Shown here in pieces: positions 1 through 64,000 of a stretch of DNA of 64,000 bases. The stretch lies in the NCBI RefSeq assembly GCF_000621865.1, contig NZ_JHXE01000001.1:186001-250000 (forward strand), read 5' to 3'. Source of the DNA: Pseudobutyrivibrio sp. MD2005. Lineage in GTDB: Bacteria > Bacillota > Clostridia > Lachnospirales > Lachnospiraceae. The translations under genes and the position numbers were made by a program. Below the pieces are notes generated by a model. It worked only from the letters and a program-made list of their open reading frames with translations, did not search any database and had not been told where the DNA came from. The first letter of the stretch is position 1. Each line of letters starts with the position of its first letter.

Positions 1-266
1 AAATCCTTAAGGATAAAAAGCTGCTTAGGATTTTCATTACAGCAGATGACGATTACAGATTGAATCGCGCAAAGACTGTTGAGAAAATCAAGGCAGAAGA
101 TGCCGCTGATGTAATGAAGAAATTCGATAAGAAGCGTGAAAAATTCTTCACTACTAATTCTAAAGCAAAATGGGGTTCATCTGATTATTTTGATTTAATT
201 TTAAACACAAGCACAATCACAGTAGATGAGGCTGTTGCGATGCTTGAAGCTTTGGTAAAAGCATAG
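1..266 (+). CDS. Cytidylate kinase-like family protein, C-terminal fragment
   Basis: The reading frame is open from the first base and ends at TAG 264-266; only the last 87 or so residues are present, so the start lies outside the window. The C-terminus has the look of the cytidylate-kinase-like (AAA_26) proteins common in Clostridia: a basic stretch with repeated RxxK/KKxDKKRxxFF, then a KWG-x-SDYFDLILN segment and a final short helix. Those proteins are P-loop kinases of uncertain substrate, often annotated as cytidylate kinase although distinct from Cmk. The P-loop itself is not in the window, so the assignment rests on the C-terminal pattern only. A terminator follows directly. Confidence 0.6.
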   Translation, partial: ILKDKKLLRIFITADDDYRLNRAKTVEKIKAEDAADVMKKFDKKREKFFTTNSKAKWGSSDYFDLILNTSTITVDEAVAMLEALVKA

Positions 267-285
267 GAAAATACCTTTGAAAAGC

Positions 286-330
286 AAGGCTGCTTCTTGA
301 CTATAATGGTCATGAAGCAGCTTTAATTTT
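286..330 (+). terminator. Intrinsic terminator after the kinase-like gene
   Basis: An inverted repeat with arms at about 286-301 and 309-324 (CTGCTTCTTGAC pairing with GTCATGAAGCAG, one mismatch) encloses a 7-nt loop and is followed by a T-rich tail CTTTAATTTT. It closes the upstream transcription unit. Confidence 0.7.
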
Positions 331-334
331 GTTG

Positions 335-363
335 ATGACAATTCACAAAATAAAGACTATAAT
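335..363 (+). promoter_or_regulatory. Sigma70-type promoter of the aminotransferase gene
   Basis: ATGACA at 335-340 (one change from TTGACA), a 17-nt spacer and a perfect TATAAT at 358-363. It lies 47 nt upstream of the chosen ATG. Confidence 0.55.
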
Positions 364-409
364 ACAACTAATAATTTAGTACATTAAAGTGACAGAGAGG
401 GTGGATAAA

Positions 410-1600
410 ATGGTTATTTCTAAAAATATGGAGAAACTTGTAGCAGGAAGTTCCACTATAAGAAAGCTTTTCGAAGAAGGTTTACAGCTTGCAGCGGAAG
501 TTGGTGCAGAAAATGTATATGATTTCAGCCTTGGTAATCCAGCGGCGCCAGTACCTCAAAAGGTTACGCAGGCAATAAAGGATATCATTGCAGAGAATCC
601 TGATTCATATATCCATGGATATATGAAGAATGCAGGCTTTGATGAGGTAAGAACAAACGTCGCTAATAGCTTAAATAAGAAGTTTGATATGGGCTACGGT
701 CCAGATGACATTGTCATGACTGTAGGTGCTGCCGGCGCCATGAATTGTGTATTTAGAGCGCTTCTTGGCCTGAATGATGAAGTAATCGCATTTGCTCCTT
801 ACTTCGGAGAATACAGAAGCTATGTGGCAAACTTTGGCGGAACATTAAATGTTGTGCCAGCAAAGCTTGATGATTTCGATTTGAACTTAGATGAGCTTGA
901 TAAGCTTATCACAGAAAAGACAAAATGCATCATCGTAAATAATCCAAACAATCCTTCAGGAAAAGTATATCCAGCCTCTACGATTGAAAAGCTTGCTGAG
1001 ATATTAGAGAAGGCAGAAAAAAGAGTAGGTCATCCAATCTATGTCATTGCTGATGAACCATACAGAGAGCTTGTATACGATGGAGACGAGGTGCCATACA
1101 TCCCTTCAATAATCAAAAACAGCATCTACATGTACTCATTCAGTAAGACTCTTTCTCTTCCAGGAGAGCGAATCGGTTACATGGCTCTTTCAAAGAAGAT
1201 GGATTACTATGAGGAGATGATAGGGGCTATGGTAGTAGCAAACAGATGCTTAGGCTACATCAATGCACCATCCCTTTTCCAGCTTGTAGTTTCAAGATGC
1301 TTAGATGTAGACGTTGATTTGGATTTCTACGACAAAAACAGAAAGCTTTTATACAGTAAGCTAACAGAGCTGGGCTTTGAGGTAGTAAAGCCTCAGGGAG
1401 CCTTTTATCTTCTTGTTAAATCTCCATACGAAAATGAGGAAGAATTTGTAAAAGCAGCAAAGAAGAATCACATCATACTGGTTTCAACCAAGACCTTCGG
1501 CTGCCCAGGATATGTAAGAATTGCATATTGCGTTGATTACGATATGATTAATCGTTCTCTAAAAGCATTTGAACAATTAGCAAAGGATTGTGGCATCTAG
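410..1600 (+). CDS. PLP-dependent aminotransferase, class I/II
   Basis: A 396-residue fold-type I aminotransferase that transfers an amino group between an amino acid and a 2-oxoacid. The body shows the family marks in order: glycine-rich TVGAAGAMN for phosphate binding, NNPNNPSGKVY, ADEPYRELVY, and SFSKTLSLPGERIGY, whose lysine carries pyridoxal phosphate. A longer frame begins at GTG 389, but GAGAGGG at 394-400 sits correctly in front of ATG 410, so I use that start. The exact amino donor cannot be read; aspartate, alanine, aromatic or branched-chain use are all possible. With the downstream 2-oxoacid oxidoreductase and Ptb-Buk it could feed amino acid carbon into an acyl-CoA fermentation, but it is a separate transcription unit from them. 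Confidence 0.85.
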   Translation: MVISKNMEKLVAGSSTIRKLFEEGLQLAAEVGAENVYDFSLGNPAAPVPQKVTQAIKDIIAENPDSYIHGYMKNAGFDEVRTNVANSLNKKFDMGYGPDDIVMTVGAAGAMNCVFRALLGLNDEVIAFAPYFGEYRSYVANFGGTLNVVPAKLDDFDLNLDELDKLITEKTKCIIVNNPNNPSGKVYPASTIEKLAEILEKAEKRVGHPIYVIADEPYRELVYDGDEVPYIPSIIKNSIYMYSFSKTLSLPGERIGYMALSKKMDYYEEMIGAMVVANRCLGYINAPSLFQLVVSRCLDVDVDLDFYDKNRKLLYSKLTELGFEVVKPQGAFYLLVKSPYENEEEFVKAAKKNHIILVSTKTFGCPGYVRIAYCVDYDMINRSLKAFEQLAKDCGI

Positions 1601-1612
1601 CCACAATCCTTT
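1582..1612. terminator. Bidirectional terminator overlapping two convergent stop codons
   Basis: Perfect 12-bp inverted repeat AAAGGATTGTGG/CCACAATCCTTT (arms 1582-1593 and 1601-1612) with a 7-nt loop. The aminotransferase stop (1598-1600) is in the loop, and the LysR stop on the minus strand (1611-1613) overlaps the right arm, so the hairpin serves both convergent genes. Confidence 0.75.
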
Positions 1613-2477
1613 ATTTAAAGTGATTCTTAAGTTTTTCATAGAGTTTATCGATGGAAGGAGCGATAGTGCTTCTGTGCCATGCGATAGAGATAGGCAACTC
1701 ATCGTTTAGAGTCATGTAGTGAATGCCTGGATGATGGATGCCCTGATACCAGCCGTCTAAGACTGCAACGCCTAAGCCATTTTCAACGGCAGCAAATACA
1801 GTATTGATGTTTGGGACAGCTGTGAACTTTGGTACAAAACCGTAAGGTCTAAAAAGCAATTCTATGTCCTGGCATAGTTCACCAACTCGAGGGTCATCAA
1901 TCATATAAAAGGTGCATGAAGCAAAATCAGCTGCTGTAGTGATTTTGTCGTAATTAGGCAAAAGCTCAGAATATACTATAATTCTAGGCACGCTTGTGAA
2001 TTGATATTTGACTAAATCAGATTTGCCTTCTACATAGTCTGATGAAGTAATAATTGCATCTAAATGTTTGTCTTCGATGGCCTGTAACAAATCTCTAAAA
2101 CCAAGACATTCAAATGAAATCATGAAATCCGGATTTTCTTTTCTACATTCATTAACAACTTTTGGAAGAAAGCTAGATACATTCCATCCGATATTGTAAC
2201 CTAAACGGATTCTGTTGGTGGCGGTGGATAGCATTTTACGAATGTTGTGAAATTCCGCATAATATCTCTGGAAAAAATTAAAATATAATGTGCCTTCATC
2301 AGAAAGAGAAATGTTTCTACTGTTTTCTCTGATGAAAAGACTTACACCAAGCTCTTCTTCAAGAGCTGATATATATCGGCTTACGGCTGGCTGTGGCAGA
2401 TATAAATTCTGGGCAGCCTTCGTGAAGCTTAAATGTTTAGCTGTTTCTAAAAAGCATTCTATCTGTTTATCATTCAT
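1611..2477 (-). CDS. LysR family transcriptional regulator
   Basis: A 288-residue LysR-type regulator. The N-terminal winged helix-turn-helix is clear (MNDKQIECFLETAKHLSFTK, AAQNLYLPQPAVSRYISALEEELG), followed by the usual effector-binding domain. An upstream in-frame codon would add 12 hydrophobic residues (MTVAIFFAIFTF), but the family nearly always starts directly before the first helix, so I place the start at ATG 2477. It lies between the aminotransferase and the LVIVD gene, on the same strand as the latter but separated from it by a terminator. The natural candidate target is the LVIVD/chalcone-isomerase divergent promoter region at 4002-4335, an inference from position. The effector is unknown. 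Confidence 0.85.
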   Translation of the reverse strand: MNDKQIECFLETAKHLSFTKAAQNLYLPQPAVSRYISALEEELGVSLFIRENSRNISLSDEGTLYFNFFQRYYAEFHNIRKMLSTATNRIRLGYNIGWNVSSFLPKVVNECRKENPDFMISFECLGFRDLLQAIEDKHLDAIITSSDYVEGKSDLVKYQFTSVPRIIVYSELLPNYDKITTAADFASCTFYMIDDPRVGELCQDIELLFRPYGFVPKFTAVPNINTVFAAVENGLGVAVLDGWYQGIHHPGIHYMTLNDELPISIAWHRSTIAPSIDKLYEKLKNHFK

Positions 2478-2491
2478 AAAGGTAAATATAG

Positions 2492-2535
2492 CAAAAAAAA
2501 TTGCGACTGTCACGTGGGCAGTCGCGATTTTTTTG
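2492..2535. terminator. Bidirectional intrinsic terminator
   Basis: GCGACTG (2503-2509) pairs with CAGTCGC (2519-2525). The plus side is followed by ATTTTTTT and the minus side by a run of eight T (2493-2500 on the complement). Read on the minus strand it ends the LVIVD gene before the LysR gene. Confidence 0.7.
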
Positions 2536-2627
2536 GAGAATTTAAAAACAATTTGTATGTTGAAATAAAAACAATTGAAAGTTATTGCTACCTGTTAATT
2601 TCTAAATAAAATCAACAAGCATTTAAA

Positions 2628-4001
2628 TTAAACTAAACACTTAAGGATATAAACGCCGTCATGCATAGCATTCATGTAGATATATCCTCTGTCGTCTACA
2701 ACCAAATCCTCAGCTGTACCAAGAGGCTTGTTAGGCATCTTTACGTCGAAGCAGAGCTTCTCTGGATTTGGTGGAATGAAGTAAGCAATTTCCTTAGGAA
2801 CATAAGGGTCTGAAATATCATACACACGAAGTCCTGCGTGGAAATAGCAGTCGTAAGCTCTGTCGCTTCTATCTTCAAGCCAAGGCTTACCTGTCATAGG
2901 CTCGTGAAGATTGTGAGGACCAAATGAAGTAGGATATCCGTAGCCTAAATCATTAAAGTTCTTGTAAGGGAAGTTCTCTGGAACCTCAGGATAAGGAAGC
3001 ACAGAAATAAGTACTGGATCCTCAGGATCAGAGATATCAAACATTTCGATTCCACACATTGCCTGAACGCCAAATTTGTCAAAGTCGTTTTTGTTGTAAG
3101 TCCACTGACGCTCACCTTCTTGCATACCAATAGCATATTTAGTGCCGTGGATAGGCATAAATGTATGGCAAAGTGCACCACCAAATTTAGTGGCAAAAGG
3201 TGGAGTCATTTTAGCTTCACCGATAACCTGAGGCCATTCAGGATTAGAAACATCAAGAATCTTGAATCCTGCACCTGCGCAGCTAAGGTAAGCTGTATCT
3301 CCATCCACATAAGGGAAATGAACAAAACCAGGATATGTGTTGTATCCCTGCCATCCATTCCACTCTTTTTCTCTAGTCTTTTTAGTCTGATTACCGAAGA
3401 ACTGACCTGGATTCCACCAACGACCAACTTCGTGTGGGTTAGTAGGGTCGGAAATATCTACAATTCTGTAAATGAAATCCTTAAAACCTACTGCAGTAGC
3501 TGAAAGATGTAAATATTTACCACCGTTGTAAGTGAAACGATGAACGCCAGCACCTGGATTATCAGTATCACCTGTTGCCCAGAAAGAAAGCTTCTTAGGA
3601 TGCTCCGGATCTTCTTTAAGAGAGAAGATGTGAACTCCACCTGGAGCAGGAGTGTACTTTTCAGGAGCAGGTCCGTGCAAGAACTCAAGACAGTTTCCAT
3701 TAGAAACAATCATAAGATCATCTGCAATCTGAACCTTTGGTGTAGACATGTAAGGATAAACCTCAGGATCCATAACAGGCATGTACTGCACATGACGTGG
3801 ATTTGCTGGGTCTGTAACATCAATAATTTCAACACCATATCCGTAGAAGCAACCTCCGTAAAGATAATACTTTCCTTCAGCTGTCTTATATAACTGTGAT
3901 TGGAATAAATAATGGTTGTCTGCATCGTGATAGCCGACAACTTCCATGTTTTTTATATAGCCTTCGTTTCCAGGGCTTTTAGCATAAAACTTATCGCTCA
4001 T
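2628..4001 (-). CDS. LVIVD-repeat beta-propeller protein
   Basis: A 457-residue protein with no signal peptide or membrane segment, so cytoplasmic. It is built of six or seven copies of a motif of the form G-V/F/L-x-I/V-x-D-I/V-S/T-D/N-P-x-x-P, for example GVEIIDVTDPANPRHV, GFKILDVSNPEWPQVI, GIEMFDISDPEDPVLI and GLRVYDISDPYVPKEI. This is the LVIVD repeat, which folds as blades of a beta-propeller. It is conserved and rich in His, Trp and Tyr between the blades (for example GPHNLHEP), which could form a ligand or metal site. No enzymatic activity is established for the family as far as I know. RBS GGAGG stands in front of ATG 4001. It is transcribed divergently from the chalcone-isomerase-like gene over a 334-bp shared region, so the two are probably co-regulated. 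Confidence 0.75.
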   Translation of the reverse strand: MSDKFYAKSPGNEGYIKNMEVVGYHDADNHYLFQSQLYKTAEGKYYLYGGCFYGYGVEIIDVTDPANPRHVQYMPVMDPEVYPYMSTPKVQIADDLMIVSNGNCLEFLHGPAPEKYTPAPGGVHIFSLKEDPEHPKKLSFWATGDTDNPGAGVHRFTYNGGKYLHLSATAVGFKDFIYRIVDISDPTNPHEVGRWWNPGQFFGNQTKKTREKEWNGWQGYNTYPGFVHFPYVDGDTAYLSCAGAGFKILDVSNPEWPQVIGEAKMTPPFATKFGGALCHTFMPIHGTKYAIGMQEGERQWTYNKNDFDKFGVQAMCGIEMFDISDPEDPVLISVLPYPEVPENFPYKNFNDLGYGYPTSFGPHNLHEPMTGKPWLEDRSDRAYDCYFHAGLRVYDISDPYVPKEIAYFIPPNPEKLCFDVKMPNKPLGTAEDLVVDDRGYIYMNAMHDGVYILKCLV

Positions 4002-4335
4002 AAAAACCTCCTTCGTAAATGATTTATGTAAATTATAGTCTCGAAAATTTTATAGAGTCCAATACTAAAAAGTGTGATGGATTAATATCAAAAATGTTAT
4101 TGAAAAACTTTTCTCAACAATATCGAAACAGCATCATAGAAAATTACTTCATTATATAGGTTAAAAATTTAACAGACTTATATCAAATTTGTTATGAGAA
4201 ACATCAAATATTGATATTTTTTATCAAGAAACGGCGGTGTTATCATCATTTATAGTTCAATATGCACAATAAACGTGCATAAAAGTTATATCTAGTTGGT
4301 TAGATTTATCTAACCGATGTAAAAGGAGGATTGTT
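4002..4335. promoter_or_regulatory. Divergent control region between LVIVD and chalcone-isomerase-like genes
   Basis: 334 bp of AT-rich DNA without a gene. It holds several symmetrical or repeated words: two copies of ATATCAAAWWTGTTATKRR followed by AAAC (4085-4107 and 4180-4202, 95 bp apart, close to nine helical turns), a GTTAAA-AA-TTTAAC palindrome (4160-4173), ATGCAC-N7-GTGCAT (4262-4280) and GGTTAGA-TTTA-TCTAACC (4298-4315) just before the ribosome site. These are plausible regulator sites, LysR being the nearest regulator. I could not pick out a convincing -35/-10 pair on either strand. Confidence 0.5.
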
Positions 4336-5187
4336 ATGGCTTACGAATTTAATTTAATGAGAAGCTTAATCTATGTGGGGTTAGCAAAGGAAGAATATAG
4401 ACCTAAGCTTGAGCACTGGCTTTACTATCATCATGTGCCAGAGAGCATCAGCAAGTTTTCTCCATATGTAACAAAATATGCGTTTTATCAGGCATACCCA
4501 ACACCAGAGGAAGGAGACAGATTTGGCGCAAGAAAGATGCAGCTGACTGAGCATTATTGGTTAGTAAATGAGCATCTTCCAGAGATGGCAAACAACATCT
4601 TCTGTGAATATATGCCAATGGATGTACTTCGCTGGCAGGGATGCATTCCTGATGTAGACAGTGCAACAGTTCACGATAATTCGGAATCAGGTGATGCTGG
4701 TCGTGCAGCAGGCGGCGGAGATTTTCCACCATTTATCTTCTCCTTTGTTCCAATCAACTGGGAGGAAGATTTCAAGGGAAGAGAGAGAACAATGGAAGAT
4801 GGTCCAAACTTCCGTTGGCAATTCCTTATCAAGTATCCAGAGGAGTGCGGTAAGGAAGAGGGCGAAAGATGGTTCCATGAAGAAGTGGTTCCATTCCTTA
4901 CAGGATCTGTTCGAGTAAACAGAGTTGTAAGTAGCAAGGTAATTGTAAATTACGGTGCTCCAGAAGCACAGTTTGATAGAGTTGTTGAGGTTTGGTTTGA
5001 AGGACCAGAGGAATGGCATGAGCTTTGCGTTAACTTGGCAAAGACACATCTTACAAAGCCAGCATGGGCTCAGCAGGATGAATTCCCATTCTTAAAGCCA
5101 CAGCACAATATTGCTTCAGTATTCCTTGGAGATAGATGTACATCTGACAACCTCAGACAGTACAAGGGGTATATCACACTTAGATAA
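4336..5187 (+). CDS. Bacterial chalcone isomerase-like protein (dimeric alpha/beta-barrel fold)
   Basis: A 283-residue protein that closely matches, from memory of that sequence, the chalcone isomerase of Eubacterium ramulus (282 residues). That enzyme interconverts chalcones and flavanones and also contracts flavanonols to auronols. Shared blocks are MRSLIYV, YRPKL, PYVTKYAFY, GDRFG, MQLTEH-x-WLV, PMDVL-x-WQG, WAQQD-x-FPFLKP-x-HN and the C-terminal Y-[RK]-GYIT-x-R, and the length is the same. His33 in YHHVPESIS sits where the E. ramulus enzyme has its catalytic histidine. The two halves (WLYYHHVPES about 28-37; WFHEEVVPFL about 178-187) resemble each other, as expected for a duplicated ferredoxin-like fold. 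RBS AAAGGAGG precedes ATG 4336. Whether the substrate is a flavonoid, another enone or an aromatic is not shown by sequence. It leads a run of same-strand genes with the NTPase and oxidoreductase. Confidence 0.75.
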   Translation: MAYEFNLMRSLIYVGLAKEEYRPKLEHWLYYHHVPESISKFSPYVTKYAFYQAYPTPEEGDRFGARKMQLTEHYWLVNEHLPEMANNIFCEYMPMDVLRWQGCIPDVDSATVHDNSESGDAGRAAGGGDFPPFIFSFVPINWEEDFKGRERTMEDGPNFRWQFLIKYPEECGKEEGERWFHEEVVPFLTGSVRVNRVVSSKVIVNYGAPEAQFDRVVEVWFEGPEEWHELCVNLAKTHLTKPAWAQQDEFPFLKPQHNIASVFLGDRCTSDNLRQYKGYITLR

Positions 5188-5211
5188 TCAAAAGTTTTAG
5201 CGAGGTAGCAT

Positions 5212-5910
5212 ATGCAATTCATGAAAGAAGCTTTAGAAGCAGGTAAAACAAATTTCATATTGATTGGTGAAGCTGGATGTGGAAAGAGCGAGATATCACT
5301 TAATCTTGCTAAGTACCTCGCTAAAAACACTGATAAAGCCGTACATCTTTTTGATATGGATATGACAAAGCCACTGTTTCGTTCAAGAGATATGTTTGAT
5401 AGTGATGAATTTGAAGGAATCACAATTCATTATGAAGAGCAGTTTTTTGATGCCCCAACAGTAGTTGGCGGTGTAAGAAAACTAATGGCAGACCCAAATG
5501 CAATTGTAGTCATGGATGTAGGCGGTGACGATATCGGAGCAAGGGCTATAGGCGGATTCATGATGGGCGCTGATAGAAAATCACTCTGCGCCATGTATGT
5601 TTTGAATTATTACAGACCATTTTGCCAGGATATCGATCATATAGATAAATTTTTATCTGAAATTCTAGCGGTTTCTCATTTGAGCATAGAGGATATTCAT
5701 TTCATAGATAATCCAAACGCAGGTATAACTACAACAATTGATGAGATTGTAGATGGAGCAAACAAAATGGATGCGCTCATATCTGAATATCGAGATATTG
5801 AAATGCTTTGTGTATTTGAGGGATTTGCCCAGTCGGTTAAAAACAAACTTCCAAAGGAAAAGATAATGCCTATACACCTGTATTTAACCTATGAATGGTT
5901 AAAAGCCTAG
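5212..5910 (+). CDS. P-loop NTPase of unknown role
   Basis: A 232-residue nucleotide-binding protein. Walker A is GEAGCGKS at residues 19-26, then FDMDMTKP (about 48-54), typical of the second aspartate of MinD/CobQ-like or CooC-like NTPases, and a Walker-B-like VVMDVGGDD at 99-107. No transmembrane segment or DNA-binding domain is evident. It lies 24 nt after the chalcone-isomerase-like gene and 33 nt before the ferredoxin subunit, so it probably belongs to the oxidoreductase operon. Proteins of this general type can insert metals or mature iron-sulfur enzymes, but that is a guess from the neighbourhood. I do not recognise a named family. Confidence 0.65.
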   Translation: MQFMKEALEAGKTNFILIGEAGCGKSEISLNLAKYLAKNTDKAVHLFDMDMTKPLFRSRDMFDSDEFEGITIHYEEQFFDAPTVVGGVRKLMADPNAIVVMDVGGDDIGARAIGGFMMGADRKSLCAMYVLNYYRPFCQDIDHIDKFLSEILAVSHLSIEDIHFIDNPNAGITTTIDEIVDGANKMDALISEYRDIEMLCVFEGFAQSVKNKLPKEKIMPIHLYLTYEWLKA

Positions 5911-5943
5911 GTTATGGATAGATAGAAGTAAGGAGGTCTAATA

Positions 5944-6159
5944 ATGGCGAAATTTAGAATTAATGTTGTTGCCGAGCGCTGTAAAGGCTGCGGATATTGC
6001 ATGAAGTTTTGTCCTAAAAATGTACTCGAAGTTGGTACAGAGGTTAATGGAAAAGGCTATGAATACATCGTGGCAGCAAGACAAGAAGATTGCGTTGGTT
6101 GTTTGACATGTGGACGAATGTGTCCTGATGGCGCAATCGAGATTTATAAGGAGGATTAA
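5944..6159 (+). CDS. 2-oxoacid:ferredoxin oxidoreductase, ferredoxin-like delta subunit
   Basis: A 71-residue ferredoxin with two complete [4Fe-4S] motifs: C13-x2-C16-x2-C19-x3-C23-P and C50-x2-C53-x2-C56-x3-C60-P. As first gene of a delta-alpha-beta-gamma set it carries electrons from the thiamine-diphosphate site to soluble ferredoxin. It stops three bases before the alpha subunit begins. The size and gene order fit the KOR/VOR (2-oxoglutarate or branched-chain 2-oxoacid) type rather than pyruvate oxidoreductase. Confidence 0.9.
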   Translation: MAKFRINVVAERCKGCGYCMKFCPKNVLEVGTEVNGKGYEYIVAARQEDCVGCLTCGRMCPDGAIEIYKED

Positions 6160-6161
6160 AA

Positions 6162-7250
6162 ATGGCCAGAACATTTATGAAGGGCAGCGAGGCTGTAGCT
6201 GAAGCAGCAGTACGTGCCGGTTGCCGTTTTTTTGCAGGTTATCCTATCACACCTCAAAATGAAGTTCCAGAGTATTTCTCTAGAAGACTTCCAGAGGTAG
6301 GAGGAAATTTTGTACAGGGTGAATCAGAAGTAGCATCAATCAACATGGTTTACGGTGCAGCTTCAGCAGGTGTCAGAGCAATGACATCTTCTTCATCACC
6401 AGGAATCGCACTTAAGAGTGAAGGTATTTCATATTGTGCATCAGCTCGTATTCCAATTGTGTATACAAACTTTGCACGAGGGGGCCCTGGAGTAGGCTCA
6501 ATTCAGCCAGCACAGATGGATTATTTTGAGGCAACAAAGGCAGCTGGTAACGGTGGTTTCCAGATGATGGTACTTGCGCCTTCAACAGTTCAGGAAGCAG
6601 TTGATTTGACAGTAAAAGCTTTCGAGCTTGCAGATAGAGATAGAAATCCAGTGCATATCCTTGCAGATGGTGTAATCGCAACAATGATGGAACCAGTAGA
6701 ACTTCCAGAGATGATGTCAGAGGAAGAGGTTCAAAAGATTAGAGAATCTAAGAAGAACTGGGCATGTGTAGGTCACAAGCTTGACTATGCAAATCGTGCT
6801 TGGATTCAGCCAGGACAGTGGCAGACAACAGTAATGCAGAAGTGCAACGAAGAGGCTGCAGCTTTATATGAGTCTTGGAAGAAGAATGATGTAATGGTTG
6901 AAGAATATATGGTAGAGGATGCTGAAATCATTCTTACTGCTTATGGTATTTCAGGACGTATTGCTAAGTCTTCTGTAGATATTCTTAGAAAGAAGGGAAT
7001 TAAGGTTGGACTTATCCGTCCTATCACACTTAATCCATTCCCAACAGAAGCTTTTGAGAAGCTGGATTACTCAAAGGTAAAGGCAATTCTTGATGTTGAG
7101 ATGTCAATCCCAGCTCAGTATGCAACAGATGTAGAAGCAGTTGTAAGACGTCGTTGCCCAGTTGAGAAGTGCTTATGCTCTGGCGGTAACGTAATGTCAA
7201 GAGAGGCCGTGCTTGAGGCTGTAATGAAATTAGCAGGACAGGAGGCTTAA
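6162..7250 (+). CDS. 2-oxoacid:ferredoxin oxidoreductase, alpha subunit (KorA/VorB type)
   Basis: A 362-residue alpha subunit. The start MKGSEAVAEAAVRAGCRFFAGYPITPQNEVPEY is the diagnostic N-terminus with the YPITP signature, followed by GESEVASINMVYGAASAGVRAMTSSSSPG and a C-terminal transketolase-like domain. Together with beta (thiamine diphosphate) and gamma it oxidatively decarboxylates a 2-oxoacid to acyl-CoA and CO2 while reducing ferredoxin. Databases usually call this form 3-methyl-2-oxobutanoate (VOR) or 2-oxoglutarate (KOR) oxidoreductase. The true substrate cannot be fixed by sequence. Use of branched-chain 2-oxoacids would agree with the downstream acyl-phosphate genes. Confidence 0.9.
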   Translation: MARTFMKGSEAVAEAAVRAGCRFFAGYPITPQNEVPEYFSRRLPEVGGNFVQGESEVASINMVYGAASAGVRAMTSSSSPGIALKSEGISYCASARIPIVYTNFARGGPGVGSIQPAQMDYFEATKAAGNGGFQMMVLAPSTVQEAVDLTVKAFELADRDRNPVHILADGVIATMMEPVELPEMMSEEEVQKIRESKKNWACVGHKLDYANRAWIQPGQWQTTVMQKCNEEAAALYESWKKNDVMVEEYMVEDAEIILTAYGISGRIAKSSVDILRKKGIKVGLIRPITLNPFPTEAFEKLDYSKVKAILDVEMSIPAQYATDVEAVVRRRCPVEKCLCSGGNVMSREAVLEAVMKLAGQEA

Positions 7251-7251
7251 C

Positions 7252-8007
7252 ATGGCAGAATTATTATATAGCAGAACAAAAACAATTCAGGAGGATAAAG
7301 TCTCAGGATTTTGTCCAGGATGTATGCATTCTTCAATTATGAAGCTAATCGGAGAAGTTATTGACGAGCTTGGTATCGTTGATAAGACAGCAGCTGTTCT
7401 TGGTATCGGTTGCTGTGGTCTTCAGATGGACTACATGGCATACGACAACATCACTGCTCCACACGGTAGAGCATGTGCTGTCGCAACAGGTATGAAGAGA
7501 GCAAATCCAGATACTATTTACTATACATATCAGGGTGATGGAGACCTTGCTTCAATTGGTCTTGCAGAGACAATGTCTGCAGCAAACCGTGGTGAGAACT
7601 TCACAGTTATCTTCGTAAATAACGGTATTTATGGTATGACAGGCGGACAGCTTGCTCCTACTACACTTTTCGGAATGAAGGCAAGTACAGCACCTAAGGG
7701 ACGTATTGCAGAAGAGCATGGTTATCCAATGCATGTTTGCGAGACACTTGATCAGCTTACAGCACCATATTACCTAGCTCGTACAAGCTGCAACACACCT
7801 GCAAACGTGATGAAGACAAAGCAGGCTATCAAGAAAGCTTTCGAGTATCAGATGGCAGGCAAGGGATTCTCACTTGTAGAAATCGTTACAAGCTGTCCAA
7901 CAAACTGGGGACTTGATTCACTTAAGGCTCTTGATTTCCTTGAGGAAAACATGCTTAAGGAATACCCACTTGGTGTAGTAAGAGATAAAGGAATGGAGGA
8001 GAAATAA
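7252..8007 (+). CDS. 2-oxoacid:ferredoxin oxidoreductase, beta subunit (thiamine diphosphate)
   Basis: A 251-residue beta subunit. FCPGCMHS near residue 21 is the usual Cys-containing opening, and GDGDLASIGLAETMSAANR followed by FVNNGIYGMTGGQLAPTT is the thiamine-diphosphate and Mg-binding segment (GDG ... NN). It begins one base after the alpha stop and ends sharing one base with the gamma start (TAATG at 8005-8009), a sign of translational coupling. Confidence 0.9.
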   Translation: MAELLYSRTKTIQEDKVSGFCPGCMHSSIMKLIGEVIDELGIVDKTAAVLGIGCCGLQMDYMAYDNITAPHGRACAVATGMKRANPDTIYYTYQGDGDLASIGLAETMSAANRGENFTVIFVNNGIYGMTGGQLAPTTLFGMKASTAPKGRIAEEHGYPMHVCETLDQLTAPYYLARTSCNTPANVMKTKQAIKKAFEYQMAGKGFSLVEIVTSCPTNWGLDSLKALDFLEENMLKEYPLGVVRDKGMEEK

Positions 8008-8570
8008 TGGAAACAAATTTATGTGTAGCCGGATTCGGCGGACAGGGCGTTATGACCCTCGGCAAATTCCTTGCTTCTGCAACCTGTGACTCAACAGATA
8101 AGAATGTAACATTCTTCCCTTCATACGGCGCAGAACAGCGTGGTGGTACAGCAAACTGCTACGTAGTTATTTCTGATGAAATGATTGGTGCACCACTTGG
8201 AGATACAATGGATGACCTTATCGTTATGAACGGTCCATCATTAAAAAAGTTTATCGGAACACTAAAGCCAGGTGGAAGACTTTTCATCAATAGCTCAATC
8301 GTTAAGGACAAAATTGAAAGAACAGACGTTGAAATCGTTGAAGCACCTGTAACAGAACTTGCTCTTGAAATGGGAAATGCAAAGGTTCTTAACGTTATCA
8401 TGCTTGGTGTTTATGTAGGATATACAGAGGTTATCGCTCCAGAAATCGTATGGGGCACAGTAGAGCACAAGCTTTCAAGCAAGCCAAAGCTTTTACCTCT
8501 CAACAAAGCAGCATTTGATAAGGGTCTTGAAATTGGACGTCAGTTCAAGGAAAAGAATGGCAAGAACTAG
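8007..8570 (+). CDS. 2-oxoacid:ferredoxin oxidoreductase, gamma subunit
   Basis: A 187-residue gamma subunit. The N-terminal CVAGFGGQGVMTLGKFLA and the following FFPSYGAEQRGGTANCYVVIS are typical of this CoA-site subunit. Its ATG overlaps the beta stop. With the preceding three genes it completes the enzyme. Ptb starts 24 nt later, so acyl-CoA made here could be turned to acyl phosphate by the next gene product. Confidence 0.9.
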   Translation: METNLCVAGFGGQGVMTLGKFLASATCDSTDKNVTFFPSYGAEQRGGTANCYVVISDEMIGAPLGDTMDDLIVMNGPSLKKFIGTLKPGGRLFINSSIVKDKIERTDVEIVEAPVTELALEMGNAKVLNVIMLGVYVGYTEVIAPEIVWGTVEHKLSSKPKLLPLNKAAFDKGLEIGRQFKEKNGKN

Positions 8571-8594
8571 TTAGTAAATGAAAGGTAGAAGCAG

Positions 8595-9506
8595 ATGGTA
8601 TTTCACAATTTTGATGAATTAATTGCAAAGGTAAAGGGCGCACCTTCAAAAAAGATTATGGCCGTTGCCTGTGCAAATGATGAGCATACTCTAGAAGCAG
8701 TTGTAAATGCTAGAAGAGAAGGCATCATTGAGCCAATTTTAGTTGGTGAAAAAAAGATTATTGATGAAATCCTTGGAGAGCTTAATGAAGTAATCCCAGA
8801 GGAGAACATAATTGATGTTCCAGCTGATGATTTGCAGCAAGCCTGCGAAAAGGCAGTAAAGCTTGTTAGTGAAGGCAAGGCTGATTTCCTCATGAAGGGT
8901 AAGGTTGATACAAAGATTATCCTTAAGGAAGTTGTTAATAAGGAATATGGACTTGGGCAGGGAAGACTTATGTCTCACTTTACCATGTTTGAGGTTCCAA
9001 CTTATCACAAGGTAATTCTTCCAGTTGATGGCGGAATGGTAACATACCCAGACCTTCAGCAGAAGAAGGAGATTATCCAAAATACAGTAGATACACTTTG
9101 CGCAATGGGATATGACTGCCCAAAGGTAGGTGTGCTTGCATGTGTTGAAAAGGTTAATCCAAAGATGCCAGAGTCTGTTGATGCAGCAGAACTTCAGGCA
9201 ATGAATGAGCGTGGCGAGATTACAAACTGTATCGTAGAAGGACCTATTCAGTATGACTGCGTTATGAGAAAGGATCTTGCTGAGTTTAAGGGGCTCAACT
9301 CACGTGTAGCTGGAGACCCAGACATACTTGTTGCACCAAACATCCATGCCGGAAATATTATGGGCAAGATGTATGCAATTAGCTGTGGTGCAAAGATGGC
9401 GGGATTTATCGTTGGTGCTAAGTGCCCAATCGTTATGGTTTCCCGCAGTTCAACAGCAGAAGAGAAATATCTTTCAATAGTAGTTTCTGCAGCAGCTGTT
9501 AAATAA
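8595..9506 (+). CDS. ptb: Phosphate butyryltransferase (phosphotransbutyrylase)
   Basis: A 303-residue enzyme of the phosphate acetyl/butyryltransferase family. It converts butyryl-CoA (or another short acyl-CoA) and phosphate to acyl phosphate and CoA. Recognisable blocks are LKGKVDT-like MKGKVDTKIILKEVV, GRLMSHFTMFEVPTYHK, and the C-terminal DILVAPNIHAGNIMGK, GFIVGAKCPIVMVSRSSTAEEKYLSI. Length fits Ptb rather than the longer Pta. It is followed 11 nt later by butyrate kinase, the normal partner. Given the 2-oxoacid oxidoreductase upstream, branched-chain acyl-CoA is as likely a substrate as butyryl-CoA. Confidence 0.9.
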   Translation: MVFHNFDELIAKVKGAPSKKIMAVACANDEHTLEAVVNARREGIIEPILVGEKKIIDEILGELNEVIPEENIIDVPADDLQQACEKAVKLVSEGKADFLMKGKVDTKIILKEVVNKEYGLGQGRLMSHFTMFEVPTYHKVILPVDGGMVTYPDLQQKKEIIQNTVDTLCAMGYDCPKVGVLACVEKVNPKMPESVDAAELQAMNERGEITNCIVEGPIQYDCVMRKDLAEFKGLNSRVAGDPDILVAPNIHAGNIMGKMYAISCGAKMAGFIVGAKCPIVMVSRSSTAEEKYLSIVVSAAAVK

Positions 9507-9517
9507 AGGAGATAGTT

Positions 9518-10585
9518 ATGGCAAATGAAAAAATACTAGTCATTAATCCAGGCTCTACATCAACAAAAATTGCTGTTTATCAGGCTGATGAACAGCAGTG
9601 GGTTGAGAGTATTGGACACACAATGGAAGACCTGAAGCCATATAAAACAATCTACGATCAGCTTGATATGAGAAAAGAACTTATCATGGCATGCCTATCA
9701 AAACATGGTGATAAGTTGGATTCTTTTGGAGCAATCGTAGGCCGTGGCGGAGCACTCCCTCCAGTAAAGACTGGAGCCTATGAGGTCAATGACAAGATGG
9801 TGGAGACACTTCAGTTTCACCCAGTTGATCAGCACGCAAGTAATCTTGGGGCTGGCATTGCATATAGCATTGCAAAAGAGATTGGCGTTAAGGCTTACAT
9901 CTATGATGCAATCACTGTAGATGAGATGACAGAGGTAAACAAGATTACAGGTATTAAGGGCATCAGAGTTCCTGCAAAGGGACACAACCTTAACACCCGT
10001 GCAGCAGCATTAAAGCTTTGCAAGGATAAAGGTATCGATTACAACAAGGCAAATATTATTGTGGCGCATTTAGGTGGTGGTATTACAGTAAACCTTCACT
10101 CAAATGGCCAGATAGTAGATTTCTTTAATGATGAAATCGGCACCTTTGCACCAGAGCGAGCTGGTGGACTTCCTACATACGCCCTTGTTGATATGTGCTA
10201 CAGCGGTGAGTACACAAAAGAAGAATTGATGAAAAAACTTCAGCGTAAGGGCGGAATCGCTTCTTACCTTGGAACAGCAGATATGCGTGAAGTAGAGCAG
10301 ATGGTTGTTGATGGAAATGAGGAGGCAGCGCTTCTATTTGAAGCAATGGCTTTAAACACAGCAAAAACAATTGCTCGTATCGCTCCATCAGTTGATGGAA
10401 AGATAGATTACATCGTTCTTACTGGTGGCCTTGCTTATTCAGATATGTTTGTAGATTCAATCAAGAAGCATGTAGGTTTTGTTGGACCTATCGAAGTGAT
10501 TCCAGGTGAAAATGAAATGAAGGCTCTTGCAGAAGGAACACTTCGTGTTATGAGAGGCGAAGAAAAGGCAAGAATCTTCGAATAA
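9518..10585 (+). CDS. buk: Butyrate kinase
   Basis: A 355-residue member of the acetokinase group of the ASKHA superfamily. It makes ATP and a carboxylate from acyl phosphate. The phosphate-1 motif INPGSTSTKIAVYQ is at about residues 9-22, with HLGGGITVNLHSNG and the adenosine-binding IVLTGGLAYSD further on. It is coupled to ptb and so conserves energy as ATP. Length and the absence of the acetate-kinase-specific insert fit Buk, with isobutyrate or isovalerate as alternative products. Confidence 0.9.
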   Translation: MANEKILVINPGSTSTKIAVYQADEQQWVESIGHTMEDLKPYKTIYDQLDMRKELIMACLSKHGDKLDSFGAIVGRGGALPPVKTGAYEVNDKMVETLQFHPVDQHASNLGAGIAYSIAKEIGVKAYIYDAITVDEMTEVNKITGIKGIRVPAKGHNLNTRAAALKLCKDKGIDYNKANIIVAHLGGGITVNLHSNGQIVDFFNDEIGTFAPERAGGLPTYALVDMCYSGEYTKEELMKKLQRKGGIASYLGTADMREVEQMVVDGNEEAALLFEAMALNTAKTIARIAPSVDGKIDYIVLTGGLAYSDMFVDSIKKHVGFVGPIEVIPGENEMKALAEGTLRVMRGEEKARIFE

Positions 10586-10611
10586 GTTATTGAAAATTTG
10601 GAGATTAATAA

Positions 10612-11826
10612 ATGAAAAATACTAATAGATGGATTTATGCAATAGCTGGCGTAATCGTGCTTTTGTTTGCAGGATTAATCTATGCATGGAGCGTACTTTC
10701 CAGTCCTATTGCTTCGGAGTTTACTTCTTGGAGCAAGGGGGCACTTTCCTTAACCTTCACTCTTGCAATGAGCTTCTTTTGCATAGGCGGACTTATTGCA
10801 GGATTAGTAGCAGGAAAAATTAAGGAAAGATACATCTTTATCACATCAGCTGTGCTTTTCTTAATTGGCTTTGAATTAGTCAGCGTGATTTCTTCTATTG
10901 GAATGCTTTACTTAGGCTTTGGTGTGTTAGCCGGCCTAGGAGCAGGTTTCTCCTATAATGCCGTCATGGGAAGCGTAACTAAATGGTTCCCAGACAAAAA
11001 AGGACTTATTTCTGGAATCCTTCTTATGGGATTTGGAATTGGTGCTTTTATTATAGGAAAGGTTTATGCGGGACTTCTGGGTTCATATGGATGGAGAACA
11101 GAGTTTAAAGCTCTTGGAATTATCGTATTTGCGGTAATCTTCATCGGAGCATTTATCGTAAGAAAACCTACTGCCGAAGAGCAGAAAGTATATGCGGTAG
11201 AAGAGCAAAAATCAAAGAACGACACATCAGAGGATTACACAACAATAGAAATGATTTCGAAGGTGAGCTTTTGGCTTTACTTCGTATATGCGATATTGCT
11301 AAGCGCGGCAGCTCTTGCACTTATCGCACAGGCAAGTGGAATAGTTACAGAGACAGCACCTGCTCTTGAAGCAGGAGGAATTGCCACAATCGTAGGACTT
11401 ATTTCCGTATTCAACGGAATTGGTCGAGTGATTTTTGGCGGCTTGTATGACAAGCTTGGACAGAAGAAAACAATGCTTTTAAACTGTGGGCTTTACTTAG
11501 TTTCAGTACTTATCAACATTGTTGGAATAAATGCAGCAAGTCTTCCACTTGTAGTAGTAGGATTTATATTCTTTGGCCTCTCATACGGTGGGGTCACACC
11601 AACAAACTCGGCATACATAATGGACTTCTATGGTGTTAAGAATTATCCAGTAAACTTTTCAATTATCAATTTGAATTTGCTATTAGCATCATTTGGCGGG
11701 ACTCTTGCAGGCATGATTTACGATATGCAAGGAACATATCTTAGCATTTTCATGATAATGATTGGAGCAATTGTACTTGCGACAATTTGCACTTTATTAA
11801 TTAAAAGACCTGCGAAAGGAAAATAG
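10612..11826 (+). CDS. MFS transporter, oxalate/formate antiporter-like
   Basis: A 404-residue membrane protein with about twelve hydrophobic segments. The start MKNTNRWIYAIAGVIVLLFAGLIYAWSVLSSPI is typical of the OFA (oxalate/formate antiporter) branch of the major facilitator superfamily, and LGAGFSYNAVMGSVTKWFPDKKGLISG and NGIGRVIFGGLYDKLGQKKTM match its conserved loops. It probably carries a carboxylic acid across the membrane. It follows buk by 26 nt and so may export the fermentation acid or import the substrate of the locus. Confidence 0.8.
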   Translation: MKNTNRWIYAIAGVIVLLFAGLIYAWSVLSSPIASEFTSWSKGALSLTFTLAMSFFCIGGLIAGLVAGKIKERYIFITSAVLFLIGFELVSVISSIGMLYLGFGVLAGLGAGFSYNAVMGSVTKWFPDKKGLISGILLMGFGIGAFIIGKVYAGLLGSYGWRTEFKALGIIVFAVIFIGAFIVRKPTAEEQKVYAVEEQKSKNDTSEDYTTIEMISKVSFWLYFVYAILLSAAALALIAQASGIVTETAPALEAGGIATIVGLISVFNGIGRVIFGGLYDKLGQKKTMLLNCGLYLVSVLINIVGINAASLPLVVVGFIFFGLSYGGVTPTNSAYIMDFYGVKNYPVNFSIINLNLLLASFGGTLAGMIYDMQGTYLSIFMIMIGAIVLATICTLLIKRPAKGK

Positions 11827-11828
11827 AA

Positions 11829-12260
11829 ATGGATGATAAAATTCGCTTTTTCAGATGGAATGTAATCATCAATGTATGTATGGCCCTTTCAATCAATACG
11901 ACAGCGACCATACTAGCAGGTGGGGATTCCTTGTCTGGTTGGGTAAGAGGATGTTGTTGCGCTTTTACAATCAATACTGTAGCGGCAGTCATTCTTCCAA
12001 TGGGGTTAATTGGCAGTTGGTTTGCAGAAAAAATCTGTAAGACCAAGCCTGGCACTTTTAAAGAGATAATAGCAAGGAATTTCATCGTAAATGCAATATA
12101 CGTGACCATAGTAAGCTTCTGTATGGCCATTATTAATGTTGGAGTTGGGGACAGTCTTATATCGGCGTGGGTTTCTACCTATCCTATTCTTCATATTGTA
12201 GGCCTTATTACAAGTATTGTTATCGAGAAGCCAGTAACTAAATTAGCGTATGGCAAATAA
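11829..12260 (+). CDS. Small four-helix membrane protein (DUF2798-like)
   Basis: A 143-residue protein with four hydrophobic segments (about 12-30, 42-65, 80-105 and 112-130) and no recognisable catalytic motif. It begins two bases after the MFS stop, so it is in the same operon. The pattern of two repeated helical pairs resembles DUF2798 proteins. The product of 13301-13777 has a similar layout. Function unknown, possibly an accessory to the transporter or to a membrane step of the pathway. Confidence 0.55.
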   Translation: MDDKIRFFRWNVIINVCMALSINTTATILAGGDSLSGWVRGCCCAFTINTVAAVILPMGLIGSWFAEKICKTKPGTFKEIIARNFIVNAIYVTIVSFCMAIINVGVGDSLISAWVSTYPILHIVGLITSIVIEKPVTKLAYGK

Positions 12261-12274
12261 TTATTTGGTAAAAA

Positions 12275-12288
12275 TGTTCAGCGGAACA
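12275..12288. promoter_or_regulatory. Palindrome upstream of the flavin reductase gene
   Basis: TGTTC-AGCG-GAACA, a 5-bp inverted repeat in the 71-nt gap before the reductase gene. It could be an operator. No T-run follows, so it is not a terminator. Confidence 0.3.
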
Positions 12289-12331
12289 ATTTTATAAAAA
12301 GGAACTAGTAACAAATTAGGAGGTTTATGGT

Positions 12332-13276
12332 ATGAAAATTTTAGGACTTTCATGCGGAACAAGAAACGGCAACAACGATACAATGTGCCGTGTTGCTCTT
12401 GAAGCAGCAAAAGAAATGGGGGCAGAAATCGAGTTTATTCATGTATTTGATTGGGATATCAAGTACTGTTCAGGATGCGTAGCTTGCTCTAGAGGATTAG
12501 TAATGGGCAAGGGTATGATTTGTACTCAGAAGGATGATTATGCAGCGCTTTTCGATAAGATGGCAGAGGCTGATGGAGTATTAGTAGTTGACCCTATCTA
12601 CGAAAAGGGTGGTTCAGGATTATTTCACGTTCTTGCGGACCGCATGGGCCCTGGTCATGACATTGGAATGATGCATATGCTTGATGGCAAGCTCAAGGAA
12701 CAGGGCAAGGAAGGTCTCAACCCAATGTATCTTAAGAAGAAGGCAATTTCCTTCGTAGGTATCGGTGGTTCTGATTGGGCTTGTCGTGTTGAAACAGATC
12801 ACGCTATGCTTGCACTTAGCCCAGCTTGGAAGGTAATCAACAATGAATACTTCTCATGGTCTAAGGATGTAATCATGCAGGATGACAAGGTTGAGCGAAT
12901 GAAAGAAATCGGACGTAACCTTGTAGAGGCTGCAAAGGATGTTGAAAACGCTAAGTGGATGGGCAAAGAAGGTGCTTGCCCTCACTGCAACGGCAACAAC
13001 TTCTACATCTACCCAGGTACAACAGATTGCGAGTGCGAACTTTGTGGTCTCCACGGTACGCTTGAAGTTATTGACGGAGCATTTAAGTTCAAGTTTGATC
13101 CAGCAGATGAACACAAGGCTCACGATACAATTTCTGGAAAGAAGCTTCATGGGGATGATATCTTCCAGAATGAAGGACGTCTTATGAATTTATTCAAGGA
13201 TCCTGAGTTTAAAGCTCGTAAGGAGCACTATACTAATGTATGCGCTCCAACTCCTTCACCATCGAAGGCAGTTTAA
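12332..13276 (+). CDS. NAD(P)H-dependent flavin oxidoreductase with C-terminal zinc-ribbon-like tail
   Basis: A 314-residue protein. Residues 1 to about 190 form an NADPH-dependent FMN reductase/iron-sulfur flavoprotein fold: KILGLSCGTRNGNNDTMCRVALEAA is the FMN phosphate loop and YCSGCVACSRGLVMGKGMICTQKDDY the cysteine-bearing segment of this family. Residues about 210-255 carry C-x2-C and C-x-C-x2-C spacing (ACPHCNGNN, DCECELCG), which looks like a zinc ribbon or rubredoxin-like knuckle and is an unusual extension. RBS AGGAGG is in place. The substrate is unknown. In this neighbourhood it may reduce an enone or aromatic intermediate or shuttle electrons from ferredoxin or NADH. Confidence 0.7.
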   Translation: MKILGLSCGTRNGNNDTMCRVALEAAKEMGAEIEFIHVFDWDIKYCSGCVACSRGLVMGKGMICTQKDDYAALFDKMAEADGVLVVDPIYEKGGSGLFHVLADRMGPGHDIGMMHMLDGKLKEQGKEGLNPMYLKKKAISFVGIGGSDWACRVETDHAMLALSPAWKVINNEYFSWSKDVIMQDDKVERMKEIGRNLVEAAKDVENAKWMGKEGACPHCNGNNFYIYPGTTDCECELCGLHGTLEVIDGAFKFKFDPADEHKAHDTISGKKLHGDDIFQNEGRLMNLFKDPEFKARKEHYTNVCAPTPSPSKAV

Positions 13277-13300
13277 TTGTATTATTGGGAGGGTAAAGAA

Positions 13301-13777
13301 ATGGGAAAACCAAGCTTAAAGTTTTTTATTGTATTTAATCTAGTTATGAATATTCCACTTGCAACAGCAATGTCTATTGGCGGTATGATTTTTTCTGGAA
13401 ACACAGCGAACCTGCTTACTCCAGCACTACCTATTAATATATTAATTGGATTTGTGCTTGCATGTATCGTAAATGCGATATTCCCTATCCCGCTAATAGC
13501 CATGGGATTTCCTAGATTATTTAATATTGATCCTGAAAGCGTACCAGGAAGATTTTTGGGAAATGTACCTGTAGTAGTAATTTTTGTTGCAATCATTGGA
13601 CTTGTAATGAATTTTGTGAACGTGCAAATATTTGCCGGAGCACCAGCGCCAGCATTCCTATTTGCATTTATCGGGACATTCATTCCAATGTATGTTTTAT
13701 GCTATGTTGTAGCAATGATATTTATTCCAATCGCACAGGGCGCAGCTGCAAAAGCTGATGGAAAAGCTTTAGCTTAA
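13301..13777 (+). CDS. Small membrane protein, DUF2798-like
   Basis: A 158-residue, four-helix membrane protein. A longer frame starts at 13277 directly after the previous stop, but GGGAGGG at about 13287-13293 supports ATG 13301 (MGKPSLKFFIVFNLVMN). Topology and rhythm resemble the 143-residue protein at 11829, suggesting a distant paralogue. It ends the catabolic region and is followed by a terminator. Function unknown. Confidence 0.6.
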   Translation: MGKPSLKFFIVFNLVMNIPLATAMSIGGMIFSGNTANLLTPALPINILIGFVLACIVNAIFPIPLIAMGFPRLFNIDPESVPGRFLGNVPVVVIFVAIIGLVMNFVNVQIFAGAPAPAFLFAFIGTFIPMYVLCYVVAMIFIPIAQGAAAKADGKALA

Positions 13778-13813
13778 AATAATAAAACTAAATTAAAAAT
13801 TGTTAGCCATCTT

Positions 13814-13855
13814 AAAGGTCATTCGTTATAAGAAACGGGTGGCCTTTATTTTTGT
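13814..13855 (+). terminator. Intrinsic terminator ending the catabolic region
   Basis: AAAGGTCATTCGTT pairs with AACGGGTGGCCTTT (14 pairs counting G-U) around a 6-nt loop, followed by ATTTTTG. Confidence 0.7.
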
Positions 13856-13945
13856 ACAATATACATAATATATATAAAGAATGTTCACATTTTATTGGTA
13901 GAATATATAACATCAGTAATTGGGGTTACCTGAAGGTAGAACATT

Positions 13946-16900
13946 ATGAACAAAGCTGAAATATTAAGAGAGAATCGGGATGAGCTCACAGGCCTTCTTG
14001 ATAAACAAGGCTTTTATATTTGGGCCCAGGAACTAATCGATACAGCTGAAGATTGTACTACATTTGCATTCATATTTTTTGATATGGATAACTTTAAGCT
14101 GTTTAATGCCAATTATGGCTTCGAAAAGGGCGATGAACTCTTAGTATCAATCTCTAAAATTGTAAAAAACATCTTTAAAGATCAATTGGTGGCCAAGTTC
14201 TCTGGTGACCATTTTGTAGTGTGCACAAATACAACTCAGATTATCACATCAATTACCGAAGTAAGAAAACAAGTTAAAGAAATCCAAAAGAACATAAACC
14301 TTGAACTGAAGGCTGGAGTTTATGTTTTAGATGGAGAAAGCACTGATGCTGTAAGATGCTGTGACAGGGCAAGAATGGCCTGTATCAGCATCAAGAAAAA
14401 ATACGATGTTGCTTATAGATTTTATGACGAAGAATTGGGCGGAAGCCTAATCCGTAAGCAGTTCATAATTGATAATTTAGATGAAGCATTAAAGGAAGGC
14501 TATATCCAGGTTTACTATCAGCCTATAGTAAGAAGTTACACAGGAGATGTTTGTGGCTGGGAAGCACTGGTGCGCTGGATTGATCCGGCTAGGGGCGTGG
14601 TATATCCAAATGAGTTTATCTCAGTGCTGGAAGAATATCGACTGATTTATAAGCTGGATGCTTACGTGATTGAGCAGGTAATAAAAAACATAGCTACACA
14701 ATCAAAGGCTGGAAGTCCTGGAGCAGTTCCAGTTTCTATCAACTTGTCCAGAATCGATTTTGAAGCTCTTGATATAGTGCCTTATATAGATGAATTAATT
14801 GCTCGATATGAGGTAAATCCAAAGCTGTTTAAGTTTGAAATAACTGAAAGCGTACTTATGGAAAATCCAAGATTTATCCAGGAACAGATTAGTAGACTTC
14901 GAAATAAAGGATACGATGTTTGGATGGATGATTTTGGAAGTGGCTATTCATCGTTAAATGTCTTAAAGAATTTTGAATTCGATTTGATAAAAATCGATAT
15001 GGAATTCCTGCGTGGTTTTGACTCTTCTGATGACGGAAAAATAATCATTAAGCACATGGTTTCCATGATAAAAAATCTGGGCTTCCATACACTTGCAGAA
15101 GGCGTTGAAACAACTGAACAAATGGAATTTTTGCAGGATATTGGCTGTGAGTTGATTCAGGGATATCTGATTGGAAGACCTATGCCGTTTGAAGAAGGTC
15201 TTGGCATGATAGCTAAAAATGGTCTTCAGTTTGAGAGATTATTTGATAGAGAATTCTACAATGATATTGGTAGAATTGATGTACTAAAACAAAATCCACT
15301 AGATGGAATGGATAGGGTTCTTAATAGTAAGAGATTGCCTCTTGCCATTGGCGTGGTAAAAGATGACAAATGGAAATTCGTGTATGCTAATGATGGATAC
15401 AAACAAGAGATTAAAGTATTTGGGCATGAGACATTAGATATTGTTGAAAAGATGATTAACCAAAATGGGTGGTCATGGATACAAAGAAATGAATTTTGGG
15501 AAATCTGCGCCATAAGCAAGGAAACGAAGCGAACAGAAAGTATTCAATTTGTTGAGAACGGCAAAATCTATAATATGAAAGTACATCATATTACATCAGA
15601 CGAAGAAACAAACAGTGCAGCTTACCTTGTAAGTATTCGCGGGTATTCAATACATTCAAACGAAAGTCTTGAAAACAAAACATCAGTAATAAGTAAGTAT
15701 TTATTCTCTTTATATGAGTGTATTGATATATTCGGATTGAATGTAGACTTTTATGAAAATCTATATTTGGTTAATAGTAAGTTACATATTAAAGACAAAG
15801 ATAATATTCCAAAGAATGTCATTAAAGAAATTGCGAAGCAGTGCATTTATAAAGATGATAGAGAATTATATCTCAAATTTATGAATCTGGATGACGTTGA
15901 GCAAAGATTAGAGGCAGAAAAGAATGGAATTAAAGTTGCATTCTTTAGAATAAAGGATTCATTGAATAAATATGTATGGAAGAAGGTGACAATTCGAGTT
16001 GTAAGATATCTGGAATTAGAAGTGCTGCTTAGCTGTGTTAGCGAAGCAACAAGCGAAATATCTGATTATTTGGATAAGCTTAGATATGAAGAAAGAGAAA
16101 ATCTATATTCAAAACAAACGATAGCTGGAAAACATATAGAAGATTACGCCTTTGAGAATATTCTTAAGTTATTGCCAGTTGGTGTATTTTGGAAGGATAA
16201 AGAACGGAGATTTGTTGGCGCAAATCAGATGTTCTTAGATTACTATGGCCTTAAATCACAAGAAAGCATACGGGGAAAAACAGACGAGGACATGGGTTGG
16301 CATATCAATCCAGAGCCATTCATGAAAGATGAACTGGCAGTAGTAAATGAAGGAAAAGCAATTAAAAATGTGCAGGGCGAATGCATTGTTCAAGGTGTGG
16401 TTCGTAAAATAGTAGCCAGTAAACAGCCTTTTTATGTTGATGGCAAAATCATGGGATTGATTGGATTTTTCAGTGATGTAACAGAACAGCTGGAAGAGAA
16501 AGAAAAGTTAGAGTTGCTTTCTAATACTGATCAGCTAACCGGGTTACTTAATAGAAGAGCATTTGACAATATTATTCAAAAGTATGTGGCTCAGTATGAT
16601 AAAGATTGTACTGATTTTGTTATGGTGCTCATTGATGTGGATAAATTCAAGAAGATTAATGATATGTATGGACATGATTTTGGCGATAAAGTACTCATTA
16701 AATCTGCAGAGATAATCAGGAATATTACATCAAATAATAGTGTGGCATTTAGAATTGGAGGAGATGAATTCGCGATACTTCATCAGTATAAATCTAATAC
16801 TGAAATCAAAAGTATTGAACAGGAACTTCAAATAAAGTTTGCCGAAATTGAGAGAATTGCAGGCTTTGATATTAAAGTGCGCGTATCTATAGGTTACTCT

Positions 16901-16987
16901 ACCTACTCTCAGTGCAAAGATGTTCATATTCTCTTTAACAATGCTGATAAGTCAATGTATGAAGACAAGGCAAAACATAAAAAATGA
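13946..16987 (+). CDS. GGDEF-EAL-PAS-GGDEF cyclic di-GMP protein
   Basis: A 1013-residue soluble signalling protein. Residues 1-165 are a GGDEF domain whose signature is changed to FSGDHF (85-90), so it is probably inactive as a cyclase. Residues about 170-430 are an EAL phosphodiesterase domain with EALVRW (206-211), FEITESV, MDDFGSGYSSL (327-337), LIKID and LAEGVET, all expected metal and catalytic positions being present. A middle region (about 440-720) has no obvious match. A PAS-like domain lies at about 730-850 (LLPVGVFWKDKERRFVGANQ, FSDVTEQ), followed by a second GGDEF domain with intact RIGGDEF (938-942). It may both make and break c-di-GMP in response to a ligand. It is monocistronic between two terminators. 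Confidence 0.88.
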   Translation: MNKAEILRENRDELTGLLDKQGFYIWAQELIDTAEDCTTFAFIFFDMDNFKLFNANYGFEKGDELLVSISKIVKNIFKDQLVAKFSGDHFVVCTNTTQIITSITEVRKQVKEIQKNINLELKAGVYVLDGESTDAVRCCDRARMACISIKKKYDVAYRFYDEELGGSLIRKQFIIDNLDEALKEGYIQVYYQPIVRSYTGDVCGWEALVRWIDPARGVVYPNEFISVLEEYRLIYKLDAYVIEQVIKNIATQSKAGSPGAVPVSINLSRIDFEALDIVPYIDELIARYEVNPKLFKFEITESVLMENPRFIQEQISRLRNKGYDVWMDDFGSGYSSLNVLKNFEFDLIKIDMEFLRGFDSSDDGKIIIKHMVSMIKNLGFHTLAEGVETTEQMEFLQDIGCELIQGYLIGRPMPFEEGLGMIAKNGLQFERLFDREFYNDIGRIDVLKQNPLDGMDRVLNSKRLPLAIGVVKDDKWKFVYANDGYKQEIKVFGHETLDIVEKMINQNGWSWIQRNEFWEICAISKETKRTESIQFVENGKIYNMKVHHITSDEETNSAAYLVSIRGYSIHSNESLENKTSVISKYLFSLYECIDIFGLNVDFYENLYLVNSKLHIKDKDNIPKNVIKEIAKQCIYKDDRELYLKFMNLDDVEQRLEAEKNGIKVAFFRIKDSLNKYVWKKVTIRVVRYLELEVLLSCVSEATSEISDYLDKLRYEERENLYSKQTIAGKHIEDYAFENILKLLPVGVFWKDKERRFVGANQMFLDYYGLKSQESIRGKTDEDMGWHINPEPFMKDELAVVNEGKAIKNVQGECIVQGVVRKIVASKQPFYVDGKIMGLIGFFSDVTEQLEEKEKLELLSNTDQLTGLLNRRAFDNIIQKYVAQYDKDCTDFVMVLIDVDKFKKINDMYGHDFGDKVLIKSAEIIRNITSNNSVAFRIGGDEFAILHQYKSNTEIKSIEQELQIKFAEIERIAGFDIKVRVSIGYSTYSQCKDVHILFNNADKSMYEDKAKHKK

Positions 16988-16998
16988 TAACAAAATTG

Positions 16999-17035
16999 AA
17001 GGAATGCATTTTTCTATAATGCGTTCCTTTTTTTG
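16999..17035 (+). terminator. Intrinsic terminator after the c-di-GMP gene
   Basis: AAGGAATGCAT (16999-17009) pairs with ATGCGTTCCTT (17019-17029, one G-U) and is followed by TTTTTT. Confidence 0.8.
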
Positions 17036-17086
17036 TTTAGTGATATATATACAAAACCAGGCTCTTGAAAATGTGAAAAATGACGT

Positions 17087-17126
17087 TTTTTGATTAGCTG
17101 TGATTGTTTTTGATTATTTGTGATTG
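17087..17126 (+). promoter_or_regulatory. Two tandem 20-bp operator-like repeats before fruR
   Basis: Exact-period direct repeat: 17087-17106 and 17107-17126 match at 18 of 20 positions (core TGATTAnnTGTGATTG). A third, inverted copy (CAATCAAAGATAATCG, 13 of 16) is at 17163-17178, downstream of the -10. The repeats overlap the -35 box. DeoR-family regulators bind such direct repeats, so these are likely FruR sites. Confidence 0.65.
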
Positions 17127-17152
17127 CACATAACGTTTTTAGATGATATATT
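17124..17152 (+). promoter_or_regulatory. Sigma70-type promoter of the fructose operon
   Basis: TTGCAC (17124-17129), 17-nt spacer, TATATT (17147-17152). It is bracketed by the proposed FruR sites, so repression by occlusion is plausible. Confidence 0.65.
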
Positions 17153-17200
17153 TTCAGTAGAACAATCAAAGATAATCGAAATTGTTCAAGGGGTGAACAA

Positions 17201-17953
17201 ATGCTTACTGAAGAAAGACGGACTCTAATCGTAGAAATAGTTAATGAGAAAAAGGCAGTTTCTGTTAACGAACTGGTTGAAATGTTAGATACTTCAGCAG
17301 CCACCATTAGACGAGACATTAATGAGCTTAATCGCAGTGGATTGCTCGTGAAGGTATTTGGCGGTGCAACAGCAGTTTCTTCGTTAGATGTCAATACAAA
17401 AGAAGATGCAGTTGGTCAAAAGGCCACAAAGCACATAGTCGAAAAAGACACAATAAGCAAGTATGCAGCCAAAATAATTCAAGACAATGATTTTGTCTAC
17501 ATAGATGCAGGTACCACTACCTTGACTATGATTGATTACATTGATAACAAAAAAGCAAAATACATCACTAACGGTGTAGTACATGCCAAGAAGCTTATGG
17601 ACAGAGGACTGGAAACAATCATGATTGGTGGCAGACTCAAAGCTTCAACAGAGGCGGTTGTTGGTCCGGATTGTGTTGAGTTCATTAGAAAATACCATTT
17701 CACAAAAGCCTTCATGGGAACAAATGGTATTTCAATCAGAGCTGGTTTTACCACTCCTGATGTTGATGAGGCAATGATTAAGACAGAGGCCATCAGACAC
17801 AGCTACATGGCATATGTGCTAGCCGATCACAGTAAATTTGATCAGGTTAATTCAGTCACCTTTGCAGATATTAACAGCTGCAGCATTATCACAGATAAGA
17901 TGGTGGCTAGGGAATATATTAATCACACTGTAGTGAAAGTCGTTGAAGAGTAA
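17201..17953 (+). CDS. fruR: DeoR family regulator of fructose utilisation
   Basis: A 250-residue DeoR-type repressor. The N-terminal helix-turn-helix is clear (ERRTLIVEIVNEKKAVSVNELVEMLDTSAATIRRDINEL), and the C-terminal sugar-phosphate sensor domain has the usual IDAGTTTLTMIDYI and TNGVVHAKKLM blocks. As first gene before fruK and fruA, with three copies of a probable operator around its own promoter, it most likely represses the operon until fructose 1-phosphate is present, as known for this family. Confidence 0.88.
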   Translation: MLTEERRTLIVEIVNEKKAVSVNELVEMLDTSAATIRRDINELNRSGLLVKVFGGATAVSSLDVNTKEDAVGQKATKHIVEKDTISKYAAKIIQDNDFVYIDAGTTTLTMIDYIDNKKAKYITNGVVHAKKLMDRGLETIMIGGRLKASTEAVVGPDCVEFIRKYHFTKAFMGTNGISIRAGFTTPDVDEAMIKTEAIRHSYMAYVLADHSKFDQVNSVTFADINSCSIITDKMVAREYINHTVVKVVEE

Positions 17954-17970
17954 ACTTAGGAGGAAATGAA

Positions 17971-18876
17971 ATGATTTACACTGTGACATTTAACCCAGCG
18001 ATTGATTATGTCGTAAGAATGGAAAAAGACTTACTTCCTGGTATGACAAATCGCTCCTCTAGCGAAGAGGTTTATTACGGAGGAAAGGGTATCAATGTTT
18101 CCATGGTGCTTTCAGAACTCGGACTTAAGAGTACTGCACTTGGATTTATAGCAGGTTTCACAGGCCGTGCAATCGATGAAGGTTGTAAAGAAGCTGGAAT
18201 TGATACAGATTTCATTCAGTTAAAAGAAGGAATCTCAAGAATCAATGTAAAGCTTAAGGCTACAGAGGAAACTGAGATTAACGCTCAGGGACCTAAGATA
18301 GATGAAGCAGCACAGAAAGAATTATTTGATAGATTATCAAAACTTGTTAAGGGTGACGTTCTTATCCTTGCTGGTTCAATTCCAAATTCGCTTCCAGATG
18401 ATGTATATGAAAAGATACTATCTATGCTGGATGGCAAGGGCATTGAGTTTGTAGTAGATGCTACAAAGGATTTGCTTACAAACGTTTTGAAGTATCATCC
18501 ATTTTTAATAAAGCCAAATAACTTTGAGCTCGGGGAGATTGTTGGAAAGGTACTTAACACAGACGATGAGATATACGAAGGAGCACTTAAGCTTCAGGAG
18601 ATGGGTGCTAGAAACGTACTTATCTCAATGGCTGGAGACGGTGCAATGCTTGTAGATGAAGAGGGCAAGCGTTATCGTATCGGCGTACCAAAGGGTACAG
18701 TTAGAAATTCAGTAGGAGCAGGTGATTCAATGGTAGCTGGCTTTGTTGCAGGCTACATGAAGGAGAAGGACTATGGTACTGCTCTTAAGATGGGAACCGC
18801 AGCAGGTTCTGCAACAGCTTTCTCAGACGGTCTTGCAAAAGCCGCTGATATAGAAAAATTATATAGCACATTGTAG
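17971..18876 (+). CDS. fruK: 1-phosphofructokinase
   Basis: A 301-residue PfkB-family kinase that phosphorylates fructose 1-phosphate to fructose 1,6-bisphosphate. MIYTVTFNPAIDYVVRM, YYGGKGINVSMVLSELG and the C-terminal RNSVGAGDSMVAGFVAGY with the catalytic aspartate are all present. RBS TTAGGAGG precedes ATG 17971. It sits between fruR and fruA. Confidence 0.93.
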   Translation: MIYTVTFNPAIDYVVRMEKDLLPGMTNRSSSEEVYYGGKGINVSMVLSELGLKSTALGFIAGFTGRAIDEGCKEAGIDTDFIQLKEGISRINVKLKATEETEINAQGPKIDEAAQKELFDRLSKLVKGDVLILAGSIPNSLPDDVYEKILSMLDGKGIEFVVDATKDLLTNVLKYHPFLIKPNNFELGEIVGKVLNTDDEIYEGALKLQEMGARNVLISMAGDGAMLVDEEGKRYRIGVPKGTVRNSVGAGDSMVAGFVAGYMKEKDYGTALKMGTAAGSATAFSDGLAKAADIEKLYSTL

Positions 18877-18884
18877 GAGGGAAA

Positions 18885-20801
18885 ATGATGAAAATCTCAG
18901 AATTCATCGATCCAAAGGGGATCAAGCTTCAGGTGTCATTAGCTGACCAGAACGAAGCGATCGACAAACTTATTGCACTTCATAACGAAGTAGGCAACTT
19001 AAATGACGTAGCAGGATTTAAAGAGGCAATCCTTGCACGTGAGGCTAAGGGGTCAACAGCTATCGGAAACGGTATTGCAGTTCCTCACGGAAAGTCAGCA
19101 GCAGTAGCTAAGGCTGGTCTTGTTGCAATCACATGCCCAAGTGGTGTTGATTACAAGGCATTAGATGGAAAGCCATCTAACTTATTATTCATGATCGCTG
19201 CTCCAGAGGGTGGCGCTGATACTCACTTAGAGGTTCTTTCAAAGCTTATGCAGTTCCTTATGGATACTACATTTGCAAAGAAGTTAGTTGAGGCAAAGAC
19301 AGTTGATGAGTTCTTATCATTAATCGATGCTAAGGAAGCTGAGAAGGCAGCTGGAAGCACAGCTACAACAGTTTCAGCATCAGCAAAGAAGATTGTTGCT
19401 GTTACAGCATGCCCAACAGGTATTGCACATACATTCATGGCTGCAGAGTCACTTGAGCTCAAGGCTAAGGATTTAGGTATTTCTATCAGAGTTGAAAAAG
19501 ATGGTTCAGGCGGAGCTAAGGATGCTCTTACAGCTAAGGAAATCGCTGAGGCAGACGCAGTAATCATCGCAGCTGATAAGAACGTAGATATGAGCGTATT
19601 CGATGGTAAGAAGGTTGTTCTTGCATCTACAAAGGATGCAATCCACACACCAGAGAAGCTCTTCGAAAAGGCTGAGACAGCATCTGTATATCATCACTCA
19701 GGAGCTGTTACAAAGCGTGATGACAGCGCTAATGAGTCAGTAGGACGTCAGCTCTACAAGCACTTAATGAATGGTGTATCACACATGCTTCCATTCGTTA
19801 TCGGTGGTGGTATCCTTATCGCTATCGCATTCTTACTTGATGATTATTCAATTGATCCTAGCAACTTCGGTTCTAACACACCAGTAGCTGCTTGGTTCAA
19901 GACAGTTGGTGGAGCAGCATTCGGATTCATGCTCCCAGTACTTGCAGGTTTCATTGCTCAGTCAATTGCTGACAGACCAGGTCTTGCAGTTGGTTTCGTA
20001 GGTGGTTTACTTGCTTCAACAGGTGCTACATTCGCAGCTCCTGGCGGAAACATTCCTTCAGCATTCCTTGGTGCTTTAGTAGCAGGTTTCGCTGCTGGTT
20101 ACTTCATGAAGTGGCTTGAGGGTGTTTGCGAGAACCTTCCTAAGTCTCTTGAAGGAATTAAGCCAGTACTTATTTATCCACTTGTTGGTATTACAGTAAT
20201 CGGTCTTGTAATGTGCGCAATCAACCCACTCGTTGGTGCACTTAATGCTTGGATTTCTGGAGTACTTAACGGTATGGGAACAACATCACTTGTACCACTT
20301 GGTATTGTACTTGGTGCAATGATGGCAACAGATATGGGTGGCCCACTTAACAAGGCTGCATACGTATTCGGTACAGCTGCTCTTGCAGAAGCAAGCCAGG
20401 AAAACCCTACAGGTTGGATGATTATGGCAGCAGTTATGGTTGGTGGTATGGTACCTCCTATCGCAATTGCACTTGCAACACTCATCTTCCCTAAGAAATT
20501 TACAGAGGCTGAAAGAAAGTCTGGTCCTGTAAACTTCATCATGGGCTTCTGCTTCATCACAGAGGGTGCTATCCCATTTGCAGCTGCTGATCCATTACAC
20601 GTAATCCCATCACTTATGGTTGGTTCTGGTGTAGCTGGTGCACTTTCAATGGCATTCAAGTGTACACTTATGGCTCCTCACGGTGGAATCTTCGTATTCC
20701 CTGTAGTAGGAAACTGGGCACTTTACCTTGTAGCACTTGCTATCGGTTCAGTAGTAAGCTGTGTACTCTTAGGATTACTTAAGAAGAACGCTGCAGAATA
20801 A
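18885..20801 (+). CDS. fruA: PTS fructose transporter, EIIABC
   Basis: A 638-residue fused fructose permease. The EIIA domain (1-150) carries the phosphorylated His68 in GNGIAVPHGK; the EIIB domain (about 168-265) has Cys176 in VTACPTGIAHTFMAAE; the EIIC domain (about 288-638) is membrane-spanning and contains GGAAFGFMLPVLAGFIAQSIADRPG and the conserved GAIPFAAADP. It imports fructose as fructose 1-phosphate, the substrate of FruK. Two ATG codons (18885 and 18888) are adjacent behind GGAGGG, so the exact first residue is uncertain by one. Confidence 0.95.
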   Translation: MMKISEFIDPKGIKLQVSLADQNEAIDKLIALHNEVGNLNDVAGFKEAILAREAKGSTAIGNGIAVPHGKSAAVAKAGLVAITCPSGVDYKALDGKPSNLLFMIAAPEGGADTHLEVLSKLMQFLMDTTFAKKLVEAKTVDEFLSLIDAKEAEKAAGSTATTVSASAKKIVAVTACPTGIAHTFMAAESLELKAKDLGISIRVEKDGSGGAKDALTAKEIAEADAVIIAADKNVDMSVFDGKKVVLASTKDAIHTPEKLFEKAETASVYHHSGAVTKRDDSANESVGRQLYKHLMNGVSHMLPFVIGGGILIAIAFLLDDYSIDPSNFGSNTPVAAWFKTVGGAAFGFMLPVLAGFIAQSIADRPGLAVGFVGGLLASTGATFAAPGGNIPSAFLGALVAGFAAGYFMKWLEGVCENLPKSLEGIKPVLIYPLVGITVIGLVMCAINPLVGALNAWISGVLNGMGTTSLVPLGIVLGAMMATDMGGPLNKAAYVFGTAALAEASQENPTGWMIMAAVMVGGMVPPIAIALATLIFPKKFTEAERKSGPVNFIMGFCFITEGAIPFAAADPLHVIPSLMVGSGVAGALSMAFKCTLMAPHGGIFVFPVVGNWALYLVALAIGSVVSCVLLGLLKKNAAE

Positions 20802-20864
20802 TCAAAATAAATTGTGTAAAATGCAAAATTGTTTTGAAAAATAGTTAAGAATATTATATAATTA

Positions 20865-20908
20865 CCATTCTGGGAGCTTTATGCCCCCAGAATGGGTTTT
20901 ATATTTTT
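20865..20908 (+). terminator. Intrinsic terminator after fruA
   Basis: CCATTCTGGG (20865-20874) pairs perfectly with CCCAGAATGG (20886-20895), followed by GTTTTATATTTTT. Confidence 0.8.
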
Positions 20909-20909
20909 G

Positions 20910-20939
20910 TACTCTGTAGAACTGGGAAGCTATGGAGTA
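20910..20939 (+). promoter_or_regulatory. Leader hairpin upstream of ptsH
   Basis: TACTCTGTAG pairs with CTATGGAGTA (10 pairs, two G-U) around a 10-nt loop in the ptsH leader. No T-run follows. Role unknown. Confidence 0.3.
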
Positions 20940-20993
20940 TAGAGGTATAAAACAAAGATTATAATTTATTTGTTGAAACGAAAGGAGTTATTT

Positions 20994-21257
20994 ATGGTTT
21001 CAAAGGTAGTTAAGGTAACAAACGAGCAGGGTATGCACATGCGTCCAGCTACAGTTTTCTCTGCAGCAGTTACTCCATTCGACTCAGATGTTAAGATTAA
21101 GTTTAACGGTAACGAGTTTGATGGAAAGAGCGTTATGATGCTTATGGCAGCTTGCATTAAGTGTGGTGCTGAGATCGAGATCGTTTGCAACGGTTCTGAT
21201 GAGGAAGCAGCACTTGCTAAGGCTGTTGAGCTTGTTGAGAGTGGACTCGGAGATTAA
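20994..21257 (+). CDS. ptsH: Phosphocarrier protein HPr
   Basis: An 87-residue HPr. GMHMRPATVFS places the EI-phosphorylated histidine at residue 15 and DGKSVMMLM places the regulatory serine at residue 46, as in Firmicutes with HPr kinase. The frame is open eight codons further upstream, but AAAGGAG at 20979-20985 points to ATG 20994. It transfers phosphate from EI to the EIIA domains encoded here (FruA and the PTS at 34267). Methionine at 14 and 16 in place of the usual Leu/Ala is a minor variation. Confidence 0.95.
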   Translation: MVSKVVKVTNEQGMHMRPATVFSAAVTPFDSDVKIKFNGNEFDGKSVMMLMAACIKCGAEIEIVCNGSDEEAALAKAVELVESGLGD

Positions 21258-21275
21258 TTTAGAAGGAGCGTATTA

Positions 21276-22979
21276 ATGTATAAAGGCATAGAAGCATCTA
21301 GGGGAATAGGAATTGGTAGTATCTGTCTTATAGTAGAACACGATCTGTCATTTGAATCTAAGCATATTGATGATACAGAAGCAGAAAAGGCTAGATTCAA
21401 CGAGGCAATCGACAAATTCAAAACCGAGACAGCTGCTATGGCCGAAAACATCAGAAAGAACATTGGCCCAAAGGAAGCTGAAATCATGGAAGGTCACCTT
21501 GCTATGATCGCAGATCCTACAATGGCTGGTGAGATGACTAAGATGATTGAGGCTGGACAGTGCGCAGAAGCTGCAGTTACAGCAGTATGCGATATGTTCA
21601 TCGGAATGTTCTCTAAGATGGAAGACGATATGATGCGTCAGCGTGCATCAGATATTTCAGATATTAAGATCAGCCTTCTCAAGCTTTTGCTTGGAATCGC
21701 AGATGTAGATATCAGCACTGTTGCACCTGGTACAATACTTGTAGCACATGACCTTACACCATCTATGACATCTCAGATTGTTAAGGAAAATGTTGTTGGT
21801 ATTATTACAGAAGTTGGTGGAAAGACATCTCACTCTGCAATTTTAGCAAGAGCTCTTGAGATTCCTGCAGTTCTTTCTGTTCCAAACATCACTGAGCTTG
21901 TTAAAGACAAGGATACAGCTATCGTTGATGGTACTGAAGGTGATGTATATATTAATCCAGATGGAGAGGTAATCTCTCAGTATGTTAGAAAGCGCGAGGA
22001 GTTTGTTAAGGCTCAGGCTGAGCTTAAGAACTTCCTTGGCAAGAAGACAGTTACTGCAGATGGTACAGAAGTAGAATTATTCTGCAACATCGGTACACCA
22101 AAGGATGCTAGAAAGGCTATCGAATGTGATGGTGAAGGTATCGGTCTTTTCCGTTCAGAATTCTTATTCATGGACAGACCACATCTTCCAACAGAGGATG
22201 AGCAGTTCGAAGCATACAAAGAAGCTGTTGAAACTATGAGTGGCAAGACAGTAATCATCCGTACTCTTGATATCGGTGGTGATAAGGATATCCCTTACCT
22301 CGGACTTGAGAAGGAAGAGAACCCATTCTTAGGATACAGAGCAGTTAGATATTGCCTCAGCAACTCAGACATGTACAAGATGCAGCTTAAGGGAATCCTT
22401 AGAGCAAGTGCATTTGGTAAAGTAAAGATCATGATTCCTCTTGTAACATGTGTAGAGGAAGTTAGAGCTGTAAAGGCATTAGTTGAAGAGTGCAAGGCAG
22501 AGCTTAGAGAAGCTGGTATTGCATTCGACGAGAACATCGAAGTTGGTTGCATGGTTGAGACTGCAGCAGCATCTCTTATTGCAGATATGCTTGCAAAGGA
22601 AGCTGATTTCTTCTCAATCGGAACTAACGACTTAACACAGTACACAATGAGTGTTGATAGAGGTAACGCTAACGTAGCTTACTTATATTCAGCATTCCAG
22701 CCAGCAGTACTTCGTTCAATCAAGAACATCATCGAAGCTGGTAACAAGGCAGGAATTACAGTAGGTATGTGTGGTGAAGCAGCAGCTGATCCGCTCATGA
22801 TTCCACTACTTATTTCCTTCGGCCTCAACGAGTACAGCGTTAACCCTGTTCTTGTTCTTACTGCACGTTCAATCATTTCAAAGTGGACAAAGGCTGAGGC
22901 AGACGCCCTCGCTGAGAAGGTCCTTTCGCTTACAACAGAAGCCGAAATCGTAGCATTACTTAAGGCTGAAGCGAAATAA
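21276..22979 (+). CDS. ptsI: PTS enzyme I (phosphoenolpyruvate-protein phosphotransferase)
   Basis: A 567-residue EI. The phosphorylated histidine is His186 in GGKTSHSAILARALEIPAV; the PEP-binding barrel has GIGLFRSEFLFMDR, TLDIGGDKDIPYL, GTNDLTQYTMSVDRGN and the C-terminal GMCGEAAADP with the active-site cysteine. It starts the phosphate cascade from phosphoenolpyruvate. It follows ptsH by 18 nt. Having both general PTS genes next to the fructose genes links general PTS supply to that locus. Its stop is one base before the palindromic element. Confidence 0.95.
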   Translation: MYKGIEASRGIGIGSICLIVEHDLSFESKHIDDTEAEKARFNEAIDKFKTETAAMAENIRKNIGPKEAEIMEGHLAMIADPTMAGEMTKMIEAGQCAEAAVTAVCDMFIGMFSKMEDDMMRQRASDISDIKISLLKLLLGIADVDISTVAPGTILVAHDLTPSMTSQIVKENVVGIITEVGGKTSHSAILARALEIPAVLSVPNITELVKDKDTAIVDGTEGDVYINPDGEVISQYVRKREEFVKAQAELKNFLGKKTVTADGTEVELFCNIGTPKDARKAIECDGEGIGLFRSEFLFMDRPHLPTEDEQFEAYKEAVETMSGKTVIIRTLDIGGDKDIPYLGLEKEENPFLGYRAVRYCLSNSDMYKMQLKGILRASAFGKVKIMIPLVTCVEEVRAVKALVEECKAELREAGIAFDENIEVGCMVETAAASLIADMLAKEADFFSIGTNDLTQYTMSVDRGNANVAYLYSAFQPAVLRSIKNIIEAGNKAGITVGMCGEAAADPLMIPLLISFGLNEYSVNPVLVLTARSIISKWTKAEADALAEKVLSLTTEAEIVALLKAEAK

Positions 22980-22996
22980 TATTCATAAAACACATT

Positions 22997-23023
22997 GCCC
23001 CTAGGTAACCCTAGGGGCTTTTT
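22997..23023 (+). terminator. Intrinsic terminator after ptsI (left end of element 1)
   Basis: GCCCCTAGG (22997-23005) pairs with CCTAGGGGC (23010-23018), followed by TTTTTGC. Confidence 0.85.
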
Positions 23024-23627
23024 GCTGCCCTAAATTATGGAGGCGGGGCCAATGGCACGTGTGGGCCTGGAACACTTTCTTTTTCGATAGACAGCGCAAA
23101 GATTTTAGATTTCGTTAGCGGCACAGGTGAGCATAACCACGTGTCCTTTCGCAGCTTTGACAATTCGAAGGCATTGTGTGTACACCACAGACACTGAAAA
23201 TTCTCTATCTGATTTATGCATGCACTCCTAGTATGGTGCTTTCATATTACATTCACCAAGTGAAATAACGAAATGAGTTTTGCAGATATGGGTACCACTC
23301 GAGATTCACATCCGTGTTCAGCTCTCGTTCTCCTCGCCATCCGTGGCTCGTCGTACCCATATCTGTCAAAACATCATTTCTATTTCACTAGGTTCATTCC
23401 AAAATCAAGCACCATACTAGGAGTGCATACATAAATCAGATGTTTTACTTAGTGTGTCTGTGGTGTACATACTATGACGATAGAATTGTCAAACTTTGAA
23501 AGAACACGTGTAATTAGAAATGCGAGACGTGCCGCTTACAAAATCAAAATCTGCAGACGATGCGAGAAAAAGAGAATGCTAAGCCCACACGTGCCATTGG
23601 CCCCTGATAGTGATAGATATGGGCAGC

Positions 23628-23656
23628 AAAAAGCCCCGCCACAAATGTGGTGGGGC
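23628..23656 (-). terminator. Intrinsic terminator of the DUF6465 gene (right end of element 1)
   Basis: On the minus strand GCCCCACCAC pairs with GTGGCGGGGC (23633-23656) and is followed by TTTTTGCTGCCC. The hairpin and its tail nearly repeat the csrA terminator at 43750-43773, and the tail is identical to that of the ptsI terminator. Confidence 0.85.
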
Positions 23657-23673
23657 AATGTGTTTTGTGAATC

Positions 23674-23910
23674 TTATAAGTCTACTGAGCCAACCTTGTC
23701 TGTGTTTGCTACGTAGTAGATTTTGTGCTCTTCAGGCTTGATGTATACGTTGAGGGACTCAAGTTCAACGCCCTTGTATGCTTTCTTGAAGCCTGCTGTA
23801 GCTTTCTTTACGCAGTCTGTCTCTGAGAATTCGATTCCCTGGAACTGAATTACTGAAGATGAAGAAACTGCTTTCTTTGTAGTTGTTTTCTTTGTTGTTG
23901 TATTTGCCAT
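23674..23910 (-). CDS. DUF6465 family protein
   Basis: A 78-residue protein: a Lys/Thr-rich N-terminus (MANTTTKKTTTKKAVSSSS) followed by a compact domain ending YVANTDKVGSVDL. GGGAGG before ATG 23910 sets the start; a longer frame to 23988 has no such site and overlaps the promoter. It resembles the small DUF6465 proteins of Lachnospiraceae, whose function is unknown. Its basic tail could bind nucleic acid, but nothing shows this. Confidence 0.65.
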   Translation of the reverse strand: MANTTTKKTTTKKAVSSSSVIQFQGIEFSETDCVKKATAGFKKAYKGVELESLNVYIKPEEHKIYYVANTDKVGSVDL

Positions 23911-23959
23911 TTCATAATCCTCCCATGTTTGGAATAAATAATTATTACGTACAATGGAC

Positions 23960-23988
23960 ATTATATCTAAAGTGGCAAAAAAAAGCAA
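23960..23988 (-). promoter_or_regulatory. Sigma70-type promoter of the DUF6465 gene
   Basis: On the minus strand TTGCTT (23983-23988), 17-nt spacer, TATAAT (23960-23965). Confidence 0.6.
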
Positions 23989-24075
23989 AAAAATTAATAA
24001 AGATTTTAGAAAATTTTATTAGGAATGTGAAAGAGTAAGCTATATACTATTGTTATATAAAAAAGGAGGAATAAT

Positions 24076-24780
24076 ATGTATTACGGATATGGAATGTATT
24101 ACGACCCAACAATCATACTAGTTATTATAGGTGCGATAATTAGTGGTATAGCATCTTTGAATGTTCGCTTTACTTATAATAAATACAGTAAAATCAGAAG
24201 CTATCGTGGTACCACATCTAATCAGGTGGCAGAACATATTTTACATGCTGCAGGAATTTATGATGTGAGGATTGAAAGAATAAGAGGAAATCTTACAGAT
24301 CACTATTCTCCAAATGAGAAGGTGCTTAGATTGTCTGATGCGGTATATGGAAAAACAAGTGTAGCCGCTATTGGCGTTGCAGCTCACGAGTGTGGACATG
24401 CAATCCAGCATAGTGAGGGTTATGCTCCACTTAAGATGCGTGCCGCATCTGTACCACTTGCTAACATTGGATCATGGATTTCATGGCCAGTTATTATTAT
24501 TGGTTTAGCACTTGGTAGTACACCAGTGGCACAGATTGGCGTGTTCTTATTTACATTTGTAGTAGTGTTTCAGCTGATTACATTGCCGGTTGAATTTGAT
24601 GCCAGTGCCAGAGCTCTTAGAATCCTTGACCAGGATCATATCCTTGAAGGAGAAGAGCATAGGGGTGCTACAAAGGTGCTTAAGGCAGCAGCATTGACAT
24701 ACGTGGCAGCATTGTTTACAACTATATTGCAGTTGCTCAGATTGGTACTAATCGTTAGTGGTGGCAGAAGAAGAGATTAA
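24076..24780 (+). CDS. YugP-family membrane zinc metallopeptidase
   Basis: A 234-residue protein with an N-terminal membrane segment (about 10-30), zinc-protease motif HECGH at 104-108 (VAAHECGHAIQHSEGY), and two or three C-terminal hydrophobic helices. A downstream LPVEFDASARALRIL block is typical of the YugP/neutral zinc metallopeptidase family. Its substrates are unknown. Strong RBS AAGGAGG. Its last 33 bp overlap the 3' end of the convergent dus gene. Confidence 0.85.
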   Translation: MYYGYGMYYDPTIILVIIGAIISGIASLNVRFTYNKYSKIRSYRGTTSNQVAEHILHAAGIYDVRIERIRGNLTDHYSPNEKVLRLSDAVYGKTSVAAIGVAAHECGHAIQHSEGYAPLKMRAASVPLANIGSWISWPVIIIGLALGSTPVAQIGVFLFTFVVVFQLITLPVEFDASARALRILDQDHILEGEEHRGATKVLKAAALTYVAALFTTILQLLRLVLIVSGGRRRD

Positions 24781-25713
24781 CGTATTTACGTAGTCACGAT
24801 ATTCGCATATACGATTTGATTTGCGTAGCTTTTTGATGATTTTCTCTTCCCCTTGAAAGTTTATTTGCCAGAAGGCAAGAAACTCTTTCATACGGTGTAA
24901 AACGGGCTTTTCTCCTGATAGTATTTCAGTGTACTGAGCCAGTAAATCATCATGAAATTTCTTGAATAATGTAAGGTCTAGAGAGATATCTTTATCCTCT
25001 AGGCCTTTTTTACATGCTAATGCAAGGCCAGGATTTGCAATCAGTCCTCGACCTATCATAATAGCGTTTAGATTATCGTATTTACGATATAAGTCGTTAA
25101 TGTTGCCTACAGAATTTACATCTCCATTAAATACAAGAGGAGCCTTGCTGTGGATGGTAGCATAGTCGAAAAACTCAGGCCTAATAGGAGCCTTGTAAAA
25201 ATCTGACTGAATTCTAGGGTGTATAGTTAATTCGCTGATAGGATATTTATTGTAGATATCAAGAATCTCGTAGAACTCTTCAGGATCATTTTTTCCAAGT
25301 CTTGTCTTAATAGAAATATCTACGCCAGATGGTAAACCTTCAAATACTTCATAAAGCATCTTATCTAGCTCTTCAGGATAGAAGAGTAGACCAGAGCCTT
25401 TTTTCTTGGCTACAACAGTGCCGCTAGGGCAGCCTAAATTGAAATTAATCTCCTTGTAACCGAGCGAAGCTATTTCCTTAACTGCCCAGAGAAAATGTTC
25501 GCTATTATTAGTAAGTAGTTGAGGTACAGTTGTTTTTATATTATTTGTTTCTGGGTTGATGTCCCTAAATTCTCTTGCCGTGAATTTAAAAGTAGAATTA
25601 GGCGAAATAAATGGCGTGAAATATTTATCCACGCCACCGTAATATATCTCAAATGTGTTTCTGTATATGCTATCTGTAACACCCTCTAAAGGGGCTAAAT
25701 AAATTTTATTCAT
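24748..25713 (-). CDS. tRNA-dihydrouridine synthase family protein
   Basis: A 321-residue FMN-dependent Dus enzyme that reduces uridines in tRNA. MNKIYLAPLEGVTDSIYRN is the FMN-barrel opening, NLGCPSGTVVAKKKGSGLL holds the active-site cysteine, and PLVFNGDVNS and MIGRGLIANPGL complete the phosphate-binding region. It overlaps the upstream HEPN gene by 8 nt, so it is translated from the same message as the toxin-antitoxin pair, and overlaps the convergent YugP gene by 33 bp at its 3' end. Specificity (DusA, B or C) is not evident. Confidence 0.88.
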   Translation of the reverse strand: MNKIYLAPLEGVTDSIYRNTFEIYYGGVDKYFTPFISPNSTFKFTAREFRDINPETNNIKTTVPQLLTNNSEHFLWAVKEIASLGYKEINFNLGCPSGTVVAKKKGSGLLFYPEELDKMLYEVFEGLPSGVDISIKTRLGKNDPEEFYEILDIYNKYPISELTIHPRIQSDFYKAPIRPEFFDYATIHSKAPLVFNGDVNSVGNINDLYRKYDNLNAIMIGRGLIANPGLALACKKGLEDKDISLDLTLFKKFHDDLLAQYTEILSGEKPVLHRMKEFLAFWQINFQGEEKIIKKLRKSNRICEYRDYVNTLISSSATTND

Positions 25714-26125
25714 TATCTGGCTCCGTATTATAATAATGTGCTATTTCTCGAACTAAAGACTCTAATAAGATATAATAGTCACCCACAATATCTTCAAAAT
25801 ATCTAAGAGCTACTTGACCATCGTAATCATGGGCAAGGGTGTTTCTAACTCTAAGCATATCCATCCATCTATCATCTCTGATTAGCCCAACAGAATGAGC
25901 TGATTTTAAAGTCTCCCTTGGTGAACCAGCTGCAAAATCAGTTAATCCAAATTCATTAGTAACTAATTCTTTTAACACTTTCCATGCAAGATCAAATGTC
26001 AGATTATAGTTTTGAACAGTAGCTGGTAACACAAAAGGCTCATTTATATTTGCATCTCTAGATTGTCTGAGATTAGCAAGACTTTTGCATAAGCTTTTAT
26101 ATCTATTAATATATTTGCTTTCCAT
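25706..26125 (-). CDS. HEPN-domain toxin (HepT / HI0074-like)
   Basis: A 139-residue all-helical HEPN protein. It carries the RX4HXY motif at residues 94-101 (RNTLAHDY), which in HepT toxins is the RNase active site and holds the tyrosine that the partner nucleotidyltransferase adenylylates. It also matches the nucleotidyltransferase-substrate-binding (HI0074) group. Its start overlaps the MNT gene by 20 nt. The usual model is that the MNT protein inactivates HepT. Whether this pair is active as a toxin system or only a paired housekeeping module is open. Confidence 0.78.
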   Translation of the reverse strand: MESKYINRYKSLCKSLANLRQSRDANINEPFVLPATVQNYNLTFDLAWKVLKELVTNEFGLTDFAAGSPRETLKSAHSVGLIRDDRWMDMLRVRNTLAHDYDGQVALRYFEDIVGDYYILLESLVREIAHYYNTEPDNE

Positions 26126-26393
26126 ATTTATCCATATCCTCTCTTAATTCGGGACTACATACTTCATCGTAATTAAATATATCAATTTTACGCAAAGTAG
26201 GAATGTTCTGTACTTCCTCTTCGAATAAATCAATATTGTCACAGCCGTAGATTATAAAATCTATATCACTGTATTCGGTAGCAGTGCCATTGGCGAAAGA
26301 ACCAAATAAATCAAGACGTTTTACATTATACTTGTGAGCAATATCTGTGACTCTAGTGATTATTTCTTCAATAGGCATAGTATAAACTTCCAT
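26106..26393 (-). CDS. MNT-type nucleotidyltransferase (antitoxin MntA-like)
   Basis: A 95-residue minimal nucleotidyltransferase. GSFANG starts at residue 31 and is followed by D43-I-D45, the exact GSX10DXD spacing of MntA-type adenylyltransferases. GGAGG lies 7 nt before ATG 26393, which I prefer to the internal Met6. It overlaps the HEPN gene in the common MNT-HEPN order. Confidence 0.8.
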   Translation of the reverse strand: MEVYTMPIEEIITRVTDIAHKYNVKRLDLFGSFANGTATEYSDIDFIIYGCDNIDLFEEEVQNIPTLRKIDIFNYDEVCSPELREDMDKYGKQIY

Positions 26394-26408
26394 GTTGGTG
26401 CCTCCTAT

Positions 26409-26428
26409 AATGATTACATTATATCATT
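26409..26428 (-). promoter_or_regulatory. Extended -10 promoter with overlapping palindrome for the MNT-HEPN-dus operon
   Basis: On the minus strand TGATATAAT (26418-26426) is an extended -10 box. An inverted repeat AATGAT-N8-ATCATT (26409-26428) covers it, fitting autoregulation by the toxin-antitoxin complex. Confidence 0.45.
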
Positions 26429-26485
26429 GGTAATGAGCAAAAGCATTTGCTTTCAATCGAAAATATTAATCTAATGCGAATTCAG

Positions 26486-26514
26486 TTGCCTTCCGATATA
26501 TAAGATGGTAAAAT
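26486..26514 (+). promoter_or_regulatory. Sigma70-type promoter of the ECF transporter gene
   Basis: TTGCCT (26486-26491), 17-nt spacer, TAAAAT (26509-26514). About 80 nt of leader follow before the coding start. I see no known riboswitch in it. Confidence 0.5.
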
Positions 26515-26598
26515 AAATTGCTGTTAAAAAATTAACGCTTACGCATAGTGTTACTAGGAGGAGACCATTAATAGGCTTCTACCAAAAGGAGGAAATTT

Positions 26599-27516
26599 AT
26601 GCAAAGCAACAATTCTAAGACCTATGAGCTTGTGCTCACAGCGTTATTCATTGCCATTATAGTAGCAATGGCATCAACACCACTCGGATACATTCCACTC
26701 GTAGTTATTAATGCAACCACACTTCATATTCCAGTTATCATTGGTTCATTATTCTTAGGACCAAAGAAAGGCGCATGCCTTGGAGGAGTATTTGGTATTA
26801 CAAGCTTTATTAAGAGCTCGCTTACACCAACACCTTCAGCTTTTGCGTTCTCGCCAGTGGCAGCGCTTACAATGCTTCCACATGATACAGTTGGACAGGC
26901 AGTTGCACTTGTTTTCAAGAGTACATTTATTGCAATCGTTCCAAGAATTCTCATTGGTGTAGTTCCTTACTTTGTATATGTAGGAATTAAGAAGGCAATT
27001 AGTTCAGAGAAGAAAGTTGTTTACGGTTCAATTATCAACACAATCATTTCGTTCATTATGGGCTTTGGTGTATTCGCATTCTTCAACAAGATGATCTCTG
27101 AAGGCAAGGTTGGATTTTCAACAACAGTTGCTCAGATTATTGGAGTAGTTATTGGAATCGCAGTTTTTGTAGCTATCGAGTATTTATTTATGAATAAAGA
27201 TGCAAAAGCGCTTGGATTTATCACAGCTGGTATTTCAGGTGCCATGACAAACACACTTCTTGTTATGGGAAGCATTTATGTATTTTACAGAATCCCATAC
27301 TCAGAGGTACTTCAGATTGACCCAAGCGCTCTTATGGGAGTAATTGGCGGAATCATCAGCTTTAACGGAGTTATCGAAGCAATCGTTGGTGCAGTGATTG
27401 TTTATCTTGTTGGCATCGTACTTGATAAGATTAAACCAGCAGGAGTATACTCAGGTAAAGACACCAAAATAAAGGCGGTTACACCCACAGCGACAGAAGA
27501 AAAATTAGCTCAATAA
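26599..27516 (+). CDS. ECF transporter S component, probably for pantothenate
   Basis: A 305-residue membrane protein with six or more helices. The N-terminal LVLTALFIAIIVAMASTPLGYIPL and HIPVIIGSLFLGPKKGACLGGVFGI are typical of S (substrate-binding) components of energy-coupling-factor transporters. The longer C-terminal half has extra helices. The next gene is coaBC, whose pathway starts from pantothenate, so pantothenate is the likely vitamin; this is inferred from context. The energising A/A'/T module is not in the window. AAAGGAGG precedes ATG 26599. Confidence 0.75.
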   Translation: MQSNNSKTYELVLTALFIAIIVAMASTPLGYIPLVVINATTLHIPVIIGSLFLGPKKGACLGGVFGITSFIKSSLTPTPSAFAFSPVAALTMLPHDTVGQAVALVFKSTFIAIVPRILIGVVPYFVYVGIKKAISSEKKVVYGSIINTIISFIMGFGVFAFFNKMISEGKVGFSTTVAQIIGVVIGIAVFVAIEYLFMNKDAKALGFITAGISGAMTNTLLVMGSIYVFYRIPYSEVLQIDPSALMGVIGGIISFNGVIEAIVGAVIVYLVGIVLDKIKPAGVYSGKDTKIKAVTPTATEEKLAQ

Positions 27517-27588
27517 TAGAGAGTAATTATTGAAAAAGTGTAAAGCGTAAAAACAGCAATTATATCAAAGAAATATTCGGAGGTAATT

Positions 27589-28779
27589 ATGCTAAAAGGA
27601 AAATGTGTAGTACTTGGAGTTACAGGATCTATTGCAGCATACAAGATTGCAAGTCTGGCATCAGCTCTTGTAAAACTGGGGGCAGATGTTAATGTCATCA
27701 TGACGAAAAATGCTACAAATTTCATCAACCCAATTACCTTTGAAACTTTGACTTCAAATAAATGTCTTGTGGACACCTTTGATAGAGATTTTCAGTTCAA
27801 TGTGGAACATGTAGCATTGGCAAAGCGCGCAGATATATTTATGGTTGCGCCAGCCAGTGCAAATGTCATTGGAAAGATGGCACATGGAATTGCGGATGAT
27901 ATGCTCACAACCACTATTCTGGCGGCGAAATGTAAAAAGCTTATCAGTCCTGCTATGAATACAAACATGTTTGAGAATCCAATAGTACAGGATAATATCG
28001 AAACATTACGTAAATATGGATTCGAAATAATAGAGCCAGCTAGTGGCTATCTTGCATGCGGGGATACAGGAGCTGGTAAAATGCCTGAGCCAGAAGTGTT
28101 ACTTCAGTATATTCTAAAAGAGTTGGCTCATGAGCATGATTTAGCTGGCAAGAAGGTACTTGTTACAGCAGGCCCTACAGAGGAGGCTATCGACCCTGTC
28201 AGATACATTACTAATCATAGTACTGGCAAGATGGGATACGCTATTGCAAAGGCTGCAATGGAGCGTGGCGCAGATGTCACTCTTGTAACTGGACCAGTTG
28301 CACTTGAACCACCAATGTTTGTAGATGTTGTTAAGATAAGAAGTGCTGCTGAAATGGCTGAAGCAGTTAAGGCTAAAGCCGGGGAGTGTGATATAATCAT
28401 AAAGAGTGCAGCAGTAGCAGATTATCGACCAAAAACAGTAGCTAGTGAGAAGATTAAAAAGAAGGACTCAGAAGATGCTAGAATAGAGCTAGAGCGCACA
28501 GAGGACATATTATCATATTTAGGTGCTCATAAGAGAAAAGACCAGTTTATTTGCGGATTTTCTATGGAAACGGAAAACATGCTGGAGAATTCCAAAAAGA
28601 AACTGGCAAAGAAAAATGTTGATATGATAGTAGCGAACAATCTTAAGACCCAGGGGGCTGGATTTGGAACCGACACTAACGTGGTGACTATCATCATGTC
28701 AGATGAGACTTGGCAGCTGCCAATCATGTCAAAAGAAGAAGTAGCAAATGCTATTTTCGATAGTATTTTAGGGAAATAA
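27589..28779 (+). CDS. coaBC: Phosphopantothenoylcysteine decarboxylase/synthase
   Basis: A 396-residue bifunctional CoA enzyme. Residues 1 to about 180 are the FMN decarboxylase CoaC: GVTGSIAAYKIASLASAL, VAPASANVIGKMAHGIADD and SPAMNTNMFENPI. Residues about 185-396 are the synthase CoaB: VLVTAGPTEEAIDPVRYITNHSTGKMGYAIA, IIKSAAVADYRP and the lysine-rich KIKKK motif. It makes 4'-phosphopantetheine from 4'-phosphopantothenate and cysteine. RBS GGAGG. It is paired with the ECF gene and followed by a terminator. Confidence 0.95.
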   Translation: MLKGKCVVLGVTGSIAAYKIASLASALVKLGADVNVIMTKNATNFINPITFETLTSNKCLVDTFDRDFQFNVEHVALAKRADIFMVAPASANVIGKMAHGIADDMLTTTILAAKCKKLISPAMNTNMFENPIVQDNIETLRKYGFEIIEPASGYLACGDTGAGKMPEPEVLLQYILKELAHEHDLAGKKVLVTAGPTEEAIDPVRYITNHSTGKMGYAIAKAAMERGADVTLVTGPVALEPPMFVDVVKIRSAAEMAEAVKAKAGECDIIIKSAAVADYRPKTVASEKIKKKDSEDARIELERTEDILSYLGAHKRKDQFICGFSMETENMLENSKKKLAKKNVDMIVANNLKTQGAGFGTDTNVVTIIMSDETWQLPIMSKEEVANAIFDSILGK

Positions 28780-28801
28780 TTAAAAATGTATCTATACGGG
28801 G

Positions 28802-28836
28802 GTAACTTTCAAGTAGAAAGTTGCCCCTTTTATGCT
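28802..28836 (+). terminator. Intrinsic terminator after coaBC
   Basis: GGGGTAACTTTC (28803-28814) pairs with GAAAGTTGCCCC (28820-28831, one G-U), then TTTT. Confidence 0.8.
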
Positions 28837-28875
28837 ATACTAGATGTGATTGAAAATATTAAAGGAGGCAATGTT

Positions 28876-29898
28876 ATGGTAGGAGGCTTATTAGGCACAA
28901 TAGTAGTTATCCTTGTAATAATCATTGGATTAGGAGTACGAATTGTTCCTCAGGGATACGTATTTGTCATTGAAAGATTAGGTAGATATCATGAGACACT
29001 TGGTCCTGGTTTTCACGTAATCATTCCAGTATTTGATCGTGTATCAAAAAAGGTTTCATTAAAGGAACAGGTTGCTGATTTTCCACCACAGGATGTTATC
29101 ACTAAGGATAACGTTATCATGAAGATTGATACAGTAGTTTATTTTAAGGTTCAGGATCCAAAGCTTTATGCTTATGGTGCTGAGCGCCCAATTTTAGCTC
29201 TTGAGAATCTTACAGCTACAACACTTCGTAACCTTGTTGGTGAGCTCGAGCTTGATCAGACACTTACATCTCGTGACAATATCAACGCTAGAATGCAGGG
29301 AATTCTTGATGAGGCTACTGATCCTTGGGGTATCAAGGTTGGCCGTGTTGAGTTAAAGAACATCATTCCACCTGAAGAGATTCAGCGTTCAATGGAGAAG
29401 CAGATGAAGGCTGAGCGTGATCGTCGTGAGACATTACTTGAGGCTGAAGGACATAAGCAGGCATCAATCACTCGTGCAGAAGGTGATAAGCAGGCACTTG
29501 TTTTAAAGGCTGAGGCTGAAAGAGATGCAGCCATTGCTAGAGCAACAGGTCAGGCTGAATCTATCCGTCTTGTATACGAGGCAGAAGCTCGTGGTATCGA
29601 GATGTTAAAGGATGCTAATATTGATGAGAGAGTTCTTCTTATCAAGAAGCTTGAAGCTCTCGAGAAAATGGGAGATGGTCGTGCTACTAAGATTGTTGTT
29701 CCTACAGAGCTTGCAGGTGCAGCAGCAGATCTTACATTCAAGACAGAGATGTTAGGCTTTGGCAATAACACACCAGTTGATAATTCACCTGCCAAAAAGC
29801 CAGCAGCATCAAAGGCTGATCCTTGTTGTGATGATGCAGATAAAGGAAAGACTACACAGCATTTTGCTAAAGAGCATCAGGATTTTGATAATATTTAA
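28876..29898 (+). CDS. SPFH/band 7 (stomatin-like) membrane protein
   Basis: A 340-residue protein with one N-terminal membrane helix (MVGGLLGTIVVILVIIIGLGV), an SPFH domain (RIVPQGYVFVIERLGRYHETLGPGFHVIIPVFDRV to about residue 190) and a long Ala/Glu-rich coiled coil (RRETLLEAEGHKQASITRAEG). It resembles QmcA/stomatin, which forms large membrane assemblies. An upstream in-frame start at 28786 lies before the previous terminator, whereas AGGAGG before 28876 is correct. The tail contains a CC pair (ADPCCDDADK). No NfeD partner is adjacent. Confidence 0.88.
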   Translation: MVGGLLGTIVVILVIIIGLGVRIVPQGYVFVIERLGRYHETLGPGFHVIIPVFDRVSKKVSLKEQVADFPPQDVITKDNVIMKIDTVVYFKVQDPKLYAYGAERPILALENLTATTLRNLVGELELDQTLTSRDNINARMQGILDEATDPWGIKVGRVELKNIIPPEEIQRSMEKQMKAERDRRETLLEAEGHKQASITRAEGDKQALVLKAEAERDAAIARATGQAESIRLVYEAEARGIEMLKDANIDERVLLIKKLEALEKMGDGRATKIVVPTELAGAAADLTFKTEMLGFGNNTPVDNSPAKKPAASKADPCCDDADKGKTTQHFAKEHQDFDNI

Positions 29899-29907
29899 AA
29901 TGATTTC

Positions 29908-29941
29908 AAAAAGTTTGTCGGGAAACCGGCAAACTTTTTTT
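29908..29941 (+). terminator. Intrinsic terminator after the band 7 gene
   Basis: AAAAAGTTTGTCGG (29908-29921) pairs with CCGGCAAACTTTTT (29926-29939) around GAAA; T-run follows. Confidence 0.85.
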
Positions 29942-29949
29942 ATTTTATA

Positions 29950-29998
29950 TTGACATAAAAAAATACCTATGCTATAAGTGTATTAGGACACGTAATAC
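29950..29998 (+). promoter_or_regulatory. Promoter and operator of the YtrA-type ABC operon
   Basis: TTGACA (29950-29955), 17-nt spacer, TATAAG (29973-29978). Directly after it GTATTA-N7-TAATAC (29980-29998) forms an inverted repeat covering the transcription start, as expected for a GntR/YtrA repressor acting on its own operon. Confidence 0.7.
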
Positions 29999-30019
29999 AG
30001 CTAATAGAGGAGGTATTAG

Positions 30020-30406
30020 ATGATCCAATTAAACTATAGGGATTCTAAGCCAATCTATGAGCAGATTAAGGACGGTTTGAGACGATTAGTTGTTACTGGA
30101 GCCATTAAAAAGGATGAAAAGTTCCCAAGTGTCAGGGAATTGGCTACCAGCTTATCAATCAATCCAAACACAATCCAAAAGGCTTATAGAGAATTAGAGC
30201 AGGAAGGTTACATTTACACTATTGCAGGTAAGGGCAGTTATGCGGCGGAAAAAGCTGACGTTACCTCTGGGAGGAATGAAGAATTGATGAAAGAATTCGA
30301 TGAGATTGTAAAGGAACTTCTGTATCTATGCGAAGATAAGGATATTCTTATCAAGCGAATTGAAGAACTAGCGAAGGGAGGGGCAGATGATGATAGAAGT
30401 AAATAA
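30020..30406 (+). CDS. GntR family regulator, YtrA subfamily
   Basis: A 128-residue short GntR repressor: winged helix (KPIYEQIKDGLRRLVVTGAIKKDEKFPSVRELATSLSINPNTIQKAYRELEQEGYIYTIAGKGSYAA) and a small helical dimerisation tail, without a large effector domain. This is the YtrA pattern, always with ABC transporter genes. Its 3' end overlaps the ATPase gene by 20 nt. The inducing signal is unknown; relatives respond to cell envelope stress or antibiotics. Confidence 0.88.
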   Translation: MIQLNYRDSKPIYEQIKDGLRRLVVTGAIKKDEKFPSVRELATSLSINPNTIQKAYRELEQEGYIYTIAGKGSYAAEKADVTSGRNEELMKEFDEIVKELLYLCEDKDILIKRIEELAKGGADDDRSK

Positions 30407-31289
30407 TGTTACTAAGAAATTCGGTGACTTTGCTGCCCTGGACCAACTTAATATGCATGTAGAGCGAGGTGCTATTTATGGTCTTGTGGGACCAAATGGT
30501 GCTGGCAAATCCACAATCATTCGCCATCTATGCGGTGTTTACAAGCAGGATAGCGGTAGCGTCACTATAGATGGAGAGCCTGTATATGAAAATGAAAAGT
30601 TAAAGCAGCGTTACGCTGTAATACCTGACGAGATTTTCTATTTTACTCAGGCCAACACACTGGATATGATGAAGTATTACAAAGGCTTATATCCAAAGTT
30701 TGACGAGGCACTTTTCAAGAAAATTCTCGAGTGCTTCCCAGAAGTAAATCCTAAGAAAATGGTTCGTACACTTTCTAAAGGTATGCAAAAACAAGTGGCA
30801 TTTATGCTTTCTATAGCATCTCGCCCAGAGCTTATGATTTTGGATGAGCCAGTAGATGGTCTGGATCCAGTTATGAGACGTCAGATGTGGAGCTTAATCA
30901 TGTCTGATGTAGCAGAAAATGGTCTTACAGTACTTGTAAGCTCACATAACCTTAGAGAGCTTGAAGATGTATGTGACCACGTAGGAATTATGAATCATGG
31001 CAAGATTCTCATTGAGAGATCTCTTGATGAATTGCAGACATCCATTACAAAGATTCAGATAGCATTTGATGGCGATATGCCAGCGCTACCTGAGGATATA
31101 AAGGTTCTTAAGAAAATTACAACAGGACGTGTTCATACACTGATTGTAAAGGGAGAGCCTAGAGCTGCAGAAAGAGCTATAGGAGCAATGAATCCTATTC
31201 TTATGGATGTATTGCCACTTACTCTTGAAGAGATATTCATTTACGAGTTAGGAGGTGAGAATTATGCAGTCAAAGACATCATTTTTTAA
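30387..31289 (+). CDS. ABC transporter ATP-binding protein
   Basis: A 300-residue ATPase. Walker A GPNGAGKST, signature LSKGMQKQVAF, Walker B LMILDEPVDGLDP and the H-loop SSHN are in order. The signature has LSKGM instead of LSGGQ, common in the YtrB/BcrA-type subgroup. It pairs with the next membrane protein to form a likely exporter. It overlaps the regulator at its 5' end and the permease at its 3' end. Confidence 0.9.
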   Translation: MMIEVNNVTKKFGDFAALDQLNMHVERGAIYGLVGPNGAGKSTIIRHLCGVYKQDSGSVTIDGEPVYENEKLKQRYAVIPDEIFYFTQANTLDMMKYYKGLYPKFDEALFKKILECFPEVNPKKMVRTLSKGMQKQVAFMLSIASRPELMILDEPVDGLDPVMRRQMWSLIMSDVAENGLTVLVSSHNLRELEDVCDHVGIMNHGKILIERSLDELQTSITKIQIAFDGDMPALPEDIKVLKKITTGRVHTLIVKGEPRAAERAIGAMNPILMDVLPLTLEEIFIYELGGENYAVKDIIF

Positions 31290-33255
31290 CTTTACAGTGT
31301 TTAAAAAGAACATCAGTAGGACATGGATAGTTGGCTTGCTATATTTCATCATCTTAACATTAATGCAGCCAGTTGCATTTATTATTCAAATGGCGCATTT
31401 TGAAGAGTATTGGTATTCAGATTCTGGATATACCAGAACAGCATGTTTATATGAGTCATATGCATATAGACCAAATGCTTATATTGCCTGTATCGTGGCA
31501 ATAGTTGTGGCTGGCCTTACATTTAAGTATTTATTCTTCAAAAGAGATAATTACATGGTTCATGCCTTTCCAGTAAGTAGAAAGAGCTTATTCTTTAGCG
31601 GATTTCTTTCAAGTTCGGTGGTAGCCACTGTGCCACTTATACTAAACGGTATTGTCATGACTATAGTGGCAGCGGCAGAGCACGCTTATGCATTTGATGC
31701 GATATGGTATTGGACATTGATTGGCGTTGTATCGGTGGAATTATTCCTTGCCATAGCAATCTTTTCACTTATGACATCAGGACAGATTGCTACAGCTGTA
31801 GTGTTCTATATCATATTTAATTACCTTTATTTCCTGATTGAATTAGCATTTAGATTAATGGCAAGCTTACTGTTATTTGGTATGAGTGAATCGTTAACTA
31901 GCATCAGCTTTACACCATTCTCTCCAGTAGTTTTTATTGATAACAATTGTATGGTATCAACATATAAAACTTACGATGAGCTTGGAATGATTAAAACATT
32001 TACTCATTCTTTAGATGGTGGAAAATACATAGCCTGTTATGCAGCAGTAGCAGTAGTGCTTTTAATAGTTGCTTACCTATTATATAAGTTCAAAAAGCTT
32101 GAAACGGTTCAGGATTTTATCTCTGTTCCTTTCTTGAAGCCAGTATTTGCCGTAGGCGTATCATTCTTTGTTTCAATGGTAGCTGGTGCATTTGTAGCAG
32201 GATTAGTTGATTCTATTCATTATCAGACTTATAACAGTAGATTTACTATTGCTATAGTCGCAACACTTATAATTGGTTGTATTATTTTCTTAGCGACACA
32301 AATGATGATAGAAAAAACTGTCAGGGTATTTTCAGCAAAACGCTTTGGAATGATGGTTGGATATACTGTGGCAGCTCTTGTAGCCATGGTTCTTATTAGA
32401 GCTGATGTATTTAAGGTGGAAAATAAAATCCCTAGTGCAAACGATATTGCTTGGGTAGGTATTCAATCTAATTACACAATGGTTTTCACCGATGAAGACG
32501 ATATTCTATCAGTAAGGGAGCTACATAAAGGATTTCTTGCAGATAAGCAGGAAATTAGGGATGTAAATGTGTTGTACAAAGATGTTCCTGGTGGCAACTT
32601 TACAATTAAGTACAAGCTTAAGAATGGCAAGGTCATTCTACGTTCTTATGCAGTAGTGGATACAAAGTCTGATATGGTAAGCGAAGCTTATGTATCAGCA
32701 ACACAGCCAATCCTTGATTATCTTAATAATCCAGCTCAAATTAAAGAGCATATTATTGGAAATATCTGGAACAACTGTGATATTAAAGAAATGAGCTTTA
32801 GCACATATACATATGATGAAAACCTTAATGATTTCGTTAGCAATTGGGAAAGCTTCGATTATCTCACAGAAAGAGAGAAGAAAGCCAAGTTCAAGAAAGT
32901 ATATGATGCTGTGCTTAAGGATATCGATGAAGGAAATCTTTTCACAACAAGCTTTGGAGAAGACAATTACAATCCTGAAATTGATGATCAGTTGTACAAC
33001 GACTTTAGTTTCACTGTATCTAACAAAAAGATACCATATTTCTCTGATGAGGATACCTATTGGGATTACCAATATATGGACCCAGAACCAACCTATGAGA
33101 GAAATATTTATGCAGCACTTACAAGAAAGTGCACAAATACATTAAAGGCCTTAAAGGACGAAGGATTCTATTATGATGACAGCGAAATCCTTACCTACGA
33201 GGAGTACAATAAGGCTATGGGTAATCCAGTAGGGGAAGGCCCAATATTATACTAA
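31264..33255 (+). CDS. ABC-2 type permease-like membrane protein
   Basis: A 663-residue membrane protein. GGAGGTGAG sits before ATG 31264 (MQSKTSFFNFTVFKKN), preferred to GTG 31255. The first 400 residues have about ten hydrophobic helices (YFIILTLMQPVAFIIQM, AYIACIVAIVVAGLTFKYLF, and others). The last 230 residues are hydrophilic and acidic, probably one large exposed domain. It overlaps the ATPase gene by 26 nt. This long form is typical of YtrA-associated permeases in Lachnospiraceae. Substrate unknown. Confidence 0.75.
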   Translation: MQSKTSFFNFTVFKKNISRTWIVGLLYFIILTLMQPVAFIIQMAHFEEYWYSDSGYTRTACLYESYAYRPNAYIACIVAIVVAGLTFKYLFFKRDNYMVHAFPVSRKSLFFSGFLSSSVVATVPLILNGIVMTIVAAAEHAYAFDAIWYWTLIGVVSVELFLAIAIFSLMTSGQIATAVVFYIIFNYLYFLIELAFRLMASLLLFGMSESLTSISFTPFSPVVFIDNNCMVSTYKTYDELGMIKTFTHSLDGGKYIACYAAVAVVLLIVAYLLYKFKKLETVQDFISVPFLKPVFAVGVSFFVSMVAGAFVAGLVDSIHYQTYNSRFTIAIVATLIIGCIIFLATQMMIEKTVRVFSAKRFGMMVGYTVAALVAMVLIRADVFKVENKIPSANDIAWVGIQSNYTMVFTDEDDILSVRELHKGFLADKQEIRDVNVLYKDVPGGNFTIKYKLKNGKVILRSYAVVDTKSDMVSEAYVSATQPILDYLNNPAQIKEHIIGNIWNNCDIKEMSFSTYTYDENLNDFVSNWESFDYLTEREKKAKFKKVYDAVLKDIDEGNLFTTSFGEDNYNPEIDDQLYNDFSFTVSNKKIPYFSDEDTYWDYQYMDPEPTYERNIYAALTRKCTNTLKALKDEGFYYDDSEILTYEEYNKAMGNPVGEGPILY

Positions 33256-33291
33256 ATTGCTTATTTCTTAATTCTCTATCCAATTTTAAAC

Positions 33292-33327
33292 GAGAACTAT
33301 TCTCTCCTAATCAAATGAATAGTTCTC
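33292..33327 (+). terminator. Inverted repeat after the ABC permease gene
   Basis: Perfect 11-bp inverted repeat GAGAACTATTC/GAATAGTTCTC (33292-33302 and 33317-33327) with a 14-nt loop. No strong T-run follows, so it is either a weak terminator or an mRNA-end hairpin. Confidence 0.4.
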
Positions 33328-33366
33328 AAAATTCTCTAACATCTCAAGGACCTCTCAACCTTGGGA

Positions 33367-33405
33367 TACAAAAAGACCAGACACCATTAAGATGTCTGGT
33401 CTTTT
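33367..33405. terminator. Bidirectional terminator between ABC operon and PTS antiterminator
   Basis: AAAGACCAGACA (33372-33383) pairs with TGTCTGGTCTTT (33393-33404), with T-rich sequence on the plus side and a short T-run on the minus side. It serves two convergent genes. Confidence 0.8.
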
Positions 33406-33409
33406 ATTG

Positions 33410-34246
33410 TTATCCTTCAAGAACTTCAGCCTTAACTCTTTCAATATGCATTGCAAGATATCCAATCTCCAGATCGTCTGTAGGGGAACCAAGACTCTTG
33501 CTGAGTTCATGGCATATCTGGGATGCAATATTGAACGATTCAGGGAATTTGCTTGATACATATTCGTTCATGTCAATTTTTAAAGATTCGTGCTGCTGAA
33601 TTCGTACGACCATGTATCGTATATGATTCATCATTCGATTATATGAAAATGAATCGCTCGGTATAGTACGTCCTGTCACTTCTTCTAGCGCATTAATGCA
33701 TTTTCTTACTGCATTGGCAGTCTCTACTGTCTGAGAGAGCTTGTCCTGGGAAGTTGCAGAATGAATATGCATTGCAACATAGCCAATCTCATCATCAGAA
33801 ATATCTAAGCCTAGGTTGTCCTTTAGGAGCTGTCTAACATATTCTGCCGCTTTATACTCATTGTGAAAGAGTATTTTGATATCGTTTAAAAGAGGGTTTG
33901 AAATTTGGTCATTGTTTTCAATTCTTTTGGCAGAAAACTCCAAATGATCAGCCATAGGAAAGACGATGTTGTGATCCACATGCTCAAATGTCTCTTCCGC
34001 ATGCTGCAATACAGCTTCAGCAATATCTAAGTACACGGGATCGACATGCTTAATAATGTCTTTAACATCACCACGCTCAGATGTATCTGAAAGGGAAAAG
34101 ACTTTACAATCATCTGTAACGTTAAGGGCCTGGGTAGGCTTCATATCGAAGCCTATACCCTTACCCATAACTAAATATTCAGCTAATTCATCAGTTTCAA
34201 CGGCTATAACCGAATTGTGATTCAACACTTTTTTTACTTTATACAT
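33410..34246 (-). CDS. BglG/LicT-family transcriptional antiterminator (GlcT-like)
   Basis: A 278-residue antiterminator: N-terminal RNA-binding domain (MYKVKKVLNHNSVIAVETDELAEYLVMGKGIGF) followed by two PTS regulation domains with histidines (HAEETFEHVDHNIVFPMADHLEF; YVAMHIHSAT; IGYLAMHIERVKAE). It is 20 nt downstream of the PTS gene. The leader of that gene has a hairpin terminator overlapped by a smaller hairpin, so it likely allows read-through when the PTS sugar is present. The start has no clear Shine-Dalgarno; ATG 34246 is chosen by homology. Confidence 0.88.
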   Translation of the reverse strand: MYKVKKVLNHNSVIAVETDELAEYLVMGKGIGFDMKPTQALNVTDDCKVFSLSDTSERGDVKDIIKHVDPVYLDIAEAVLQHAEETFEHVDHNIVFPMADHLEFSAKRIENNDQISNPLLNDIKILFHNEYKAAEYVRQLLKDNLGLDISDDEIGYVAMHIHSATSQDKLSQTVETANAVRKCINALEEVTGRTIPSDSFSYNRMMNHIRYMVVRIQQHESLKIDMNEYVSSKFPESFNIASQICHELSKSLGSPTDDLEIGYLAMHIERVKAEVLEG

Positions 34247-34266
34247 AATCAAACATTTTAACGTGT

Positions 34267-36393
34267 TTATTCGAAGAAATCAACCTCGAATAAAGCATCG
34301 CCAGCCTTGATATCGCCTGTCTTAACAAGACGAACATCAATCTTATCTTCATCAACATCTGTACATAATACAGGAGTAGCAATTGAAGGAGCATTAGCCT
34401 TAAGATAATCTAAATCAATCTTAAGAAGTGGGTCGCCCTTCTTAACCTTCTGACCCATAGAAACAAGAGTTTCAAATCCCTGTCCACCAAGCTTAACAGT
34501 GTCGATACCAACGTGAACAAGAAGATTGAGTCCATCATCGCCAACAAATCCGATAGCATGCTTTGTATCGAATATAAAACCAATTGTACCATCGAATGGT
34601 GCATAGATTGTGTCTCCTACAGGAGTAACAACAGCACCGCTACCCATCATTCCGCTTGCGAAAGCTTCATCTGGTGTAGTAGATAAATCAGCAGCGTTAC
34701 CATCTGCTGGGCTGTAAACTGTAATTGTCTTAACGAGCTTCTTAGGAGTTTCAGCAACTACTTCCTTTGCATCTTCTGCAGAAACAGTAGTGTTATCAGC
34801 TGTGTAAAGCTCGTTTGGAGCTGTCTCAAGGTAATCCTCGAGGTTTGACTTAATAACTGTAACGTGTGGTCCGTAAATAATCTGAACACCGTTACCCTTG
34901 TGAACAACACCTGAAGCGCCTGTGCTCTTAAGAAGAGCATCGTTTACGAGATCAGAGTTGTGTACAGTACAACGAAGTCTTGTAGCACAGCAATCTACGT
35001 CAGAGATGTTTGCCTTTCCACCAAGACCCTGTGTAATCTTAGCAGAAGTCTCATCGCCCATAGATTCCTTCTTTGCATTGTAATCAGAACGTCTGTAAAG
35101 CTTAACTTCTTCATCAGCGTCACGACCAGGGGTTTTAAGGTCGAACTTCTTGATAAGGAAGCTGAATAATAAATAGTAAACTACGAAATATCCAATACCT
35201 ACGATTGGTACCCATACCCAGCTTGTCATTGCGTTACCTGGAAGAATACCGAAAAGTGTTAAGTCGATAAGACCACCTGAGAAAGTCATACCAACACCAA
35301 CACCTAACATGTGCATGAACATGTAAGCTAAACCTGCAAATACACAGTGGATACCGTAAAGAGCTGGAGCTACGAATAAGAATGTGAACTCGATTGGCTC
35401 AGTAATACCTGTAAGCATAGAAGTAAGGGCTGCTGAAAGAAGAAGACCACCAACTTCCTTTCTCTTCTCTGGAAGAGCGCATCTGTACATAGCAAGAGCT
35501 GCTCCAGGAAGACCGAAGATCATGAGTGGGAACTTACCAGACATGAATCTTGTAGCTGCTACAGTAAAGTGTGAAATAGTGTTCTGTGCACCAAGCTCTG
35601 CGAAGAAGCAGTTCTGTGCACCTTCGATCATCTGACCTGCAACTTCGAAAGTACCACCAACAGATGTCTGCCAGAATGGAAGATAGAATACGTGGTGAAG
35701 ACCAAATGGAATAAGAAGTCTTTCCATTAAACCGTATACCCATGTTCCAGCGTAACCTGAAGCCTGAACAACATCACCTACTGCGTAGATACCCTGCTGA
35801 ACGAAAGGCCATACGAAGAACATTATGATACCAACTACTGTATAAACCAAACCAGAGATGATAGGAACGAATCTTGTACCACCGAAGAATGATAATACCT
35901 GTGGAAGTTGAATCTTATAATACTTATTATGAAGTGATGCAACTCCAAGACCTACGATCATACCACCGAATACACCCATCTGGAGTGATGTGATACCGCA
36001 AACTGATGTTGTTGCACCATCAAGCATCTTTTCAACACCGCCATTGATTGTGATCATAGCGCCGATTGAAGCGTGCATGATAAGGAATGCGATAGCTGCT
36101 GCTAAAGCTGCTACTTCCTTTTCTTTCTTTGCCATACCGATTGCTACACCGATTGCAAAGATGATTGGTAAGTTACCAAATACAATGTTACCAGCGTCAT
36201 TCATAACAGTAAGAATAGCGTTACCTACTGTACCAGGACCTAACACTGATGTAAGGTGGTAAGTCTCAAGCATAGTAGCGTTTGTGAATGAACCACCGAT
36301 TCCGAGAAGCAAACCTGCTACTGGAAGAATTGCGATTGGAAGCATGAATGAACGTCCAACGCGTTGCAATACTGCAAAAATTTTGTCTTTCAT
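34267..36393 (-). CDS. PTS glucose-type transporter, EIICBA
   Basis: A 708-residue fused permease. The EIIC domain (1 to about 420) opens with MKDKIFAVLQRVGRSFMLPIAILPVAGLLLGIGG, typical of the glucose/N-acetylglucosamine family. The EIIB domain (about 450-530) has the phosphorylated cysteine in SDVDCCATRLRCTV. The C-terminal EIIA domain (about 560-708) has HAIGFVGDDGLNLLVHVGIDTVKLGG with the phosphorylated histidine. It takes up and phosphorylates a hexose, probably glucose or a glucoside; maltose-type relatives exist. AAGGAGG precedes ATG 36393. Confidence 0.92.
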   Translation of the reverse strand: MKDKIFAVLQRVGRSFMLPIAILPVAGLLLGIGGSFTNATMLETYHLTSVLGPGTVGNAILTVMNDAGNIVFGNLPIIFAIGVAIGMAKKEKEVAALAAAIAFLIMHASIGAMITINGGVEKMLDGATTSVCGITSLQMGVFGGMIVGLGVASLHNKYYKIQLPQVLSFFGGTRFVPIISGLVYTVVGIIMFFVWPFVQQGIYAVGDVVQASGYAGTWVYGLMERLLIPFGLHHVFYLPFWQTSVGGTFEVAGQMIEGAQNCFFAELGAQNTISHFTVAATRFMSGKFPLMIFGLPGAALAMYRCALPEKRKEVGGLLLSAALTSMLTGITEPIEFTFLFVAPALYGIHCVFAGLAYMFMHMLGVGVGMTFSGGLIDLTLFGILPGNAMTSWVWVPIVGIGYFVVYYLLFSFLIKKFDLKTPGRDADEEVKLYRRSDYNAKKESMGDETSAKITQGLGGKANISDVDCCATRLRCTVHNSDLVNDALLKSTGASGVVHKGNGVQIIYGPHVTVIKSNLEDYLETAPNELYTADNTTVSAEDAKEVVAETPKKLVKTITVYSPADGNAADLSTTPDEAFASGMMGSGAVVTPVGDTIYAPFDGTIGFIFDTKHAIGFVGDDGLNLLVHVGIDTVKLGGQGFETLVSMGQKVKKGDPLLKIDLDYLKANAPSIATPVLCTDVDEDKIDVRLVKTGDIKAGDALFEVDFFE

Positions 36394-36443
36394 GATAAAG
36401 ACCTCCTTAAATATTAGATATGAGGCGGATTAGGTCTATGCAA

Positions 36444-36505
36444 TAAAAAAAGGCATAAACAAACAAAAACGCCTCGAGCGTCTTGTGTTGCTTATGCCTA
36501 CTTAA
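36444..36505 (-). promoter_or_regulatory. Leader terminator/antiterminator (RAT-type) of the PTS gene
   Basis: On the minus strand GGCATAA (36492-36498) pairs with TTATGCC (36452-36458), enclosing a second hairpin ACGC-TCGA-GGCGT, and is followed by eight T (36444-36451). This is a strong terminator in front of the coding region, as expected for control by the LicT/GlcT-type protein encoded next door. Confidence 0.7.
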
Positions 36506-36543
36506 AGTTACATACATCACAAAATTCAAATTTTTACCAGACA

Positions 36544-36572
36544 AATTTACCATGCGTATAAGGTTTTGTCAA
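36544..36572 (-). promoter_or_regulatory. Sigma70-type promoter of the PTS gene
   Basis: On the minus strand TTGACA (36567-36572), 17-nt spacer, TAAATT (36544-36549), about 45 nt before the leader terminator. Confidence 0.65.
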
Positions 36573-36639
36573 CAAAAATCGATATAAATAATAGAAGAAA
36601 ACTCAAATAGAAAAATTTGAAAAAATTTTAAAAATGCTA

Positions 36640-36666
36640 TAAAGTTTTTCCAAACGGCACCGATAT
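36640..36666 (+). promoter_or_regulatory. Sigma28 (FliA/SigD) promoter of the flgM-flgN-flgK operon
   Basis: TAAAGTTT, 11-nt spacer, ACCGATAT: nearly the full flagellar sigma factor consensus. Confidence 0.85.
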
Positions 36667-36723
36667 ATGAGGTGTAATGAAAAGTGTAACGATTGACATA
36701 AGGGAGGAAAGGAGTGTGGCGAT

Positions 36724-37005
36724 ATGCGTATAGAGGCTTACAATCAGGTAGCTCAGCTCTATCAGACATCAAACACTAAAAACACAAGTGCAGCATCTAA
36801 GGCTAATTCTATGGGCCGTGATCAGGTGCAGATATCTTCTACAGGAAAGGATTATCAGGTTGCCAAGGCAGCTGTTTCTGAGAGTGCGGATATCAGAGAA
36901 GATCTAGTTGCTGACATCAAGGCTAGAATTAAAGCCGGAACTTATGATGTAAGTACTGATGATTTTGCTGACAAGCTATTGTCTAATTACGGATCAATTC
37001 TTTAG
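36724..37005 (+). CDS. flgM: Anti-sigma28 factor FlgM
   Basis: A 93-residue FlgM: an unstructured, Ser/Asn-rich N-terminus followed by the conserved DQVQISSTGKDYQ and a C-terminal helical half (ADIREDLVADIKARIKAGTYDVSTDDFADKLLSNYGSIL). It binds and holds back sigma28 until the hook is complete. It is the first gene after a sigma28 promoter, giving negative feedback. It is followed 17 nt later by flgN. Confidence 0.88.
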   Translation: MRIEAYNQVAQLYQTSNTKNTSAASKANSMGRDQVQISSTGKDYQVAKAAVSESADIREDLVADIKARIKAGTYDVSTDDFADKLLSNYGSIL

Positions 37006-37022
37006 TTGTGAGAGGGTAAAGC

Positions 37023-37535
37023 GTGGCTAGTTTAATGGATGAGTTGCTCTTAACCATGGAAGGTGAAAGGTCACAATATGAAAAGTTAATCAGTCTTAAT
37101 GGAGAAAAGAAGGATTCTATTATCCATAAGAAACTTGACGTACTGGAGGCTGTTACCATTCAGGAGCAGGCCATCGCTGATTCCTTGTGCGCATTAGAGA
37201 AGAAGCGTCTAAGTATAATGAAAAGTATTGCAGCAGTGATGGGACATGAAGGGGAAGAGGTTACCGTTTCATGGATGATAAGTAATCTATCGAACCAACC
37301 TGTAGAACAGAAGAAGCTTACAGAGGCTAAGGATAAATTAGTGAAGGCGGCGGATGATGTTCAGATATTGAATTTTCAGACCCAGAATTTGCTCAAACAA
37401 GCCATTGAGATGGTGGAGTTTGATATTACCCTTATTAAGAGTGCCAAGCAGGCACCTCAAACCTCCAACTATGGTAGAAACGCTGAAACTACAGGAACGA
37501 TATTAGGAAATAGAGGATTTGATGCTAAACAGTAG
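37023..37535 (+). CDS. flgN: Flagellar export chaperone FlgN
   Basis: A 170-residue helical protein (MASLMDELLLTMEGERSQYEKLISLNGEKKDSIIHKKLDVLEAVT) with the heptad pattern of FlgN, the chaperone of the hook-associated proteins FlgK and FlgL. It starts with GTG, six bases after AGAGGG. Its place between flgM and flgK is the standard order. Confidence 0.82.
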   Translation: MASLMDELLLTMEGERSQYEKLISLNGEKKDSIIHKKLDVLEAVTIQEQAIADSLCALEKKRLSIMKSIAAVMGHEGEEVTVSWMISNLSNQPVEQKKLTEAKDKLVKAADDVQILNFQTQNLLKQAIEMVEFDITLIKSAKQAPQTSNYGRNAETTGTILGNRGFDAKQ

Positions 37536-37583
37536 GAAAAGGATGTCCTTAAAGTTTTAGTAAAGACTTTGGAGGATTGACCT

Positions 37584-39389
37584 ATGGCTAATAGTTTTGG
37601 AAGCTTATACGTTGGGGCATCAGGCCTACAGTCAGCATCACATGGTTTAAATACAACTGCTAACAACCTTACTAACGTAAATACTGAAGGGTATGTACGT
37701 GAGCAGGTTGTTTACGAAGATAGAAATTATAGAAAAATAGGCACTGCAGCGGTCGGCACACAGTATGCTGGCCTTGGCGTGCAGGTTGGAACAATCGCCC
37801 ACAATCGCGATATCTTTTTAGATAAAGCATATCGTCAGGAGAATGGGCGATATTCTTTTTATAGCGCTAGCTCAGAAGCGGTACAAGAGGTATACACTCA
37901 GCTTCAGGAGTCGGATGGAATAGCCTTTAAGGCTGCTATTGCAGATTTTGAGGAGGCTTTCGAAGAGTTTGCCAAAAATCCATCTGATACTGTAAACCAG
38001 AATCTTGTGTTGCAGAAGGCTAGTCTTTTTTTGTCAAGAGCTCAGGCTGTTGAACAGGGATTTGAAGATTATCAGACTATCATTAATTCCAAAATCAAAG
38101 AAGACTTAAACACTATAAATGAAATTGGGGAAAAGATAGTTGATTTAAATAAAAGAATACAGGCAATTGAGGCTGCCGGAGTTGAGAAGGCCATGGATAT
38201 GAGAGACACCAGAGATCTTTTGTTAGATAAGCTCTCTGGCATGGTCAAGATGTCTTATAGAGAGGACGTTACCGGAGTAGTACATGTAGATATTGAAGGT
38301 GTGGAGTTTATTGACGATGTTAACTTCTATAGAGTAGGTATTCTTACAGATAGAAGAACTGGATATGTGACACCATATTGGCCACAGCTTTCTGATATTG
38401 TTAGCCAGGATGATGAATCCTTAAATACATATTATCCGATATTTGATACTACAAATGTGGATGCTGAAAGAGATACTGATATTGGCGAAATAAAAGCATT
38501 GATGTTAGCCAGAGGAGAAACTTGGACAAACTATACAGCATTCTTAGATGAAAATGGAAATCAGCTTAGCTCAGCAGCTTATGAAAAAGGCATAGCCAAT
38601 TCAATAATGATGAATTCGGAAGCTGAATTAGACACATTAATCCATCAGCTGGTAACAGAGATTAATGATATTTACAGCCCACTCACAACTGTTGCAAATG
38701 CATATGAAGGGGCTGCAACGGTAACTTATACAAATGATCAGGGTGAGGAAGTAACGGTAGATGCATCAGAATTAAGAGTTTTAGATGTAGAGAATTGCTC
38801 GGTAGGTTCAGATGGAGAGCTTCCACCTAGAGAGCTATTTGTAAGAAATGGTTGCGACCGATATACTCTTCGAGAAATATCAATCACTGACACAAATGGC
38901 ATGACATCAACAGCAACAGTTTATATGTACAACGAAGAGGATTTGGAAGATTCATCAAAGTGCTACACACTCAAATCTTTGACTGTAAACGAAGACTTGA
39001 TGAAGCAGGAATCATATATTCCTCATAGAGTATATAAAGATCAGACAAGCGTTGATTATGCACTTGGAACAGCCTTAAGCACAATTTGGAACCAGCAGAC
39101 ATTCAATCTTAATCCAAGTGATACCACACCATGTGGTTACAACGGATTTTATGTAAAGTGGATTGGTGAAGTTGGTAACATTGGTAACGTTTATTCCACA
39201 ACAGAGAAATCTTTGGAAGGTACAAAAGAACAAATTGAATTCAGCCGTCAGGGTGTAATTGGTGTATCTTCCGATGAAGAACTTACAACAATGATTAAAT
39301 ATCAGTCAGCTTATAACGCAGCTAGCCGATATATAAATGTAGTAAATGAAATGATTGAGCATTTGCTCACATCACTTGGTCATGTATAA
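37584..39389 (+). CDS. flgK: Flagellar hook-associated protein FlgK (first copy)
   Basis: A 601-residue hook-filament junction protein. The N-terminus (SLYVGASGLQSASHGLNTTANNLTNVNTEGYVREQV) and the C-terminus (SDEELTTMIKYQSAYNAASRYINVVNEMIEHLLTSLG) are the coiled-coil rod ends. The centre is species-specific. It is followed 19 nt later by a second FlgK. The two are clearly different in sequence, so this is an old duplication. Confidence 0.9.
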   Translation: MANSFGSLYVGASGLQSASHGLNTTANNLTNVNTEGYVREQVVYEDRNYRKIGTAAVGTQYAGLGVQVGTIAHNRDIFLDKAYRQENGRYSFYSASSEAVQEVYTQLQESDGIAFKAAIADFEEAFEEFAKNPSDTVNQNLVLQKASLFLSRAQAVEQGFEDYQTIINSKIKEDLNTINEIGEKIVDLNKRIQAIEAAGVEKAMDMRDTRDLLLDKLSGMVKMSYREDVTGVVHVDIEGVEFIDDVNFYRVGILTDRRTGYVTPYWPQLSDIVSQDDESLNTYYPIFDTTNVDAERDTDIGEIKALMLARGETWTNYTAFLDENGNQLSSAAYEKGIANSIMMNSEAELDTLIHQLVTEINDIYSPLTTVANAYEGAATVTYTNDQGEEVTVDASELRVLDVENCSVGSDGELPPRELFVRNGCDRYTLREISITDTNGMTSTATVYMYNEEDLEDSSKCYTLKSLTVNEDLMKQESYIPHRVYKDQTSVDYALGTALSTIWNQQTFNLNPSDTTPCGYNGFYVKWIGEVGNIGNVYSTTEKSLEGTKEQIEFSRQGVIGVSSDEELTTMIKYQSAYNAASRYINVVNEMIEHLLTSLGHV

Positions 39390-39408
39390 ATCTAGAAAGG
39401 ATTAGCTT

Positions 39409-41322
39409 ATGTCATCAACATTTTTTGGTTTGACAATCGCAGCATCTGGACTTAACACATCTCAGGCTCAGATTAATACGACTGCCAACAACATTTCAAA
39501 TGTAAATACTGTAGGCTATAGCAAGCAGGTGGTAAACACAGTTGCTTCTTCTGCGTTGCGCTGTTACCAGAGCTATGGAACAACAGGAACTGGTGTAGAA
39601 GCTAAATCAGTAACTCAGAGTAGAGACTTATATTATGACGAGAAATATTGGAACAATCAGTCTGCGTTAGGTTTCTTCCAAAAGAAGGAATACTACATGA
39701 ATCAGATTCAAGAGTATTATAACGAAAACACTAATAATGCAGGATTTACAAACATCTACACAAAGATGTTCAATTCACTTAGCTCACTACAGGGAAGTCC
39801 TGGAGATGATACAGTTAGAAAGCAGTTTATATCAGATGCAAAGAAGCTTACAGAGTACTTTAATCAGTTATCCACAAAGCTTCAGGAATTGCAGAATTCT
39901 ATCAACGATGAAATTAAGACAGCGGTAGATAACATAAACGCAATTGCAGAAAAGACAGCTGTTTTAACAAAGCAAATCAATGTTATCGAGCAGGGCGGTG
40001 GTCGAGCAAATGAGCTTAGAGATCAGCGAGCTCTTCTTATGGATGAACTATCAGAGATAGTTGATGTTGAGGTTAGAGAAGTAGACGTAAAAAACTCTAA
40101 TGACCCTGATATGTACACTGGCGCTACTTATTTCTATGTAAACATTAATGGCCAGCAGTTAGTTAATACATATGAATATAACACCTTGTCAGTGGCTTCA
40201 CGAAGCAGAGAAGAATACTATAATCAGTCTGATATCGAAGGTCTATATGATTTAGTTTGGACAAAGGATGGAGATAAGTTTAATGCGACACCTAGTTCAA
40301 ATGGTGGTCAGCTTAAGGCTATGTTTGAAGTCCGTGATGGAAACAATAACGAAAACCTACATGCGAGGGTTTCGGCTGCAACAGCAAATACAATCACAGT
40401 ATCAGACTTAAGCATCACAGATATTAATGAGCTTAACATGCCATTGAAGGGCAAAATTGATACTAACAACATGAATTTTAACTACAACGGTTTCACTTTT
40501 AACACTGATGCTGATGGTAAGGTTGCCAGCATTACATTTGAATTAACTGAGCCAATAACCGTTGATGTAGCATCAGGACTTATTGCAAAGACTTTCCAAA
40601 TCGGTGACGACGTTGATTACATGGGCATCCCATATTATCAGAATCAGATGAATCTTTTCGTTAGAAATTTCTGCGAACAGTTCAATCTCATTGAAATGGG
40701 TGGAGAAGATGGACAGCGCGGTGTAGATTTAGACGGAAATGACATGGGCGCTTTCTTCGTAGCAATCGATAAAATGGATCATAGCTTAGAACATGAAATG
40801 AGTGAGAAAACTACAAACAGCTATGATGACGGAACAGGTCAGATTATTTCCTATGGAAAGACATTTGATTACACAAATGATGCAGATGCATTTTCAGAGA
40901 CATATTATCTGCTTACAGCAGGTAATCTTTCGATAGCAAAAGACACTGATAAGGATTCAAGAAAGTTTGCCACAACAATCGCTGACAACTATACATCAGG
41001 TGTAGATGCAGCTGATTTGGTTGTGAAGCTTCAAAACCTTCAGAGCAAGGAAAAGCTTTTTAGAGGCGGTGGCGGTAATGCATTCCTTCAGTGCGTATAT
41101 GCAGACATCACAGTTGATGCTCAGGAATGCCAAATATTCACAAAGAATTTTGAGAGCATTGAAAAGTCTATTTCCGAGCAGAGAATGTCGGTATCAGGCG
41201 TTGATGAAGATGAAGAGGCACTGGACTTAGTAAAATTCCAAAATGCATACAACTTGGCATCTAAATGTATTTCAGTTTTTTCCGAAATATATGATAGGTT
41301 GATACTTAATACGGGAGTATAG
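39409..41322 (+). CDS. flgK: Flagellar hook-associated protein FlgK (second copy)
   Basis: A 637-residue FlgK: N-terminus MSSTFFGLTIAASGLNTSQAQINTTANNISNVNTVGYSKQVV and C-terminus SGVDEDEEALDLVKFQNAYNLASKCISVFSEIYDRLILNTGV. It retains the standard FlgK ends better than the first copy. Two adjacent flgK genes imply two distinct junction rings or an alternative protein. AGAAAGGATT is the ribosome site. Confidence 0.9.
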   Translation: MSSTFFGLTIAASGLNTSQAQINTTANNISNVNTVGYSKQVVNTVASSALRCYQSYGTTGTGVEAKSVTQSRDLYYDEKYWNNQSALGFFQKKEYYMNQIQEYYNENTNNAGFTNIYTKMFNSLSSLQGSPGDDTVRKQFISDAKKLTEYFNQLSTKLQELQNSINDEIKTAVDNINAIAEKTAVLTKQINVIEQGGGRANELRDQRALLMDELSEIVDVEVREVDVKNSNDPDMYTGATYFYVNINGQQLVNTYEYNTLSVASRSREEYYNQSDIEGLYDLVWTKDGDKFNATPSSNGGQLKAMFEVRDGNNNENLHARVSAATANTITVSDLSITDINELNMPLKGKIDTNNMNFNYNGFTFNTDADGKVASITFELTEPITVDVASGLIAKTFQIGDDVDYMGIPYYQNQMNLFVRNFCEQFNLIEMGGEDGQRGVDLDGNDMGAFFVAIDKMDHSLEHEMSEKTTNSYDDGTGQIISYGKTFDYTNDADAFSETYYLLTAGNLSIAKDTDKDSRKFATTIADNYTSGVDAADLVVKLQNLQSKEKLFRGGGGNAFLQCVYADITVDAQECQIFTKNFESIEKSISEQRMSVSGVDEDEEALDLVKFQNAYNLASKCISVFSEIYDRLILNTGV

Positions 41323-41437
41323 CATGGATGCGAGCAGATTGCTTAAAGCAATCTCGCAGCGTCCTAGTAAGCGAAGCTTACATTTGAATTGCTGAAAGCT
41401 GACTGATGAGGGGAAAAAGTAATAAGAGGTAATAACT

Positions 41438-43045
41438 ATGAGAGTTACAAACAAAATGATAATGAATAACGCAGCTTCAAATATTAACAGTACAAAAGAG
41501 ATTGTTAATAGGAGAAACAATCAGATGACTTCTCAGAAGAAAATCGACAAGCCATCAGATGATCCAGTAGTAGCTGTACGTTCACTTCGACTTTCAACTA
41601 CATTATCTCAGGTGACACAGTACTACTCAAAGAATATTCCTGACGCAGACCAGTGGATAGATGTTACAGAAACAGCCCTAGTAAATATCAGGGACATTGT
41701 AAAAGACTGTAAGAACTTAGCAGGTCAGGGTGCTACAAGCACATACAATCAGGACGACAAGAAAACTATGCTTACTCAGCTGGAAGCTCTACAGAAGCAG
41801 CTCTATGCTGAAGGCAATGCTGATTATGCAAACAGAACAGTATTTACCGGATTCAGAACAGATAGCAATCTTACCTTCACAGAAGATGAGATGAAAACGA
41901 AATATAGAATTGATCAGTCAATTTCTATTGAAGCAAAAATGGAAGAAAAGCGCTACTATTCAGGTCATGTAGTTGTTCCTACCACTCTAGACGAGACTGA
42001 TCCTAATTATGTAGCAATCTCTGATATTGAACAGACCAATTACTACAGAGTACGCTTAGGATACGATGATGTAGATACTCTTAACAATCTAAAGATTACA
42101 TACAACGATGGCACAGAGATAAACTATGATTTTGTTGAAGATGCCGATGGTGTATACGAAAACAATCTTGGCACAACAATTACTGATCCAACAACAGGCT
42201 TTGGGCTTACAGTTTTTGAAAATGAAAGCGATTGGGCTAAAGCAAATGGCGGCCTAAAAACAGTAGCCGATAACGGCATTGTATTTATCAGAGATACAGG
42301 TGACTTAATCTTTGGCAAGAATGTTGCAGCAGAATTAAAGTCAAAGGAAGCAACTGTAGATATTCAGTATGACAAGACTAGCTTCGAAGAAGGCCTTCTT
42401 CGACCAGAATTTTATTACAACTGCACAAAGATGATTGATGAGACAGGTGCAAAGCTTGAAAAGAACAACACTTACACAAAGTTTGATGAAAATGGCAAGG
42501 TAATCAATTTTGATATTGAGTACACCATCGCCGCAAATCAGACAATTACAATTAACACTGAGGCATCCAATGTATTTGACAGTTCTCTACAGCGTGACTT
42601 AGGAGAAATGATTGAAAGCGCCAGAAGAACAATCAATGCATACGACAATCTCCAGACAATTAAAGACATGATGGGCGAGACACAGTACGCATCAGACAAG
42701 GACCAGGAATGGCTCAAGAATTGGGAAGCAGCAGTTCAGAAAGAATTTGATTACTTCTTTGATGATATGCGTAAACTTTTTGATACAGAAATAGGCAAAA
42801 TTACTAAATATTATGATAAAATAAGTTTAGCAATTACTGATTTGGGTTGTAAGGGACAATCTCTTGAGCTGACCAAGACGAGAGTTGGTGATCAAAGAGA
42901 AACTGTGCAGGATTTACAATCGAAAAATGATGACGTAGATTTATCCCAGATTATCATTGAATACACAGCAGCCCACACCGCATATCAGGCATCGCTTACA
43001 GCTGCTGGAAAGCTTAGCGATTCGACACTACTAAATTACATCTAA
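41438..43045 (+). CDS. flgL: Flagellar hook-associated protein FlgL
   Basis: A 535-residue FlgL, longer than the usual 300 or so because of an inserted central domain (about 170-390). The flagellin-like ends are clear: MRVTNKMIMNNAASNINSTKEIVNRRNNQMTSQKKIDKPSDDPVVAVRSLRL and DLSQIIIEYTAAHTAYQASLTAAGKLSDSTLLNYI. It forms the second hook-filament junction ring. A GAGGTAATAACT leader supports ATG 41438. The 115-nt gap after flgK contains no clear promoter. Confidence 0.9.
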   Translation: MRVTNKMIMNNAASNINSTKEIVNRRNNQMTSQKKIDKPSDDPVVAVRSLRLSTTLSQVTQYYSKNIPDADQWIDVTETALVNIRDIVKDCKNLAGQGATSTYNQDDKKTMLTQLEALQKQLYAEGNADYANRTVFTGFRTDSNLTFTEDEMKTKYRIDQSISIEAKMEEKRYYSGHVVVPTTLDETDPNYVAISDIEQTNYYRVRLGYDDVDTLNNLKITYNDGTEINYDFVEDADGVYENNLGTTITDPTTGFGLTVFENESDWAKANGGLKTVADNGIVFIRDTGDLIFGKNVAAELKSKEATVDIQYDKTSFEEGLLRPEFYYNCTKMIDETGAKLEKNNTYTKFDENGKVINFDIEYTIAANQTITINTEASNVFDSSLQRDLGEMIESARRTINAYDNLQTIKDMMGETQYASDKDQEWLKNWEAAVQKEFDYFFDDMRKLFDTEIGKITKYYDKISLAITDLGCKGQSLELTKTRVGDQRETVQDLQSKNDDVDLSQIIIEYTAAHTAYQASLTAAGKLSDSTLLNYI

Positions 43046-43061
43046 CAAAGGAGAAGGGATA

Positions 43062-43514
43062 ATGCAGGTAAAAACTAGACTGTTCGGCGAAATTGAGATT
43101 TCCGATGAAAAAGTCATCAATCTACTTCATGGTCTTATCGGATTTCCAGACATGAAAAGATACACCCTCATTTTCGACGAAGAAAAGAAGGACAAAGGCA
43201 ATATCATGTGGCTTCAATCCTTGGATGAGACTGATTTCGCAATGCCAGTTATGCTTCCACACAAGGTTAAGCCAGACTATGCACCACAGTTCAACGTAGA
43301 TGCTCTCGAGCAGCTTGGGGAGCTGACAGACGACAACACCTACGTACTCGTCACAGTACGTGTACCAAAGGATCCAAAAGAAGCATCTATCAACCTGAAA
43401 GCACCTATCATCATTAACACAGAGACAAATGTAGGCGATCAGATTATCATTGACGGCAACGAGCCAGTTCGATTCCTGATTCATGATGCATTACATGGAA
43501 AGGATGGTGAGTAG
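43062..43514 (+). CDS. fliW: Flagellar assembly factor FliW
   Basis: A 150-residue FliW (MQVKTRLFGEIEISDEKVINLLHGLIGFPDMKRYTLIFDEE, then SLDETDFAMPVMLP). It binds flagellin and CsrA in turn; when flagellin builds up FliW is displaced and CsrA free to repress flagellin translation. It is two bases ahead of csrA, the standard pair. Confidence 0.93.
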   Translation: MQVKTRLFGEIEISDEKVINLLHGLIGFPDMKRYTLIFDEEKKDKGNIMWLQSLDETDFAMPVMLPHKVKPDYAPQFNVDALEQLGELTDDNTYVLVTVRVPKDPKEASINLKAPIIINTETNVGDQIIIDGNEPVRFLIHDALHGKDGE

Positions 43515-43516
43515 CG

Positions 43517-43738
43517 ATGTTGGCATTAACAAGAAAAACAGGCGACGCAATTATGATCAACAACAACATCGAGATTACAGTCCTTGAAGTTCGCGGTGAT
43601 CAGGTAAAAATAGGAATATCGGCACCAAAAGAAGTGTCTATCTATAGAAAAGAAGTATACCTTGAAATTCAAAAAGAAAACGAGGCTGCCCAAGCCATCA
43701 GCATGGACGATCTCGAAGCACTCAAAAACTTACTGTAA
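43517..43738 (+). CDS. csrA: Carbon storage regulator CsrA
   Basis: A 73-residue CsrA: MLALTRKTGDAIMINNNIEITVLEVRGDQVKIGISAPKEVSIYRKEVYLEI is the full beta-strand RNA-binding fold with an additional short C-terminal helix. It binds GGA in hairpin loops. The flagellin leader at 49728-49797 has several such sites. Its stop is 8 bases ahead of the second giant palindrome, whose left terminator ends this operon. Confidence 0.95.
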   Translation: MLALTRKTGDAIMINNNIEITVLEVRGDQVKIGISAPKEVSIYRKEVYLEIQKENEAAQAISMDDLEALKNLL

Positions 43739-43745
43739 TAAAAAT

Positions 43746-44482
43746 CCTTGCCCCACCACATTCGTGGCGGGGCATTTTGCTGCTCTAAATTTCTACAAGC
43801 GAGCCGCGCCCCCACTGTTGTTGTGTGCCGGCCCCTGCCCCCGCCCCATAGGTCCTGCTACCCACATGCCAACGGTGCACAATCACAAAATTTTGATTCT
43901 CTAATTGTTGCATGTCGCGTTCTTTATTGGTGGGTGTTCTTTTTATTCTTTGCACTTTGCAGGGTGGCTGTATGTACCTCACAGACACACTTAGCCTAGA
44001 TAATATATTTCCACATCAAGCATAGGTATAATTGCATGATTTTGGAATGAACTTAGAAAAATCAAAAGCAGGTTATGTAAAGTTTATATACGGGGTGCCA
44101 CGGACGGCACCCCGAGCCTGATAGTGAAACGGACTGAACTTGAAGGCGGTATATAAACTTACATAACCTGCTTTTAGATTTTTCTTAGTGAATGGAGTAT
44201 GAATGCAATTATCCTATGACTTGTGTGGAAATGAATTAGAGTTTATCTATGTGTCTGTGATATACATACAGCCACCCCAAAAGTGCAAAACCAAAAAAAG
44301 TACACCCACAGAAAGCTCCATTTGCAACAATAAGAGAATCTAAAATTTTGCTCAAATGATGCGCCGTTGGCATGTGGGTAGCAGGACCCAGGAGCGGGGG
44401 CAGGGGCCGGCGATTTATGTGGGGGCGCTGGGCAAGGGCAGCTTGGGCAGCGAAATGCCAAGGAGTAAAAAGTGGGGCAAGG
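43746..44482. repeat. Giant near-palindromic intergenic element 2 (about 0.74 kb)
   Basis: Between csrA and the promoter of flaG. Paired blocks from outside to centre: 43746-43756 with 44472-44482 (11 of 11); 43771-43783 with 44447-44459 (12 of 13); 43806-43815 with 44419-44428 (10 of 10); 43827-43844 with 44394-44411 (18 of 18); 43851-43875 with 44364-44388 (25 of 25); 43963-43988 with 44251-44276 (24 of 26); 44051-44091 with 44149-44189 (about 38 of 41 with two single-base bulges); and the apical hairpin 44092-44099/44106-44113 with loop ACGGAC. The left end is the csrA terminator; the right end keeps a broken copy of it. Reading frames inside are compositional accidents. It shares motifs in the same order with element 1 read on the minus strand. 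Confidence 0.8.
43750..43777 (+). terminator. Intrinsic terminator after csrA (left end of element 2)
   Basis: GCCCCACCAC (43750-43759) pairs with GTGGCGGGGC (43764-43773) around ATTC, followed by ATTTTGCTGC. It nearly repeats the terminator at 23633-23656. Confidence 0.8.
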
Positions 44483-44504
44483 GAAAATTTTTTTGAGGTT
44501 GCTA

Positions 44505-44532
44505 TAAAGTATTGGGTGAGATGGTCCGATAT
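44505..44532 (+). promoter_or_regulatory. Sigma28-type promoter of flaG-fliD
   Basis: TAAAGTAT, 12-nt spacer (one longer than usual), TCCGATAT. It is 23 nt beyond the right end of element 2 and 100 nt before flaG. Confidence 0.65.
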
Positions 44533-44632
44533 ATGGATTAGAAAACTAAGATTTCCCATATTACAAGGATGTATATTGTCCAAAAGGATTGGAGAATGGG
44601 ACTTTAATCCGGTGGACGTAAGGAGGAAAGAA

Positions 44633-45061
44633 ATGAAAATAGGCGAAGTAAGTAGCGCAATGAATAGCTACCAGGGACAAGGAAGTTCAGTTAAAGCGGC
44701 GCCAGCACAAGCAGTGCAAAAGGAAAGTGCAATTGTTGATTTTACAGCTGCTCCAAAGGATGCGAAGGCGGCTGAATCTGAAAATAAAAACGCTTCTGTT
44801 GCCCCTGAAGGTGAAGGCGCAGAAAAGAATGGCGGTTCTCAGGCTACATCTTCTTTGAAGGAAGCTGTTGAGAAGATTAAATCTGCCAACGGGAATGCAG
44901 AGGTTGTGTTTGGTATCCATGATGGCACTAATCGTGTGACTATCAAGATGGTGGATAAGCAGACAAAAGAAGTAATTAAGGAATTTCCTGCAGATAAGAC
45001 TCTCGATTTGATTGCTAAGGCAATGGAGCTTGCAGGAATTATGGTTGATGAGAAGAGATAA
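44633..45061 (+). CDS. FlaG family flagellar protein
   Basis: A 142-residue protein. Residues 1-75 are Ala/Ser/Glu-rich and disordered; residues about 80-142 form the FlaG domain (LKEAVEKIKSANGNAEVVFGIHDGTNRVTIKMVDKQTKEVIKEFPADKTLDLIAKAMELAGIMVDEKR). The frame is open to 44372, inside the palindrome, but AAGGAGG precedes ATG 44633 and the sigma28 promoter is between. FlaG proteins influence filament length; it precedes fliD as in Bacillus. Confidence 0.85.
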   Translation: MKIGEVSSAMNSYQGQGSSVKAAPAQAVQKESAIVDFTAAPKDAKAAESENKNASVAPEGEGAEKNGGSQATSSLKEAVEKIKSANGNAEVVFGIHDGTNRVTIKMVDKQTKEVIKEFPADKTLDLIAKAMELAGIMVDEKR

Positions 45062-45076
45062 GTAGGAGGTAGCTTT

Positions 45077-47584
45077 ATGCCTATTAGATTATCTGGTTTG
45101 GCTTCTGGTCTTGATACAGAAGCTATAGTAGGCGCGTTGGTATCTGCCTACAGTTATAAAAAAGATAAGTATGTAAAAGCGCAGACAAAGCTATCTTGGA
45201 AACAGGATGCTTGGAAGACTTTGAATAGTAAGGTGTATTCGCTGTATACATCTGTTGGTCAGATGCGCTATTCTTCTAATTATTCTGTTAAGAAGGCTAC
45301 AGTTTCTGATACCACAAAGGCTACAGCAACAGCCAGTGGTTCTACTATTAATGGTACCCAGGAGCTGAAAATTAATAAATTGGCGCAGACTGCCTTTATT
45401 ACAGGTGGTGAGCTGGATAAGAGTGTTACTGGCTCAACTACTATGATGCAGCTTGGCATTAAGGGCGGTACTTCTTTGGATAAGGCTAGTATTTCAGTTA
45501 GAACTGGTACGAAGGCAACAAATATTGAGATTGATAGTTCTATGACTGTTAATCAGTTTGTTAATAAGCTTAATGAAGCTGGAGTTTCTGCAAATTTTGA
45601 TGAGAAGAATAAACGATTCTATATCGGTGCTAAGACTTCTGGAAGTGCTGGAGATTTTTCGATTTCTGCAAATAGTTCCCAGGGCTTGTCAGCATTGAAT
45701 AATTTGGGACTTTTATCAGATACAGAAATAAAAAGCATTACGACTTCAGATACAAGCTCAAATATGGCAAAGAGGCTGTTCGAGTTTACATCTGCAAAAA
45801 ATTACTATGATTTGGGTGAAGCAGAAGCCCTGTTTGCAAAGATTAAGGACTATAAGACTAATGGCACTGGTTCATATACAAGTGATGAGAAAGCTGAGTT
45901 TGATGAAATTGTAAGTTATATCGAGGCAAATAAGACAAATTTGGGATTAAAAGAATCCGTAGATTGGACTTCTATTTCAAATGATGATTTAAAGGCTTTG
46001 GCAAAGAGCGTTTATAATCAAGCAACTTACGATACTACTGGAACAAAGAGTACAGCAATTACAAGATCTCTCAGCTTTAGTGTAGGTGAGGGTGATGAAA
46101 AAAAGTCTTATAAGATTGATAATAATCTGGCGGGCTTTAAGGATTTGATTAGAAGTATCGCTGATGGTACAGCTGATGAAAGCGATGAAAAGATTAGTGC
46201 TTTAAAGACATATCTTAATAATACTTATGCTGATGAAGTCTATAAGACAGAAAAAGTTGATGATGACTATACAGCTATAAAATTTGGCGCTAATGGCGAG
46301 TTGGATTGGGCTGCTATTTCAGGCGATGAGGATATGCTTAATGCTCTTTCAGAGAAAGTATATGCTAGTTCTACATACGCAATGTCTAATGATCCAACAT
46401 ATAGAGAAATGTATGCATCGCTAAATGCTATTCGAGATGGATATCTGGCTGTTGCTTCTGCAGAAGCATTGCCAACAGATACATCAGAGCAGATAGCTAT
46501 TAGAGCAGCAAAGCTTCGTGAAGCTCAAGAGCAGTTAGATACAGTGCTTGCTGATCCAACAAATCAGAAGTGGAAAGAATATATCGAAAAGAACTTTGGT
46601 GCACAGAATTCTGAGTACGATAAGAGATATACAGATTTCTGGACACAGAGCGATAACTTAGAGCTTGCACAAAGTGTATTCTATAGAATCGATTTGGCAG
46701 CGAATGTTTCAGCAGGCAATCTGGAAATAAATACTACGAATCAGGCTCATAAGGTTGATGGTACTGATGCTGAAATCGAATTGAATGGTGTTACATACAC
46801 AAATAACACTAACTCCATTACGGTTAATGGTCTCACAATCGAGGCCCTTGCAACAACTAAAGAGGCTATTTCTGTAAATGTATCCAATGATACAGATGCA
46901 TTATACGACAAAGTAAAAGATTTCCTTACAAGCTACAATAGTCTGATGAACGAAATGCAGAAATTATATAATGCAGATTCGGCAAAGGACTATGAACCAC
47001 TTACTGAGGATGAAAAGGCAGAGATGTCTGAATCTGAAATAGAGAAGTGGGAGCAGAAAATCAAGGATTCATTACTTAGAAGAGACACTCAGTTGTCTAG
47101 CATTATATCTGCAATGACAATGTCTATGATGAAGACATATGAAGTTAATGGTAAGACATATGCATGGTCAACCTTTGGTGTTCATACCTTAGGATCAATG
47201 AATGCAGAAAAAAACGAAGGTTATGCCTATCATATTGATGGTGATTCTGAAGATAGCTACACATCAGGTAATGATGAGAAACTACGTGCAGCTTTGGCAG
47301 AGGACCCAGATACCGTAATTGAGTTTTTGAAGCAAGTCACAAGTGGCTTGTATAAAGCTATGGATGATAAGATGAAATCATCATCAATCAAATCCGTATA
47401 TACGGTATACAATGATAAGGAAATGGCATCTGAGTACTCTGACTACAGTTCATTGATTAAGACATGGACAGATAGAGTTACTGATATGGAAGATGCATAT
47501 TATAAGAAGTTTGCAGCAATGGAAAAAGCACTGGCAACATTGCAAGGAAATTCTTCTTCAATATCTTCATTATTAGGTGGATGA
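45077..47584 (+). CDS. fliD: Flagellar filament cap protein FliD
   Basis: An 835-residue FliD, larger than usual because of a long central insert (about 220-560). The N-terminus MPIRLSGLASGLDTEAIVGALVSAYSYKKDKYVKAQTKLSWKQDAWKTLNSKVYSLY and the C-terminal MASEYSDYSSLIKTWTDRVTDMEDAYYKKFAAMEKALATLQGNSSSISSLLGG are the coiled-coil leg domains. It caps the growing filament and folds flagellin subunits. GTAGGAGGT precedes ATG 45077. Confidence 0.92.
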   Translation: MPIRLSGLASGLDTEAIVGALVSAYSYKKDKYVKAQTKLSWKQDAWKTLNSKVYSLYTSVGQMRYSSNYSVKKATVSDTTKATATASGSTINGTQELKINKLAQTAFITGGELDKSVTGSTTMMQLGIKGGTSLDKASISVRTGTKATNIEIDSSMTVNQFVNKLNEAGVSANFDEKNKRFYIGAKTSGSAGDFSISANSSQGLSALNNLGLLSDTEIKSITTSDTSSNMAKRLFEFTSAKNYYDLGEAEALFAKIKDYKTNGTGSYTSDEKAEFDEIVSYIEANKTNLGLKESVDWTSISNDDLKALAKSVYNQATYDTTGTKSTAITRSLSFSVGEGDEKKSYKIDNNLAGFKDLIRSIADGTADESDEKISALKTYLNNTYADEVYKTEKVDDDYTAIKFGANGELDWAAISGDEDMLNALSEKVYASSTYAMSNDPTYREMYASLNAIRDGYLAVASAEALPTDTSEQIAIRAAKLREAQEQLDTVLADPTNQKWKEYIEKNFGAQNSEYDKRYTDFWTQSDNLELAQSVFYRIDLAANVSAGNLEINTTNQAHKVDGTDAEIELNGVTYTNNTNSITVNGLTIEALATTKEAISVNVSNDTDALYDKVKDFLTSYNSLMNEMQKLYNADSAKDYEPLTEDEKAEMSESEIEKWEQKIKDSLLRRDTQLSSIISAMTMSMMKTYEVNGKTYAWSTFGVHTLGSMNAEKNEGYAYHIDGDSEDSYTSGNDEKLRAALAEDPDTVIEFLKQVTSGLYKAMDDKMKSSSIKSVYTVYNDKEMASEYSDYSSLIKTWTDRVTDMEDAYYKKFAAMEKALATLQGNSSSISSLLGG

Positions 47585-47588
47585 TAGG

Positions 47589-47616
47589 TGAAGTTTTTGA
47601 TGGCTTTAACCGATAT
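47589..47616 (+). promoter_or_regulatory. Sigma28-type promoter of fliS
   Basis: TGAAGTTT, 12-nt spacer, ACCGATAT, directly after the fliD stop and about 90 nt before fliS. Confidence 0.6.
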
Positions 47617-47703
47617 AAATGATGTAGAGAAATTCTATGCGCGAAGGGGTTTCCTACAATCGGTAAGTACTAGCTTTAGAAAAAGGAATTTGGAGGCGGT
47701 TAT

Positions 47704-48117
47704 ATGACACCAATGAATGGTTACGATGCTTACGCAAAGAACAGAATTTTGACAGCAAGTCCAGCTGAATTGACCCTTATGCTTTATGAAGGAGCAATCA
47801 AATTTTGCAATATTGCAATTGTAGCTTGCGAAAACAGAGATATAGAGAAAGCTCATATCAACATCAGAAAGACCGACAGAATTATAGAAGAGTTTGAGCT
47901 TACTCTGGACGAGAAATACGAAGTAGCAAAAGATTTTCACGCAGTATATTCTTATCTCAGAAGCTGCCTAAGACATGCTATGATTGATAAAAATCCAGAG
48001 ACATTACAGGAAGTTTTAAAGCACCTTCGCACAATGCGTGATGCTTGGAAGGATGTTATGAAACTCACGGCAAACGGAAAAAACTTAAATAGCCGGCAGA
48101 CAACAATCGCCGGCTGA
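47704..48117 (+). CDS. fliS: Flagellin export chaperone FliS
   Basis: A 137-residue four-helix protein: GYDAYAKNRILTASPAELTLMLYEGAIKFCNIAI is the diagnostic FliS start. It binds the C-terminus of flagellin and prevents early polymerisation. It has its own probable sigma28 promoter and is followed by a strong terminator. Confidence 0.92.
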   Translation: MTPMNGYDAYAKNRILTASPAELTLMLYEGAIKFCNIAIVACENRDIEKAHINIRKTDRIIEEFELTLDEKYEVAKDFHAVYSYLRSCLRHAMIDKNPETLQEVLKHLRTMRDAWKDVMKLTANGKNLNSRQTTIAG

Positions 48118-48133
48118 TTAAACTAAACTACTA

Positions 48134-48163
48134 CGAGCCCCTCATTACGAGGGGCTCGATTTA
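48134..48163 (+). terminator. Intrinsic terminator after fliS
   Basis: CGAGCCCCTC (48134-48143) pairs perfectly with GAGGGGCTCG (48149-48158), followed by ATTTATATT. Confidence 0.75.
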
Positions 48164-48379
48164 TATTATCATTCCGCAACAAGACACATGCGCGATGCAT
48201 AAATTGGGTCCATAAGAAAAACTGCAATATTCGCAAAATCACGTAAGGTGTCTAGCGGAGGCCACAGCAGGGGTGAGGGCGCACCACAATACAAACTGTG
48301 AATGGTAACTGCATTTTATCTTGTTGGAGGGGATATATTTGTATTAATATAGAAGTAGGGATGGACATAGGAGGGGCTT

Positions 48380-48862
48380 ATGGAAAATATGGATTATGTG
48401 GTAATGCTTAGAGAATCGCTAGAGAAAAAGGCTGATATTCTTAGAGTGCTGGTTATCAGAAATAAGGAGCAGGAGGCTATTCTAAAGGATCCTAATTCTA
48501 CACCAGACGATTTGGAAAAGAATATGAATATGAAGGCTGAATTGATAGAGCGAATCGTTATGCTTGATGACGGTTTTCAGCAGCTGTTCAATCGTGTTAA
48601 GAAGATTTTAGATGAAGACAGAGCAACATATTCTGAAGAGATTAAAAAGATGCAGGAGCTTATAAAGAAGGTGACTGATCTTACGGCTGATGTGGAGGCT
48701 TCAGAATATCGCAATAAAGAGTATGCCAAAACCAGGTTTTCTAATATAAAGAAGGAAGCCCGAGAGATTAAAAAATCCTCTGATGTTGTAAGCTCATATT
48801 ATAAGCATATGATGAGTCCACAGACTACAGCGGATCCAGCTTTTTTGGATAAGAAAAAATAA
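48380..48862 (+). CDS. Coiled-coil protein, possible FliT/FlgN-like flagellar chaperone
   Basis: A 160-residue, strongly helical and charged protein (MENMDYVVMLRESLEKKADILRVLVIRNKEQEAIL and further heptads) without membrane segments. It resembles in size and character the FlgN/FliT group of export chaperones, and its place between fliS and flagellin supports a flagellar role. I cannot assign it firmly. GGAGGGG precedes ATG 48380; a terminator follows. The 262 bp upstream hold the fliS terminator and a possible hairpin (CCGC...GACAC with GTGTC...GCGG, 48175-48256). Confidence 0.5.
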   Translation: MENMDYVVMLRESLEKKADILRVLVIRNKEQEAILKDPNSTPDDLEKNMNMKAELIERIVMLDDGFQQLFNRVKKILDEDRATYSEEIKKMQELIKKVTDLTADVEASEYRNKEYAKTRFSNIKKEAREIKKSSDVVSSYYKHMMSPQTTADPAFLDKKK

Positions 48863-48885
48863 AATAGGCATTATGAAATCTAACA

Positions 48886-48913
48886 GGTCTTGCTATATTG
48901 CAAGGCCTTTTTC
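48886..48913 (+). terminator. Intrinsic terminator after the coiled-coil gene
   Basis: GGTCTTGC (48886-48893) pairs with GCAAGGCC (48900-48907, one G-U), then TTTTTC. Confidence 0.75.
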
Positions 48914-49519
48914 TGTCTGATATGTCAGTGGGGAATTAGTGAATTTGAAATTTGGGTATTACTCATAAAAAACAGTAGTGGAGGTTGCTTGCGGACTACT
49001 TAAGGAAGTTCATTGCAGTTACGTGTGCCCCGCTATATATATGCCTGTAGTCTGCAATTTTTGGTGACAATCATAAATTCATTACGTGTGTGTAACATAT
49101 TCTATCTCTATATTCGTAATTCAAAATCTATTTTACTGATTGAGTAGCCTTCGCTTTATCGGCGCACGTAAGCATCCAAGCATCCTTAGTTCAAATTACA
49201 GTTTTAACACCCTGTATGAACTTGCCTCACGTAGTCCCACAAGACTTCTTCCCATTTTTTACCGATTTCTTGAGCTGAATTCTAGCAGCACACGTAATCC
49301 CCCTAACATCAACCAGAATTATTGACTTTCCCCTTGATTGAAACACCAAAAAAATGACTTCTTGCGGGCTTTTTTCCTTAAACAGCCTACAAAAAGTCAC
49401 ATACTAATATTATAGGATAGATAGGATATTAAGGGAGTGAATTGAGTGATATTTATAAGAAAATTAGTATAAATTAGTCATAATTTACAAAATATTTAGC
49501 ATAATTTTTAATAAAAGAT

Positions 49520-49564
49520 AAAGGCCAAAAAATCCAGTAAAATCAAGGGATTGAGGTCTTTTTT
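49520..49564 (+). terminator. Terminator-like hairpin without an upstream gene
   Basis: AAAGGCC (49520-49526) pairs with GGTCTTT (49555-49561, one G-U), with an inner ATCC/GGAT pair, and is followed by a T-run. The nearest upstream coding end is 660 bp away and already has its own terminator. Confidence 0.55.
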
Positions 49565-49621
49565 ATTTTGCCTCAAAAAATATAAAAGAGGTATAAAAAT
49601 AAATTTTTTTTAGAAAAAGGC

Positions 49622-49648
49622 TAAAGTTTTCAAATTGTGTCACGATAA
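49622..49648 (+). promoter_or_regulatory. Sigma28 promoter of flagellin
   Basis: TAAAGTTT, 11-nt spacer, CACGATAA. It predicts an mRNA leader of about 150 nt. Confidence 0.85.
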
Positions 49649-49727
49649 ATAAGGTGTAAGGAACAATTCACAGGAGATAACCTTACAAAAATCGAATTCG
49701 AATCTTCAAATTTAATAACCAGGCCAG

Positions 49728-49797
49728 ACACGGATGTTGGGCTATCACAAAAAACGGATTTAAATGCTAAAAGGATTTAGCAGAATCTCATGGAGGA
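49728..49797 (+). promoter_or_regulatory. CsrA-type GGA sites in the flagellin leader
   Basis: ACACGGATGT (49728-49737, matching the CsrA consensus core ACARGGAUGU closely), a perfect hairpin TGCTAAA-AGGA-TTTAGCA with GGA in the loop (49765-49782), and GGAGGA at the ribosome site (49792-49797). This is the arrangement known from the Bacillus hag leader, where CsrA bridges an upstream site and the Shine-Dalgarno. Confidence 0.7.
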
Positions 49798-49804
49798 ATT
49801 AATT

Positions 49805-51283
49805 ATGGTAGTACAACACAATATGCAGGCAGCAAATGCTTCAAGAACATTGAACATTACGAGTGGCTCTCAGGGAAAGAGTACAGAGAAGCTTTCATCT
49901 GGATTTAAGATTAATAGAGCAGCAGATGACGCAGCTGGACTTTCAATTTCTGAGAAAATGAGAAAGCAGATTCGAGGTTTGGACCAGGCTTCTACAAACG
50001 CATCTGACGGTGTTTCATCAGTACAGACAGCTGAAGGTGCCCTCACAGAAGTTCACGACATGCTTCAGAGAATGAACGAGTTAGCAGTACAGGCAGCTAA
50101 TGGAACAAATTCAGAAGCTGATCGCGACGATATTCAAAACGAAATCAGCCAGCTTACAGAAGAAATCGATAGAATTGCTTCTACAACAAAATTTAATGAG
50201 ACATTCCTTCTTAAGGGCGATGTTGGTGTTAAGACAAAATATATCAACGCACACAGTGCAGGTCTTGATGGAACTCTCATTCAGAATACTACAATGGCAA
50301 CATTCATCATGAAGAAACTTGAAGCAGGCGATAAGTATACAATTGGTGGAACACAGTATACTATTGGTGCTGCGGATAATGAAGAGGTTGCAAAGGCATT
50401 AAAGAACGAAGATATTTGGGATAAAGACGAGAATAAGTGGAAATTTGCAGATGGTGATACAATTTCCATCGATGGTAAGACATACACTATAGCAGGTGGA
50501 GATGATGATAAAACAGATATTGCCAATGGTAAGGTTACAAATGGATATCTTTCAAAGTTAATTGTTGAAGGCTCAACTGTTACATATAACGGAAATACAG
50601 TTACAAGATTTTCTGATAAGATGGATGCAACATCAAATGGTATTGACCCTTCAAATACAACACTTATCAAGGCTACAGCAGCATACAAGATGGTAGCAAT
50701 CGAGCTTAAGGCTGCATCATCAATTGGTACAACAGATAAAGCAGCATATTATGATGATGATGCAAAAGATTATACTGACGGCAAGACTTGGACACCAGGA
50801 ACAACAGATACTAGTTACGAGAAGACAACAAATATCGAGTTCAAGATTAACAAGGGTTATGTAAACATCCAGAACGCCCTTACAGTTAACCTTCATGTTG
50901 GTGCTGACGCAGCGATGTCAAATAAGATCAACGTAGTACTCGAAGCTATGAACGCTAAGTCAATCGGTATCGCAGGACTTACAGTAGCAGATGCAACAGG
51001 AAAGAACGCAACATACGCAATCGACGCTATCGCAGATGCTATCAAGGCAGTATCAGCACAGAGAGCAGAACTTGGTGCTATCCAGAACAGACTTGAGCAC
51101 ACAATCGCTAACTTAGACAACGTAGTTGAGAACACAGAAGCAGCTGAGTCTCGTATCCGTGATACAGATATGGCTGATGAGATGGTTGAATACTCAAAGA
51201 ACAACATCTTACAGCAGGCTGGACAGTCAATGCTCGCTCAGGCAAATCAGGCAACACAGGGTGTACTTTCACTCCTTCAGTAA
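49805..51283 (+). CDS. fliC: Flagellin
   Basis: A 492-residue flagellin. The D0/D1 ends are strongly conserved: MVVQHNMQAANASRTLNITSGSQGKSTEKLSSGFKINRAADDAAGLSISEKMRKQIRGLDQAS and the C-terminal AESRIRDTDMADEMVEYSKNNILQQAGQSMLAQANQATQGVLSLLQ. Residues about 170-385 are the variable, surface-exposed part, rich in Asp, Thr and Lys. ATG 49805 is preferred to 49790 because GGAGGA lies in between. It has its own sigma28 promoter and terminator and a leader suited to CsrA control. Neighbouring glycosyltransferases suggest that it is glycosylated. Confidence 0.95.
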   Translation: MVVQHNMQAANASRTLNITSGSQGKSTEKLSSGFKINRAADDAAGLSISEKMRKQIRGLDQASTNASDGVSSVQTAEGALTEVHDMLQRMNELAVQAANGTNSEADRDDIQNEISQLTEEIDRIASTTKFNETFLLKGDVGVKTKYINAHSAGLDGTLIQNTTMATFIMKKLEAGDKYTIGGTQYTIGAADNEEVAKALKNEDIWDKDENKWKFADGDTISIDGKTYTIAGGDDDKTDIANGKVTNGYLSKLIVEGSTVTYNGNTVTRFSDKMDATSNGIDPSNTTLIKATAAYKMVAIELKAASSIGTTDKAAYYDDDAKDYTDGKTWTPGTTDTSYEKTTNIEFKINKGYVNIQNALTVNLHVGADAAMSNKINVVLEAMNAKSIGIAGLTVADATGKNATYAIDAIADAIKAVSAQRAELGAIQNRLEHTIANLDNVVENTEAAESRIRDTDMADEMVEYSKNNILQQAGQSMLAQANQATQGVLSLLQ

Positions 51284-51301
51284 CACAGAATTAATAACAA
51301 C

Positions 51302-51334
51302 TCCCCACCTCTTCAAAGGGGTGGGGATGATTTT
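51302..51334 (+). terminator. Intrinsic terminator after flagellin
   Basis: TCCCCACC (51302-51309) pairs perfectly with GGTGGGGA (51320-51327), followed by TGATTTT. Confidence 0.7.
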
Positions 51335-51419
51335 AAAAATTACAACTTAATAGCAACTTAAAAATGAATATTATTCCTTCTAAAAGAAGGGTTCCATATA
51401 TAGAAAAGAGGTAAGGCTT

Positions 51420-51920
51420 ATGGCATATTTTACAAGAAACAAGATGTTAACAATGGTATTAGAGCTCTATACAGCCAACCACAGATTCGCTCAAGGAGGA
51501 ACGGGTGATGATGCAGCTGACCTTCAAGTACTTATCGGATGTCAGCAAAAAGCCTTAGTATTAGGAGAATATCTTGAATCCATGGGAATGGATTACTCAG
51601 ACATAGTTGAAAAGTTTGAAAATTACTGCAATATGATTTACGATATAAGTGAGAACTTAAATGATGCTAACTTAATCATAGATCACAAGCTAGATATAGA
51701 GTGCATTCTAAGTGATATCTTAAATGAAATCGAAAACAGAATAATCGAAATCAAGAGTATTGATGTTTACGATTTCAGAGGTTTAGTTGAAGCACCAGGG
51801 GAGAAGGCAATAGTAGCTGGGGAAATCAATCGATTGATTGATAGCTGCTTAGGCAAGGTAGAAGGTCTTGTAGAGGGTGAGGAAATGTACAGACCACTTG
51901 TAATTGGAACATACAAATAA
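51420..51920 (+). CDS. Unrecognised helical protein next to flagellin
   Basis: A 166-residue, acidic, mainly helical soluble protein (MAYFTRNKMLTMVLELYTANHRFAQGGTG, then LIGCQQKALVLGEYLESMGMDYSDIVEKFENYCNMIYDISENLNDANLI). I do not recognise a family. Size and helical nature are compatible with a chaperone or regulator of flagellar export. It lies between flagellin and the glycosyltransferases, with GAGGTAAG as ribosome site and its own terminator. Confidence 0.6.
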   Translation: MAYFTRNKMLTMVLELYTANHRFAQGGTGDDAADLQVLIGCQQKALVLGEYLESMGMDYSDIVEKFENYCNMIYDISENLNDANLIIDHKLDIECILSDILNEIENRIIEIKSIDVYDFRGLVEAPGEKAIVAGEINRLIDSCLGKVEGLVEGEEMYRPLVIGTYK

Positions 51921-51928
51921 AGAAATGT

Positions 51929-51953
51929 AAGGCTCGTCAAATGACGAGCCTTC
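51929..51953 (+). terminator. Intrinsic terminator
   Basis: AAGGCTCGTCA pairs with TGACGAGCCTT around a short loop, then CTTC. The weak T-run means that some read-through to the glycosyltransferase is possible. Confidence 0.6.
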
Positions 51954-51974
51954 TTCAGATTATGGGGGAGACGC

Positions 51975-53849
51975 ATGAATAATAAGCCAAAGACCAAGTT
52001 ACTGACAATATCGCTTTTATGTTGTGGCAGGGCAGATACCACGGAGCGCTGTCTTAAATCTTTGATGCCTATTCGCGAGGCAATTGATTCGGAGATTCAA
52101 GTGGTGGATACTGGCTGCAGTCCAGATACGAGAGCGATAATTGAAAAGTATGCAGATGAAGTCTTTGAATTCAAGTGGTGCAATGATTTTGCTAAAGCCA
52201 GAAATTTCCAGCTAGACCAGGCCAATGGAAAGATGTTTCTGTTTATAGACGATGATGAATGGTTTTTAGATACGAAATATATCATCAGTTTTTTCAAGCG
52301 TCCAGATTGCGTAACTTATAACATTGGTGGATATTTCCAACGAAACTATCTTGATTTCGAGGGCAAGGAGTACAACGATATCGAGGTTGTGCGAATGTGT
52401 ACTGTGACACCAGAAACTAGATTTATTGGAATGGTGCATGAATATATCGAACCATCCTACGGCAATGCCATGTTTATGGATGCTCAAGCGGGACACTTTG
52501 GCTACGTGTACACAAGTGATGAGGACAATGTAGCTCACTCAATGCGTAACATCCCACTTTTGCAGGAAATGATTGATGAGGATCCAAACAACTTCAGATG
52601 GCCATATCAGATTGCCCAGGAATATAAGTCGATTCATGATTATGAAAAGCTTTATGAAGTATGCAAGGATGGCTTTGAGCGCGCAAGCATCTATAATGCC
52701 GAAGAGGAAAATGAAAACATAAGATATAGAGGTAGCTTTATCTGCGGAATGGCTATAGCTTTACACGAGCTAGGAAGGCATGATGAATTAATTGATTTGT
52801 ACAATATGCAGGCCCAAAAGCCGACTATCTTACAGTTGCCACTGGCATTTTTAGCATATTACGCTGCGACCATATTTTTTAAGGATAGAAATAATGAGGA
52901 GTGCATTAGAGCTGGCGAATACTATCTAAAGTCATACGAAAAAGTAGGAAAAGATAGAGCACTGATGTTTGTTCAAGGTGGACTTTTTGCATCAGAGGCA
53001 TTTACATCAACTAAACTAAATATGATTTACTGCTTCCTGATGACCTTGGGATTGGAAAAGGATGACTATTCTGCGCTGACTCGCTATTATCGCAAGATAT
53101 CTTGGAATGATAGAGTGGTCAGATTGAACAGAGGATTCATGTCGGAGATTATAACAAAGGCCTCTGAAATCGGATATAAGAAAGAATTGCGAGATGTTTT
53201 TAACAAGTTCTTTACTAACAACGGATTCAGGAACCTGATAGAAAGTATGATTGAGCGAGCTTCTGTAGTGATGTCGCCAGAGGAATTGGAAAAGATTGCC
53301 CAGGCCTTCAAGACCACAGCAGGAGAGCAGGAAATACGATTATTCGTAGATATCAGGCTGATGGAAAAAGAATTTAACGGCATCGAGACCTGGGACAGCT
53401 ACCGAGAGCTGATAGATAACCTGTCACAGTATGCTGATATGACAATCACATTCCAACAGAAGCATGATTCATGGCTTTTGGAGGAAGGCGACGAGGAGCC
53501 ACTAGCTGATGCAACTATGCTTGGACAAGGTTTGCAGCAGTTTATGGAACTTGCAGACAGAGACTATGCGGCTGCCCTCAAAACTCTGAAAAACCTATTT
53601 GGGCTTCGCAACCGAATGAATAACGCCCTTAGCGAGCTTTCTCGTCTATATCAAGAGCGAATCAAGCTGTTCACCGCAAGGGATGCCGACCCTGATAAAT
53701 TCAACGAAATGTACAGGCTGGAGGAATCCGTACTTACGCAAATCGCAGAGCTTGATGCCGCCGGACGAACAGATGAGGCGGTGGCTACATACAAGCAGTT
53801 GGTTGAAATATTGCAGAATACATTTGGAGTTGATACACTACATATATAG
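51975..53849 (+). CDS. Family 2 glycosyltransferase with helical-repeat C-terminus
   Basis: A 624-residue protein. Residues about 1-200 are a GT-A glycosyltransferase: LTISLLCCGRADTTERCLKSLMPI, VVDTGCSPDTRAIIEKYADEVFEFKWCNDFAKARNFQLDQANGKMFLFIDDDEWF with the metal-binding DDD. The remaining 400 residues are helical, probably TPR-like, and may bind the protein acceptor. Close to flagellin this is a good candidate flagellin glycosyltransferase. Donor sugar unknown. Confidence 0.82.
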   Translation: MNNKPKTKLLTISLLCCGRADTTERCLKSLMPIREAIDSEIQVVDTGCSPDTRAIIEKYADEVFEFKWCNDFAKARNFQLDQANGKMFLFIDDDEWFLDTKYIISFFKRPDCVTYNIGGYFQRNYLDFEGKEYNDIEVVRMCTVTPETRFIGMVHEYIEPSYGNAMFMDAQAGHFGYVYTSDEDNVAHSMRNIPLLQEMIDEDPNNFRWPYQIAQEYKSIHDYEKLYEVCKDGFERASIYNAEEENENIRYRGSFICGMAIALHELGRHDELIDLYNMQAQKPTILQLPLAFLAYYAATIFFKDRNNEECIRAGEYYLKSYEKVGKDRALMFVQGGLFASEAFTSTKLNMIYCFLMTLGLEKDDYSALTRYYRKISWNDRVVRLNRGFMSEIITKASEIGYKKELRDVFNKFFTNNGFRNLIESMIERASVVMSPEELEKIAQAFKTTAGEQEIRLFVDIRLMEKEFNGIETWDSYRELIDNLSQYADMTITFQQKHDSWLLEEGDEEPLADATMLGQGLQQFMELADRDYAAALKTLKNLFGLRNRMNNALSELSRLYQERIKLFTARDADPDKFNEMYRLEESVLTQIAELDAAGRTDEAVATYKQLVEILQNTFGVDTLHI

Positions 53850-53885
53850 GTTCAATTGTGATATGAAAGATTATGAGGTGTATAT

Positions 53886-54122
53886 ATGAGACAAGAATAT
53901 TGTGAGAAAAACGGTATATTGATAACATACTCAGACGAGGATGTTGCATTTGAGGAAATAGACACCGCAATGTCAATTCTAATTTCAAATAGTGGCGAAG
54001 TGATTCATAATAATTTTTCTGATAATGAAGAGAAAACAAATTACTTTATTGAGGAGTTTAAGAAAATATATCCTACTATTTCATACTTTAGAACACTTGA
54101 TAATTTGGAGGATGTTGTCTAA
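53886..54122 (+). CDS. Small protein of unknown function, partner of DUF4160 gene
   Basis: A 78-residue acidic protein (MRQEYCEKNGILITYSDEDVAFEEIDTAMSILISNSGEV). I do not recognise it. Its stop overlaps the start of the next gene by one base, so the two are translated together. Such DUF4160 partners are often small toxin-antitoxin-like proteins of unproven function. Confidence 0.5.
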   Translation: MRQEYCEKNGILITYSDEDVAFEEIDTAMSILISNSGEVIHNNFSDNEEKTNYFIEEFKKIYPTISYFRTLDNLEDVV

Positions 54123-54397
54123 TGCCAGTATATATCAGATATGATGGTTGGTATGTTTATTTTTGGTCTAATGAAAATAATGAGCCAATTCATTTTCATA
54201 TTGCAGAAGGAAAACCTTCAATGAATGCAACTAAAATCTGGATTCTTAAGAATCATTCATTTAAATTAGAGAATAATAATAGTAAAGTACCTGCAAAGAT
54301 ATTGAGACATATTTTGGCAGTAATGCAGGTCGCAGTAGAAGAATACATAGATTTATGGAAGCAGTATCAAAAAGAGATTCACTATATTGATGAATAA
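54122..54397 (+). CDS. DUF4160 domain protein
   Basis: A 91-residue protein with the DUF4160 pattern: MPVYIRYDGWYVYFWSNENNEPIHFHIAEGKPSMNATKIWI, where E-P-I-H-F-H is characteristic (EPPHVHV in relatives). Function unknown; often found with a DUF2442-like partner in mobile small-gene pairs. It overlaps both neighbours and the glycosyltransferase start by 8 nt. Confidence 0.7.
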   Translation: MPVYIRYDGWYVYFWSNENNEPIHFHIAEGKPSMNATKIWILKNHSFKLENNNSKVPAKILRHILAVMQVAVEEYIDLWKQYQKEIHYIDE

Positions 54398-55562
54398 AAT
54401 ACTTATGTATCGCTGGAAGGCGTACAACTACAAGGATATTAAGTGTACATTTGAATCGATGGGATATGAGGTTAAGGAGGTCTGGCAGGACCTTCTTAAT
54501 TATGATGTGGACGAGGAGTTCGCCGAAAAGTTGAGAGGGATTGTTCGGGCGGAAAGCTTTGAGTTTTTGTTTACGGTGAATTATTTTCCGCTTATTTCGA
54601 ATGTGTGCCAGGAGTGCGGGCTTTTGTATGTGTGCTGGAGTTGCGACAATCCTTTGATTTCGATGTATCATCAATCAGTATTCAATGATGTGAACAGGAT
54701 ATTTCTTTTTGATTTGACCAATGTGGAAGAATTCAAAGGGATGGGAGTGGAACATGTATATCACCTGCCTCTTGCGGTTGATTGTGGTCGCTTGGATTAT
54801 CTGTTCGCAAATACGAAGCATCAGCAGGATTTTTCAAATGAGATAAGCTTTGTTGGATCTCTTTATGAAAAGAATTCTTACGATAAGTTGGAATACACTT
54901 TGCCTGAGTATCTAAGAGGATATTTTGAGGCGCTGATGGAAGCCCAGCGGGATTTGCAGGGCATGAATATAATCGATAGAATGCTTACTCCAGAAATATT
55001 GATGGAGCTTGAAAACTATTTTGAGTTGGAAAAATCAGAGGATTCGTTGTCAGATTTGAATTTGATATTTTCGGTGACCACCTTGGGATTTAAGATTGCT
55101 CAAAAGCAGCGTCGTCGAATACTAGTAGATTTGTCGAAGCATCATGATGTGAGTATCTACACCAACTCAAACACAAATGATTTGCTTAGGGTTAAGTATA
55201 AGGGGAGCGTGGATTACTGGAGCGAAATGCCATTCGTATTTAGAGATTCTAAGATCAATCTGAATATGACAATACCGAATATAAAAAGTGGAGTGCCACT
55301 TCGCATTTACGATATATTAGGAGCTGGGGGATTCTGCCTCACCAATTTCCAGGCAGAATTACCAATGTTTTTTGAAAATGAAAAACACCTGGTCTGGTAC
55401 TACAGCAACGAAGACCTCTACGAAAAAGTAGATTATTATATACGCCACGAAACCGAACGTGAGCACATTGCAGCAGCAGGTCGTGAATACGTCCAAGAAA
55501 ATTGTGGATATGAATCACGTGTCGAACAAATTTTGGATGTGATAAAAAGTGAGCCCCTGTAG
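54390..55562 (+). CDS. CgeB/DUF3880-type glycosyltransferase
   Basis: A 390-residue GT-B-like glycosyltransferase: N-terminal DUF3880 part (MNKILMYRWKAYNYKDIKCTFESMGYEVKEVWQDLL ... YVCWSCDNPLISMYHQSVFNDVNRIFLFD) and C-terminal glycosyl-transfer part (DSKINLNMTIPNIKSGVPLRIYDILGAGGFCLTNFQAELPMFFENEKHLVWY). ATG 54390 is chosen over the TTG one codon earlier. It likely works with the GT2 enzyme on flagellin glycan. Its stop codon is inside the hairpin at 55553-55640. Confidence 0.8.
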   Translation: MNKILMYRWKAYNYKDIKCTFESMGYEVKEVWQDLLNYDVDEEFAEKLRGIVRAESFEFLFTVNYFPLISNVCQECGLLYVCWSCDNPLISMYHQSVFNDVNRIFLFDLTNVEEFKGMGVEHVYHLPLAVDCGRLDYLFANTKHQQDFSNEISFVGSLYEKNSYDKLEYTLPEYLRGYFEALMEAQRDLQGMNIIDRMLTPEILMELENYFELEKSEDSLSDLNLIFSVTTLGFKIAQKQRRRILVDLSKHHDVSIYTNSNTNDLLRVKYKGSVDYWSEMPFVFRDSKINLNMTIPNIKSGVPLRIYDILGAGGFCLTNFQAELPMFFENEKHLVWYYSNEDLYEKVDYYIRHETEREHIAAAGREYVQENCGYESRVEQILDVIKSEPL

Positions 55563-55640
55563 TTCACAAGCTCTTAGGTTTCTCAAGCGAATCGTGTTAG
55601 ATGAGCGGAGAAACTTAAGGCTTGTGAATGTAACAGGGGC
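55553..55640. terminator. Long imperfect hairpin between convergent genes
   Basis: GCCCCTGT (55553-55560) pairs with ACAGGGGC (55633-55640), and further inside TTCACAAGC with GCTTGTGAA and TTTCTC with GAGAAA, leaving an apical loop of about 25 nt. It covers the glycosyltransferase stop and the gap to the FliD-like gene. It probably ends both transcripts and looks like a short version of the giant palindromes. Confidence 0.55.
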
Positions 55641-55649
55641 GTAGGTTTA

Positions 55650-56927
55650 TCAGAGACCAAAATTTACCATCATTCCGGAGTACTGGCTAGCCGCATAAGG
55701 TGCAGCTAGTGATTTGCCAGGATTCTTGTATTCTACAACAGCCTTGTCTACGTATGCCATTGGGTTGATAGAGGCTTTCGTAGCAGCTTTGCTGATGGAT
55801 TCTTTAAGTTCGTTCAGTGTTGAGAATGCATTGTCACGTTCACCACTGTTGATGATGTCTGATAATGTATCCTTGTCTAATTCTAAGTGTCCTAATGTAT
55901 CAGAACTAATTCCAACCTTTGTAAGGCTCTCAGATTGATTCTTGGCGATGGAAGAAATCTCATTAAATAATGTACGATTCTGGTGTGCACCATTGTATTT
56001 CAATCCAACATCAATCATTCCATTGTAGCTGTCCAAAAGCTGATTAACACCATTAGAGAGGGCTTCGGTATCGTTCATTAATCCAATCTGAACAGGCTCG
56101 TTTGAAGGAGCCTTAAGAATTAATTCGAAGGCCTTGTTAACGGTGAAGGTGTTGGATAATGACTCGTGAGCATTGCCGTTTAGCTTAAAGCTTGAGTTGC
56201 TGGCTGGCTGCGTTACGCGGTCGATACCCAAAGTGTTCAATTCTCTCCATGAAATAGTAGAGGAGATATTGAACAATGAGCTTTCATCTTCAGAAAGACC
56301 CGTAGCCTTTGAGGTAATCTGAATAGCGCTTGAGTTGGAAGCTGTGTTGGTGATCAGGCTTGCTGATAAACCAACATCAGATGTATTAAGCAGGCGCACA
56401 ATCTTGTTTTGAACATTGAGGTTGCTTTCGCCTCTGTTAACATTAAACTGGAACTCGTAAGAGTGGTTCCTAATGTCTAAATCGAATGAATACTGGCCTT
56501 CGGCAAAATCATGTCCATCTCTAACAAGGAAATTACCTGTGTTGATCTGCGGCTTGGCAAGTGAATCAACTTCGATAGCGAAGCTTTCAGCAGATGAATT
56601 ATTGTCACCTACGTAGAGAGCCTCAACTGAATCATTATCAGATGAAGAAGCAATTCTCTTTTCCAATATTGAAGAAATATCCTCACCGGCAGAAGACAGA
56701 TTAGATACTGAAAGTGCCATAGAATTAGCATGCTCTTTAATATCAATCGCAAACTGACCCATGTCATCAGTGTCCTTAATCTTATAAAGAGGAGAATCTT
56801 TGTTGGCTTTCACTATTTTATTGTACGTATCGCGCAATTCGCTCTTCTTATGAGATTCGTAACGATTACCTATGTTATCGCCATAGGTTGTCATGAAATA
56901 ATTGTACGCAGCATCAATGCGTGCCAT
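55650..56927 (-). CDS. FliD-like / hook-associated-like protein
   Basis: A 425-residue protein with no signal peptide. It has FliD-like features in the middle and end (EALYVGDNNSSAESFAIEVDSLAKPQINTGNFL, then SNTFTVNKAFELILKAPSNEPVQIGLMNDTEALSNGVNQLLDSYNGMIDVGLKY), but lacks the normal FliD N- and C-terminal leg regions. I think it is a divergent cap-type or other axial flagellar protein. It faces the main flagellar cluster on the minus strand. GGAGGGG precedes ATG 56927. Confidence 0.55.
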   Translation of the reverse strand: MARIDAAYNYFMTTYGDNIGNRYESHKKSELRDTYNKIVKANKDSPLYKIKDTDDMGQFAIDIKEHANSMALSVSNLSSAGEDISSILEKRIASSSDNDSVEALYVGDNNSSAESFAIEVDSLAKPQINTGNFLVRDGHDFAEGQYSFDLDIRNHSYEFQFNVNRGESNLNVQNKIVRLLNTSDVGLSASLITNTASNSSAIQITSKATGLSEDESSLFNISSTISWRELNTLGIDRVTQPASNSSFKLNGNAHESLSNTFTVNKAFELILKAPSNEPVQIGLMNDTEALSNGVNQLLDSYNGMIDVGLKYNGAHQNRTLFNEISSIAKNQSESLTKVGISSDTLGHLELDKDTLSDIINSGERDNAFSTLNELKESISKAATKASINPMAYVDKAVVEYKNPGKSLAAPYAASQYSGMMVNFGL

Positions 56928-57269
56928 AAGACGCCCCTCCTTTCTTCCTTGAAATTATGCCATCGACAATCCTTTGTCTCCGCCAGGGCATAGATATATG
57001 TATACTTATAGTTACTATCATAATACCATAAGTCAAGTATTTTGAAAACCCCCTAGATTTAGTAAAAAATTCTGATAATTTCCAATATCTAGCATTTCTA
57101 CACAGCCACTAATACTTTTTACCTTCCTGTCACCTAATCTTCACTTTTATATCAAGCTAGTCTTCACATATGAGTGATTAACTATAACTCGTAACGGCGC
57201 TACGGTTAGAGCGCGAAAAATATATTGACCACCAGAATATTTCTGGCGCAGAATTGGAGGACTAGAAAA
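56928..57269. promoter_or_regulatory. Divergent intergenic region
   Basis: 342 bp between the FliD-like gene and the lipoprotein gene. It contains a direct repeat TCTTCAC (57138-57144 and 57161-57167, 23 bp apart) and the inverted repeat CCAGAA-TAT-TTCTGG (57232-57246) just ahead of the lipoprotein ribosome site. They could be response-regulator or repressor sites. No clear promoter pair. Confidence 0.35.
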
Positions 57270-57926
57270 ATGAGAAAAAAGGTTACTGCATTAATGATGG
57301 CTGCAGCAATGGCATGCGGTTCATTAATAGCTTGTGGGGCAGATTCCACCACGGCTTATGCAAGCGAGACAATTTACGGGGAGGTTACTGCTGTAAGCGA
57401 TGATGGGTTTACAATTACTGTTGGCACATATGCTGATAATGAATTGACACTTGGCGATGAGACAGCAGAAATCACAGTCAGCGATAACACTGTTTATAAG
57501 ATGGCAGCTATGGGAGGCGGAAAGCAGGACGGACAAGCACCTGAAGGCGGCGCACCAGAAGGAGAGGCACCAGATGGAGAAGCTCCAGCAAAACCAGATG
57601 ATGCAAATGTAGAGGAAGATTCAACAACAGAAGATACAGAAGCGACAGAGGAGACAACAGAGGACACAACAGAAGAATCTTCAGAAGAGACTTCAGAAGA
57701 GACTTCAGATGAGACAGAAGCTCCAGCAGATATGCCACAGGGGCAGGCGCCAGAAGGTGAGGCTCCAGATGGAGATGCACCAGCTGATATGCCACAGGGC
57801 GGCCAGGATCAAAAGCCAGCAGAAGGAGATATGGAAGTATCACTTTCAAGTATAAGTACTGGTACTCAGGTAGCTGTAACTTTTGATGCAGATGGAAATG
57901 TAGAATCAGTAGAAATTTTAAAATAG
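57270..57926 (+). CDS. Acidic low-complexity lipoprotein
   Basis: A 218-residue protein with a lipoprotein signal (MRKKVTALMMAAAMACGSLIACG, lipobox LIAC, Cys22). Then come a short beta-rich domain (IYGEVTAVSDDGFTITVGTYADNEL, like DUF5666), a low-complexity stretch with two blocks of PEG/PDG-APA-type repeats around a Thr/Glu/Ser-rich tract (about 75-185), and a C-terminal beta segment. ATG 57270 follows TTGGAGG; the frame to 57225 lacks a site. It is surface-exposed, and the repeats may vary in number. Function unknown. Confidence 0.65.
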   Translation: MRKKVTALMMAAAMACGSLIACGADSTTAYASETIYGEVTAVSDDGFTITVGTYADNELTLGDETAEITVSDNTVYKMAAMGGGKQDGQAPEGGAPEGEAPDGEAPAKPDDANVEEDSTTEDTEATEETTEDTTEESSEETSEETSDETEAPADMPQGQAPEGEAPDGDAPADMPQGGQDQKPAEGDMEVSLSSISTGTQVAVTFDADGNVESVEILK

Positions 57927-57940
57927 TTAATCTTATGTAA

Positions 57941-57981
57941 AATACCCCGATTAGTTTTAATGACTAATCGGGGTATTATTA
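57941..57981. terminator. Bidirectional terminator between the two lipoprotein genes
   Basis: AATACCCCGATTAGT (57941-57955) pairs perfectly with ACTAATCGGGGTATT (57963-57977). Confidence 0.85.
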
Positions 57982-59367
57982 TTCAGCTAGTGAATATCTT
58001 GCTGTATTGCTTCCGTATTTGTATGAACTTAAGAATTCATTAAATTCACTAAATGATTTAGGAAATTCAATGCCAAATTCCTTAGCAATCTCTCCATTAT
58101 AAAGCTTTATAGAATCGTCTGAATCTCCGTATCCCACCTTGATTGTGGAAATATCGTCTCCATTGAATACTCGAACAGCTTTCTTTCCGGCGTCATATCC
58201 AAGTGAATATGGGTCAGAGAAAAGAGTTACTAATGCGTTCTCACCAATCTGAGTATCGCCAGCTACAATTACAACATCGGACTCTTCGGCTACCTTGCCA
58301 ATGGAATCCATCTGATCTGTGAGCATGCTTCCAAATGGAACATAAATAACAGAACATTCATCGCAAACATCTGCGATTCTTTCTTCTATAGTAGTGTCTG
58401 AATCGTATTCTTCAGATACATCAATCTTTTCTTCTGTGTCAGTTTCTTCTGAAGAGGCAGAATCCTCCTCATCATTTGATTTCGTATCAGTGTCTGATTC
58501 ATCATCGTCTGTTTTAGGTTTAGTCTTGCCTCCAGTCCAGAACTCAGATACGAGAGCTACTCGAGTAGATGAAGGTGAATTCAATCCTAAAATTGTATCA
58601 TCTCCAAGAGGCTCTACACTGTTGTCCATGCCTTCCTTTGCAGAGAAAGCAACAAACTTACTAGGGCTAAGTGCTATTGAAGAATGCCCTTCTGAACCTT
58701 TAATAGTAGTGTTGGTTGCAGGGATTAGATATTCCTTCCAAGGGATACCTGCCTGATCCAGATAAGCTTCGAAGATTTCATTTTGATAGATGGCATCTGT
58801 GTCTTCTGGTGAAAACAGGATACCGACAGTCTCGAGATTATCTGTAGCTTCTATCATAAGAGAAACCTGATCTACGATGCTTGGCTTACTGCTGATACCA
58901 GTGACATTAGTGCCTGTGGTCTTGTCCCAAGACTTACCATTAAGACTAGGTATGTGCAACGTTCCCTTAAAATCAATAATGCCTGTGGCGATGATTGGAA
59001 TAGTATCAGTGTTATCAGTGGCTGCCTGTAAAGTAGGCTTGCCAGTTGTAAAAATCATATCAGGTGATGAAGCGATTGCAGCGTTTGCAATGTCTTCACT
59101 TGAAGCGTCCTTTGAAACAGAGCTGGTAGTGATGGTGAAGTGCTCCTCTCCGATATAATCTGACAACGCATCAGTAAAACCCTGTAAAAGAATTTGATCG
59201 TAAGTGTTGTCTTCTGATAAAAGTGCTGATATATTATATTGATATGAATCCGATTCGGATTCTTCTGTTTTTTCGTTTTCAGGCTTTGAGTCTGACTTGC
59301 TGCCACAAGCGACAAGTGAAAATCCCAATGTTAAAGCAAGTAATGTGCTTAAAATTTTATTTTTCAT
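57979..59367 (-). CDS. ABC transporter substrate-binding lipoprotein (TrpX/COG2984-like)
   Basis: A 462-residue lipoprotein (MKNKILSTLLALTLGFSLVACGSK, lipobox LVAC). The core resembles ABC-type sugar/amino acid-like substrate-binding proteins of the COG2984 group: YDQILLQGFTDALSDYIGEEHFTITTSSVSKDASSEDIANAAIASSPDMIFTTGKPTLQAA, and later DVVIVAGDTQIGENALVTLFSDPYSLGYDAGKKAVRVFNG. It has an acidic insertion of about 60 residues (around 275-330) not usual in the family. No permease or ATPase genes are adjacent. It is downstream of no other gene on its strand. Confidence 0.75.
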   Translation of the reverse strand: MKNKILSTLLALTLGFSLVACGSKSDSKPENEKTEESESDSYQYNISALLSEDNTYDQILLQGFTDALSDYIGEEHFTITTSSVSKDASSEDIANAAIASSPDMIFTTGKPTLQAATDNTDTIPIIATGIIDFKGTLHIPSLNGKSWDKTTGTNVTGISSKPSIVDQVSLMIEATDNLETVGILFSPEDTDAIYQNEIFEAYLDQAGIPWKEYLIPATNTTIKGSEGHSSIALSPSKFVAFSAKEGMDNSVEPLGDDTILGLNSPSSTRVALVSEFWTGGKTKPKTDDDESDTDTKSNDEEDSASSEETDTEEKIDVSEEYDSDTTIEERIADVCDECSVIYVPFGSMLTDQMDSIGKVAEESDVVIVAGDTQIGENALVTLFSDPYSLGYDAGKKAVRVFNGDDISTIKVGYGDSDDSIKLYNGEIAKEFGIEFPKSFSEFNEFLSSYKYGSNTARYSLAE

Positions 59368-59445
59368 ATCTTTCCTTTCGAAACATCAGTTATTAAATGA
59401 TAGTTTCAAATCCCGAATTAGTCAATAAAATAGGTGAGAAATTCG

Positions 59446-60180
59446 ATGAATCATATTATAAAGGGTATTATAGGCTTTTGCCTAGGGTTATTGTACCCAA
59501 AACGATGTGTTGTATGCGATAAAGTTTTATCAAAATTAGAAAAAGAAGTGGGTATTTGCAAGAAATGCAGTAAGAGTGTAAAGCTCATTGGCTCAGATTA
59601 TTGTATGAAATGCGGCGTCCCTATGAGGGATAAGTCCCAGGTGTATTGTATTAACTGTAAAGATGGAGCCCACGTGTTTGATCAATCAAAGGCTGTGTTT
59701 AGATATACAGGCAACATGAAAAACTCCATGTATCGCTTTAAATATGCTAATAGAAGGAATTATGCAAGGTGCTATGCAAAGTTTGCAGTAAAGCAATATG
59801 GCCCATGGATGAAAGCGAAAAATATAGAAGCGATTATTCCAGTGCCCATGTATGAAAAGAAGAAAAGAAAGCGTGGTTATAATCAGGCTGAAGTATTTGC
59901 AAGAGCACTGAGTGAACTTACCAGGATTCCAACTATGGATAAAATTGTCAGACGAGATGTAAATACAACTGCTATGAAACAGTTAAATCGTGTAAAAAGA
60001 AAGAAAAATTTGTTAAAAGCTTTTATATTAGAAGAAAATGTTGTACAATTTAGAAAAGTGCTTATAGTTGATGATATTTATACAACTGGAACAACAATCG
60101 ATGAGGTTGCTAAAGTGCTAAAAGCAGGGGGAGTAGATGAAGTTTATGGGCTATGTGTCTGCATAGGCGAAATGCAGTAG
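59446..60180 (+). CDS. comFC: ComF family protein (phosphoribosyltransferase)
   Basis: A 244-residue ComF protein. The N-terminal zinc-finger part has CVVC, CKKC, CMKC and CINC pairs; the C-terminal part is a phosphoribosyltransferase with VLIVDDIYTTGTTIDEVAKVLKAGG. In naturally competent Firmicutes it is needed in DNA uptake. AGGTGAG points to ATG 59446 rather than the GTG at 59434. As in Bacillus it is followed by yvyF, and flagellar genes are near. Confidence 0.88.
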   Translation: MNHIIKGIIGFCLGLLYPKRCVVCDKVLSKLEKEVGICKKCSKSVKLIGSDYCMKCGVPMRDKSQVYCINCKDGAHVFDQSKAVFRYTGNMKNSMYRFKYANRRNYARCYAKFAVKQYGPWMKAKNIEAIIPVPMYEKKKRKRGYNQAEVFARALSELTRIPTMDKIVRRDVNTTAMKQLNRVKRKKNLLKAFILEENVVQFRKVLIVDDIYTTGTTIDEVAKVLKAGGVDEVYGLCVCIGEMQ

Positions 60181-60200
60181 CTTAACAGGAGGTATTACCT

Positions 60201-60614
60201 ATGGATGTTCGTAATTGTAGAAGTTGTGGAAGATTATTCAATTACATGGGCGGTGGCATAAATATATGTCCGGCTTGTAGAGAAGAAAATGAAAAAAAGT
60301 TTCAGAACGTAAAAGAGTTTATTAGGGAAAATCCAAGAGCGTCTATACAGGAAATTGCTGATAAAAATGAAGTTACAACTAATCAGATTCGCCAGTGGAT
60401 ACGTGAGGAAAGATTGCAGTTTACAGAGGATTCTGATATTGGAATCGAATGTGAAAACTGCGGCGCTACAATTAGAACAGGAAGATTCTGTGAGAACTGC
60501 AAGAATACTATGGCTAACGCTTTATCAAAATCTATTGAAAAGCCAAAGGCTCCAGAGCCTCCAAAGCCAGCAAAAAAAGAGAACAAAAACAAGATGCGTT
60601 TCTTGGAGAAATAA
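60201..60614 (+). CDS. yvyF: YvyF-like flagellar operon protein
   Basis: A 137-residue protein: N-terminal zinc finger (NCRSCGRLFNYMGGGINICPACREENEKKF), helix-turn-helix-like middle (FIRENPRASIQEIADKNEVTTNQIRQWIREERL), second zinc finger (ECENCGATIRTGRFCENCK) and a Lys/Pro-rich tail. This matches the flagellar operon protein of the comF-yvyF-flgM region of Bacillus. Here flgM lies 24 kb away. AGGAGG ribosome site. Confidence 0.82.
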   Translation: MDVRNCRSCGRLFNYMGGGINICPACREENEKKFQNVKEFIRENPRASIQEIADKNEVTTNQIRQWIREERLQFTEDSDIGIECENCGATIRTGRFCENCKNTMANALSKSIEKPKAPEPPKPAKKENKNKMRFLEK

Positions 60615-60634
60615 AAATATATTGCACAAATATC

Positions 60635-60668
60635 AATACCTACAAGCAAAAGCTTGTAGGTATTTCTT
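60635..60668 (+). terminator. Intrinsic terminator after yvyF
   Basis: AATACCTACAAGC (60635-60647) pairs with GCTTGTAGGTATT (60652-60664) around a 4-nt loop, then TCTTTTTATT. Confidence 0.85.
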
Positions 60669-60692
60669 TTTATTGACATTTTGTGATATACT
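60664..60692 (+). promoter_or_regulatory. Extended -10 promoter of the cdaA operon
   Basis: TTCTTT (60664-60669), 17-nt spacer, TATACT (60687-60692) with TG one base upstream. Confidence 0.5.
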
Positions 60693-60730
60693 CATTCTGA
60701 ATAAATTTGTTCCTATAAAGGAGAAAAGCT

Positions 60731-61168
60731 TTGATTAACGAAGATCGCGTCAGACATATGACGTCTATGGCTATATTCGAAAAGGAGCTTGGACCTGAAT
60801 ATCAGCCTATGCTGCGCTATTCGAAAAAGGAATATGTTGCGCTTCATGGCTGGGGAGGTTTCCTCACAGGTACATTGTTCTTTGCAGTTATATATATAGG
60901 TATTGTTTTGTATATTGCCGGTAATGTTTTGGAAAACATCACTACTATGTACATTCTACTTATGATATTGGCAGGCCTTTTGGCATACGCCCTTTATATC
61001 ATTATTCATGTGCACAACACCAGACGTCGCGCTGCCAAGCAATACCGAAAAGGCAAGAGGCTTATTAAGGAGCTTGCTAACAAATATTCCAAGCTTAATC
61101 TTATGTACGAAGACGAAGCCAGAGAAACCAGGCCGCTTCTTGCTAGAAATATAGAAGACATAGACTAG
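60731..61168 (+). CDS. Small membrane protein of unknown function
   Basis: A 145-residue protein with two membrane helices (about 45-65 and 72-93) and a basic C-terminal helix (HNTRRRAAKQYRKGKRLIKELANKYSKL). It starts with TTG behind AAGGAG. It is the first gene of the operon leading to cdaA. I do not recognise a family. Confidence 0.6.
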   Translation: MINEDRVRHMTSMAIFEKELGPEYQPMLRYSKKEYVALHGWGGFLTGTLFFAVIYIGIVLYIAGNVLENITTMYILLMILAGLLAYALYIIIHVHNTRRRAAKQYRKGKRLIKELANKYSKLNLMYEDEARETRPLLARNIEDID

Positions 61169-61178
61169 AGGGAAAATA

Positions 61179-62090
61179 ATGAACGCATTTATTAGATTCA
61201 GAGATGATATTAGAAGGTATATTCTCTCCCGAGAAATGCTTTTCTTGAAGATATGGAGTGCTCTTGTTGCATTTATAGGTTTGATGTGCATCAAGGTTAA
61301 TTTTGGATACAACGAAACTATCAGTAAGTGGTGGATTTCTGTTTTAATAGCACTTGTTTGTGCATTTTTCCCAATTCAGGGAGTTTCCATTGTATTGACA
61401 ATAGTTTTGCTTATTGATTTGCTGGAGCTTGGCGCTCAGACAGCATTAGTTGGATTGGCACTTGTGATAGTGTCTTACCTTGTTTGTGCATATTTTAGAA
61501 GCAAAAACACTTATAATGTAGCGATGGTACCTATGTGCTATTCATTTAATGCGCCATATGTAATGGCCCTTGGCTCAGGTTTGCTATCAAATATTAATGA
61601 GATTTGCGCGGTACTTTGCGGTAGTGTTACTGCTTATTATCTTCATATTGTAAAGGATAATGCAGCGGCAATCGTTGATGAGACATCAGATGTTTCTGTT
61701 ATCACTTTACTTAACGAGCAGCTTCTTAGAAGTAAGATGTTTTACTTCTTCCTGGTGGCAATGGCTGCTATGTTTTTAGTTGTTTATATGCTCCGTCAGT
61801 CCAATATCAATATGTCTTGGATTGTTGCTAACCTTGTTGGCGTTGGAGTTGAATTTATAATCATGCTTGCTGGCTATTCACTTACTAGCCAAAAGGCGGA
61901 AATTCCAGGGCTTGTACTTGGAAATATTTTTGTTATTATCGTTGGAATTATTCTTAATTACTTCATTCTTGATTTGGATTATTCCAGAATAGAAAAGGTT
62001 CAGTTTGAGGATGATGATTACTACTATTATGTAACTGCTGTTCCTAAGATTAGAATTGTAGAAGAAGAGAAAGAGGTTAAGAAGATATAG
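61179..62090 (+). CDS. Polytopic membrane protein of unknown function
   Basis: A 303-residue protein with eight or nine hydrophobic helices (LFLKIWSALVAFIGLMCIKV, WWISVLIALVCAFFPI, and others) and a short charged tail. Its stop overlaps the GTG start of cdaA by one base, which suggests translational coupling. Function unknown; a link to c-di-AMP or envelope is inferred only from position. Confidence 0.65.
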   Translation: MNAFIRFRDDIRRYILSREMLFLKIWSALVAFIGLMCIKVNFGYNETISKWWISVLIALVCAFFPIQGVSIVLTIVLLIDLLELGAQTALVGLALVIVSYLVCAYFRSKNTYNVAMVPMCYSFNAPYVMALGSGLLSNINEICAVLCGSVTAYYLHIVKDNAAAIVDETSDVSVITLLNEQLLRSKMFYFFLVAMAAMFLVVYMLRQSNINMSWIVANLVGVGVEFIIMLAGYSLTSQKAEIPGLVLGNIFVIIVGIILNYFILDLDYSRIEKVQFEDDDYYYYVTAVPKIRIVEEEKEVKKI

Positions 62091-62947
62091 TGGTTGATTT
62101 TGTCAATGCTGTAGATGCCTTCATCGATGATTATTTCAATGTAAATATTCCAGATGTATCCATTACAGATATTATTGAAATTGTCATAATTGCATACTTT
62201 ATGTATCATCTATTAGTTTGGGTGAAAAACAGCAGGGTTTGGATGCTTATTAGAGGTGTCCTGATTATCATGCTGTTTTTTGTGCTTGCAGCCATCTTCC
62301 AGATGAACACAATCCTTTGGTTAGGCGAAAAGCTAGTTTCGGTTGCGGTCACTGTGCTCATCGTCGTATTCCAGCCAGAGCTCAGAAGAGCCCTCGAACA
62401 AATCGGGAGACGTAAGATTACATCTATCTTCACATGGAATCTTCTCAAGACTGGTGCCAAGAAATTTGATGATTCTACCATCACAGGTATGGTTACAGCC
62501 TGCTACGAGATGGGGGCTGTAAAGACTGGTGCGTTAATCGTAGTTGAAAACGACATGCAGCTGACTGAATTCGAGAGAACAGGTATTAATCTTGATGCTC
62601 TCGTAACAAGACAGCTTCTTATAAATATTTTTGAAAAGAACACACCACTTCATGATGGAGCGGTTATAGTTCGTGGCGACAGAGTTGTTTCTGCTACATG
62701 CTATTTACCTTTGTCAGATAACATGGCTTTGTCAAAGGATTTAGGTACTAGACATAGAGCTGCGGTTGGTATTAGTGAGGTTTCTGATTCCCTTACAATC
62801 GTCGTTTCCGAGGAGACAGGTACTGTTTCATATGCTCGCGAAGGCAAGATTGTCAGGGATGTAAAAGAAGATGAGCTTATTGCTGAGCTCAAGAAGATTC
62901 AGAATCCTGACAAGGAAGAGCAAAACGCGGCGGAGAAGGAGGGTTAG
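62090..62947 (+). CDS. cdaA: Diadenylate cyclase CdaA
   Basis: A 285-residue c-di-AMP synthase. Three N-terminal membrane helices (about 28-95) precede the DisA_N/DAC domain with GALIV (147-151), LHDGAVIV (DGA at 189-191) and TRHRAAVGISE (RHR at 221-223), the catalytic motifs. It makes c-di-AMP from two ATP at the membrane. It begins with GTG and is followed by cdaR, its usual regulator. Confidence 0.95.
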   Translation: MVDFVNAVDAFIDDYFNVNIPDVSITDIIEIVIIAYFMYHLLVWVKNSRVWMLIRGVLIIMLFFVLAAIFQMNTILWLGEKLVSVAVTVLIVVFQPELRRALEQIGRRKITSIFTWNLLKTGAKKFDDSTITGMVTACYEMGAVKTGALIVVENDMQLTEFERTGINLDALVTRQLLINIFEKNTPLHDGAVIVRGDRVVSATCYLPLSDNMALSKDLGTRHRAAVGISEVSDSLTIVVSEETGTVSYAREGKIVRDVKEDELIAELKKIQNPDKEEQNAAEKEG

Positions 62948-62948
62948 C

Positions 62949-64000
62949 ATGAAGCAGAAGATAATTAATGCCCTCACAAAGGACGTCGGATTAAAAATAC
63001 TAGCATTTGTCTTTGCTTTCTTGTTATGGCTTGTGGTTGTCAACATCGATGACCCAACCCAGACTAGGACCTTCACATCGGTTGTAACTGTTACCAATGA
63101 GGATGTTCTTAAATCAGCAGGAAAGCTATATGAGATAAAAGATGGAGTTAACACTGTAAGCTTCAGAGTGACAGCAAAGCGTTCTATTATAGAAAAGCTT
63201 TCTCCATCAGATTTTTCTGCAGTTGCAGATATGAACAATTTGGAAAATGAAGAGCGCATTCCTGTAACTATTAGCGCTAAAACATATGCTAACTACATCA
63301 CTATTTCCAGCAGACAGAATTATCTGTATGTAGAGCTTGAGGATGAGCAGACACAGCGTTTTGTTATCAATGCCCAGACAACAGGTACTCTTGAAGCCGG
63401 CCTTGCAGTAGATTCTGTTACTTGTAGTCCTACTGTAATCACAGTAACAGGTCCTGAAGAAGTTGTATCTACAATCGAAACAGTTACAGCTACTGCAAAT
63501 ATTACAGGTGTAACTAACAATTTTACAGAGAGCGTTATTCCTAAGTTCTACAATGCATCTGGTGATGAGGTAGATTCAAAGGAGCTTACTCTTTCGGTTT
63601 CAACCGTTGGAGTTAGTGTAGTGTTTGCCAACACTAAAACAGTAGATATCGTTGTAAAGACAAGTGGCACATTGCCTGATGGTCTTTCACTTGATTCAAT
63701 AAAGACAGACCCTTCATCAGTAATGATAATTGGAGAGGCTAGCGCCTTAAATGATGTTACTAGCATCACTATTCCAGATTCAGTTATCAACTTATCTGAT
63801 CTGACAGGATCATTTACCACAACAGTCGATATAAGTTCGTACATACCTGCTAATGTCACTCTAACAGAGGGCTCGAGCTCAAAGGTTACTATTTACGTAC
63901 TTATGTCTGGACAGACAGCTTCCACTGCGGATATATCCGCTGACAATATAGAACTTACCAATATTCCTGAAGGAATTGCAGTTGCAGTTACCACAAAGAG
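62949..64000 (+). CDS. cdaR: CdaR / YbbR-domain protein (C-terminus outside the window)
   Basis: The frame is open from ATG 62949 (MKQKIINALTKDVGLKILAFVFAFLLWLVVVNIDDPTQTRTF) to the end of the window, 350 residues so far. It has an N-terminal membrane helix and then repeated YbbR domains (each about 80-90 residues, for example TVTGPEEVVSTIETV and MIIGEASALNDVTSI), exposed outside the cell. CdaR modulates CdaA activity. glmM would be expected next. Confidence 0.92.
   Translation, partial: MKQKIINALTKDVGLKILAFVFAFLLWLVVVNIDDPTQTRTFTSVVTVTNEDVLKSAGKLYEIKDGVNTVSFRVTAKRSIIEKLSPSDFSAVADMNNLENEERIPVTISAKTYANYITISSRQNYLYVELEDEQTQRFVINAQTTGTLEAGLAVDSVTCSPTVITVTGPEEVVSTIETVTATANITGVTNNFTESVIPKFYNASGDEVDSKELTLSVSTVGVSVVFANTKTVDIVVKTSGTLPDGLSLDSIKTDPSSVMIIGEASALNDVTSITIPDSVINLSDLTGSFTTTVDISSYIPANVTLTEGSSSKVTIYVLMSGQTASTADISADNIELTNIPEGIAVAVTTK

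Follow-up and report, generated by a model that had tools for sequence, protein, structure and literature searches.

The csrA and flaG genes of Pseudobutyrivibrio sp. MD2005 are separated by a near-palindrome long enough to fold into a giant hairpin, and this locus raises the question of what such a structure is, how it came to lie directly behind csrA, and how its arms have remained complementary. The structure was analyzed within a stretch of 64,000 nucleotides (hereafter, the window), together with related copies in the same genome, in other members of the genus, and in other genera.

A giant hairpin directly behind csrA

The giant near-palindrome announced between csrA and flaG by the original prediction proved to be real. 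The inverted-repeat search revealed that the repeats found between both genes nest into a single hairpin, and a gapped arm alignment placed the base of this copy (L043) at 43740–44492, i.e., 753 bp, beginning 2 nt past the last base of csrA; the predicted extent, 43746–44482, was right in location and slightly too narrow. The arms presented 83% exact complementarity, gaps allowed, and the RNA fold of positions 43700–44520 reached –432.4 kcal/mol versus –239.6 ± 9.1 for 20 dinucleotide shuffles, none of which (0/20) was as good (z = –21.3). The perfect 18- and 25-bp stems that had been reported were both readable in the sequence and in the inverted repeats, and the 8-bp hairpin with the loop ACGGAC was likewise present at 44092–44113, its stem being formed by GGGGTGCC and GGCACCCC.

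Table 1. Features of the csrA-flaG region and of the second giant hairpin in the window
Feature	Position	Strand	Basis
Whole giant hairpin (L043), 753 bp, in TwoAYGGAY orientation	43740–44492	+	Arm alignment, fold
Left arm of L043	43740–44040	+	Inverted repeats, arm alignment
TwoAYGGAY RNA core (RF01731)	44041–44200	+	Rfam, 66.3 bits vs gathering 43
First AYGGAY hexaloop, ACGGAC, on 8-bp stem 44092–44099/44106–44113	44100–44105	+	Sequence, fold
Second AYGGAY (ACGGAC), weaker second hairpin	44129–44134	+	Sequence, fold
Right arm of L043, T run at end	44201–44492	+	Sequence, inverted repeats, arm alignment
Intrinsic-terminator-like hairpin, base of left arm, just 3′ of csrA stop	43749–43774	.	Consensus scan (–), looser own rule (+)
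fliW (PF02623)	43062–43514	+	Pfam
csrA (PF02599), 73 aa	43517–43738	+	ORF, Pfam
flaG (PF03646)	44633–45061	+	Pfam
Second giant hairpin (L049), RF01731 family, 702 bp, core 23245–23403	22976–23677	–	Rfam, arm alignment

A protein gene, one of the two objections foreseen with the prediction, was considered and rejected, the region being apparently non-coding: among the ORFs of 60 aa or more that lie within the hairpin or overlap it, the longest has 115 aa, with the exception of one of 229 aa that enters flaG. As for an own promoter, the consensus scan retrieved 2 promoter-like sites in this region versus 2.7 in shuffles. The predicted csrA terminator at the left edge corresponds to a terminator-like hairpin at the base of the left arm, which the consensus scan scores on the minus strand only and our looser rule on the plus strand; since the two rules disagree on the strand, a role in terminating csrA transcription is plausible, not proved. 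Two independent structures of this scale had also been claimed for the window. Both were found to carry tips of the Rfam family RF01731 (TwoAYGGAY), the second scoring 58.1 bits in its core, and they represent 2 of the 49 matches in the genome; therefore, they are not independent.

A family of palindromes and its ends

The genome that contains the window (G000; 3.09 Mb in 26 contigs) presented 49 RF01731 matches, all above the cut-off, and 43 of these cores crown hairpins of 580–801 bp whose arms are 79–88% exactly complementary; most counts for this genome omit L005, L007, L027, L028, L033, and L039, which are shortened, N-gapped or at a contig end, and the analysis of end repeats retained L007 and L033 (n = 45 copies). 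Two extra copies with N gaps mid-element (L109 and L110) were found through their ends. Matches were observed in 27 of the 29 genomes of the genus, this one included, and ranged from 0 to at least 38 per genome, at most 38 candidates being scored in each. The 16 loci examined from other genus genomes (one per genome, of 26 fetched) all lay in hairpins of 415–804 bp, and in other genera 25 of 29 loci presented hairpins that extended past the Rfam core and spanned 215–675 bp, the remaining 4 being too short to measure. An assembly or sequencing artefact, the second objection foreseen, has therefore a negligible probability: some copies do lie next to N gaps or at the end of a contig, but the 43 copies of this single genome have each their own flanks and different outer arms, and hairpin copies were present in each of the 16 further genomes, including G003 in 3 contigs.

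The less diverged copies of the family end in GTTACCATTCACAG and its complement. The window's genome contains 21 exact occurrences of this sequence and 36 with up to one mismatch, versus 0 for the reversed control, and both ends were within 5 mismatches of the end repeat in 23 of 45 copies. Considering the 16 good-ended copies (at most 2 mismatches at both ends), 8-bp direct repeats matching in at least 7 of 8 positions were found in 5 (L019, L031, L037, L038, and L040), compared with 0.4% of mismatched pairs, and a clean target duplication was absent from the other 11.

A search for the 14-mer end across public genomes returned at least 80 loci, and 40 of the 80 matches listed were examined. 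In L139, ends at 1420 (exact) and 3690–3703 (1 mismatch) enclose an IS66-family transposase (PF03050, 1.5e-11). Similarly, in L263, from the genus member G028, a 581-aa PF03050 protein lies between ends at 663 (2 mismatches) and 3612–3625 (1 mismatch), with the 8-bp repeat CGCATAAA; this was the only one among 30 fetched genus IS66 loci with ends on both sides. An autonomous element with the family ends was not found in the window's genome, whose sole IS66 locus (L255) has no ends within 3 mismatches. As two relatives have IS66 transposases bounded by the same ends, the best reading of the family is that of a MITE-like element of IS66/ISBst12 type with an RNA cargo, and the known RNA family TwoAYGGAY appears to travel on a jumping element. 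In Agathobacter ruminis, a 423-bp element presented the same ends and palindromic arms with no RF01731 match, such a match being located elsewhere on the same 8-kb piece; as this element is devoid of the core, the TwoAYGGAY tip looks like a separable cargo.

Other arrangements were also observed. In several other Clostridia (L144, L152, L159, L163, L175, and L189), 62–211 bp lie between the same 14-base ends, the partner being within 2 mismatches; these stretches are perhaps small MITEs of the same group. In G032, which belongs to a related genus, the TwoAYGGAY hairpins (L120–L129) are ~270 bp long, mostly bear two AYGGAY-type loops, and present ends like AACTTCC/GGAAGTT, often with a TATA-rich box a few bases rightward; no 8-bp duplication was seen in them by eye. 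In G036, TwoAYGGAY copies (L116, 1479–2057; L117, 1506–2134) occur as inverted pairs ~240–300 bp apart that jointly form a larger palindrome. As the elements of G032 and G036 differ in their ends and are either smaller or paired, the evidence for the transposon link covers only this genus and some relatives. A match to a distinct family, the pan motif (RF01749), was recorded in Pseudobutyrivibrio xylanivorans (L166, 7635–7729; 36.4 bits versus 36.2).

The comparison of csrA loci across relatives that had been proposed with the original prediction covered 20 of the 26 genus loci fetched, that of the window's genome among them. The hairpin was missing from 19 of the 19 other loci, an RF01731 match at gathering score was restricted to the window's genome, and the other species presented plain terminators or different repeats 3′ of csrA. 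In the csrA loci of G008, G023, and G015 (L091, L085, and L104, respectively), a different palindromic repeat of ~340 bp, containing an inner terminator-like hairpin, was placed directly 3′ of csrA, within the first 350 bp; L091 and L104 gave no Rfam match at gathering. Stretches of GTTACGCTCTCAAGC or GTTACGGCAACAAGCC were observed in the first 60 bp past the csrA stop in L086, L090, L096, L103, L107, and L108. The 3′ end of csrA may be a hot spot for repeats.

In L043 itself, terminal inverted repeats like GTTACCATTCACAG were not recognizable, and this copy falls outside the 23 of 45 with both ends within 5 mismatches. Consequently, it joins the family by its core and inner arms only, and its original boundaries and target duplication cannot be placed. 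The transposon reading, which is well supported for the family, is for this copy one that we infer. With a probability of roughly 0.7, the hairpin behind csrA is an old copy, with degenerate ends, of a multicopy palindrome which has the TwoAYGGAY RNA at its tip and spreads in the manner of a MITE, as a non-autonomous transposon of IS66/ISBst12 type. It would once have carried GTTACCATTCACAG-type ends and would have been moved in trans by IS66-type transposases, and its left base may, at this locus, also serve as terminator after csrA.

Upkeep of the arms and placement beside genes

In the zone located 165–225 nt from the core, the complementarity of a copy's own arms was 0.80, versus 0.37–0.40 between copies and 0.36 in shuffled sequences (43 copies), and the left arms of different copies were as unlike as shuffles (0.37 versus 0.36); some single values from the free-end aligner were artificially low, and only means against the shuffled baseline were used. 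An RNA fold selected on one strand should display an excess of G-U over A-C mismatches. Isolated mismatches in the outer arms amounted to 50 G·T and 48 A·C in the window's genome and to 12 G·T versus 20 A·C in 16 other genomes, while the inner zone leaned slightly toward G·T (63 versus 51 and, elsewhere, 25 versus 20). Among changes in the end repeats, 22 were identical in both arms, 1 was different, and 22 affected a single arm (permutation mean 3.1, maximum 11 in 5000), counts that come from the 23 copies (of 45) in which neither end exceeds 5 mismatches, the most changed copies being dropped, and that are not independent events, since related copies share changes. Because the outer arms are copy-specific yet self-complementary and show no excess of G-U over A-C, arm-to-arm copying of DNA is suggested over selection of an RNA on one strand. 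Upkeep at the DNA level is the likelier reading, given the paired end changes and the lack of a G-U excess in each of three data sets; such a lack would also be expected if the RNAs of both strands were selected alike.

Template switching between inverted repeats makes their arms alike and inverts the spacers, as stated in the available part of a published report (PMC8604942). Such arm-to-arm copying within the quasi-palindrome would probably maintain the complementarity in DNA, and the sequence patterns suggest that the inner part is probably homogenized between copies through gene conversion. In L047 and L048, the left inner arms have 2 differences over ~160 nt, the right inner arm has ~10, and the outer arms are abruptly different. 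In the orthologous cross-species pair L063/L070, the similarity values were 0.76–0.80 for the core and inner parts, ~0.90 for the outer arms, and 0.81–0.93 for the flanks, the outer arms diverging no faster than the flanks. Both patterns fit gene conversion of the inner parts between copies. The paired changes in L063/L070 comprised 19 Watson-Crick, 1 G-U, and 3 pair-breaking, and the one-sided changes 28 pair-breaking, 8 G·U, and 7 A·C, with 20 pairs in gaps; pairing is not strictly kept.

These observations also bear on the possibility of a functional long hairpin RNA, in which the whole 0.7 kb would be transcribed, its fold selected, and TwoAYGGAY used as a sensor or binding tip. The strength of the fold (z = –21), the arms that are still complementary though the outer sequence is saturated between copies, the 19 double Watson-Crick changes of the orthologous pair, and the extended hairpins of other genera (25/29 loci) are all in keeping with such an RNA, but the outer arms show no excess of G·U over A·C on the TwoAYGGAY strand, the matches per genus genome vary from 0 to at least 38, the csrA locus is variable in presence among genus members, and promoter-like sites do not exceed those of shuffles (2 versus 2.7), so that this explanation is improbable. 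The dedicated RNA of 0.6–0.7 kb that the original prediction envisaged is not supported by these sequence patterns either, which point to a dispersed repeat with outer arms lacking an RNA-type mismatch bias.

The placement of the copies was also considered. At 32 of 86 ends, belonging to 27 of the 43 copies, an inward-reading gene has its stop no more than 15 nt from the base of the hairpin, whereas a control with the boundary moved outward gave a mean of 2.6 and a maximum of 5 such ends in 50 draws; the ORF floor of this count was 100 aa, which leaves csrA uncounted, and some of the adjacency is to be expected, since it is hard for arms to reach into genes. By our own rule, inward terminators were detected at 17 of 86 ends and outward ones at 9, versus ~0.4 per class in shuffles. 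One could thus imagine a domesticated two-way transcription stop, with copies persisting since their bases end transcription from the genes on both sides, and the outer arms, C-rich and G-poor read from either side, together with the lack of a clear orientation bias among stop-adjacent ends (18 left versus 14 right), would be consistent with that role. However, 69 of the 86 ends lack an inward intrinsic terminator by the same rule, the terminators found may simply belong to the flanking genes, and the consensus scan revealed no excess in the L043 region (1 site versus 1.3 in shuffles), which makes a two-way stop unlikely as the reason for the persistence of the family. Insertion into terminator loops as a general target was considered and is not put forward, only some copies (L019, L035, and L040) fitting by eye.

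The AYGGAY tip, CsrA and known systems

The tip of the mobile palindrome would be a separate module, consisting of AYGGAY loops on varying stems that would bind CsrA if transcribed. By our own, stricter stem rule, stem-closed ANGGAN hexaloops were found once in 48 of the 49 cores of the window's genome and were present in 41 of 61 other cores, 20 of the 61 having none. Over 110 cores, 42 distinct stems close the hexaloops; the loop was the search key and its constancy is built in, hence only the variety of stems is informative. These stems contained 5 G·U and 1 A·C, too few to prove selection on RNA. In the core of L043, both AYGGAY loops read ACGGAC (Table 1).

Across 397 genomes of the host's family, csrA was present in 62 of 65 genomes with TwoAYGGAY versus 148 of 332 others (Fisher 4e-16, the genomes not being independent samples), the search having scored at most 6 candidates per genome under strict filters, with which some carriers may be missed; the three TwoAYGGAY genomes without csrA were G219, G370, and G409. 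In the 61-genome set, csrA occurred in 28 of 29 carriers versus 51 of 61 overall. Flagellin was detected in 64 of the 65 TwoAYGGAY genomes, all but G370 (394 genomes searched). Since flagellin is co-extensive with TwoAYGGAY, the csrA association cannot be told from motility. The link of the predicted AYGGAY tip with CsrA is plausible and correlative.

In 2014, TwoAYGGAY was proposed as a predicted CsrA-binding RNA whose motif fits the CsrA site model, according to the portion of that report available (PMC4333381), which was the only source touching the element among the matches listed when the literature was searched for Butyrivibrio with palindromic repeats, for MITEs and terminators, for long palindromes of bacteria, and for clostridial or Lachnospiraceae CsrA. 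Rfam assigns it the cis-regulator type, and the 2010 table, in the part available, gives "n" for cis-regulatory. Two related readings can be built on this basis. In the first, which is tentative but conceivable, the element would be a selfish palindromic transposon with a putative CsrA decoy, each jump adding a CsrA-binding hairpin; in that case, a global motility regulator would have its dose linked to the number of transposon copies, and a copy inserted directly behind csrA would join the regulator with its own decoy. In the second, the copies would constitute a dispersed CsrA sponge, a clostridial counterpart of CsrB/RsmZ whose transposon-like features are incidental. The AYGGAY loops on changing stems, the co-occurrence with csrA, and the fit of the motif to the published site model (PMC4333381) speak for a sponge, but flagellin follows TwoAYGGAY as closely as csrA does (64/65 versus 62/65), the abundant subfamily of the window's genome retains a single loop, and the Agathobacter ruminis element has ends and arms without a core, which renders the sponge doubtful.

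The transposon-borne palindrome proposed here as the preferred reading can be set beside several known systems. Dispersed, intergenic, and non-autonomous palindromes with units of tens to a few hundred bases are represented by REP/BIME, BOX, and RUP; the present family is likewise dispersed, intergenic, and palindromic, probably also non-autonomous, and its units are longer (580–801 bp). The CsrB and RsmZ sponge RNAs contain many GGA loops per RNA, which bind and sequester CsrA. The likeness consists of stem-borne GGA loops whose carriers are mostly genomes that also have csrA, whereas here each of tens of dispersed copies has one or two loops (by our own rule, no core exceeds two) rather than many in one RNA, and the CsrA sites are putative.

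TwoAYGGAY has been a named RNA since 2010. The core of L043, with its two ACGGAC motifs, matches the Rfam model well above the gathering score, and the 168 positions of that model correspond here merely to the tip of a 753-bp palindrome. The available portions of the published accounts of this RNA, supplements aside, contain no description of a dispersed, mobile palindrome that has it as cargo. Its placement on such an element would explain its multicopy and patchy distribution and changes the reading of its conservation, arm pairing being weak evidence for RNA function here. Moreover, the family, with its tens of copies, offers a natural system in which to study the upkeep of arm similarity in long palindromes, and the idea of a CsrA decoy becomes directly testable in a gut/rumen bacterium.

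Concerning the upkeep of the arms, template switching in quasi-palindromes, as described in the available part of PMC8604942, makes arms alike in short repeats of yeast genes, whereas here the arms measure 200–300 bp and belong to a bacterial repeat, in which one copy (L042) presents exchanged arm segments. Finally, the closest counterparts of the ends are found in the IS66/ISBst12 group: the available part of a report on ISDge4, of the ISBst12 group, gives ends of GTAACTGCTCAGCA and an 8-bp repeat (PMC12898284), similar to the ends of family members. In L139 and L263, PF03050 transposases are enclosed by the family's ends. The differences from IS66/ISBst12 elements and MITEs are that the palindromes have no internal transposase, L043 has no recognizable ends, the family is palindromic over its entire length, with the arms of 43 copies 79–88% complementary, and it holds an RNA module.
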